DNA of 31,574 nt from a virus. Location: the IMG/VR virus record IMGVR_UViG_3300036781_000512, positions 1-31,574 of that record. One strand, 5' to 3'. How positions within the stretch are numbered: the stretch's first letter is position 1; every line of letters begins with the position of its first letter. Made by a program: the position numbers and the translations under genes. Below are positions 1 to 31,574 of the stretch, in pieces. The notes beneath the pieces are model-generated. The model was not told the DNA's origin, did not search any database, and was given only the letters and a program-made list of their open reading frames with translations.

Positions 1-186
1 TACGACGTCCTGGTGGGCACGGCGATCTCTGCAACCGGAACGACCGTACTCAAGGTCTACCCGAACGGCGCGCAAATCCCGAATGGCGCGGCGACGGACT
101 TCATTCCCAAGCAGTGGCGCGTCCAGCTCGTTGGCGCCGCGACCCCGAGCATGACGCTCTCCGTCGGCCTGAACGAGAACTACTGA
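1..186 (+). CDS. 3' end of an unrecognised phage gene (partial)
   Basis: The frame is open from the first base and closes at TGA 184-186, giving the last 61 residues of a protein whose start lies outside the window. The fragment is rich in Val, Thr, Ala and Gly with alternating hydrophobic residues, as in beta-rich virion proteins. It ends in SVGLNENY. I do not recognise a family. The stop lies one base before the ATG of the next gene (188), so the two are probably co-transcribed and the product may work with the fibre-like protein downstream. Confidence 0.7.
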   Translation, partial: YDVLVGTAISATGTTVLKVYPNGAQIPNGAATDFIPKQWRVQLVGAATPSMTLSVGLNENY

Positions 187-187
187 T

Positions 188-1747
188 ATGCACAAACTAC
201 TTGCACTCACGCTTTGGCTGTTCATCTCGACGGCGGCCGCGCAGACAAACAAGTACAACATCCTCGACACGCCATCGAGTAGTGGCGGAAGCGGCTCCGG
301 CACGGTAAGCACCGGCGGTGCGATGGTCACCAATCAGCTTGTCTATGCGACAGGCCCGGCAGGTATTGCAACGGTGAACCCTTCGACGTGGAGCGCGGGC
401 GTTTTGTCGGTGCCCAATCTGACGGCTGATAACGGAACGAGTTCACTTGTACTTTCAGGATCGCAGATAACCGGAAAATTTGGTGCTGGCAATCGTGGCT
501 TCCTGAACTTTGGCGCCGGGTCGGGCACGGACGTCAACATAACGGCAGGTGCCACGATTAATACAGCGAGCGGAAATTTGAATATTTTCGCGCTGAAGAC
601 GGTTTTGGGTGGACAAGATGCTTCCTCCCCCGTCGCTCAAACCCTCTCCGTTCAATCCGTAGTCGCCGGCACCTCCAACACCGCAGGCGCTCTCACCACG
701 CATCAACTATCCCTCAGTACCGGCAGCGCTGCCGGTGGTGGTATCCAATGGACCTCCAACTACGCCGGGAACGCGGCGGGGACGGCGCAGAATACGGCGG
801 TGACGGTGGCGTCGCTGGTGCCGGGATTATTTACTGTAGGCTCCGGCACTACCACGGCTGCGGGGGTGGCTGCGGGTAATTTGGGTTCGTCGGGATTTGG
901 GGGCATCACCGCAACAGGTGTAACGCCGAGTACGTCAAATGCCTTGTTGATGTATAACGGAACTACGCAGACGCTTATTTCGACTACGGCAGGTGGGGGT
1001 TCGGGATTAATATTCCTAAGACCTCAAGGCTCCAGCAACGCTGCTTCTGGTGTCACGCTCGACGCCAGCCGTGCTGCCATTCGCCCGGAAAATGATGGGG
1101 CCACGAGCAACGGAACATCTGGTTTTCGGTGGTCCTCCGCTTTCCTCGGCTCCGGTACTGCGATCACTGCAAGCGCTCCGGCGATTGATGTTAGACAGAT
1201 TTGGAACAATGGGGCGGTGGCGTTTACTGCGGCGAAAATTAACGTCACGAGTACGGCGAGTGCGGCGGGGTCGCTGTTGTTCGATGCGCAGGTTGGCGGC
1301 ACTAGCTATTTTAGTGTCGATAAAACAGCGGCCTTATCACTCGGCGGAGGAACGCAATCCGGAGCATTAAGTGTTCTAAATACTTCGGGTGGCGTTGCTT
1401 GGCAGCAAAATAGTGGTTCACAACTTTTTGCGTCTGCGGGAATCCTTTCTTGGGATTCGACAGCGAACGTTACCGGCACAAAAGACACCGGCCTAGCCCG
1501 CAACAAAGCAAACTGGGTCGAATTCAATATCGGCACTGCTGGAAGTTTTGGAAGCTGGATCGCGGCAGGTGGCGTATACACGGCTGCTGCACCGACTGTA
1601 GCTGCCGGTCAAATCGGATTCGGCGGCACAGTGGCAACCACGGTCGGCGCTGCTGGCGGCGCATCCGCGTTGCCTGCCTTACCTACCGGCTATGTGATTA
1701 TCAACGTCGCCGGGACGCAAGTCAAGGTTCCTTACTACAACAACTGA
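188..1747 (+). CDS. Fibre-like phage protein with Sec signal peptide
   Basis: A 519-residue protein low in charge and very rich in Gly, Ser, Thr and Ala, the composition of tail fibres and other beta-structured virion proteins. The extreme C-terminus (TGYVIINVAGTQVKVPYYNN) resembles the short closing segment seen on many phage fibre proteins. The N-terminus is a clear Sec signal peptide: MHK, a hydrophobic core at residues 4-13, and an Ala-Ala-Ala-Gln cleavage region near residue 18. Virion proteins are assembled in the cytoplasm and should not carry one, so the product may act in the envelope. Alternatively, the start is misassigned, but no better start is visible. GC is visibly lower than in the head and tail genes, which suggests a separate origin. 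Function is not established. Confidence 0.65.
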   Translation: MHKLLALTLWLFISTAAAQTNKYNILDTPSSSGGSGSGTVSTGGAMVTNQLVYATGPAGIATVNPSTWSAGVLSVPNLTADNGTSSLVLSGSQITGKFGAGNRGFLNFGAGSGTDVNITAGATINTASGNLNIFALKTVLGGQDASSPVAQTLSVQSVVAGTSNTAGALTTHQLSLSTGSAAGGGIQWTSNYAGNAAGTAQNTAVTVASLVPGLFTVGSGTTTAAGVAAGNLGSSGFGGITATGVTPSTSNALLMYNGTTQTLISTTAGGGSGLIFLRPQGSSNAASGVTLDASRAAIRPENDGATSNGTSGFRWSSAFLGSGTAITASAPAIDVRQIWNNGAVAFTAAKINVTSTASAAGSLLFDAQVGGTSYFSVDKTAALSLGGGTQSGALSVLNTSGGVAWQQNSGSQLFASAGILSWDSTANVTGTKDTGLARNKANWVEFNIGTAGSFGSWIAAGGVYTAAAPTVAAGQIGFGGTVATTVGAAGGASALPALPTGYVIINVAGTQVKVPYYNN

Positions 1748-1756
1748 GGTTCCATC

Positions 1757-1966
1757 ATGCGATTTCTCATTCTCGGGGCTGCTCTGTTGGCCGCTCCAGC
1801 GTTCGCCCAGGACGCACCGAAACCGACGCCGGAGCAGATCGCCGTCCAGGCCTGCATCGGCCAGCGCGACGAGGCGAACAACAAGCAGATCCCGATGATG
1901 GTGGAGATCACGACCCTGCGCGCGCGCGTGGCCGAACTCGAGGCCAAAGCGAAGGGCGGGAAATAA
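1757..1966 (+). CDS. Small exported coiled-coil protein, unknown function
   Basis: A 69-residue protein. Residues 1-18 form a signal peptide (MRFLILGAALLAAPAFAQ, with an Ala-Phe-Ala cleavage motif). The mature part of about 51 residues contains one Cys (CIGQRDEANN) and ends in a heptad-like helix (LRARVAELEAKAKGGK). GAGG-like bases lie about 8 upstream of the ATG (tgaggttccatc). It follows the fibre-like gene by 9 bases, and both have the same type of signal peptide, so they may form an exported pair. A short periplasmic spanin-like or cell-surface role is possible. There is no lipobox, so it is not a classical Rz1. Confidence 0.6.
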   Translation: MRFLILGAALLAAPAFAQDAPKPTPEQIAVQACIGQRDEANNKQIPMMVEITTLRARVAELEAKAKGGK

Positions 1967-1967
1967 C

Positions 1968-2585
1968 GTGGGCGCCATGCTGGGCACAGAACTCGCGCTC
2001 TTCCCAAGCGCCCACGCCGCGCTGACCTATGCCTTCCGCTTCTCCGGCGGAGCCTACGACCGGCCGATGATGAACCGCATGGCTGACGCCCCGCATGCCG
2101 AGGGTCGCGGCCTCGTCGGGCTCGACGGCGCAGCTCAGGCGGGGATGGTCCGCCAGGAGATCGCGAGCCTGGGGCCGCTCAAGGAAGCGCTGCTGCTCGT
2201 TCGCTTCGGGCCGCCGGCGCTTCCCTGCGCCTGCAAGTCCTCGTGCTGCTCGGGCTCAAAGTTCAGCCAGGAGTGGAATCAGGCCATCTCGCTCATCAGC
2301 GAGCACATCCGCAAAACCGCGCTCGCCGGCTGCACGACGAACAATCTGCTCCGCCGGGAGTACGTGCTCATGCAGTACGCGCCCAAGGATCAGCGCCCGA
2401 CCGTGCAGGATCTCGCGAACCGACACGGCATCGATCGCCACACCGTCGGCGCCCATGCGGGGAAGGTCGCCACCTACCTTGGCGGCAGCCGATCCAAGAA
2501 AGGTCGCAAGCTACCGCCGGGCCTCGAAGAGAGTGCTATGCACGATATCGAAGCGAAATTGCGAAATGTCGGTTTGATCGCTTGA
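1968..2585 (+). CDS. Putative Q-like late gene regulator (antiterminator candidate)
   Basis: A 205-residue protein starting at GTG 1968; ATG 1977 is an alternative three codons in. It has a Cys cluster at residues 87, 89, 93 and 94 (CACKSSCC) that could bind zinc. A helix-turn-helix-like stretch lies at about residues 142-172 (QDLANRHGIDRHTVGAHAGK), followed by a basic segment. Phage late antiterminators Q are of similar size, have a DNA-binding helical domain and often a zinc-binding motif. They sit directly upstream of the late promoter they act on. Here a promoter overlaps the stop codon, a terminator follows, and then comes the terminase operon. The antitermination role is inferred from this layout and domain pattern. 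A simple transcription activator is the main alternative. Confidence 0.6.
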   Translation: MGAMLGTELALFPSAHAALTYAFRFSGGAYDRPMMNRMADAPHAEGRGLVGLDGAAQAGMVRQEIASLGPLKEALLLVRFGPPALPCACKSSCCSGSKFSQEWNQAISLISEHIRKTALAGCTTNNLLRREYVLMQYAPKDQRPTVQDLANRHGIDRHTVGAHAGKVATYLGGSRSKKGRKLPPGLEESAMHDIEAKLRNVGLIA

Positions 2586-2609
2586 CATACGCCATCTAAT
2601 GGCTAACAT
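2582..2609 (+). promoter_or_regulatory. Candidate late promoter (pR'-like)
   Basis: TTGACA at 2582-2587 matches the sigma-70 -35 consensus exactly and overlaps the stop codon of the Q-like gene. TAACAT at 2604-2609 is a 4/6 match to the -10 box at 16-base spacing. It reads toward the terminase genes. The transcript would begin near 2616 and meet the terminator at 2646 after about 30-60 bases, the arrangement of lambda pR'-tR'. Confidence 0.55.
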
Positions 2610-2645
2610 CGGGCGCTAATCGATAGGGTTAGAACTCTGTCCATC

Positions 2646-2677
2646 ACCCGCACGGCGCGAGCCCTGCGGGTTTTTTA
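2646..2677 (+). terminator. Intrinsic terminator upstream of terminase genes (tR'-like)
   Basis: ACCCGCA at 2646-2652 pairs with TGCGGGT at 2665-2671 around a 12-base loop, followed by a run of six T (2671-2676). It lies between the candidate late promoter and the terminase small subunit, so unmodified transcription from that promoter should stop here. Confidence 0.75.
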
Positions 2678-2749
2678 TTGCCCGATGCTCGTGCATCGAC
2701 CCGCAGTTCCCTGTTGGCCGTCGCGCGAGGTCCCTCCCAAGGTGACCTG

Positions 2750-3454
2750 ATGTCCCGCACGTTAAACGCCCGCCAATTGCGCTTTGTCGACGAGTACCTT
2801 GTCGATCTGAACGCCTCCCAGGCGGCCGCGCGCGCGGGTTACTCGGCCAAGACCGCGCGCACCATGGCGAGCCTGATGCTGTCGGACCCCGACATCATCG
2901 CGGCCGTGCGCCAGCGTATGGATGAGCGTGCCCAACGGACGTTCATCACCCAGGACCTGGTCCTGCGCCAGTGGTTCGCCCTGGCCACGGCCGACGTCAA
3001 CGAAATCATGGAGTTCCGGCGTAACTGCTGCCGGCATTGCTGGGGGGCGGGTTTCGCCTACCAATGGACCGCCAGCGAATGGGCGGCGAAGCTCGCGGGC
3101 AAGGAGGCCAAGCCTCCTGCGGGCGGCGTGGACTTCGACTCGCGGAAGCCGCCAAACGCCAAGTGCCCGGAATGCAACGGCGAGGGCGTGGGAACTCCGT
3201 TCTATAAGGACACCCGCAATCTCTCGCCCGGCGCGCGCGCGCTGTACGCGGGTGTCAAGGTCACGAAGGAAGGCATCGAGGTCAAGACGAACTCCCAGGA
3301 AAAAGCCTGGGAGATGATCATGCGCCACCTCGGCGGCGTGGTCGAAAAGCACAAGCACGAGCACAGCGGCCCGAACGGCGCGCCGATCCAGAGCACGCAT
3401 GTAACGACGGACGAATTCAGGGAGATCGCGCGGGAACTCCTACGTGACGTCTGA
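2750..3454 (+). CDS. terS: Terminase small subunit
   Basis: A 234-residue protein of the Terminase_2 type, which recognises phage DNA and presents it to the large subunit. Residues 1-65 hold the typical start LNARQLRFVDEYLVDLNASQ followed by a helix-turn-helix (AAARAGYSAKTARTMASLML). A central insert carries two Cys pairs (CCRHC at 93-97, CPEC at 139-142) that look like a zinc site of DnaJ type. The C-terminal half ends in an acidic/basic helix. I chose ATG 2750, not the upstream in-frame start at 2678, because aaggtga lies directly before it and the 2678 extension runs through the terminator tail. The gene overlaps the large subunit gene by 11 bases. Confidence 0.9.
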   Translation: MSRTLNARQLRFVDEYLVDLNASQAAARAGYSAKTARTMASLMLSDPDIIAAVRQRMDERAQRTFITQDLVLRQWFALATADVNEIMEFRRNCCRHCWGAGFAYQWTASEWAAKLAGKEAKPPAGGVDFDSRKPPNAKCPECNGEGVGTPFYKDTRNLSPGARALYAGVKVTKEGIEVKTNSQEKAWEMIMRHLGGVVEKHKHEHSGPNGAPIQSTHVTTDEFREIARELLRDV

Positions 3455-4856
3455 GACTGATCCGAAAAAACGGCTCACGGCGGCAGAGCTCGCCAAGGAA
3501 GACCTGTATTTCTTCAGCCGCTGGATGTTCAAGGAGCGGAAGGGATACCGCTGGATTCGTGGCCCTCATCACCATCTGATCTGCGATGCGCTGATGCGCG
3601 TCTACCGCGGCGAGTGCAGGCGGCTGATCATCAACGTGCCGCCACGGTACTCGAAGACCGAACTGGCGGTCGTGAATTTCATTGCCTGGTCGATGGGCCA
3701 GGTGCCGGACGCGGAATTTATCCACGCCAGCTACGCGGCGCCACTGGCGATCGAGAACAGCTCGAACGTCCAGAGCATCGTCCAGCACGAAGCCTACCGG
3801 GAAATATTCCCGGAATGTGAGCTTGCGTCCGACGCCAAAAGCCACTGGAAGACGACCAAGGGCGGCGTGATGTACGCGGCCGGCGCCGGCGGCACGATCA
3901 CCGGCTTCGGGGCGGGCAAGCACCGACCCGGCTTCGGCGGCGCGCTGATCATCGACGACCCGCACAAGCCTGATGAGGCCAAGTCGGAGAAGATCCGCCA
4001 GGGCGTCATCGAGTGGTTCCAGAACACGCTGGAGTCCCGGAAGAACAGCCCGGACACGCCGATCATCCTGATCATGCAGCGGTTGCATGAGAAGGACCTG
4101 GCGGGCTGGCTGCTCGGCGATAGGAAAGACGGCAAGCCTGAGGCAGGCGGCAACGGCGAAACGTGGGATCACCTGTGCCTCTCCGCGATTACGGACGACG
4201 GCGAGGCCTTGTGGCCGGAAAAGCACTCCCTCCCAGTACTGGAGCGGATGGAGCGGGCCAATCAGTACGTGTTCTCCGGCCAGTACCGGCAGCGGCCTTC
4301 CCCGCCTTCAGGTGGAACGTTCAAGCCGGCCAACCTGGTGCCGGTCGATGTCCTGCCGGCGGTCAAGATCAAGTGGGTGCGCGGTTGGGACTTCGCGGAC
4401 TCCACCAAGGGCGACTACACGGTAGGCGGAAAGCTCGGCAAGTTGCCAGACGGCCGCTTCATCATCGGGCACGTCGAGCGCGACCGTGCCGTGACCGACG
4501 CGCGCGACAAGCTGCTGGTGAACACCACCAAGGCAGACGGCAAGGGCATGGTGCAAAGCATCCCCCAGGATCCGGGCCAAGCCGGCAAGGGCCAGGTGCA
4601 CTACCTGACCAAACAACTCGCGGGCTACCGCGTCAAGTCCTCGCTCGAGAGCGGCGACAAGGAAACGCGGGCCGATCCCTTTGCCTCCCAGGTCAACGTC
4701 GGCAATGTGCTGATCCTCAACGGCCCCTGGAATCAGGCGCTGAAGGACGAAATGACGCTCTTCCCGAACGGAGAGTACGACGACCAGGTGGACGCGCTCT
4801 CCCGCGCCTTTGCCGAACTTATGCAGGGCAAGCGATCGATTTTCGAGGATATCTGA
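3444..4856 (+). CDS. terL: Terminase large subunit (packaging ATPase/nuclease)
   Basis: A 470-residue motor protein that pumps DNA into the prohead and cuts it. The ATPase half shows a Walker A-type loop, PPRYSKTE at residues 66-73, and Walker B, ALIIDDPHK at 167-175. A coupling-type motif LIMQRLHEKD follows near 209-218. The nuclease half has the expected acidic residues: D316 in GWDFADS, D377 in PQDPG, and the YDDQVDA cluster at 445-451. The length is normal for the family. The start is GTG 3444, inside the end of terS, consistent with translational coupling. The stop overlaps the portal start by one base (TGATG). Confidence 0.95.
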   Translation: MTSETDPKKRLTAAELAKEDLYFFSRWMFKERKGYRWIRGPHHHLICDALMRVYRGECRRLIINVPPRYSKTELAVVNFIAWSMGQVPDAEFIHASYAAPLAIENSSNVQSIVQHEAYREIFPECELASDAKSHWKTTKGGVMYAAGAGGTITGFGAGKHRPGFGGALIIDDPHKPDEAKSEKIRQGVIEWFQNTLESRKNSPDTPIILIMQRLHEKDLAGWLLGDRKDGKPEAGGNGETWDHLCLSAITDDGEALWPEKHSLPVLERMERANQYVFSGQYRQRPSPPSGGTFKPANLVPVDVLPAVKIKWVRGWDFADSTKGDYTVGGKLGKLPDGRFIIGHVERDRAVTDARDKLLVNTTKADGKGMVQSIPQDPGQAGKGQVHYLTKQLAGYRVKSSLESGDKETRADPFASQVNVGNVLILNGPWNQALKDEMTLFPNGEYDDQVDALSRAFAELMQGKRSIFEDI

Positions 4857-6373
4857 TGTTCAACTGGTTTCGGCGCGACAAGGAAGAGCCTGCCCCGAAA
4901 CAGCAGGGCTCGATCTTCAGCACGCACGGCTTCGACGGCCTGAGCCGTCCGCTGGCGCCGCTGGCGGACGTTCTCAGCGCTATCTATGCGCTGCAACCGA
5001 AGATCGAAGCGGGGACGGCCAAGGATGATGCCGACGGCCAGGGCGACAACCTTAAGTCGACGTTCCGCGGCTGGGGCCAGTTCAACGAATCGCAGATGGC
5101 GTGGTACGCCAGCCAGGGCTTCATCGGCTATCAAATCTGCGCGCTGCTTGCGCAAAACTGGCTGGTCGAAAAGGCCTGCGGTGTGCCCGCGCGCGATGCC
5201 ACCCGAAACGGCTTCGAAGTCGGCACCGTCGACGGGAGTGAGCTCGACCCCAAAGCCTTGGCGCTGCTGAAGAAGTTCGACAAGAAAATGAACATCCGCT
5301 GGCGCGCCGAGGAATTCGTGCGCTTCGGCCGCATTTTCGGTATCCGCATCGCAATCTTCAAGGTCGAATCGACGGACCCGGACTATTACGAGAAGCCGTT
5401 CAACATCGATGGTGTGACTCCTGGCAGCTACAGGGGCATCACCCAGGTCGATCCGTATTGGACGGTGCCGGAGATCACCAACGTCTCGAACCCGGACGCC
5501 GAGCACTTCTACGATCCGTTGTACTGGCGCATCAACGGGCGGCGGTATCACCGCTCCCATCTGGCGATCTTCCGCCAGAGCGAGGTGCCGGACATCCTGA
5601 AACCCGCATATCTGTATGGTGGCCTCCCGGTGCCACAACTGATCATGGAGCGCGTCTACGCGGCGGAACGGACGGCAAACGAGGGTCCGCTGCTGGCGAT
5701 GACCAAGCGGATGCGGTACATGACCACGACCGAAGAGGCGATGGTCGCGGCCGGCGACCAGGTGGCCGAGCGTGTTGGCCGCATGAACGCCTTGGCCAAC
5801 AACCACGGCACGTACATCGGCTTGGATGGCGACACCTTCGAGCAGTTCGAGACCTCGCTGACCGATCTCGATAACGTGATCATGAACCAGTTCCAGCTCG
5901 TCGCCGCGGCGTCGAAAGTACCGGCGACCAAGCTGCTCGGCACCTCCCCCAAGGGAATGGACGCGACCGGCGAGTTCGACGAGAAGAATTACCACGAGGA
6001 ACTCGAAAGCCTGCAGGAGCACGATCTCACGCCGCTGATCGAGCGCCATCATGCGCTGGTGTTGCGCTCGGAATGTCCTGACCTTCAGGTCGAGACCGCG
6101 ATCACCTGGAATCCGACGGATTCGCCGTCGGCCAAGGACCAGGCCGAATTGAATGCGAAAAAGGCAGAGACCGACGAGCGCTACGTCAACATGGGCGCCG
6201 TCCAGGCCGAGGACATCACCCGCCGTCTCGCGACCGACAAGGAATCCGGCTACACCAGCCTGGGCGCCGGCGACGGTGACGCGGAAATGCTGCGCGAACT
6301 CGGCCTCGATGAAGATGCCGTGGCAGCGGCCGCTGAACTGGGGATTACCGGTGGACCAGCCGCTCAAGGGTAA
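4856..6373 (+). CDS. Portal protein, DUF1073 family
   Basis: A 505-residue portal, the dodecameric ring at the head vertex through which DNA enters and leaves. It begins MFNWFRRDK and has the family hallmark QNWLVEKACGVPARDATRNG near residue 100. Further family-like stretches follow (SHLAIFRQSEVPDILKPAYL and KVPATKLLGTSPKGMDATGE), then an acidic Ala-rich C-terminus. The ATG overlaps the terL stop, so the two are coupled. Databases link the DUF1073 N-terminal domain to anti-CBASS Acb1-like proteins. I see only one His-X-Thr here (HGT) and not the paired catalytic motif, so an Acb1 activity is not supported. Confidence 0.9.
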   Translation: MFNWFRRDKEEPAPKQQGSIFSTHGFDGLSRPLAPLADVLSAIYALQPKIEAGTAKDDADGQGDNLKSTFRGWGQFNESQMAWYASQGFIGYQICALLAQNWLVEKACGVPARDATRNGFEVGTVDGSELDPKALALLKKFDKKMNIRWRAEEFVRFGRIFGIRIAIFKVESTDPDYYEKPFNIDGVTPGSYRGITQVDPYWTVPEITNVSNPDAEHFYDPLYWRINGRRYHRSHLAIFRQSEVPDILKPAYLYGGLPVPQLIMERVYAAERTANEGPLLAMTKRMRYMTTTEEAMVAAGDQVAERVGRMNALANNHGTYIGLDGDTFEQFETSLTDLDNVIMNQFQLVAAASKVPATKLLGTSPKGMDATGEFDEKNYHEELESLQEHDLTPLIERHHALVLRSECPDLQVETAITWNPTDSPSAKDQAELNAKKAETDERYVNMGAVQAEDITRRLATDKESGYTSLGAGDGDAEMLRELGLDEDAVAAAAELGITGGPAAQG

Positions 6374-7235
6374 AAGCCTAGTCTCGTCGGCGGGCGTCGC
6401 GGAAGATCTGGGCAATACCGTGATCACGTTGATCCGGAAGATGCACGAGGAGACCGAAAAGCGGCTCCGTGATCTCTTCGAGCATCCCGGGTACGCCATG
6501 GATGCGGCCCTGCCAGTCAGCGGCAACCCTGCGGCGCGCGCGCGGATCATCTTGAACGAAGTCCGCGACAAGTACACGCCGATGTTCCGCAAATGGGGTA
6601 ATCAGGCGGTGAAGCGGATGGTCGCGCGCACGGTGAAGCACAGCGCGCGCTCGCTGAAAGGCTCCCTGCGCGATGTTGCCGAGGGCATGAAGATCGACAC
6701 GAGCCTGATGAACGACCGGCTCCGCGAGATCGTGACCGCCTCATCGAACGAAGCCTCTGGGCTGATCAAGACCATCCCCGAGAAGTACTTGGCCGACGTC
6801 GGCGGCGCGACGATGCGCTCGATCACATCGGGCGACGGTCTGGAAACGCTGGTGCCGTACATGAAGGATCGGTACGGCATGACCACGCGCCGCGCGCGCT
6901 TCGTCGCCGGCGACCAGACCCGCAAGGTTTTCCAGGCGGTGAACTCTGAGCGCTGCCAGGCCTTGGGTATCCAGGAATTCGAATGGGTGCACAGCGGCCG
7001 CCGCGGCGAACACGCGCGAAAGCTTCATTCCGCCAGACCGGACGAGACGGTCGACGGTCACAAGGGGCTGAACGGCGGGATTTTCCGCTACGACGCTCCC
7101 CCTTATATCGGCGAGATGTACGGCTCTGCTGTTTACGGCATCCCTGGGACTTTGCCCGGGTGCCGTTGCATTGCTCGCCCCGTAGTTTTCAAGCCGAAGG
7201 AGAATTCCAATGGACGACCAGAACAAAAGCGCTGA
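6351..7235 (+). CDS. Head morphogenesis protein, Mu gpF-like
   Basis: A 294-residue minor head protein of the Mu gpF/SPP1 gp7 type, found associated with the portal in related phages. The C-terminal family signature is clear: EWVHSGRRGEHARKLH, then FRYDAPPYIGEMYG, and finally the closing motif GTLPGCRCIARPV with its conserved Cys-Arg-Cys. The N-terminal 100 residues are helical. The open frame extends upstream inside the portal gene, but that part is low-complexity shadow. GTG 6351, preceded by a G-rich ribosome site (ggggatt) and giving MDQPLKGKSLV, is the best start and overlaps the portal by 23 bases. Confidence 0.85.
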   Translation: MDQPLKGKSLVSSAGVAEDLGNTVITLIRKMHEETEKRLRDLFEHPGYAMDAALPVSGNPAARARIILNEVRDKYTPMFRKWGNQAVKRMVARTVKHSARSLKGSLRDVAEGMKIDTSLMNDRLREIVTASSNEASGLIKTIPEKYLADVGGATMRSITSGDGLETLVPYMKDRYGMTTRRARFVAGDQTRKVFQAVNSERCQALGIQEFEWVHSGRRGEHARKLHSARPDETVDGHKGLNGGIFRYDAPPYIGEMYGSAVYGIPGTLPGCRCIARPVVFKPKENSNGRPEQKR

Positions 7236-7764
7236 AATGCCCGCAGGCGCGCCCGTGACCGTGCCATTTACCGACGGTGCGATCGAGCCCGGGGCCGCGA
7301 TTTCCGGCGCGCCGCTGGACGGTTATGTTGTCGGCGCTGTCGTCGTTGCCGAACAGCCGCCCATCGACAACGACCACGTCGCGCCCGGCGCCACGCCTTT
7401 CACGGACACCGAGATCGCTGCGAACGCGTCGGCCACCTCGCCCCCTGCCGCGCCGCCCTCGTCGGGAGACGCTTCCGCCCCCACCCCCACGGTCTCGGCA
7501 ACCGTAGACGCCCCTGCTCAGGGCGCTGATGCGGCGGACGGCGGCGCGGCACCTACTTCCGACGCTGGGGCGGCGCCTGTTGATCCGCTGGATGATTCCG
7601 GCACCGGCGACGTCAACAGCGGCCCGCATCCGTCGTGCGCCATGCTCGAGGAACTGCACGAGTTCATGGGCATGGCCGCGCACTTCGAGGCCGGCGGCAA
7701 CCTGCCGTCGTTCGTCACGACCGCGCGCCAGTTGATCGCTGATATCCAGGCGACCTTCGGCTGA
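7210..7764 (+). CDS. Ala/Pro-rich head-region protein of unknown function
   Basis: A 184-residue acidic protein. The middle (about residues 70-130) is disordered and made almost only of Ala, Pro, Ser, Thr, Gly and Asp. The ends are ordered: a short N-terminal segment with VVVAEQPP, and a C-terminal helix (CAMLEELHEFMGMAAHFEAG). A good ribosome site (gaaggag) precedes ATG 7210 even though it lies 26 bases inside the gpF-like gene. The position between gpF and the protease suggests a head assembly accessory or minor head protein. I recognise no family. Confidence 0.7.
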   Translation: MDDQNKSAEMPAGAPVTVPFTDGAIEPGAAISGAPLDGYVVGAVVVAEQPPIDNDHVAPGATPFTDTEIAANASATSPPAAPPSSGDASAPTPTVSATVDAPAQGADAADGGAAPTSDAGAAPVDPLDDSGTGDVNSGPHPSCAMLEELHEFMGMAAHFEAGGNLPSFVTTARQLIADIQATFG

Positions 7765-7766
7765 TC

Positions 7767-9545
7767 ATGCGTCGCACTCGCTCCAAGGCCCGGCAGGCCA
7801 AAAGTCTGCTCTCGGCCTGGGGGCGCTTGGGTATCGCGCTCGATCGCGCGGACTCGAAATCGCCGGTGGCGGCAGGCATCGCCTACGTCACCGGCTCCAA
7901 AGTGCTGTTGATCCAGCGCGGCAAGGACACGAAGGCCTATCCCGAAACCTGGTCATTCCCCGGCGGCCATATCGAGCCCGGCGAATCGCCGGACGTCGCG
8001 GCCGCGCGCGAGAGCTATGAGGAGATCGCGCATTTCCCCGAAAACCTGACGCCCGTCGTCGGCGATGGGGTCTTCGCGCTCTTTGCCTGCAAGGGTTCCG
8101 AGTTCACACCCATCCTGAACGAAGAGAGCCTGCAGTACGCCTGGGCCGACTACGGCGCACTGCCGGCCCCGTTGCATCCTGGTGTTGCCGAGCAGTTGCA
8201 GGCCGTGATCGCGAAGTTCGCGCCGGCCAGCGCGCAGGACAAGCGCGACACCGACATCAACGGCTACGCGACGATCCCGGACAACCCGCTGTCCAAGGTT
8301 GGCGTCTTCGAATACCGGGGCTCCCAGATCCCGGATGCCCCGGACAAGGACGCGGTCTACAAGGTCTACCGTCCCGCCGAAGAACTCGGCAGCAAAGAGA
8401 CCGTCGACAGCTTCAAGCTCAGCCCGTGGATCGACAACCACGTCATGCTCGGCAGCGAAGACGAAGGCCTCACCCCTCCCGAGAAAAAGGGTGTCCAGGG
8501 CGTCATCGGCGAGGACGTCTACTTCAAAGACGATGTCCTCTACGGCAACCTGCGCGTCTTCTCCCAGGCGATGAAGAGCGCGATCGACAAGCAAGGCAAG
8601 CGCGAGCTGTCCTGCGGCTACCGCTGCCGATACGAAGCCACCCCCGGCACCTATAAGGGGCAGGCGTACGACTACATCCAACGCGAAATTCGCGGCAACC
8701 ACCTAGCTCTCGTTGACGAGGGTCGGATGGGGCCGGAAGTGGCGGTGCAAGACCAGGCCGACCGCTTCGTATTCACCTGTGATTCATCTTCCTTTCAATC
8801 CTCTGAGGTAAAAAACATGGATATCTCTTCCAGCGCCACTCCTGGCGGCGGCGCGACCGGCGAAGTGACGCTGGAAAGCGTCGTCGCTCAACTCAACGCA
8901 CTCGTCAAGGCCGTGGCCATGCTGAAAAGCGCCCAGGGCGGCGCCGATCCGGCGAACCCCAATGCCGCGGCCGACCCGGTCGCCGGCGATGACGACGATG
9001 CGGACCCCGACATGGCCGGCGATGCCGACCCGATGTCGAAGCTCAGCAAGACCGTCGACGCGTTGTGCGCGCGCATGGACGCCTACGAAAGCAAGGGCGG
9101 CGCGGCTGATGGCAGCACCGACATGCCTGGCACCGGCGATCCGAATCCGAAGCCCGCCAAGGACGACCCGGCTGGCACCAACAAGGGTGACGGCGCCGTG
9201 CTCGAAACCGCAGCCACCAAAGCCGCCCCGGCCGCGATGGACGCCAAGGCCATGGACGCCGCTGTCGAAAAGCGCGTCCGCGAGTCCCAGGCGGCCATCG
9301 TCGCGAAGACGGGCCTGTACGACCGTGTCTCCAAGTTCGTCGGCGCCTTCGATCACTCGCTGCTGCTCACCGAGGCCGAGGTTGCGGGTTATGCCTGCAA
9401 AAAGCTGAAGCTGACGCCGGCCAAGGGCGCCGAACTGGCGACCCTCAACGGCTACCTGCACGGCCGTACGCCGGACTCCAAGGCGCCTGTCGCCGCGATG
9501 GACGCCGCTGCGTCTCCCGACTGGCTCAACGCGCAAATCGCCTAA
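7767..9545 (+). CDS. Nudix domain - DUF2213 prohead protease - scaffold fusion
   Basis: A 592-residue three-part protein. Residues 35-150 are a Nudix hydrolase domain with an almost complete Nudix box at 67-86: G, five residues, E, seven residues, RE, two residues, EE. The usual final Gly is missing (Ile-Ala follows). Residues 160-345 match the DUF2213 prohead protease family (NPLSKVGVFEYRGSQIPD, ELSCGYRCRYE, NHLALVDEGRMGPEVAVQD). Residues 351-592 are acidic, Ala/Pro-rich and helical, the character of a capsid scaffold. The protease would mature the prohead and remove the scaffold. The role of the Nudix part is unknown; it could act on nucleotides or be a structural add-on. Confidence 0.88.
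   Translation: MRRTRSKARQAKSLLSAWGRLGIALDRADSKSPVAAGIAYVTGSKVLLIQRGKDTKAYPETWSFPGGHIEPGESPDVAAARESYEEIAHFPENLTPVVGDGVFALFACKGSEFTPILNEESLQYAWADYGALPAPLHPGVAEQLQAVIAKFAPASAQDKRDTDINGYATIPDNPLSKVGVFEYRGSQIPDAPDKDAVYKVYRPAEELGSKETVDSFKLSPWIDNHVMLGSEDEGLTPPEKKGVQGVIGEDVYFKDDVLYGNLRVFSQAMKSAIDKQGKRELSCGYRCRYEATPGTYKGQAYDYIQREIRGNHLALVDEGRMGPEVAVQDQADRFVFTCDSSSFQSSEVKNMDISSSATPGGGATGEVTLESVVAQLNALVKAVAMLKSAQGGADPANPNAAADPVAGDDDDADPDMAGDADPMSKLSKTVDALCARMDAYESKGGAADGSTDMPGTGDPNPKPAKDDPAGTNKGDGAVLETAATKAAPAAMDAKAMDAAVEKRVRESQAAIVAKTGLYDRVSKFVGAFDHSLLLTEAEVAGYACKKLKLTPAKGAELATLNGYLHGRTPDSKAPVAAMDAAASPDWLNAQIA
8817..9545 (+). CDS. Nested in-frame scaffold protein (internal start)
   Basis: An in-frame ATG at 8817 is preceded by ctctgaggtaaaaaac, a strong ribosome site in an unusually AT-rich patch inside a very GC-rich gene. 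Initiation here would give a 242-residue protein equal to the C-terminal part of the protease gene. That part contains coiled-coil-prone helices, long acidic Asp/Ala/Pro stretches (DDDDADPDMAGDADP) and a folded C-terminus (LYDRVSKFVGAFDHSLLLTE). Lambda C/Nu3 and herpesvirus protease/scaffold genes use the same logic. The internal start is inferred from sequence only. Confidence 0.65.
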   Translation: MDISSSATPGGGATGEVTLESVVAQLNALVKAVAMLKSAQGGADPANPNAAADPVAGDDDDADPDMAGDADPMSKLSKTVDALCARMDAYESKGGAADGSTDMPGTGDPNPKPAKDDPAGTNKGDGAVLETAATKAAPAAMDAKAMDAAVEKRVRESQAAIVAKTGLYDRVSKFVGAFDHSLLLTEAEVAGYACKKLKLTPAKGAELATLNGYLHGRTPDSKAPVAAMDAAASPDWLNAQIA

Positions 9546-9575
9546 GCCCCCTCACCTGAATTAGGAGAAAAAGAC

Positions 9576-10316
9576 ATGTTCCAATCGACTGTGAACGTCC
9601 TGCAGGGCTTCGGCAAACCCGGCCAGGTCTTGACCGAAGGCCCGTCCCGCGCGGAGCCCCTGATCGCCAATTCGTACTTGGCGCTCGGCGGCAACAACAA
9701 CGGCGTCGGCCTCGCGTACACCAAAAATGCCGCCACCGGCCAAGCTATCGTCGGCGGCTGCCCCAGCCAAGGCGCGTCCGTCACCGGCTCGATCGCGGGT
9801 ACCGTGCTCACCGTCACCGCGGTCGGCTCCGGCGCCCTGTCCGTCGGCATGGCGATCAGCGGCGCCAGCGTCACCGCGGGCACCGTGATCACCAAGGTCC
9901 TGACCCAATCCGGCGCTGCCGGCGGCGCCGGCACCTACCAGGTCTCGGTCGCTTCGACCGCCTCCAGCACCACGATCACCGGTACCGGCAAGTTCGTCTT
10001 CGCCGGCATCCTGATCCACAGCAACCGCTACAAGTTGTCGGGCACGACCGCCGGCGGCCTCGCGCCGCAGTTCTACATCTTCGACAACGAGGACGGCGAA
10101 TTCATGACCATGGGCGATGTCTGCATCGCGCTCGCCAGCGTCGGCAGCATCGGCGACCAGCTGCAGTACGAAGCAGCCAGCGGCAAGATCTCGGCGGTTG
10201 CCCCCGGCGGTTCTGCCAGCAACGGCAACACGCTGATCCCGAACTCGACGCTCTACCGCTACCCGGTGACGGTGAGCGGTGACCTGAGTGTTGCCCGCCT
10301 GACCACCCCGGCCTAA
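9576..10316 (+). CDS. Structural cement (head decoration) protein, Gp24-like
   Basis: A 246-residue capsid surface protein located between protease/scaffold and major capsid protein. The flanks match cement proteins of this phage type: an N-terminal part through EGPSRAEPLIANSYLALGG, then FAGILIHSNRYKLSG, and LYRYPVTVSGDLSVARLT at the end. Residues 69-138 are an inserted Gly/Thr/Val-rich beta domain between AIVGG and KFVFAGIL; the same domain recurs in the sheath protein. A strong ribosome site (taggagaaaaag) precedes ATG 9576. The gene ends 16 bases before a terminator hairpin that separates it from the capsid gene. Confidence 0.82.
   Translation: MFQSTVNVLQGFGKPGQVLTEGPSRAEPLIANSYLALGGNNNGVGLAYTKNAATGQAIVGGCPSQGASVTGSIAGTVLTVTAVGSGALSVGMAISGASVTAGTVITKVLTQSGAAGGAGTYQVSVASTASSTTITGTGKFVFAGILIHSNRYKLSGTTAGGLAPQFYIFDNEDGEFMTMGDVCIALASVGSIGDQLQYEAASGKISAVAPGGSASNGNTLIPNSTLYRYPVTVSGDLSVARLTTPA
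9780..9989 (+). repeat. Inserted beta domain, copy 1 (in cement protein)
   Basis: This encodes about 70 residues starting VTGSIAGTVLTVTAV and containing SGASVTAGTVIT and GGAGTYQV. Aligned by eye with the sheath copy (14782-14973), 25 of the first 40 residues are identical, while the DNA has diverged. The domain interrupts an otherwise continuous cement protein fold at a surface loop, so it is a module acquired independently of the host protein. Confidence 0.8.
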
Positions 10317-10332
10317 ACCAACTCACCCCAGT

Positions 10333-10361
10333 AAAGCCCGCTTCGGCGGGCTTTTTCTTTT
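10333..10361 (+). terminator. Hairpin with UUCG loop and T-run between cement and capsid genes
   Basis: GCCCGC at 10336-10341 and GCGGGC at 10346-10351 enclose the very stable TTCG tetraloop and are followed by CTTTTTCTTTT. It is a textbook intrinsic terminator, yet it lies inside the late operon 13 bases before the ATG of the major capsid gene. It could lower read-through or cap the 5' end of a processed capsid mRNA. Confidence 0.8.
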
Positions 10362-10373
10362 GGAGAAACGAAA

Positions 10374-11498
10374 ATGCAGAAGTCCAAAGAGCACTCCCAC
10401 CTGGGTGGCCGCAAACTCGAGGCGCTCGCGCGCGAGCGGAAGTCGGCCATCACCATGGATGCCAAGAACGTCGAGAACTATCTCGCGCTGGCGAAAGTCG
10501 GTATCGGTTTCGATTCGAAATTCATCGCCGAGGCCATGGCCTACGCGATGGACGACGTCCAGACCGGTGTCACCACCTTCAACGTCGGCACACCGGTGCA
10601 GTTCCTGCAGGCATGGCTGCCCGGCTTCGTCCGCGTCGTCATGGCGATCCGCGCGATCGACGAACTGGTGGGCATCAGCACCATCGGCGCCTGGCACGAC
10701 GAAGAGGTCGTGCAAGCCATCGTCGAAAACTACGGCGACGCCGTGCCCTACGGCGACTACTCCAACGTGCCGCTGGCCGACTGGAACGTGAACTTCGATC
10801 GCCGCACGATCGTGCGCTTCGAAAAAGGTATGCAGGTCGGTGCCCTGGAAGAAGCCCGCGCCGGCGCAATGAAGCTGAACGATTCCGCCGAAAAGCGCAC
10901 GTCCGCGGCCCAGGCCCTGGATATCCAGCGCAACCTCGTCGGCTTCGTCGGCTACAACAGCGGCGCCAACCGCACCTACGGCTTCCTGAACGACCCCAAC
11001 CTGCCGAACTACCAGAACGTGGCCACCGGCGCGGCGTCTTCGACCACCTGGCCGAACAAGGTGTTCCTGGAAATCGTGGCGGACATCCGCACCGCCCTGG
11101 CCACCCTGCAGAGCCAGTCGCAGGGTGTCGTCGATCCGATGAAGGCCCCGATCACCCTGGCGGTTCCGACGGCCAAGGCGCAGTACCTGACCATGGTCAG
11201 CCAGTTCGGCAATTCGGTGATCGACTGGATCAACAAGACCTACCCGAACGTGCGTATCGTCAATGCGCCGCAGTTCACCGGTGCAAACGGTGGTGCTGAC
11301 GTCATGTACGCCTACGCGGAAGAGGTCAACGACAGCGCAACCGACGACAGCCGCGTCTGGGTGCAGCCGGTGCCCTCGAAGTTCCAGGCCCTGGGCGTCC
11401 ACAAGACGGCCAAGTCCTATATCGAGGACTACACGAACGCCACGGCGGGCGTGATGTTGAAGCGCCCGTATGCCGTGACCCGCTGGTCCGGAATCTAA
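10374..11498 (+). CDS. Major capsid protein, DUF2184 family
   Basis: A 374-residue HK97-fold capsid protein that forms the head shell. Family-like segments include NVGTPVQFLQAWLPGFVRVV, IGAWHDEEVVQAIVENYGDA, and the C-terminal ALGVHKTAKSYIEDYTNAT followed by RPYAVTRWSGI. The region with NRTYGFLNDPNLPNYQ is also typical. It has its own strong ribosome site (ttggagaaacgaaa) after a terminator hairpin. A second hairpin follows the stop, so this gene is bracketed by structures that may set its high dose and mRNA stability. No cleavage propeptide is obvious; the first 40 residues are basic and could be trimmed. Confidence 0.9.
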   Translation: MQKSKEHSHLGGRKLEALARERKSAITMDAKNVENYLALAKVGIGFDSKFIAEAMAYAMDDVQTGVTTFNVGTPVQFLQAWLPGFVRVVMAIRAIDELVGISTIGAWHDEEVVQAIVENYGDAVPYGDYSNVPLADWNVNFDRRTIVRFEKGMQVGALEEARAGAMKLNDSAEKRTSAAQALDIQRNLVGFVGYNSGANRTYGFLNDPNLPNYQNVATGAASSTTWPNKVFLEIVADIRTALATLQSQSQGVVDPMKAPITLAVPTAKAQYLTMVSQFGNSVIDWINKTYPNVRIVNAPQFTGANGGADVMYAYAEEVNDSATDDSRVWVQPVPSKFQALGVHKTAKSYIEDYTNATAGVMLKRPYAVTRWSGI

Positions 11499-11514
11499 GC
11501 CACAACGCAGCCTT

Positions 11515-11543
11515 GGGCGCGCCTGCGCAATAGCGCGCCCCTT
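11515..11543 (+). terminator. Hairpin downstream of major capsid gene
   Basis: GGGCGCGC at 11515-11522 pairs perfectly with GCGCGCCC at 11533-11540, followed by the short pyrimidine run CTTTC. The stem is strong but the T-run is weak, so it may be a partial terminator or a 3' stabiliser of the capsid mRNA. Confidence 0.55.
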
Positions 11544-11564
11544 TCATCCTCAAAGGAAACGAAC

Positions 11565-11996
11565 ATGCATTACATCATCTCATCGCTCGCCAACGGGCAA
11601 GACTTTCATCTCTACGGGGAAATCCGCGCTGAAGACTCGCGTAACGGCATGAGCCCGCCGATTCTCAAGACGGTCCGCATCAAGGGCGGCGCCGGCCTGG
11701 CCGACAAGGCTCTGCATACCCCGCACGGTGTTGTGACGCCGGTTACCGACGAAGAGTTGGAAGCGCTGCAGAAGATTCCGGCTTTCGTGTCCTTCGAGAA
11801 GTCGGGCCACTTGGTGGTCGAGAAGTCCGATAGCGAGCCGTCGGGTGACAAGTTCGCGACCGAGATGGGGACCGATCGCGGCTCGCAGCCGCTTTCGCCG
11901 GCCTCTTACAAGGACAAGGACGCCAGCGCTCCCGAAGTGCTCAGTGTCACCGACAACACCTCATCCAAGAAAGGGCGCGGCCGCCAAGGCGCCTAA
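11565..11996 (+). CDS. Hypothetical head-region protein
   Basis: A 143-residue protein with a good ribosome site (caaaggaaacgaac). The N-terminal 90 residues look folded (MHYIISSLANGQDFHLYGEI, then GVVTPVTDEELEALQKIPAF and GHLVVEKSDSEP). The C-terminal 50 residues are polar, disordered and end in a basic tail (KKGRGRQGA). Genes of this kind often follow the capsid gene in this phage type and may encode a minor head or head-fibre-base protein. I recognise no family, and the role is inferred only from position. Confidence 0.65.
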   Translation: MHYIISSLANGQDFHLYGEIRAEDSRNGMSPPILKTVRIKGGAGLADKALHTPHGVVTPVTDEELEALQKIPAFVSFEKSGHLVVEKSDSEPSGDKFATEMGTDRGSQPLSPASYKDKDASAPEVLSVTDNTSSKKGRGRQGA

Positions 11997-11999
11997 ACG

Positions 12000-12452
12000 A
12001 TGGACATCCCGACCTTCCGTGCGCAGTTCCCGGCATTCGCGGATTCATCCGCCTATACCGACCAGCTGATCACGATCTGGTACGGGTTTGCCCAGCAATA
12101 CCTGTCCGAAGGCTGGGCACTCAACGGCGCCCGGTACGACTTGGCGGTTCAGTTGATGACCGCGCACCTGATCATCCTCGCCTACCCGACTCCGCCCGGC
12201 CTTACCGGCGCGGCGGCCGGCACTGGCGGCGCGCAGATCGCCGGCGGCCCCATCACCGGGGCGACGGAGGGTGGCGTCAGCGTCACGATCGCGCCGCCAC
12301 CGGTGAAGACCGCGTGGCAGCAATGGCTGGCTGGCACGCAATACGGTCTTCAGTTGTGGGCGCTGCTGCGCATTGCTGCGGCCGGCGGGCTGTACGTTGG
12401 CGGTTTGAACGAGCGCCAGGCATTCCGGCGGGCCGGCGGCGCGCAGTTCTAA
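12000..12452 (+). CDS. Head-tail connector protein, DUF4054 family
   Basis: A 150-residue protein with the DUF4054 pattern: it opens MDIPTFRAQFPAFADSSAYT, continues with a helical block (ARYDLAVQLMTAHLIILAYP), has a Gly/Ala-rich middle, and ends in the conserved WLAGTQYGLQLWALLR. In phages with DUF2184 capsids this gene is the first neck gene after the capsid and is annotated as a head-completion or adaptor protein. It starts 3 bases after the preceding stop. Its TAA overlaps, tail to tail, the stop of the minus-strand zinc-ribbon gene. Confidence 0.82.
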   Translation: MDIPTFRAQFPAFADSSAYTDQLITIWYGFAQQYLSEGWALNGARYDLAVQLMTAHLIILAYPTPPGLTGAAAGTGGAQIAGGPITGATEGGVSVTIAPPPVKTAWQQWLAGTQYGLQLWALLRIAAAGGLYVGGLNERQAFRRAGGAQF

Positions 12453-12685
12453 AGCATCGTCTTGCCGAGGGCGAGGATTTCCGTCAATTGCCGGATCGCC
12501 TCACCGAACTCCGCCTCGTTCAGGTCGATGACTGTCTGGCACCGCGGGCACTCGGCGAACAGGGTGTCGCGCTGCAACTGCGCGAACTCGTCAATGCGCC
12601 GCCAAAAGCGAAACGTACAGCGGCCGCACTCGAGGGGAATCTCCTCGTCAAGCACAGCCTTTGGTACGTCGGAGAAATCGATCAT
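12449..12685 (-). CDS. Small zinc-ribbon protein on the opposite strand
   Basis: A 78-residue protein beginning MIDFSDVPKAVLDEEIPLEC. It has two Cys pairs, CGRC and CPRC, about 28 residues apart with an aromatic and charged linker, then a helix (EFGEAIRQLTEILALGK). This is a convincing zinc ribbon, and the plus strand here encodes nothing credible. The gene exactly fills the gap between two neck genes: its ATG (12685-12683) overlaps the ATG of the next plus-strand gene by two bases, and its TAG overlaps the stop of the DUF4054 gene. No clear ribosome site precedes it on the minus strand. It would be antisense to the late transcript. A regulator or host-interacting factor is possible; the role is unknown. 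Confidence 0.6.
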   Translation of the reverse strand: MIDFSDVPKAVLDEEIPLECGRCTFRFWRRIDEFAQLQRDTLFAECPRCQTVIDLNEAEFGEAIRQLTEILALGKTML

Positions 12686-13244
12686 GGCGGAAACGTTTAA
12701 AAGTCTGTCGAAGCAGATCGAGCGAATTGCCGCGAAATTTGACGCAAAAGCTGAGGAATTCGGCAAAAAAGAGGTAAGAGTCGGCGTCCTCGAAGGCCTG
12801 TACGAGGACGGCACCTCTATCGCCTACGTAGCCGCCATTCAAGAATTCGGCGCCCCAGAGGCAAAGATACCACCGCGGCCATTTTTCCGCCCGACCATCG
12901 CGGCACACAGCGCTGAATGGGGGGAGGCTCTGGCCGATGGCGCAGCGCAGGTTATCGCCGGCGAGGCTGACGTGGAAACCGTGCTCGGCCAACTTGGCGC
13001 GGATGCCGCCGGCCAGATTCAGAAGACGATCAGCGAGATCACGGCGCCGGCCCTGTCGCCCATCACCGTGATGCTGCGCGGCATGCGCAAGAACAATCCG
13101 GACCTCAAGGTCGGCGGCAAGGTGGTGGGCGAGGCCGCCCAGCGCGTTGAAGATGGAAAGACCAACTACGGCGCAGACGACAAGCCCCTGAACGATTCGG
13201 GCCTCATGCAGCAACACATCATCCACCTGGTGGTCGACAAATGA
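12684..13244 (+). CDS. Neck/tail completion protein, HK97 gp10-like type
   Basis: A 186-residue protein. The stretch VRVGVLEG...IAYVAAIQEFGAP...IPPRPFFRPTIA (about residues 32-72) is the hallmark of the gp10/minor tail protein Z/virion morphogenesis group. Those proteins join head to tail or complete the tail. A helical second half contains VMLRGMRKNNPDLKVGG, and the C-terminus is NDSGLMQQHIIHLVVDK. The start is ATG 12684 with ribosome site cggagaaatcgatc; the longer open frame upstream is a shadow of the minus-strand zinc-ribbon gene. The stop overlaps the next gene (ATGA). Confidence 0.8.
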   Translation: MAETFKSLSKQIERIAAKFDAKAEEFGKKEVRVGVLEGLYEDGTSIAYVAAIQEFGAPEAKIPPRPFFRPTIAAHSAEWGEALADGAAQVIAGEADVETVLGQLGADAAGQIQKTISEITAPALSPITVMLRGMRKNNPDLKVGGKVVGEAAQRVEDGKTNYGADDKPLNDSGLMQQHIIHLVVDK

Positions 13245-13639
13245 ATCTTCGCGGTCTCGCTAACTCCGCCACGCGGCGCGCGAACCCGAATCAGACGATC
13301 ACTTGGAAGCGCGCCACCGGCGTCATCACCCAGGATGCAGCGTACGCGCGCACGCCGCAGTACGAAACCGTGGTGCTTGAGGCCCAGGTCCAGGCGATCG
13401 ACGGCGAGGGTCTCCGGCGCGCCGAAGTCCTCGGCATCAGCGGGATCATGCGCACGGTCTTCATCTACGGAAACATGCACGGCATCGTCCGGACGGACAT
13501 GAAGGGCGGCGATCTGCTGAGCTTCCCTGAGCTGCCAGGCGAGGCGGACAAGTCGTGGAAGATATTCGATCAGGTCATGAACTGGAGCGGATGGAGTTCC
13601 GCTCACGTTGTCTTGCAGCCCAATGACGGCAACTATTGA
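13241..13639 (+). CDS. Hypothetical neck-region protein
   Basis: A 132-residue protein coupled by a four-base overlap to the upstream gp10-like gene. It contains ITWKRATGVITQDAAYARTP, a pattern of beta strands with VYLEAQVQAID-like spacing, and a Trp-rich end (KIFDQVMNWSGWSSAHVVLQ). Position and size fit a head-tail joining or stopper protein, as expected at this place between connector and tail terminator. No family is recognised with certainty. Its 3' end overlaps the next gene by 17 bases if that gene starts at 13623. Confidence 0.7.
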   Translation: MNLRGLANSATRRANPNQTITWKRATGVITQDAAYARTPQYETVVLEAQVQAIDGEGLRRAEVLGISGIMRTVFIYGNMHGIVRTDMKGGDLLSFPELPGEADKSWKIFDQVMNWSGWSSAHVVLQPNDGNY

Positions 13640-14198
13640 TATCACGGAGTCCACGGTCATGAAGGCCGTCGGCGACTTCCTGGTGTTGACGCTCGGGCTG
13701 GAGGTCGTCCGTGGCCAGGAGAACCAGACGCCGATGCCGCAGGGGCAGTTCGTCGCCATGACCTCGGGCACGATGACCCGCAAAGGCACGAATGTCCGCA
13801 CCTACGTTGATCCGGGCACGAACCCGGGGGCGATGAAAGCCCAGGCCACGCAGGAGGTAAGCGTCCAACTGGACGTCTATGGAAAAGACGCCCAGGCGAA
13901 CGCGAACATCCTGTCCACCCTGTTTCGGGACGGCTACGCGGTAGACGCCTTCCCCGCCGGCATCGCGCCGTGCTATGCCGGCGACCCCCAGCAGATCCCC
14001 CTGGTGACCGGCGAGGAGAACTGGCTGGAGCGCTGGAAACTCGATCTCGTGCTCTCGGTCGTGCCCACCGTCTCGGTGCCTCAGGACTTTGCTGACGAAC
14101 TGGAAATCGGAACCGCGGGCAACCCGGTGACGAAGAACACCCCGATCAACGGCCACCTCCCCTCTGTCGAGTGGAATGGCCTTCACCCGCTGAAATAG
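13623..14198 (+). CDS. Phage neck/tail terminator protein (gp12-like)
   Basis: A 191-residue protein of the family annotated in myoviruses as neck terminator (gp12-like, LIC_12616-type). The family signature is the start (TIDITESTVMKAVGDFL) followed by VVRGQENQTPMPQGQFVAMT near residue 40. Next comes the beta-rich QATQEVSVQLDVYGKDAQAN and PCYAGDPQQIPLVTGEENW. It caps the tail tube and sheath and joins them to the neck. ATG 13623 keeps the conserved N-terminus. ATG 13659 has a better ribosome site (cggagtccacggtc) but would lose the first 12 residues. Confidence 0.8.
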   Translation: MTATIDITESTVMKAVGDFLVLTLGLEVVRGQENQTPMPQGQFVAMTSGTMTRKGTNVRTYVDPGTNPGAMKAQATQEVSVQLDVYGKDAQANANILSTLFRDGYAVDAFPAGIAPCYAGDPQQIPLVTGEENWLERWKLDLVLSVVPTVSVPQDFADELEIGTAGNPVTKNTPINGHLPSVEWNGLHPLK

Positions 14199-14216
14199 CG
14201 GGTCTCCCCTTCCTGC

Positions 14217-14243
14217 ACAGCCGCCTTCGGGCGGCTTTTTCAT
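14217..14243 (+). terminator. UUCG hairpin terminator upstream of sheath gene
   Basis: AGCCGCC at 14219-14225 and GGCGGCT at 14230-14236 flank TTCG and are followed by TTTTTCATTT. The hairpin ends about 20 bases before the sheath ATG. Confidence 0.8.
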
Positions 14244-14256
14244 TTCTGGAGTCCCA

Positions 14257-15945
14257 ATGACCATCCCCGTCAGTCAGATCATCAGGATCAACCCCGCAGT
14301 GCTTTCCGCCGCGGGCTCGGCTGTGGACCTGAATGGCCTGATCCTCTCGCAAAGCACGTACACGCCGATCGGGAGCGCGCTGCCCTTCGCTGATGCCCCC
14401 AGCGTCCAGAGCTTCTATGGCGCCAATTCGGTGGAAGCCGCGATGGCGACCATCTACTTCAACGGCTACACGAACTGCACGAAGACCCCGGGCGCACTGT
14501 ATATCGCGCAGTACCCGGCCGTCGCCGTGGCTGCATGGCTGCAAGGCGCGTCTCTGGCCTCGATGACCCTGGCTCAACTGCAGGCTCTGGGCAGCGGCAC
14601 CATCGCGGTGACTGTCGACGGTGTGACTCGGACCTCCGCCAGCATCGCGCTTGGCGCCATCGGCAGCTTCAGCGCCGCCGCAGCGGCGATCCAAACCGCC
14701 CTGCCGGCTGTCACCTGCACTTTCGATTCGATCAAGAACGCGTTCATCCTGGACTCCCTCTCGGTCGGTACCGGCGCCGTGTTCACCGGCGCAATCGCCA
14801 CCACGGTCCTGACCGTCAGCGCGGTGACCTCGGGCACGATTCGTGTCGGCCAGGTTGTCAGCGGCGCCGGCGTGACGGCGGGAACGACCATCACCGCCCT
14901 GGGCACCGGCACCGGCGGCATTGGCACTTACACGGTCGGTACCAGCCAGACCGTTAGCAGCGAAGCCCTTTCCTCGGCTCCGTCGAGCATGACCGTCGCT
15001 GCCACCGGCGCGATCGCCACCGGCTTGGGCCTGACTGCGGCGGCTGGCGCCACCGTCTCCCAGGGCGCGGAAGCGGCGAACGCCAACACCTTCCTGAACA
15101 ACCTGATCAACTCGGTCACCCAGAACTGGGCCTTGTTCACCACGACCTGGGAGCCCAACCTTGCCGGCAAGGAGTCCTTCAGCGCGTGGGTCAGCGGCCA
15201 GAACAACCGCTATGCCTACGTTGGCGCCGATTCCGACCCGAACGCCAAGGTCGCGAACTCGCAGAACACCTGGGGCGCCTACCTCGTAAGTACCGAAAGC
15301 ACCGGCAGCGTGCCGTTCTTCGGCGACTACACCCATGCAGCGTTCGTACTGGGTTTTGCCGCCTCGCTGGACTTCGACCGCCTCAACGGCCGTGCCACCC
15401 TGGGCTTCCGCAACCAGGCCGGTCTGGCGCCTTCCGTCACCGATGCGACCTCGGCGCTCAACCTCAAGGCCAACGGTTACAACTTCTATGGCGCCTACGC
15501 CACGGCAAAACAGGAGCTCAACTTCGCCTACGCCGGCCAGATCAGCGGCGAGTTCGACTGGCTGGACACGTTCCTCAACCAGATCTGGCTGAACGCGAAC
15601 CTCCAACTGTCGCTGATCACCCTGCTGATGAATGTCGGCAGCATCTCCTACAACAGCGACGGCTACGGCCTCGTGGATGCCGCCTGCCTGGACCCGATCA
15701 ACGCGGCCATCAATTTCGGGGCGATCCGCAAGGGCACCACGCTGTCAGCGGAGCAGATCGCGGAAATCAAGTACGCCCTGGGCTTTGACGCCAGCCAGAC
15801 GATCATCACCAAGGGATACGTCCTGCAGATTCAGCCGGCCACGGCCGAAGTGCGCGCCGCGCGCGGCTCCCCGCCGATCACCTTGTACTACGCCGACGGC
15901 GGCAGCATCGAAGCCATCAACATGGCCTCCATCGCAGTTCAGTAA
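14257..15945 (+). CDS. Tail sheath protein, DUF3383 family
   Basis: A 562-residue contractile sheath subunit. The N-terminus matches DUF3383 (MTIPVSQIIRINPAVL, SAAGSAVDLNGLILSQS, FYGANSVEAAMATIYFNGY). The C-terminal core includes FDRLNGRATLGFRNQAGLAP, YNFYGAYATAKQELNFAYAG and GYVLQIQPATAEVRAARGSP. The conserved C-terminal arm that laces neighbouring subunits is present. Residues 176-239 are an extra beta domain that also occurs in the cement protein; it probably projects from the tail surface. The gene has its own ribosome site (ctggagtccca) after a terminator hairpin and is followed by another, so it forms a single-gene segment. Confidence 0.92.
   Translation: MTIPVSQIIRINPAVLSAAGSAVDLNGLILSQSTYTPIGSALPFADAPSVQSFYGANSVEAAMATIYFNGYTNCTKTPGALYIAQYPAVAVAAWLQGASLASMTLAQLQALGSGTIAVTVDGVTRTSASIALGAIGSFSAAAAAIQTALPAVTCTFDSIKNAFILDSLSVGTGAVFTGAIATTVLTVSAVTSGTIRVGQVVSGAGVTAGTTITALGTGTGGIGTYTVGTSQTVSSEALSSAPSSMTVAATGAIATGLGLTAAAGATVSQGAEAANANTFLNNLINSVTQNWALFTTTWEPNLAGKESFSAWVSGQNNRYAYVGADSDPNAKVANSQNTWGAYLVSTESTGSVPFFGDYTHAAFVLGFAASLDFDRLNGRATLGFRNQAGLAPSVTDATSALNLKANGYNFYGAYATAKQELNFAYAGQISGEFDWLDTFLNQIWLNANLQLSLITLLMNVGSISYNSDGYGLVDAACLDPINAAINFGAIRKGTTLSAEQIAEIKYALGFDASQTIITKGYVLQIQPATAEVRAARGSPPITLYYADGGSIEAINMASIAVQ
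14782..14973 (+). repeat. Inserted beta domain, copy 2 (in sheath protein)
   Basis: This encodes about 64 residues beginning FTGAIATTVLTVSAV and containing SGAGVTAGTTIT and GGIGTYTVGT. It is homologous to the cement protein insert at 9780-9989 (25 of 40 aligned residues identical). It lies in the surface-exposed middle part of the DUF3383 sheath, next to Ala-rich stretches. Confidence 0.8.
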
Positions 15946-15964
15946 CCGAACGCCCCTTTCCCAT

Positions 15965-15994
15965 AGCCCGCCGCGCGCGGGCTTTTGCTTTTTT
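15965..15994 (+). terminator. Hairpin terminator between sheath and tube genes
   Basis: AGCCCGC at 15965-15971 and GCGGGCT at 15977-15983 enclose a 5-base loop and are followed by TTTTGCTTTTTT. The T-run merges into the ribosome site of the tube gene. Confidence 0.78.
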
Positions 15995-16005
15995 GGAGGC
16001 CACAC

Positions 16006-16449
16006 ATGGCAAACCCGCAGACGATTACCAGCGCGAATTCCGCACTCACGCTGTCGGTCGCCAACCTCTTCCCGGTTCCCCAGTCGATCCAGGGCTTCGC
16101 CACCGACGCGATGTTCGATGGCGGTGATGTCGAAATCGCCGAAGGCAAGATCGGCGCCGATGGTCTCGCTGCCTACGGCTTCATCTTCAACCTGCAGACC
16201 CTGACCATTGAGCTGCTGGCGAACTCGCCGAGCCGGCAATTCTTCGCTGATCTCGTGAACGCCACCAAAGCCGCGCGCGAGGTCTATACGATCAACGGCA
16301 GCATTCTCGTGCCGTCGATCAGCATGAAGGTCACTCTGGTGAACGGCACGCTGAAGTCCTACCCGCCCTTCCCCGCCGCGAAGAAGACCTTGGAGGACGT
16401 GCGCTACGTCCTGATGTTCCAAGACATGCTCGAGGAAGCGACGGCGTGA
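16006..16449 (+). CDS. Tail tube protein
   Basis: A 147-residue protein placed directly after the sheath gene, the standard position of the tube subunit in contractile tails. Beta-rich segments (ALTLSVANLFPVPQSIQGFA, FIFNLQTLTIELLANSPS, ILVPSISMKVTLVNGTLKSY) suit the tube barrel fold. It ends with LEDVRYVLMFQDMLEEATA. The start is ATG 16006, which has a near-perfect ribosome site (ttggaggccacac). An in-frame ATG at 15985 lies within the terminator T-run and is rejected. The gene overlaps the chaperone gene by four bases. Confidence 0.85.
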   Translation: MANPQTITSANSALTLSVANLFPVPQSIQGFATDAMFDGGDVEIAEGKIGADGLAAYGFIFNLQTLTIELLANSPSRQFFADLVNATKAAREVYTINGSILVPSISMKVTLVNGTLKSYPPFPAAKKTLEDVRYVLMFQDMLEEATA

Positions 16450-16895
16450 AGCGAAAAATCACCTTCACCGTCAGCGACGAGGGTCGCGACAACGGCAAGT
16501 GTTTCGTCATCGAGGAACTGCCGGCATCGCGCGCAGAAAAGTGGGCGATCCGCGCCATGCTCGCGCTCGGCCGCGCCGGCGTCGAAGTCAGCGAGTCCGA
16601 CCTCGCCGGCGGCATGGAAAGCCTGGCGCGCCTTGGCTACAGCCTGCTCTCGAAGATATCGTTCGAAGAAGCGGAGCCGCTGCTGGACGAGATGTGGAAC
16701 TGCGTCCAGATTCAGCCCGACCCGCGCAATCCGGATGTCGTCCGCATGCTCATCGAAGACGACATCTTCGAGCCGATGACCCGCATGCGCCTCCGCGTGG
16801 AGGTGCTGAAACTGCACATGGGTTTTTTGCGCGCCGCCGGCCAATCCGATTCCCCCCTCGGCCAGGCGGCGGGAAAAGACTCTTCGAAACAGTAA
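16446..16895 (+). CDS. Tail assembly chaperone (gpG-like)
   Basis: A 149-residue, mostly helical acidic protein starting at GTG 16446 within the end of the tube gene. It begins MKRKITFTVSDEGRDNGKCF, the usual short beta start of tail chaperones, and has long helices (MESLARLGYSLLSKISFEEA). It lies between tube and tape measure, where tail assembly chaperones are always found. Such proteins coat the tape measure while the tube polymerises. A -1 slippery heptamer near the 3' end allows a longer product. Confidence 0.82.
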   Translation: MKRKITFTVSDEGRDNGKCFVIEELPASRAEKWAIRAMLALGRAGVEVSESDLAGGMESLARLGYSLLSKISFEEAEPLLDEMWNCVQIQPDPRNPDVVRMLIEDDIFEPMTRMRLRVEVLKLHMGFLRAAGQSDSPLGQAAGKDSSKQ

Positions 16896-17053
16896 ACGTC
16901 CCTCGCTGCATCGCGATCGTCGTGCAGTCGGGTCTCGCGACGTTGCACGAACTCGACACCGTTTACGGCATCGAGGACTTGTGGGACCTGTTGGAAATCG
17001 CCTCAGTCAGGGCGTACAACTCAAGGCCGGTGACAGATGGCAACAGTAATTGA
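16446..17053 (+). CDS. Tail assembly chaperone, -1 frameshift product (gpGT-like)
   Basis: If ribosomes slip back one base at 16871-16877, translation continues in the overlapping frame. The product is the first 144 residues of the gpG-like protein joined to 58 new residues, about 202 in total, ending at TGA 17051-17053. The extension starts RLFETVNVPRCIAIVVQSGL and contains YGIEDLWDLLEIASV, typical of the T domain. No ribosome site or start codon is visible for the extension alone. It overlaps the tape measure start by 17 bases. The T domain binds the tape measure in lambda. Confidence 0.78.
16871..16877 (+). promoter_or_regulatory. -1 programmed frameshift site GGGAAAA
   Basis: In the frame of the chaperone gene the heptamer reads G GGA AAA, a canonical X XXY YYZ slippery site and one base from the lambda G/GT site GGGAAAG. 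The -1 frame is open from here to 17053. Confidence 0.85.
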
Positions 17054-18821
17054 TCAGCTTTTCGTAACCCTGGGCTTTGACCCGAAGGAATTCAAAAAGG
17101 GCACGAAAGAAGCGTCCGCCGCAGGCGAGAAGATGGCGAACGACATCGATGACCAGGTCAAGCGCGCGAAAAAGGCCGAAACCGATCTCGGGAAGTCCCG
17201 CAAGGCCCAGGCTGATCAGCAGCGCAAAGAGCAGAAGGAAAAGCAGGCGCGCTGGAAGGAGCAGGGCGAAGCCGACAAAAAGGCCCTGGATTCGGTCGGC
17301 AAACTCAAGACCGAAGTCATCGGGCTCGGCGCGGCGTTGCTCGGCGCCGCCGGCGCGAAGGAGTTCATCTCCAACGTGATCGGCGGCAACGCTGCGCTCT
17401 ACCGGCAGTCCCAGTTGCTGGGGAACTCCATGCGATCCCTGGAGAAATGGGGCATGGTGGCCGACAAATGGGGCGGCAGCCGCGAGGGCGTCATCGGCGC
17501 GATCTCCGGCGCCCAGCAGGCGGTCGCGCGCGAGCGCACTTACGGCGGCTCCCAGGCGCAGGGCGCGCTCGCCCAGCTCGGTCTGAGCGGCGACGATGTC
17601 AACGATGCGGACCTGATGATCCGCAAGCTGCGCCAGTCCCTGAAAGGCCTCTCTCCGCAGGAAAAAGAGGTCCGCCTCGCGCAGGCCGGCCTGTCCGGAC
17701 TGTCCTCGATCATTCAACTGAGCGAGACGGACTTCGCCGAGTACGTGCGTCAGGCCGACGCCGCGGCGGCTGCCACCGAGGCCGGCGGCCGCAAGGCCCA
17801 GCAGGCGGAAGCCGCATGGAAGGGTGTCAAGGACGCTTTTTCCGGCGTCGCCGATACCTTGCTGGTGATGTTCACGCCCCAAGTGGAGGACGCCACCAAA
17901 TCGCTCAGCAACATGTCGACTTGGGTTTCATCCCACAAGGGCGAGATCGGTGAATTCTTCCAGGGTCTCGCGACCGCGGCGAAGGCTGTCGGCGAGGGCA
18001 TGCATCAGCTATACGAGATCATGAACGACATCGGGCGTCTGATCGATCGTCTTGACCAAAAGCTCACCGGTGGGGTCCTCGGCAAGTTCATCCAACAGCA
18101 GAAAAGCGGCCTGAGCAGCAGCGTCACCTGGTGGAAGGATCACATCCTGGCCGCCGGCGGCGACAAAGAGGCTCAGGCCCGTCTGGCTGGCGGTGCCGGT
18201 AGCCGCACCTCAGGCGGAGCAATCACTGGCCAAGCTGCGGCGGCCGGTGTGGGCGCCACCAGCGACCCCGTAGCGTTCTTCATGAGCAAGGGCTACACCC
18301 GCGAGCAGGCCGCCGGGATCGTCGCGAACCTCAAGGCCGAAAGCGGGCTGAAAGTCGGCGCCGTGGGTGATGGTGGCCAGGCCTACGGGCTTGCGCAATG
18401 GCACCCGGACCGCCAGGCGAAGTTCAAAGAGGTATTCGGGCGCGATATCAAGGGCTCATCCCTCGAGCAACAGATGGAATTTGTCGCGTGGGAGTTAAAA
18501 AACTCCGAGGCCGGCGCCGGTAACCGCCTTCGCAGCGCGAAAACCGCAAAGGAAGCCGGCGCGCTGGTCGCGCAGCTCTATGAGCGGCCAGCCGACACGA
18601 GCGGCGAGATGTCCAAGCGCGGCTCTTCTGCCGAACAGATCCTCGCTCAAAGTCTTCAGGGGCCCGGTGGCGGCGGCAAAAACGTGAACATCGACACCAC
18701 TATTGGCCAAGTCGTGATCCACACCCAGGCCACGGATGCGGCCGGCATGGCGCGCGATGCGCAAAGCGCCCTCCAAAAGCAGCCCCTTCTGAACTACGCG
18801 ACCTCTGCCGCTGCAGGTTGA
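17037..18821 (+). CDS. Tape measure protein with tail lysozyme domain
   Basis: A 594-residue protein that sets tail length and enters the cell first on injection. Residues 20-90 are a charged coiled coil. Residues 92-108 form a hydrophobic helix (TEVIGLGAALLGAAGAKEF). The middle is helical with a second amphipathic patch near 268-285. Residues 408-520 are a phage tail lysozyme domain: AFFMSKGYTREQAAGIVANL, a likely catalytic Glu435 in KAESGL, and YGLAQWHPDRQAKF. The C-terminus NIDTTIGQVVIHTQATDA is beta. The domain would cut peptidoglycan during entry. The length is short for a tape measure, suggesting a tail of roughly 80-90 nm if about 0.15 nm per residue applies. Confidence 0.9.
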   Translation: MATVIDQLFVTLGFDPKEFKKGTKEASAAGEKMANDIDDQVKRAKKAETDLGKSRKAQADQQRKEQKEKQARWKEQGEADKKALDSVGKLKTEVIGLGAALLGAAGAKEFISNVIGGNAALYRQSQLLGNSMRSLEKWGMVADKWGGSREGVIGAISGAQQAVARERTYGGSQAQGALAQLGLSGDDVNDADLMIRKLRQSLKGLSPQEKEVRLAQAGLSGLSSIIQLSETDFAEYVRQADAAAAATEAGGRKAQQAEAAWKGVKDAFSGVADTLLVMFTPQVEDATKSLSNMSTWVSSHKGEIGEFFQGLATAAKAVGEGMHQLYEIMNDIGRLIDRLDQKLTGGVLGKFIQQQKSGLSSSVTWWKDHILAAGGDKEAQARLAGGAGSRTSGGAITGQAAAAGVGATSDPVAFFMSKGYTREQAAGIVANLKAESGLKVGAVGDGGQAYGLAQWHPDRQAKFKEVFGRDIKGSSLEQQMEFVAWELKNSEAGAGNRLRSAKTAKEAGALVAQLYERPADTSGEMSKRGSSAEQILAQSLQGPGGGGKNVNIDTTIGQVVIHTQATDAAGMARDAQSALQKQPLLNYATSAAAG

Positions 18822-18822
18822 T

Positions 18823-19782
18823 ATGCCGCTGATCCAATTTCCGGACATCCCCCCCGTGCCGGGCGTGCCCGCGCTCGTGCGCTCGGCCATCAACTCGGCC
18901 GAGTCGTTCGCCGCTCCCGTGCTGCAAGCGCTCGATTCTTTCGGGTTGGGCACGCTGTTCGGCGGAGTCGCGCAAACGCGCTGGATGATCGCCGATGAAG
19001 ACGGTCAGCCGATGGTCATTCCGGACTCGATTCTCAGCTTCTCCTACAAGAACTCGGCGAAATCCGGCACCCATCCAGTAGAGGCGCCGGCCGGCGGTAC
19101 GGGCACCTTTGCAGCCTACAACAAGGTCAATGACCCGTTCGACGTTTCGGTGCAATTCGCGGTCAGCGGCGGCAATCCTGGGTTTATTCCGCTTCTCTTC
19201 GGAAATTCGAAGGACACGCGCCGCAGCGCCCTTGAGGCCCTGGAGGATGCGGTCAACTCGACGGACCTCTTCACCGTCATCACGCCTGACGCGGTCTACA
19301 CGAGCTGCAGCCTGGAGCATTTCGACTACCAGCGCCGGAATTCCGAAGGTGTCTCAATGATCGTCATGGACTGCGGGTTCATGCAGATTCGCCAGACGGC
19401 GGTGGCCGCTTACCTCAACACGGCGGCGCCCAGCGCGAGCGATGTGCAGCCTCAGGGTATCACCGCTTCCCAGCCCCTGTCGGGTATCGAGAATGCAGTT
19501 TACGGTTCGCTTAATGCCGCGGCGACCAGCCTGGCCGGTCCGTATCTCGGGACCATTCAGAGCATGGCATCCGCCGGCAAGACCGTGATCAACGCCGCGC
19601 TGAACGGAATCCCGACGACCGCCAGTCAAGTACTGAGCACGGCGACCTCGCTGGCTGGCGTCGGCCCCTCCGCGTTCGGCGCGGCCTTCGCGAGCGTCAA
19701 AGCCGCGGCGTCCGGGAATATCTCTGTGTTGCTGCCTGGCGGCATCGCGGCGCTGCGCAGTTATGCGCCGGGGTTCCTCTGA
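18823..19782 (+). CDS. Baseplate protein, Dit-like
   Basis: A 319-residue protein following the tape measure, the usual place of the first baseplate gene. The middle resembles Dit-like tail proteins: ILSFSYKNSAKSGTHPVEAP, NKVNDPFDVSVQFAVSGG, and YTSCSLEHFDYQRRNSEG, then MIVMDCGFMQIRQT. The N- and C-terminal parts are Ala/Ser-rich and hydrophobic and may contact the tape measure and tube. It starts one base after the tape measure stop and overlaps the plug gene by one base. Its role would be to close the tube and anchor the hub. Confidence 0.78.
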   Translation: MPLIQFPDIPPVPGVPALVRSAINSAESFAAPVLQALDSFGLGTLFGGVAQTRWMIADEDGQPMVIPDSILSFSYKNSAKSGTHPVEAPAGGTGTFAAYNKVNDPFDVSVQFAVSGGNPGFIPLLFGNSKDTRRSALEALEDAVNSTDLFTVITPDAVYTSCSLEHFDYQRRNSEGVSMIVMDCGFMQIRQTAVAAYLNTAAPSASDVQPQGITASQPLSGIENAVYGSLNAAATSLAGPYLGTIQSMASAGKTVINAALNGIPTTASQVLSTATSLAGVGPSAFGAAFASVKAAASGNISVLLPGGIAALRSYAPGFL

Positions 19783-20078
19783 TGCAGGTGATCCCCCTCG
19801 AACCCACGCCTTCGCAATCGCTTGAAGTCGTGCTTGGCGGCCAGAACTGCACGATCACCGTGCAGCAAAAAGCCGAAGGCCTTTTCCTGACGCTCATTGC
19901 GGCGGGCGTGACGATCGTCGCCTGGATCGTTTGCCGCAATGCCTGCCGCCTCGTGCGCTACGCCTACCTGCCCTTTATCGGTGACCTGACGTTCATGGAC
20001 ACCCAGGGTGCCGATGACCCGGTCTACACCGGCCTCGGTGACCGCTTTCAACTCTGCTACCTCGAAGCCGGCGAATGA
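19782..20078 (+). CDS. Baseplate plug protein (Pam3 gp18-like)
   Basis: A 98-residue protein of the small cyanophage-Pam3 gp18/plug type. It opens with VIPLEPTPSQSLEVVLGGQN, has alternating strands (CTITVQQKAEGLFLTLIAAG), and ends YLPFIGDLTFMDTQGADDP and YTGLGDRFQLCYLE. This family sits at the core of simple contractile baseplates next to the hub. Four-base and one-base overlaps with its neighbours imply tight coupling. The hydrophobic run ITLIAAGVTIVAWIV-like segment is a beta strand pair in the family, not a membrane helix. Confidence 0.78.
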   Translation: MQVIPLEPTPSQSLEVVLGGQNCTITVQQKAEGLFLTLIAAGVTIVAWIVCRNACRLVRYAYLPFIGDLTFMDTQGADDPVYTGLGDRFQLCYLEAGE

Positions 20079-21001
20079 CCACGAACTACGTCAAGCGCAC
20101 CATCGAGGTGATTTTCATCCTCTTGGATGATGTCCCGACTGCGCAAAACGCGAAGCCTGTCCAGAAGGTCGACCTGTCGGAGCACCGTGTCATGGTGCAG
20201 TCCGATGCGCTCGGCGGCGGCGGTATCGCGTACCAGAACCTGACGATGAAGGTCTGGGGCATGCGAGACGCCGACATGAACTTCTACGGGTACAACCCCT
20301 ATGAAGCGATGGTCGGGACGCTCCCGACGCGGCCGCGCTGGCGCTCGCAGGTCCTGGTGGGCGACGAAAACAACCGGCCTTCCCTATTTTTCGATGGCTG
20401 CATCATCTCCGCCTCGGCGAACTACGGCGCCATGCCAGAGGTTACGTTCGATGTTCTCGCGACCTCGGACAACGCCCTAAATCTGAAGCTAACGCCGGCG
20501 CGCACATACGCCGGGCGCATTCCTGCCTCGCAGATGATCGACGATCTCGCACGCGAGATCGGGATGGCCTCGCAAAACCATGGCTTGAACACCATCCTCA
20601 CCAACCAGGTGCTGAACGGCTCGCTCGGCGACCGCATCAAGCTTCTGGCACAGGCGGCGCAGGCAAAGATCGTCGTCGGCAACGGCCGCATCGACTACTG
20701 GCCGCTCAATACCGGTCCATCTGGCGATCGGGTGATTCACCAGATTTCACCCGAGACCGGCCTGGTCAGTTATCCCGCCTTCTCAACCAATGGCATTACC
20801 GTCAAGGTGGTTGCGAACCCGCAAATACTCATCGGCCATGCGGTGAAACTCAAGTCGGCGATCAAAAAGGCCGCAGGCTTCTGGACGGTCTCGCGCGTCC
20901 ACCACGAGCTTTCTACCTACATCCCGAATGGCCCTTGGTTCACGACCGTCGAGTTGTGGAAAACCCCGGCCGATCGGGAGTTGGATCGGACCATGCTATG
21001 A
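20075..21001 (+). CDS. Baseplate hub protein (gp27/gpD-like)
   Basis: A 308-residue hub subunit, the ring that links tail tube to spike. Segments typical of the group are VQSDALGGGGIAYQNLTMKV, RWRSQVLVGDENNRPSLFFD, and the helical insert ASQMIDDLAREIGMASQNHG. The late barrel VKVVANPQILIGHAVKLKSA and the WTVSRVHHELSTYIPNGPWF stretch also fit. It overlaps the spike gene by four bases (ATGA at 20998-21001), and gene order plug-hub-spike supports the call. Confidence 0.8.
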   Translation: MTTNYVKRTIEVIFILLDDVPTAQNAKPVQKVDLSEHRVMVQSDALGGGGIAYQNLTMKVWGMRDADMNFYGYNPYEAMVGTLPTRPRWRSQVLVGDENNRPSLFFDGCIISASANYGAMPEVTFDVLATSDNALNLKLTPARTYAGRIPASQMIDDLAREIGMASQNHGLNTILTNQVLNGSLGDRIKLLAQAAQAKIVVGNGRIDYWPLNTGPSGDRVIHQISPETGLVSYPAFSTNGITVKVVANPQILIGHAVKLKSAIKKAAGFWTVSRVHHELSTYIPNGPWFTTVELWKTPADRELDRTML

Positions 21002-21642
21002 GCGCGTTCGGAGACCCGGCCGACTGGAGCGACCCTTCGGCGGCACAAATCCGCCTGGTCCTGCAGTTGATGCAGCGCATCCATACGGCGATACCCGTTA
21101 AGGTTATCTCCTGCACGAATGAAGGCGGAATTTCGCCGATTGGCCGCGTCACCGTGCAGCCTATGGTCCAACTGCTTTCGGACCAGGGCATCGTCTCGGC
21201 GCGCGCGCGGCTGGTCGACCTGCCGTATATGCGCGTCCAGGCCGGTTCCAACGGAATCATCATGGACCCGGAGGCTGGCGACCTCGGCGCTGCTATCTTC
21301 GCGGAAAAGGATATTTCGAGCGTTCTCGCAACTCTTGACCTTGCCCCTCCGGGCTCCGCGCGCGTCTTCGACATGGCGGACGGCATCTACGGCTTCACGA
21401 TCATGAGCGCCGCGCCGCCCTCGCAGTATGTGCAGTTCAGCGCCGCCGGCATCGCGATTGTCTCGCCGACGAAGATCTCGTTCACCGCACCTGAAGTCGA
21501 AATCAATGCAAGTACAGGCGTGACCATTACCACGCCGACGGTCACGGTCTCTGGCGATGTCGTCGCTGGTGGCGTCAGTCTGATACACCACCTGACGTCC
21601 GCCGTTCAATCCGGCGGCGGCACCTCAGGGCCACCCGTATGA
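20998..21642 (+). CDS. Baseplate spike protein, Gp138/gpV-like
   Basis: A 214-residue central spike that punctures the outer membrane. Residues 20-125 form the OB-fold N-domain (PVKVISCTNEGGISPIGRVT, ADGIYGFTIMS). Residues 150-195 are a repeating beta-helix (VSPTKISFTAPEVEINASTG, TPTVTVSGDVVAGG). The tip is VSLIHHLTSAVQSGGGTSGP. Many relatives carry a His-X-His iron site in the tip; here there is an adjacent His-His pair instead. ATG 20998 overlaps the hub stop; the longer frame upstream (20935) is shadow. Confidence 0.83.
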   Translation: MSAFGDPADWSDPSAAQIRLVLQLMQRIHTAIPVKVISCTNEGGISPIGRVTVQPMVQLLSDQGIVSARARLVDLPYMRVQAGSNGIIMDPEAGDLGAAIFAEKDISSVLATLDLAPPGSARVFDMADGIYGFTIMSAAPPSQYVQFSAAGIAIVSPTKISFTAPEVEINASTGVTITTPTVTVSGDVVAGGVSLIHHLTSAVQSGGGTSGPPV

Positions 21643-21986
21643 AGACTCTTCTTCTTGATCGCTCGGCCTGGGATTTGGTCCTCGACGCCAGCGGCAATAT
21701 TGCCGTCGCCTCGGAGCCCTATTCCCTCGCGCAAGACGTGGCGAGCGCCGTGAAGTGCTTCCAGGGCGAATGCTGGTTTGATACCACGGTCGGCATCCCC
21801 CAATGGCAAATCCTCGGCCAGTGGCCATCGCTTGAATTCGTGCGCGCGCAATACGTGGCCGCGGCCCTGAAGGTTCCGGGTGTCGTGAAGGCCCGTTGCG
21901 TCTTCACGTCCTTCAAGGACCGCACCCTCTCCGGCCAGATCCAGGTCACCGACGAAGTCGGAAACACCCAAGGAGTCGCGTTTTGA
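21639..21986 (+). CDS. Baseplate wedge protein, gp25/gpW-like
   Basis: A 115-residue protein. It has the gp25-like arrangement DLVLDASGNIAVASEPYSLA, a helix (DVASAVKCFQGECWFDTTVG), then IPQWQILGQWPSLEFVRAQY and a final beta part (SGQIQVTDEVGNTQGVAF). Gp25 homologues start sheath assembly at the baseplate. It sits between spike and J-like genes, overlapping both by four bases, as in P2-like and simple contractile systems. Confidence 0.83.
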   Translation: MKTLLLDRSAWDLVLDASGNIAVASEPYSLAQDVASAVKCFQGECWFDTTVGIPQWQILGQWPSLEFVRAQYVAAALKVPGVVKARCVFTSFKDRTLSGQIQVTDEVGNTQGVAF

Positions 21987-23206
21987 GCACGAATGTTCCA
22001 CCGATCGTCTGGGAGGCCACCGGTCCGGTCCTGCCCGACGAATCCGCGGTGCTCGCGGGAGTCCAGGCGGACGTCAACACGGCGTTCGGGGGCGGCGTAA
22101 ACCCCGGCCTGAACACGCCCCAGGGGCAATTGAGCCAGTCGGAGGCTGCGATCATCGCGGACAAGAACGCGCAGGTCGCGCTTCTCACCAACCAGGTCAA
22201 CCCCGACTATGCCGACGGCCGCTTCCAGGACGGTATCGGCCGGATTTACTTCATTGACCGGATCCCGTCGATGGCAACGGTCGTCACCGCAACCTGCTTT
22301 GGCGCCGCCAATACCCTGATCCCTGCCGGCAGCACGGCGACCGACACCTCGGGCAATGTCTACGCGGCCAATGCTGACATCACGATCGACGCCACCGGCC
22401 AGACCGATGGGTCTTTCCAGTGCCTGATCACCGGTCCGATTGCCTGCCCCGCCACCACGCTCACGACCATCCGAAGCGCGATCCCCGGCTGGGACCGCAT
22501 TTCGAACGCCGCCGACGGGGTTGTGGGCCGCAATATCGAAAACCGAGCGGACTTCGAGTGGAAGCGCCGCAATTCGGTGGCAAAGAACAGTGTCAACGTC
22601 AATGGCGCAGTTCTCGGCGCACTCCTCGACCAGAACGTGGTGCCCGGGGTCGTCGACGCCTATGTCTTCGACAACGGCAAGAACACCTCGGTAACGAAAG
22701 GCTCGACCAGCGTCGTCATCGGGCCGCATTCCTTGTACGTCTGCGTCAGCGGCGGCCAGGCAGCGGATATCGCAGAGGCGATCTGGAACAACACGTCCGG
22801 CGGCTGCGATTTCAACGGGACCACCACGCACACCGTTGTCGACACCAACTACGAAGTTCCGCAGCCGAGCTATGTCATCGCGTGGACGACCGCCACCGCG
22901 ACGCCGATCTGGTTTGCCGTGCAGATCAGCAGCAACCCGAATCTGCCGGCAAACATCATCACCCTGGTGCAGGACGCCATCCTCTCGGTCTTCAATGGCC
23001 AGACCGGCGGCCAGCGCGCGCGCATCGGTTCCACGGTATTCGCCAGCAAATTCTACGCGGCGGTGGCGGCCGTCGACGAGAACGTAAACATCGTGAGCCT
23101 CCTGGTTGGCCTCTCCACAGGCGACAGGACCCATACCTCCGTCACCGTGGGCATCGATCAAATCCCGACCACCGGTACCGCAAATATCGGGGTTGCCCTG
23201 GTCTGA
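21983..23206 (+). CDS. Baseplate J-like protein
   Basis: A 407-residue wedge protein (gpJ/gp6 family). The start is TTG 21983, because the frame has no ATG there and a perfect ribosome site (caaggagtcgcgt) precedes it; the stop of the gp25-like gene overlaps it. The product begins MSTNVPPIVWEATGPVLPDE. The family core is SAIPGWDRISNAADGVVGRN followed by ENRADFEWKRRNSVAKNSVN, and the end VAAVDENVNIVSLLVGLST is also typical. The J-like wedges connect the hub to tail fibres and trigger sheath contraction. The TGATG overlap with the next gene indicates coupling. Confidence 0.88.
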   Translation: MSTNVPPIVWEATGPVLPDESAVLAGVQADVNTAFGGGVNPGLNTPQGQLSQSEAAIIADKNAQVALLTNQVNPDYADGRFQDGIGRIYFIDRIPSMATVVTATCFGAANTLIPAGSTATDTSGNVYAANADITIDATGQTDGSFQCLITGPIACPATTLTTIRSAIPGWDRISNAADGVVGRNIENRADFEWKRRNSVAKNSVNVNGAVLGALLDQNVVPGVVDAYVFDNGKNTSVTKGSTSVVIGPHSLYVCVSGGQAADIAEAIWNNTSGGCDFNGTTTHTVVDTNYEVPQPSYVIAWTTATATPIWFAVQISSNPNLPANIITLVQDAILSVFNGQTGGQRARIGSTVFASKFYAAVAAVDENVNIVSLLVGLSTGDRTHTSVTVGIDQIPTTGTANIGVALV

Positions 23207-23883
23207 TGGAAAACTGGCTCGACACCATCGAGGCCCAGTACGGGAACTCGCCGACGATCATGGGGATGATCGAGTCGTTCAACGACGCGCTCGACCCAAC
23301 CGCTGATATCGACGCGTTCTACGAACAGATATGGAACGTGCTTTCGGCCAACACCTACGGGCTGGACGTCTGGGGAAAGATAGTCGGGGTTTCCCGACTC
23401 CTCCAAGTCATCCCCGAGCTGCAATTCTTCGGCTTTCACGAGGCCTATACAGGGGTGTCGCCGACCGACCCCACCCCTTTCGGTACCGGGACGTTCAATA
23501 GCGCCGACAACGCCACCCAGGTCTATTCCCTGCCAAATGAGCAGTACCGGCAGTTGATTCTGCTCAAGGCGATGTCGAACATCACCAACGGCACGATACC
23601 AGGCATCAACCTGCTGCTGCGATTCCAGTTTGGAGCGCGCGGCCGCGCCTACGTGCAGAAGACCGGGACGATGGAATTGACCTTCGTTTTCGAATTCTTC
23701 CTCACGAACGTCGAACTCGCGATTCTCCTCAATAGCGGGGCGATTCCCCGCCCCTCTGGCGTCGAGGTTCGGATCGAGCAATTGAACCCCGGCCTTACCT
23801 TCGGTTTCGCCGAAGCCGATTCTTTCGCGCCATTCAACGTCGGCACGTTCTTCCCCGCCTCCGGGCTCGAAGACGCCACCTGA
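23206..23883 (+). CDS. Baseplate/tail protein, DUF2612 family
   Basis: A 225-residue protein with the DUF2612 pattern: WLDTIEAQYGNSPTIMGMIE, YEQIWNVLSANTYGLDVWGK followed by IVGVSR, and then YSLPNEQYRQLILLKAMSNI. It occupies the place of gpI in P2-like phages, between J and the tail fibre, and likely links the wedge to the fibre. The start is the ATG that overlaps the J stop by one base. It is the last gene before a strong terminator, so it ends the baseplate transcript segment. Confidence 0.85.
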   Translation: MENWLDTIEAQYGNSPTIMGMIESFNDALDPTADIDAFYEQIWNVLSANTYGLDVWGKIVGVSRLLQVIPELQFFGFHEAYTGVSPTDPTPFGTGTFNSADNATQVYSLPNEQYRQLILLKAMSNITNGTIPGINLLLRFQFGARGRAYVQKTGTMELTFVFEFFLTNVELAILLNSGAIPRPSGVEVRIEQLNPGLTFGFAEADSFAPFNVGTFFPASGLEDAT

Positions 23884-23899
23884 TTTCCGATTGCCCTAT

Positions 23900-23930
23900 T
23901 GAGCCCGCCGCGTGCGGGCTTTTTGTTTTG
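23900..23930 (+). terminator. Hairpin terminator upstream of tail fibre gene
   Basis: AGCCCGC at 23902-23908 and GCGGGCT at 23914-23920 flank a 5-base loop and are followed by TTTTTGTTTT. It has the same stem sequence as the hairpin before the tube gene (15965). Confidence 0.82.
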
Positions 23931-23941
23931 AAAGGTCTTCC

Positions 23942-25402
23942 ATGCAACTCAGTGGCCTTGCCTCGCTGATCAAGGTAATTTTCGCCTCTTCGGGGACGAA
24001 AAACACGATCCCCGATAACCATTCCAGCGTACCCACGCCTGCGAATGCGGCAAACGATACGGGCTTCCCGTCGATCACGATGACCCCGGTGTCGGCCGGT
24101 GGTATCCCGCCTTTTGGCGCGGACATGAATGGTGTTCTCTTCGCCCTTGCGAACGCCCTCCAATCGCTTCAGTCGGGTGCGGTCTACGCCTATGACTCCA
24201 CTTTTTCGGCCGCGATCGGCGGCTATGCCAAAGGCGCCCTGCTCCTGAAGGCCACCGGCGCCGGCTACTGGGTTTCGACCGCCGACAACAACGCTACGAA
24301 CCCGGATTCGGGCGGTGCGAACTGGGTGGACCTGGCGGCTTTCCTGAGCGCCCTGGGAAAATACGTCGACGTCCTCCCCACGGGGTCGGCAAATGTGATG
24401 ACGTCATCGATCACGCTGCCGACCCTGAACGCGGCGTTCGCGGGCGCACCGGTCTATGTACGGGCGATCGGCGCGAACACCATCGCCAATCCGACGTATG
24501 CAGGAAAAACGATCGTCAAGGGTGCGGGTGCTGCGCTGATTTCGGGAGACATCGCGGGTGCCGGTCACTGGCTGACCCTGGAATATGACGCCACGTTCGA
24601 CCAGTGGGTGCTGGCGAACCCTGCATTCGGGGTGAGCAGCAACCAACCTCACCAGTTGCAGTCGCTGACCGTCACCCAGGCATCGAATGCGCTGACAGCC
24701 ACATTGGCTGCAAACGTTCTGGACTATCGTAACCCGACCCTGGCCAGCGGGGCGCCGGTGACCCAGGCCAATGCGGCCTTGACCTTCAATCTGCCGGCTA
24801 CGTCGAATCTCGGTATGGTCCTCACCGGGCAGGTCAACCGTATCGTCTTCCTGACGGCCTATAACGGTGGAACGCCCGTGGCCTGCGCCGTGAACATCGC
24901 TGGCGGCGTCTCTCTCGATGAAACGGGGCTCATCAGCCCGACGACCGTCGGCGCATCTTCCAATTCAGCGGGGGTCATTTATTCCCAAAGCGCGGTTGCG
25001 GCGAATTCGCCTTATCGCGTCACAGGCTTCGCTGACGTGGTGTTCACCACCGGAACGGGATGGTCGACGCCTACGGTTGTGCAACCGGTAGGCGGCCAGG
25101 CTCTCGCGGCGCTGTCGAGCCTTGGGTATGGGCAGGTCTGGCAGGTCGTGACGCGGACGTCCGGCACGACCTACTACAACACGACCGGAAAGCCGATAGC
25201 CATCAACGGCAACATCAGCTCGAGCGGCTCCGCAGTAGGCAGCATCACGGCGACGGTTGATGGCGTGATGCTTGGGCTGGGCGCTGGCGGTAACTCGTCT
25301 CAGGCTGGCAGCGGAAGCGGATTCGTCATTGTGCCGCCTGGCAAGAGTTATTTGATAACGATTTCCAATGCAGCGTCTACCGCTTTTTACGAACTGCGCT
25401 AA
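23942..25402 (+). CDS. Tail fibre / receptor-binding protein
   Basis: A 486-residue protein after the DUF2612 gene. The N-terminal baseplate-attachment part (about residues 1-130) has the common fibre motif ITMTPVSAGGIPPFGADMNG, then VYAYDSTFSAAIGGYAKGAL and GYWVSTADNNATNPD. The middle is repetitive, Ala/Thr/Asn-rich beta structure. The C-terminal 110 residues (from SLGYGQVWQVVTRTSGTTYY to FVIVPPGKSYLITISNA) form a compact tip that probably binds the host surface. The start is ATG 23942 with gaaaggtcttcc before it; the extension to 23912 runs through the terminator. Confidence 0.82.
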   Translation: MQLSGLASLIKVIFASSGTKNTIPDNHSSVPTPANAANDTGFPSITMTPVSAGGIPPFGADMNGVLFALANALQSLQSGAVYAYDSTFSAAIGGYAKGALLLKATGAGYWVSTADNNATNPDSGGANWVDLAAFLSALGKYVDVLPTGSANVMTSSITLPTLNAAFAGAPVYVRAIGANTIANPTYAGKTIVKGAGAALISGDIAGAGHWLTLEYDATFDQWVLANPAFGVSSNQPHQLQSLTVTQASNALTATLAANVLDYRNPTLASGAPVTQANAALTFNLPATSNLGMVLTGQVNRIVFLTAYNGGTPVACAVNIAGGVSLDETGLISPTTVGASSNSAGVIYSQSAVAANSPYRVTGFADVVFTTGTGWSTPTVVQPVGGQALAALSSLGYGQVWQVVTRTSGTTYYNTTGKPIAINGNISSSGSAVGSITATVDGVMLGLGAGGNSSQAGSGSGFVIVPPGKSYLITISNAASTAFYELR

Positions 25403-25411
25403 AGGATCATC

Positions 25412-25900
25412 ATGCCCAATTTTCGAGACCCAGAAGGCGGTTTGCATTTTTTGTCCGACGAAGACATTGCAAACGGCGGTCAATCCCTCCTGCCCACCGG
25501 GAGCGCCGAAGTCTCTGCCCCGGAAGAGGCCGTCATCACACTCGCGCAAGCGCAATTGCAAAAGATGAGTGACCTCACGGCAGCCTATGCCGCGGCCATT
25601 GCCCAGCCAGTGTCTTTCACAACCTCTGCGGGCGTGACGAAGACGTACCAGGCAGACCCAACGAGCGTCAACAACCTGGCGTACATGCGCGCGGCCTATC
25701 CGACGCAGGAATCACTGCCGGCCGGCTTTTACTGGAAGTCCTCGGACAACAGCCGAGTGCCTTTCACCATCGCCGACATGGCCGGCCTGGCCAAGGTGAT
25801 GGGCGATCAGGGGTTTGCCGCCTTCGATCACCTCGATGCGAAAAAGAATGCGGTTCTCGCTGCTACCACGGTAGAGCAAGTCGCGGGGGTGACATGGTAG
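25412..25900 (+). CDS. Fibre-associated protein, DUF4376-like
   Basis: A 162-residue protein 9 bases after the fibre gene, with ribosome site aaaggatcatc. It begins MPNFRDPEGGLHFLSDEDIA, as tail fibre assembly or fibre-partner proteins do. Its C-terminal 90 residues resemble DUF4376: FTTSAGVTKTYQADPTSVNN, GFYWKSSDNSRVPFTIADMA, then a helix and AVLAATTVEQVAGVTW. It is probably a chaperone or minor component of the fibre. The last codons overlap the next gene by 7 bases. Confidence 0.72.
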   Translation: MPNFRDPEGGLHFLSDEDIANGGQSLLPTGSAEVSAPEEAVITLAQAQLQKMSDLTAAYAAAIAQPVSFTTSAGVTKTYQADPTSVNNLAYMRAAYPTQESLPAGFYWKSSDNSRVPFTIADMAGLAKVMGDQGFAAFDHLDAKKNAVLAATTVEQVAGVTW

Positions 25901-26205
25901 CCAAAAAGCCGGAGGAACCCGATCAAGGCACCCGCTTCAGGCTGAACAAAGAAGTGAGCATCACCGACATCGTAACCATCGTCATCGCCACGTCGGCGCT
26001 GTTCGGCGCCTATCACAACCTCGACAACCGAACGCAAATTCTCGAGACGACGAACGTTGCGCAGCAGGCGACCGACAAGCGTCAGGACGATGAGGCGCAG
26101 CGCACGCGCGACCACATCGACGCCGGCCTGTCGAAATTGAATGACAAGCTGGACAGATTGCTGGAGCGCCAGCCGATCGCCGTGGTGCCGCAGCCGGGCC
26201 GTTGA
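25894..26205 (+). CDS. Membrane protein with periplasmic coiled coil (holin or inner spanin candidate)
   Basis: A 103-residue protein. Charged residues 1-20 are followed by one membrane helix (ITDIVTIVIATSALFGAYHN, about 23-42). A polar coiled coil runs over 43-92 (DDEAQRTRDHIDAGLSKLND, KLDRLLERQ), and a short Pro-rich end follows. One N-terminal helix plus a coiled coil is the plan of an inner-membrane spanin (Rz), and it is also seen in some holin accessory proteins. It overlaps the fibre partner gene by 7 bases and is separated from the endolysin by a terminator. Function is inferred only from topology and place. Confidence 0.65.
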   Translation: MVAKKPEEPDQGTRFRLNKEVSITDIVTIVIATSALFGAYHNLDNRTQILETTNVAQQATDKRQDDEAQRTRDHIDAGLSKLNDKLDRLLERQPIAVVPQPGR

Positions 26206-26224
26206 CCGATTCGCCCGCTTAACC

Positions 26225-26252
26225 AGGCCGCCCATGGGCGGCCTTTTCTTTT
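26225..26252 (+). terminator. Palindromic hairpin terminator upstream of endolysin
   Basis: The 20-base perfect palindrome AGGCCGCCCATGGGCGGCCT at 26225-26244 is followed by TTTTCTTTT. It lies 10 bases before the endolysin start. Confidence 0.78.
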
Positions 26253-26260
26253 GGACTTCC

Positions 26261-26980
26261 ATGCTGACACAAGATTTGCTGCGTCGCATCTTCCCTACGA
26301 CTTCGCCGGCGCGGCTGGCCTTGTTCGTCGAACCGTTCAATATCACCATTGCCGAAGCCAAGATCGACACGTCGAAGCGCCTTGCCGCCTTCCTTGCGCA
26401 GGTCGGCCACGAGTCCGCGCGGTTGGTCTACATGGAAGAGATTGCCAGCGGTGTCGCCTACAACGGCCGCGCTGACCTCGGCAACACGAAGCCGGAAGCC
26501 CTGAAATGGAGCCGCGGCAATCCTGGTCCGTACTTCAAGGGTCATGGGCCATTCCAGATCACCGGCTTCGACAACCATGCCGCATGCGGCGTCGCGCTGC
26601 ATCCGGATGACCCCGAAATATTCCTGCGCGACCCGCGGACGCTTTGCGTGCCCCTGGATGGCATGCGCTCCGCAGGTTGGTTTTGGGGCGTCCATCACCT
26701 GAACGCGCCGGCGGATGCCGATGACTTCGACGGTGTATGCGACCTGGTCAATCGGGGGCGCAAGACCGTCGCGATCGGCGACTCGAACGGCTATGCCGAC
26801 CGTCTGGCGCTCTGGAAGGCTGCGCGCGCCGCCCTGGGTATCGCGGCGGCCGAGCCGCCGCAGGCACCGGCACCGCCGCCATCGAGCGATAACCCCGCCG
26901 CCAACATCACCAGCGACGTCGTCGAGCGCGCACTGCAGGCCTTGCATATGGAGAAACCCGATGGACTCGCAAACCCCTGA
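26261..26980 (+). CDS. Endolysin, glycoside hydrolase family 19
   Basis: A 239-residue GH19 (chitinase-like) muramidase that cuts host peptidoglycan at lysis. Family features are FLAQVGHESARLVYMEEI with the likely catalytic Glu after Gly-His, GRADLGNTKPEALKW, and YFKGHGPFQITGFDNHAACG; the last is the usual KGRG-IQITG-NY segment with a Lys-Gly-His-Gly variant. An Ala/Pro linker from about residue 203 leads to a short helical C-terminus. There is no signal peptide or anchor, so it needs a holin. The start is ATG 26261 after the terminator; longer upstream starts would cross the hairpin. Confidence 0.87.
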   Translation: MLTQDLLRRIFPTTSPARLALFVEPFNITIAEAKIDTSKRLAAFLAQVGHESARLVYMEEIASGVAYNGRADLGNTKPEALKWSRGNPGPYFKGHGPFQITGFDNHAACGVALHPDDPEIFLRDPRTLCVPLDGMRSAGWFWGVHHLNAPADADDFDGVCDLVNRGRKTVAIGDSNGYADRLALWKAARAALGIAAAEPPQAPAPPPSSDNPAANITSDVVERALQALHMEKPDGLANP

Positions 26981-27260
26981 TCTCGTACCGGCCGCTGCGC
27001 CGGTACCGCCCGTCACCACGCTGCCATCCGATGCCCCCTGGTGGGCGCGCTGGATGGTCGCGAACGCTCGCGAGGCCGTGAACTGGTGGTCGGTTCGCTG
27101 GCCGCTGATTTGCGCCTTTGGCTGCGAGGTCTACGCCGCTTACGGCGACCAGATCATCGCCTACATCCCCGTCTCCTGGAGACCGCACATAGCCGCGGCG
27201 GCCTTCCTCGTCGGAGTCTTCCTGCGGCTGAAACGCCAACTTCCCAAGGATCCAAAATGA
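26961..27260 (+). CDS. Holin-like small membrane protein
   Basis: A 99-residue protein overlapping the endolysin end by 20 bases, with ribosome site tatggagaaacccg inside that gene. After a Pro-rich cytoplasmic start come two hydrophobic segments, WWSVRWPLICAFGCEVYAAY (about 42-61) and HIAAAAFLVGVFLRL (about 77-91). The protein ends in a basic tail (RLKRQLPKDPK). Size, two helices, basic end and the position next to the endolysin fit a class II holin or holin-like protein. I cannot name a family with certainty. Confidence 0.75.
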   Translation: MDSQTPDLVPAAAPVPPVTTLPSDAPWWARWMVANAREAVNWWSVRWPLICAFGCEVYAAYGDQIIAYIPVSWRPHIAAAAFLVGVFLRLKRQLPKDPK

Positions 27261-27667
27261 AATTCAAGCTCTTGCTCGCCTCGGCGCTGGTCGCCGCCTC
27301 GATGTGCCTCACCGCCTGCGCATCCGCACAGTCGACCCCCACCCCGGAGGCCGCCGCGCAGTCGGTCTCTTCGATCACCGGCGCTGACCTGGATGCCGCG
27401 GTCGGGATCGCCACCGCCAATGGTGACACCATCGGCGCCGCCTGCTATACCGCCCTGAAAAAGCATCTGGGCGAGGCGCCCGCGCAGCCGGCCGTCGCCG
27501 GCGTCTTCAGTGCCTTCGAGGTCGCGCGCACGAAGGTCAATACCTTCGCAGCGGGTGTGCCGCAGGACGTGCATATTGCCTGCGCGCCGGTGGTCCTCGA
27601 CGCCCAGGCGACTTTGCTGCGTCTGGGTGTGATCAGCGCTGGCGCCAAGCTTCTGCCACTGCCGTGA
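27257..27667 (+). CDS. Predicted lipoprotein in the lysis cassette
   Basis: A 136-residue protein with a lipoprotein signal: MKFKLLLASALVAASMC, then LTAC with the lipid-bearing Cys at residue 21. Ala at +2 predicts outer-membrane sorting. The mature part is Ala-rich and helical with three more Cys-containing stretches (GAACYTALKKHLGE, DVHIACAPVV). The ATG overlaps the holin-like stop (ATGA), and the lipase start overlaps its stop, so all three are coupled. An outer-membrane spanin is possible but the protein is longer than usual. A phage-exclusion lipoprotein is an alternative. Confidence 0.72.
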   Translation: MKFKLLLASALVAASMCLTACASAQSTPTPEAAAQSVSSITGADLDAAVGIATANGDTIGAACYTALKKHLGEAPAQPAVAGVFSAFEVARTKVNTFAAGVPQDVHIACAPVVLDAQATLLRLGVISAGAKLLPLP

Positions 27668-28302
27668 GCGACGCGGATCTCGCCAAGGTCTGCGCGGACC
27701 TCTACGACGCGCCGGCCGGCGCCCCAGGCACCTATGAGGTCCAGGGGATTGTCTTCTCGGTGGCGGAGGTCGCTGGCACGATGGTCGTGTGCTTTCGCGG
27801 CAGCCTCTCCCGCGAGGACTGGCTCGACGACTTCAACGCGCTCCCGGTTTTCGACAATGACATCGGGTTTGTCCATCGCGGTTTCTACGAGGGCATGCGC
27901 GCGGCCTTCGCGGCGATCGAGCCGCTGCTGGGTACAAAGCCCATTCTTGTCACCGGGCACTCGCTCGGCGGCGCCCGCGCCCGGATATTCGCCGGCTTGG
28001 CGATCGCCGCGCGCTTGCCGCTCGCCCGGGTGGTGACTTTCGGCGCGCCGCGGCCGGGGTTCATCAATCTCCGCCGGCTGATCGAAAAGACGGGTGTCCC
28101 GCACGTCAGTTACCGGAATCGCAACGACCCGGTACCGCTGGTGCCGATCCCAATCCCGTTTTTCCCATGGGAGCATACCGAAGACGCCTGGATCACAGTC
28201 GACGCGGCGCCGGCGGATGACGACATCGAACCGCTGCGGGATCACCACATCGCGTTGTACCAACAGGGGGTACTGCAGTTGCCCCCGCAGATCGCGCAAT
28301 AG
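27664..28302 (+). CDS. Class 3 lipase-like hydrolase
   Basis: A 212-residue alpha/beta hydrolase of the lipase class 3 (Lipase_3) type. The nucleophile motif is VTGHSLGGA with Ser100. The likely acid is Asp155 in YRNRNDPVPLVP, and the likely His is 194 or 195 in DHHIALY. The oxyanion strand VVCFRGS (41-47) and ALPVFDNDIGFVHRGFYEG match family lipases. GTG 27664 overlaps the lipoprotein stop (GTGA). There is no signal peptide, so a membrane or periplasmic target would need lysis or holin passage. Placed in a lysis cassette without clear spanins, it may attack membrane lipids at lysis. Confidence 0.85.
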   Translation: MSDADLAKVCADLYDAPAGAPGTYEVQGIVFSVAEVAGTMVVCFRGSLSREDWLDDFNALPVFDNDIGFVHRGFYEGMRAAFAAIEPLLGTKPILVTGHSLGGARARIFAGLAIAARLPLARVVTFGAPRPGFINLRRLIEKTGVPHVSYRNRNDPVPLVPIPIPFFPWEHTEDAWITVDAAPADDDIEPLRDHHIALYQQGVLQLPPQIAQ

Positions 28303-28313
28303 CTGACGTCAGC

Positions 28314-28514
28314 ATGAGCAGCCCAACCTTCTGCTGGCACTGCCGCAGCGCGCTGGCGGTCGTCGGCGGGAATTTGGTCTTTGAAATCGTCTACGTGCAG
28401 GGCGCCTATCGCACGGTGCACAGGAGCTGCGCCGAGACGCTTGAGGAAGATAACACCCTGGTCACGCCCCATATTTTTCCGGAGGGGCCCGATTTTTACA
28501 AAAGTTACGACTGA
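28314..28514 (+). CDS. Small Cys-His protein, putative zinc binding
   Basis: A 66-residue protein with CWHC at residues 7-10 and HRSC at 36-39, a Cys-X2-Cys / His-X2-Cys pattern suggesting one zinc site. The core GGNLVFEIVYVQGAYRTVHR looks like a folded beta hairpin. It starts 11 bases after the lipase stop with no strong ribosome site (cagctgacgtcagc). No family name is recognised. Its small size, position after the lysis genes and metal motif suggest a host-takeover or regulatory role, but this is a guess. Confidence 0.6.
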   Translation: MSSPTFCWHCRSALAVVGGNLVFEIVYVQGAYRTVHRSCAETLEEDNTLVTPHIFPEGPDFYKSYD

Positions 28515-28558
28515 ACTCTATTCGGCACGCGCAGCCGTTGATGCGCAAGGAGATTTAC

Positions 28559-28822
28559 GTGGAAAAAATGCGAGCAAAAGTACGGGTGACCGGTGTCGAG
28601 GATCAGAACTACGGTGTCAATGGCACCAAGTCGGCGGAGAAGCTGACCTTCACCGGCGTTCCCGCCGGGAAATATCCGGACGACGGCAGCGACGAAAACA
28701 ACACCTTCGCCAAATTCTCGCCGCAGGTCGACATGTCGTTCACTGTCGCCAATCCGGCTCTGTGGGGCGGCTTCAAAGCGGGCGAGGAGTATTACGCCGA
28801 CTTCACGCCGGCGACGACCTGA
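28559..28822 (+). CDS. Small beta-rich phage protein, unknown function
   Basis: An 87-residue protein. The start is GTG 28559, six bases after aaggag; ATG 28541 and ATG 28568 are alternatives. It reads MEKMRAKVRVTGVEDQNYGV, then GVPAGKYPDDGSDENNTFAK, and ends WGGFKAGEEYYADFTPATT. The closing pattern NPALWGGFKAGEEYYADFTP is one I associate with small unnamed phage proteins. It is the last plus-strand gene before a hairpin that separates it from the convergent methyltransferase gene. GC is lower than in the structural genes. Confidence 0.68.
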   Translation: MEKMRAKVRVTGVEDQNYGVNGTKSAEKLTFTGVPAGKYPDDGSDENNTFAKFSPQVDMSFTVANPALWGGFKAGEEYYADFTPATT

Positions 28823-28843
28823 ACAAGCGCGGTTCTGTATCAA

Positions 28844-28864
28844 ACCCCGGCGCAATGCCGGGGT
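28844..28864. terminator. Hairpin between convergent genes
   Basis: ACCCCGGC at 28844-28851 and GCCGGGGT at 28857-28864 form an 8-bp stem with a 5-base loop. It lies between the end of the plus-strand late genes and the end of the minus-strand methyltransferase gene. T-runs are weak on both sides, so termination would be partial and possibly bidirectional. Confidence 0.55.
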
Positions 28865-28893
28865 GCATCAGCCTGTTTTACCAAACTCCCTAC

Positions 28894-29655
28894 TTACTTC
28901 GTCATTTCGACATAGAGATTGAGGCCGATCTGCGTGTCGCGGGTCTCCCGCCCGCGCAGTTCCAGATGTTCGGATTGGCCGTATTCAACGTGCTTGAAGT
29001 CGCGGAAACCGACATGCTTAGCGACAAGCCGCAGCTCCTCTTTCGAATAAAAATGGATGTGATCCCAAATTTCGTAAGCCTCGATCTCGCCAACCATCAC
29101 CTGCGCGGGCAGGTAGTGCTTCTCGAGTACTCCCTCAAGGCAGGGAAACGATAGGCGCAAAATCCCGCCCGGCGCCAGCGCCCGATACATCTCGCTGAGC
29201 ACGAAGATCGACTCGGCCTGCGTCATGTGCTCGATCATGTCCTCGGAATACGCGATCTGCACCGAATTGGATCGGAATGGATGCCGCTCCAACAGGTTGA
29301 CACACGCGTAGCCCGGCCGCTCTTCCGGGCTCAGGTCCACGTTCAGCCAGCCCTCGAGGAAGGTGTTTCCGCAGCCATAGTTGATTCGGCCAGGGTGCTC
29401 CAACTCTGCCGCAACTGGCGGCATGATACCCGCGCTGTTGCGGCGGTCAAGCCAAGCCGCATGTTCCGCGCTGTTGGTGAAGTGCCCAAAGGCCTGCTGC
29501 TTGTCGCCCCAATATGGGCGCTGGCGCAGCAAGTCGATCATTTGCTGTCGGCCCAGCATATTCGCTTGCGGGAGATTCGCAGGCGGGGAAGGCGGCCGCC
29601 AGCGAACGATGTCTATCCCTAGAGCATGCAGCGCATTTTTAATAATTTTTTTCAC
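28894..29655 (-). CDS. Class I SAM-dependent methyltransferase, surface-glycan type
   Basis: A 253-residue methyltransferase. Motif I is NYGCGNTFLEGWLNVDLS (about 92-109), a later motif is FVLSEMYRALAPGGILRLSF (151-170), and a SAM-fold Asp/Glu pair lies in AYSEDMIEHM. The first 20 residues (KKIIKNALHALGIDIVRWRP) resemble the start of lipopolysaccharide and polysaccharide biosynthesis enzymes, so a glycan target is more likely than DNA. GTG 29655 is chosen because the conserved start begins there; upstream codons to 29727 lie within the next gene and look unlike protein. GC is lower than the phage average, a sign of transfer. A lysogenic-conversion enzyme is the best guess. Confidence 0.78.
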   Translation of the reverse strand: MKKIIKNALHALGIDIVRWRPPSPPANLPQANMLGRQQMIDLLRQRPYWGDKQQAFGHFTNSAEHAAWLDRRNSAGIMPPVAAELEHPGRINYGCGNTFLEGWLNVDLSPEERPGYACVNLLERHPFRSNSVQIAYSEDMIEHMTQAESIFVLSEMYRALAPGGILRLSFPCLEGVLEKHYLPAQVMVGEIEAYEIWDHIHFYSKEELRLVAKHVGFRDFKHVEYGQSEHLELRGRETRDTQIGLNLYVEMTK

Positions 29656-29662
29656 GGCGTCG

Positions 29663-29668
29663 ATTATA
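29663..29668 (-). promoter_or_regulatory. Perfect -10 box just upstream of methyltransferase GTG
   Basis: On the minus strand TATAAT ends 7 bases before the GTG start, with no good -35 at 16-18 bases and no ribosome site between. Transcription would begin at or next to the start codon, giving a leaderless message. It lies in an AT-rich patch. Confidence 0.45.
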
Positions 29669-29683
29669 CAGAGCCACGCCCGA

Positions 29684-30217
29684 TCAAACCCCTGGCTCCG
29701 GCTCCATCCATGGCGCGTCGACCACAATCGTATCGCCGTTCCGTTCTACTGCGACCACGGTTCGTGAGTCATCAACTCGCCGCGACTTGAAAAGCTTCGC
29801 GCCTTCTTCCTCGGTGATGGGTCGCCGCGTGCGGCACAGCACGCCGTCCTCGTCCTGGTGGATGAAGTCGTAGAGCACGACATGCTTCGGCCATTCGGGC
29901 GCCGGCTGCACGTAGGCTAGGGCATAGTCGGTGACCCAAACTTCCCACATCTGCAGCATGTATCTCGGATGGTTTTCCTGCCATAGCTCGAAGCCATCGA
30001 TCCGCCACTCATCCCCATCAATGTGGGTTTCGCGCGCGCAGATGATTTGCTCGAGCAATGGCTGCCCAGCGTCATCGACCAGGCGCACGCGCTTCACGCG
30101 GCCGAGATTGTCGGTATTCACCTCATCGCGAATCAGATAGCCTTCCTTGGCCCGTCCGCGCTGGAATTGGGGGAGCGGCCAGCCTTCCTGGCAGCGCGCT
30201 TTTACCTTGGCTTTCAT
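29684..30217 (-). CDS. Hypothetical protein divergent from SRAP gene
   Basis: A 177-residue protein beginning MKAKVKARCQEGWPLPQFQR. It has a beta-rich first half (GYLIRDEVNTDNLGRVKRVR, then LLEQIICARETHIDGDEWRI) and a Trp/Tyr-rich middle (PRYMLQMWEVWVTDYALAYV). The Cys-containing FIHQDEDGVLCRTRRPITEE follows, and the end is acidic and proline-rich. There is no membrane segment or signal. The start lies 2 bases from a LexA-like box, so it is probably SOS-controlled together with the divergent SRAP gene. I do not recognise a family. Confidence 0.7.
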   Translation of the reverse strand: MKAKVKARCQEGWPLPQFQRGRAKEGYLIRDEVNTDNLGRVKRVRLVDDAGQPLLEQIICARETHIDGDEWRIDGFELWQENHPRYMLQMWEVWVTDYALAYVQPAPEWPKHVVLYDFIHQDEDGVLCRTRRPITEEEGAKLFKSRRVDDSRTVVAVERNGDTIVVDAPWMEPEPGV

Positions 30218-30219
30218 GG

Positions 30220-30235
30220 CTGGTATTTTATACAG
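30220..30235. promoter_or_regulatory. LexA-like SOS box between divergent genes
   Basis: CTGG-TATTTTAT-ACAG matches the CTGT-N8-ACAG LexA consensus with one mismatch, has the AT-rich spacer typical of strong sites, and continues with TA on the right (ACAGTA half-site perfect). It overlaps the -35 of the SRAP promoter and the start region of the minus-strand gene, so LexA binding would block both. Confidence 0.55.
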
Positions 30236-30255
30236 TATTTTGCGTGAGGTAGAAT
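30227..30255 (+). promoter_or_regulatory. Candidate promoter of SRAP operon
   Basis: TTTATA (30227-30232, 4/6) and TAGAAT (30250-30255, 5/6) are 17 bases apart. The -35 lies within the LexA-like box. The ATG follows 6 bases after the -10, so the 5' leader would be very short or absent. Confidence 0.45.
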
Positions 30256-30261
30256 TCCAGC

Positions 30262-30957
30262 ATGTGCAGCCACTACGAACAGGTCCGAAAAAAGGAGGCG
30301 ATGAAGCGCCGCTTCCGGGTGGACGTACCCACCCTGTACGGCAAGGATGATGTCTGGCCGCTGTACGAGGCCATGTTCATTCGCCGCCCGCGCGAGGCCG
30401 ATATGGACACCGGCGACGAGGCGGTGCCGGATCGAGAGATTGAGCTTGGCCGCTTCGGGCTGATTCCCCACTGGGCCAAAGACGATAAGATCGGCCGGCA
30501 GACCTTCAATGCTCGGTCCGAAACCGCGCACGAGAAGCCGAGCTTTCGCGATGCCTGGAAGGCAGCGCGCCACTGCATCATCCCGGCGGACGCCATCTAC
30601 GAGCCCGACTGGCGCACCGGCAAGGCTATACCCACCCGGATCGCGGCGGCTGATGGTGAGCCGCTGGGCATCGCCGGCCTGTGGGCCTGGTGGAAGCCGC
30701 CGGCGGGCGGCCCAGAGGTCTACAGCTTCACCATGCTCACGATCAACGCCGCCGGCCACCCTATCATGCAGAACATGCACAAGCCGGACGACGAGAAGCG
30801 CATGGTGGTGATCCTGCCACCGGAGCGCTACGCCGACTGGCTGACGGCGCCGGCGGCTGACACCCGCGAGTTTTTGCAGTTGTACCCGGCCGAGCTGCTG
30901 GTCGCCGAGGCCCGCCCGGCGCCGCCGCGCAAGGCAAAGGAAATCCCCGATGCCTAA
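30262..30957 (+). CDS. SOS response-associated peptidase family protein (SRAP, YedK/HMCES-like)
   Basis: A 231-residue SRAP protein. This family binds abasic sites in single-stranded DNA and forms a stable covalent link through its second residue, Cys2, shielding the DNA from breakage. Conserved parts are MCSHYEQ with Cys2, FGLIPHWAKDD (65-75), FNARSET (82-88), the active Glu114 in AIYEPDW, and His173 in QNMHKPDDEKRMVVILPPER. The required Cys2 fixes the start at ATG 30262. A LexA-like box and promoter precede it. Phage copies may protect replicating or packaged phage DNA during the SOS response that induces the prophage. Confidence 0.92.
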   Translation: MCSHYEQVRKKEAMKRRFRVDVPTLYGKDDVWPLYEAMFIRRPREADMDTGDEAVPDREIELGRFGLIPHWAKDDKIGRQTFNARSETAHEKPSFRDAWKAARHCIIPADAIYEPDWRTGKAIPTRIAAADGEPLGIAGLWAWWKPPAGGPEVYSFTMLTINAAGHPIMQNMHKPDDEKRMVVILPPERYADWLTAPAADTREFLQLYPAELLVAEARPAPPRKAKEIPDA

Positions 30958-31249
30958 AAAGCTTGCGGACCTGCTGCCCACCTTCCCAGATCCCGAACTT
31001 GGCCTGGCCATCCGCCGAGACACCATCAACGAGCGCGAGATTGAGGTTTGCGCTACCCGTTCAGCAACGGGATGGATTCCGCATGTTCGCTTGCGCAGAT
31101 TCATGGCGGATGGGGCGGAAGAGCCTTGGCGCGCGCTTCAGGTCGGCCATCCAAAGGGTGGCTTCCTCGATATCGAGGAAGCCTACGCGGCGGCCTTCGG
31201 GATTGGCGGAGATATGGCTTACGGCCACGTTGACCAGGAGGGCGACTGA
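30950..31249 (+). CDS. Hypothetical protein in SRAP operon
   Basis: A 99-residue protein overlapping the SRAP stop by 8 bases, so probably translated from the same SOS-controlled message. It reads MPKKLADLLPTFPDPELGLA, then VCATRSATGWIPHVRLRRFM, and ends GFLDIEEAYAAAFGIGGDMA. There is no membrane helix or obvious catalytic motif. The family is not recognised. Its 3' end is overlapped by a short minus-strand open frame (31219-31359). Confidence 0.68.
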   Translation: MPKKLADLLPTFPDPELGLAIRRDTINEREIEVCATRSATGWIPHVRLRRFMADGAEEPWRALQVGHPKGGFLDIEEAYAAAFGIGGDMAYGHVDQEGD

Positions 31250-31359
31250 GGTTCGCCGCAGTGCTGACAGGCGCGATGCGCATACTCGAATGGAAAGTAG
31301 CGGCGCAGGCCTGAAACACCATTTTGCCTATTTTCGGTGCCCAAATCAAATGCAGCCAT
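31219..31359 (-). CDS. Possible 46-residue CxxC protein
   Basis: A short minus-strand frame, ATG at 31359 to TAA at 31221-31219. It reads MAAFDLGTENRQNGVSGLRR, then YFPFEYAHRACQHCGEPQSP and a short Trp-rich end. One CxxC pair and the aromatic stretch look protein-like, and the frame overlaps the end of the SRAP-operon gene by 31 bases in convergent direction. There is no ribosome site. It may be a true micro-gene or the remnant of a longer gene. Confidence 0.35.
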   Translation of the reverse strand: MAAFDLGTENRQNGVSGLRRYFPFEYAHRACQHCGEPQSPSWSTWP

Positions 31360-31476
31360 TTCGTGTGACCAAACCGTGTCCAACTGGTGCCGGGATGCCC
31401 CGTTTTCTAACGGTTGTGACCGGATTTGGCACGGCTAGATACGATCAATTCATTGATTTTATTGACAGTGCGTCCA
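31360..31476. other. Non-coding flank of the attachment site
   Basis: I see no gene here. There is a small hairpin CCGTT-TTCT-AACGG (31400-31413), a palindrome ATCAAT-TC-ATTGAT (31444-31457), and a short direct repeat TGTGACC at 31364-31370 and 31415-31421. These could be integrase arm-type or excision factor sites, but the repeats are short and may be chance. GC falls sharply from about 31430. Confidence 0.4.
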
Positions 31477-31532
31477 AGAGCAGCGGACTTTTAATCCGTT
31501 GGTCGCAGGTTCGAATCCCGCACGGCCTACCA
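31477..31532 (+). tRNA. 3' part of tRNA-Lys(UUU); probable attachment-site core
   Basis: From AGAGCAGCGG through the anticodon arm (stem GCGGA/TCCGT, loop CTTTTAA, anticodon TTT), the variable loop, the T arm (GCAGG-TTCGAAT-CCCGC, one A-C mismatch) and GGCCTA-CCA, this matches the 3' 56 bases of a bacterial tRNA-Lys. The 5' acceptor strand and D stem that should pair (AGGCCGT and GCTC) are absent upstream. A truncated tRNA 3' end next to phage genes is the classic trace of integration into a tRNA gene, so this is likely attR/attL with the intact copy at the other prophage end. Confidence 0.8.
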
Positions 31533-31548
31533 AATTGCAGTAAAGAAA

Positions 31549-31574
31549 CGGCGCTTTCCCTGGTGAAAGCGCCG
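31549..31574 (+). terminator. Strong hairpin after the tRNA end (probable host terminator)
   Basis: CGGCGCTTTC at 31549-31558 and GAAAGCGCCG at 31565-31574 form a perfect 10-bp stem with a 6-base loop at the window edge. Any T-run lies outside the window. It probably terminates the host tRNA transcript and marks host DNA. Confidence 0.6.

Follow-up and report, generated by a model that had tools for sequence, protein, structure and literature searches.

The capsid cement protein and the contractile tail sheath of an uncultivated phage each carry, as an insert, a copy of the same small domain, and no family in Pfam or NCBIfam covers the inserted stretch. We hold it slightly better than an even proposition that this domain, a relative of a free-standing decoration protein, has passed between virion proteins (of head, neck and tail) in numerous uncultivated phages and has also entered secreted bacterial proteins and a collagen-like protein of a giant virus, that it has done so repeatedly and into different loops of the same protein, and that it would thereby provide a uniform coat of the virion, either sticky or inert.

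Host genes and their context

The window, that is, the whole stretch of DNA analysed, is the 31,574-nt IMG/VR virus record IMGVR_UViG_3300036781_000512. It holds the structural module of a contractile-tail phage, with the head maturation protease, cement and major capsid proteins and, downstream, a sheath of the DUF3383 family. The features that concern us here are the following:

9576..10316, + strand: capsid cement (decoration) protein, 246 aa; Pfam PF22758, phrog_3645, PDB relatives E217 gp24 and Pa193 gp25 (by sequence and fold)
9774..9983, + strand: inserted beta domain, cement copy, aa 67-136; missing from the relatives of ~170 aa; predicted strands 67-86, 93-96, 104-111 and 119-137
10374..11498, + strand: major capsid protein, without a domain copy; Pfam PF09950, phrog_264
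14257..15945, + strand: contractile tail sheath, DUF3383 family, 562 aa; Pfam PF11863, PHROG 205, PDB relatives E217 gp31 and Pa193 gp32
14776..14976, + strand: inserted beta domain, sheath copy, aa 174-240, in the loop termed loop 2; missing from insert-free sheaths; AlphaFold2 model

The cement protein is a member of its family by score (30.5 bits against PF22758, Phage_cement, with a curated cut-off of 27), and its full-length model matches 8frs, 9b40 and 8hdt at E 1e-6 to 3e-4, as expected of the cement fold. The sheath matches DUF3383 over its full length (373 bits, E 2.6e-111, residues 5-558) and phrog_205, tail sheath, at E 6e-76.

Two neighbouring genes deserve mention in their own right. 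The head maturation protease (DUF2213, 7767-9545) has an N-terminal NUDIX hydrolase domain, a fusion that recurs, since phrog_3778 spans both domains (residues 34-579). The gene directly after the sheath (15985-16449) belongs to Pfam PF22764, which is titled 'Tail fiber protein gp32', whereas gp32 is the tail tube protein according to the paper on the E217 structure; the place of the window gene right behind the sheath fits a tail tube.

Two homologous copies of one domain

The preliminary description, made from the letters alone, had claimed a homology of about 65 residues between the two proteins, with 25 of 40 aligned residues identical. This is borne out, as the copies share 37 identical residues over about 70 (52-53%), with 27 of 41 in the first part. 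The local alignment (Smith-Waterman) scores 165, against 70 +/- 10 and a maximum of 124 in 2000 composition-preserving shuffles, and the profile of phrog_21413, built without the window copies, matches both (E 7.9e-13 and 8.1e-15). The conserved sequence of the domain reads GTxLTV, SGxLxVGQ, GTxIT and GGxGTY. A search of either strand of the window gave no third copy.

It was likewise correct that the DNA has diverged. The two copies are 60% identical at the DNA level and their longest common run is 11 bases, which makes a recent duplication unlikely. Nor does the wider family support recent duplication or homogenisation inside a genome, as copies in different proteins of the same phage are barely more alike than those of different phages (0.427 within against 0.420 between, for adaptor versus Hc3).

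Could two low-complexity segments rich in Thr, Ser and Gly resemble each other by composition, with no real domain behind the likeness? The composition of the domain is indeed biased, and cultured phages yielded no tblastn match to the sheath copy, probably because the low-complexity filter masks the query. Against this stand the alignment score far above the shuffles, the independent profile matches, confident all-beta models and Foldseek matches in predicted viral proteins, the best of them at 0.4-1.4 A across about 70 residues. We regard a composition artefact as exceedingly improbable and have set it aside.

Predicted fold and nearest structures

The sheath copy alone, modelled with AlphaFold2 from 108 sequences, is predicted to be all beta (pLDDT 89.5, pTM 0.73), with strands at 5-23, 30-34, 41-45 and 54-73 in domain numbering. 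The whole cement protein, predicted from 32 sequences, reaches pLDDT 86.4 and pTM 0.83, with a pLDDT of about 90 or more in the insert block. The strand pattern is the same in both copies, and the comparison of predicted structures that had been proposed as a check thus gave no sign of unrelated folds.

Both models independently retrieve the same solved structure, chain 1 of PDB 8eci (retrieved as 8eci_1), which is gp7, the decoration protein of Arthrobacter phage Bridgette. The model of the sheath copy matches it at TM 0.73 over 72 columns, 30% identity and probability 1.00, which amounts to a common fold. Like the cement host in the window, gp7 is a capsid surface protein; unlike the insert, it is a free-standing protein of 126 aa whose gene adjoins the major capsid gene. 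An hhalign comparison covers only 24 residues (54% identity, probability 47.5, E 1.9e-4). Common descent of the domain and gp7 appears likely, with an overall match that is weak (Foldseek E 0.06). When the PDB was searched with a profile of the domain, the matches were due to chance only, and gp7 was not among them.

None of the Ig, BIG2 or FN3 families of Pfam matches the inserted stretch in either window protein or in the other domain hosts, and no carbohydrate-binding module family of Pfam matches within it. Judged by the match list and the strand pattern, no immunoglobulin fold (a sandwich of 7-9 strands) is recognisable among the PDB Foldseek matches listed.

Empty sites and position on the particle

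Most cement relatives, of about 170 aa, and most DUF3383 sheaths, of about 500 aa, are without the domain. In the domain-free cement relatives the sequence joins directly across the insertion site; the domain is absent from 73 of 85 cement-family loci (some contigs being counted twice) and present in 8 of 32 cement relatives dereplicated at 93%. Among the matches listed, the DUF3383 sheaths of cultured phages that align end to end measure at most 1488 bp, which is too short to hold the domain; of the Acinetobacter sheaths, many gave partial alignments and were left out of this judgement. The solved members of both families, E217 gp24 and Pam3 gp6 for the cement proteins (PF22758) and E217 gp31 and Pa193 gp32 for the sheaths, are also free of it, and around the insert the cement model matches E217 gp24, Pa193 gp25 and the Pam3 and XM1 proteins. 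That each copy interrupts an otherwise normal family fold is therefore upheld, and the segment is not a general property of the two families.

Where the inserts lie on the particle can be judged from solved relatives. The cement insert follows directly after the stretch aligned to residues 58-75 of E217 gp24, the omega loop, which packs on the neighbouring subunit on the capsid exterior (PMC10329688). In the sheath, the alignment places the insert at about residue 180 of Pa193 gp32, in which residues 91-210 form a flexible domain outside the core (PMC11042391). Both inserts would thus lie outside the tube-contacting and shell-forming cores and be exposed on the surface. The earlier view of a surface module on head and tail receives indirect support from these alignments.

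Distribution across proteins

A scan of viral contigs yielded at least 348 relatives; as such scans are biased towards the query, these and the following counts are not frequencies. Genome scanning relied on the alignment of the two copies, a wide alignment of the domain being too variable for it. By family profile, the virion hosts comprise the XM1 gp53-type minor capsid protein, the SU10-type adaptor, the head closure protein Hc3, the tail terminator and collar or tail fibres, and further a capsid protein and a baseplate wedge protein. A number of hosts could be assigned to no family; those that could be assigned are virion or secreted proteins. Among predicted viral structures, a search by fold brings in side tail fibres, an HK97 capsid protein, a P22 gp10-type protein and, from the giant virus Indivirus, a collagen-like protein. 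At 55 of 122 loci the domain is shared by two or three distinct protein groups within one stretch, and many hosts carry tandem copies. The proposed search of phage proteomes has thus turned up relatives in minor capsid, neck, baseplate, fibre and capsid proteins and in secreted bacterial proteins.

Individual hosts illustrate the range. In Chitinophaga (locus L187, 5437-8514) the domain is borne by an FG-GAP/ASPIC protein sorted by the T9SS, and in Rhodocyclaceae (L188, 2740-6642) a secreted protein with DUF6701 and laminin-G domains has two tandem copies. The gene at 3770-4738 in MW202520.1 (L203) bears the annotation of a portal protein, but Pfam identifies its product as an SU10-type adaptor with an inserted domain, and the portal annotation looks wrong.

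Two existing clusters, phrog_21413 (unknown function) and phrog_38233 (tail fibre), include the domain in their profiles at about 396-468 and about 554-628, respectively; the former matches both window copies and the latter the sheath copy. These are clusters of whole proteins and not descriptions of the domain, and a Cupriavidus prophage protein matches phrog_21413 from end to end. With a less repetitive copy as the query, Sinorhizobium phages and two uncultivated records were found. The domain is easily found in uncultivated phages and seems scarce in culture collections, where a census is hampered by the low-complexity filter.

Mobility and evolutionary history

In the comparison of sheaths, the bodies were aligned with the domain removed. 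Most insert-bearing sheaths have one or two copies in loop 1, between a helix and a strand, whereas in the window, in a relative (L105) and in a prophage of Paraburkholderia elongata (L195) a single copy occupies the loop that follows, loop 2. The tree of sheath bodies nests the window and L105, with strong support, among insert-free relatives, and it shows four or more changes of the insert state. The body of the L195 sheath falls in another clade, and a single group of the three loop-2 bodies, named after the tree had been seen, is rejected (AU p 0.00035). The three loop-2 domains, on the contrary, group together (SH-aLRT 95) in a domain tree of 72 columns that is poorly resolved and of which only this small group is used. 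Between the window and L195 sheaths the domain is 75% identical, against 51% for the body and 38-49% for the flanks. The simplest reading of these trees and identities would be that the domain was transferred between distant sheaths, the alternative being repeated insertion from one donor pool.

The two window copies are not each other's closest relatives. The sheath copy is more similar to one in a head-closure protein (69%) than to the cement copy of the window, which ranks 129th of 202 at 53%. The cement copy also occurs in L083, L109 and L112, whose sheaths are without the domain, so the cement and sheath gains look independent. In L109 (1352-2311) the cement protein has two domain copies, of which the second seems to lie inside or directly after the first.

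Once present, the inserts can be kept. Between the window and L105 both remain at the same sites, while the bodies are 70-74% identical; dN/dS is 0.38 in each domain copy, 0.38 also in the body of the cement protein and 0.24 in that of the sheath. Read from these sequences, the inserts are under constraint, through function or folding. Overall, the suggestion that the module is mobile is well supported by its use of two sheath loops, the repeated changes on the tree, its exchange among sheaths that are only distantly related, and related copies in no fewer than seven further families of virion proteins.

Possible functions

The emerging proposal is that of one family of promiscuous all-beta domains, of about 70 residues, which would spread horizontally between phages and their outer virion proteins and lodge in the exposed loops of established virion components. 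Gained separately by the cement protein and by the sheath, of which E217 has about 180 copies per head and about 200 per tail, respectively, the domain would stud head and tail with a few hundred copies. Of the uses considered, that of an accessory surface domain is the most probable; it would provide weak, many-fold contact with bacterial surfaces or extracellular polymers, in the manner of the unrelated Ig-like domains. For such accessory adhesion as the use of the domain we see an even chance; this reading draws on the analogy with Ig-like domains and on the presence of the domain in secreted bacterial proteins. The binding of glycans or mucus, as suggested at the outset, is plausible by the same analogy with phage Ig-like domains.

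The composition of the domain bears on this proposal. In 241 copies, charged residues make up 2.6% (13.2% in the hosts), Thr, Ser and Gly together 49%, aromatics 4.7% and Trp 0.1%. With almost no charge, practically no Trp and few aromatics, a classical sugar-binding module of the aromatic-stacking kind is a poor fit. The conserved positions, mainly Gly, Thr and one Tyr, look structural, and the domain alignment contains no ligand-type motif or conserved polar cluster. This absence of a motif and a composition unlike that of classical sugar binders, along with the many relatives that manage without the domain, would argue against adhesion.

The same data invite the thought that the domain is a near-neutral passenger or inert spacer, an uncharged fold rich in Thr, Ser and Gly that exposed loops can accommodate, that is passed on through recombination among its copies and whose effect, if any, would be to prevent aggregation. 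Its very low charge, its patchy presence, the tandem copies in many hosts and a conservation that is not ligand-like would all agree with this. However, the dN/dS between the window and L105 is as low as in the cement body (folding constraint alone could suffice for this), the domain is kept in both proteins across 26-30% divergence of the bodies, and gains in virion proteins are recurrent. On balance we consider the passenger explanation rather doubtful.

A further possibility is that the domain is a stabiliser, which contacts its copies on neighbouring subunits and so cements the capsid and sheath lattices while touching nothing outside. The nearest solved structure, Bridgette gp7, is a capsid decoration protein that reportedly forms a dimer bridging hexons (PMC13033339), the cement insert sits just behind the stretch matching the omega loop, and sheath stabilisation has been proposed for additional sheath domains (PMC9230969). 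The domain, however, also occurs in neck rings, tail fibres and secreted bacterial proteins, where the geometry of neighbours differs and one lattice contact would not suffice, and most sheath and cement relatives assemble without it. Stabilisation is, in our estimate, unlikely, and accessory adhesion is the reading that we carry forward.

Comparison with Ig-like domains and implications

It has long been known that phage particles carry exchangeable Ig-like domains, and glycan binding has been demonstrated for some of them. They are promiscuous, exchanged horizontally and found on head, tail and fibres, and promiscuous surface domains of phage particles, extra sheath domains included, are an established idea (PMC9230969, PMC7602432); those on the capsid (MCP) and tail tube of Douge bind host glycans (PMC13033339). 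The domain described here resembles the Ig-like domains of phages (BIG2, FN3 and I-set, for instance those of T4 Hoc or of the Douge proteins) in being a promiscuous beta domain on the virion. It differs from them in having no match to an Ig profile, no Ig fold recognisable among the structures listed as matches, and another conserved sequence. No description of it was found in searches of the open-access literature. Apparently, it constitutes a second family of exchangeable virion surface domains, unrelated to the Ig-like ones.

The loops that receive the domain mark sites at which the cement protein and the sheath tolerate a folded domain. With different insertion loops in one protein, and empty sites nearby on the tree, the family offers a system for understanding how domains enter essential structural proteins without a failure of assembly.
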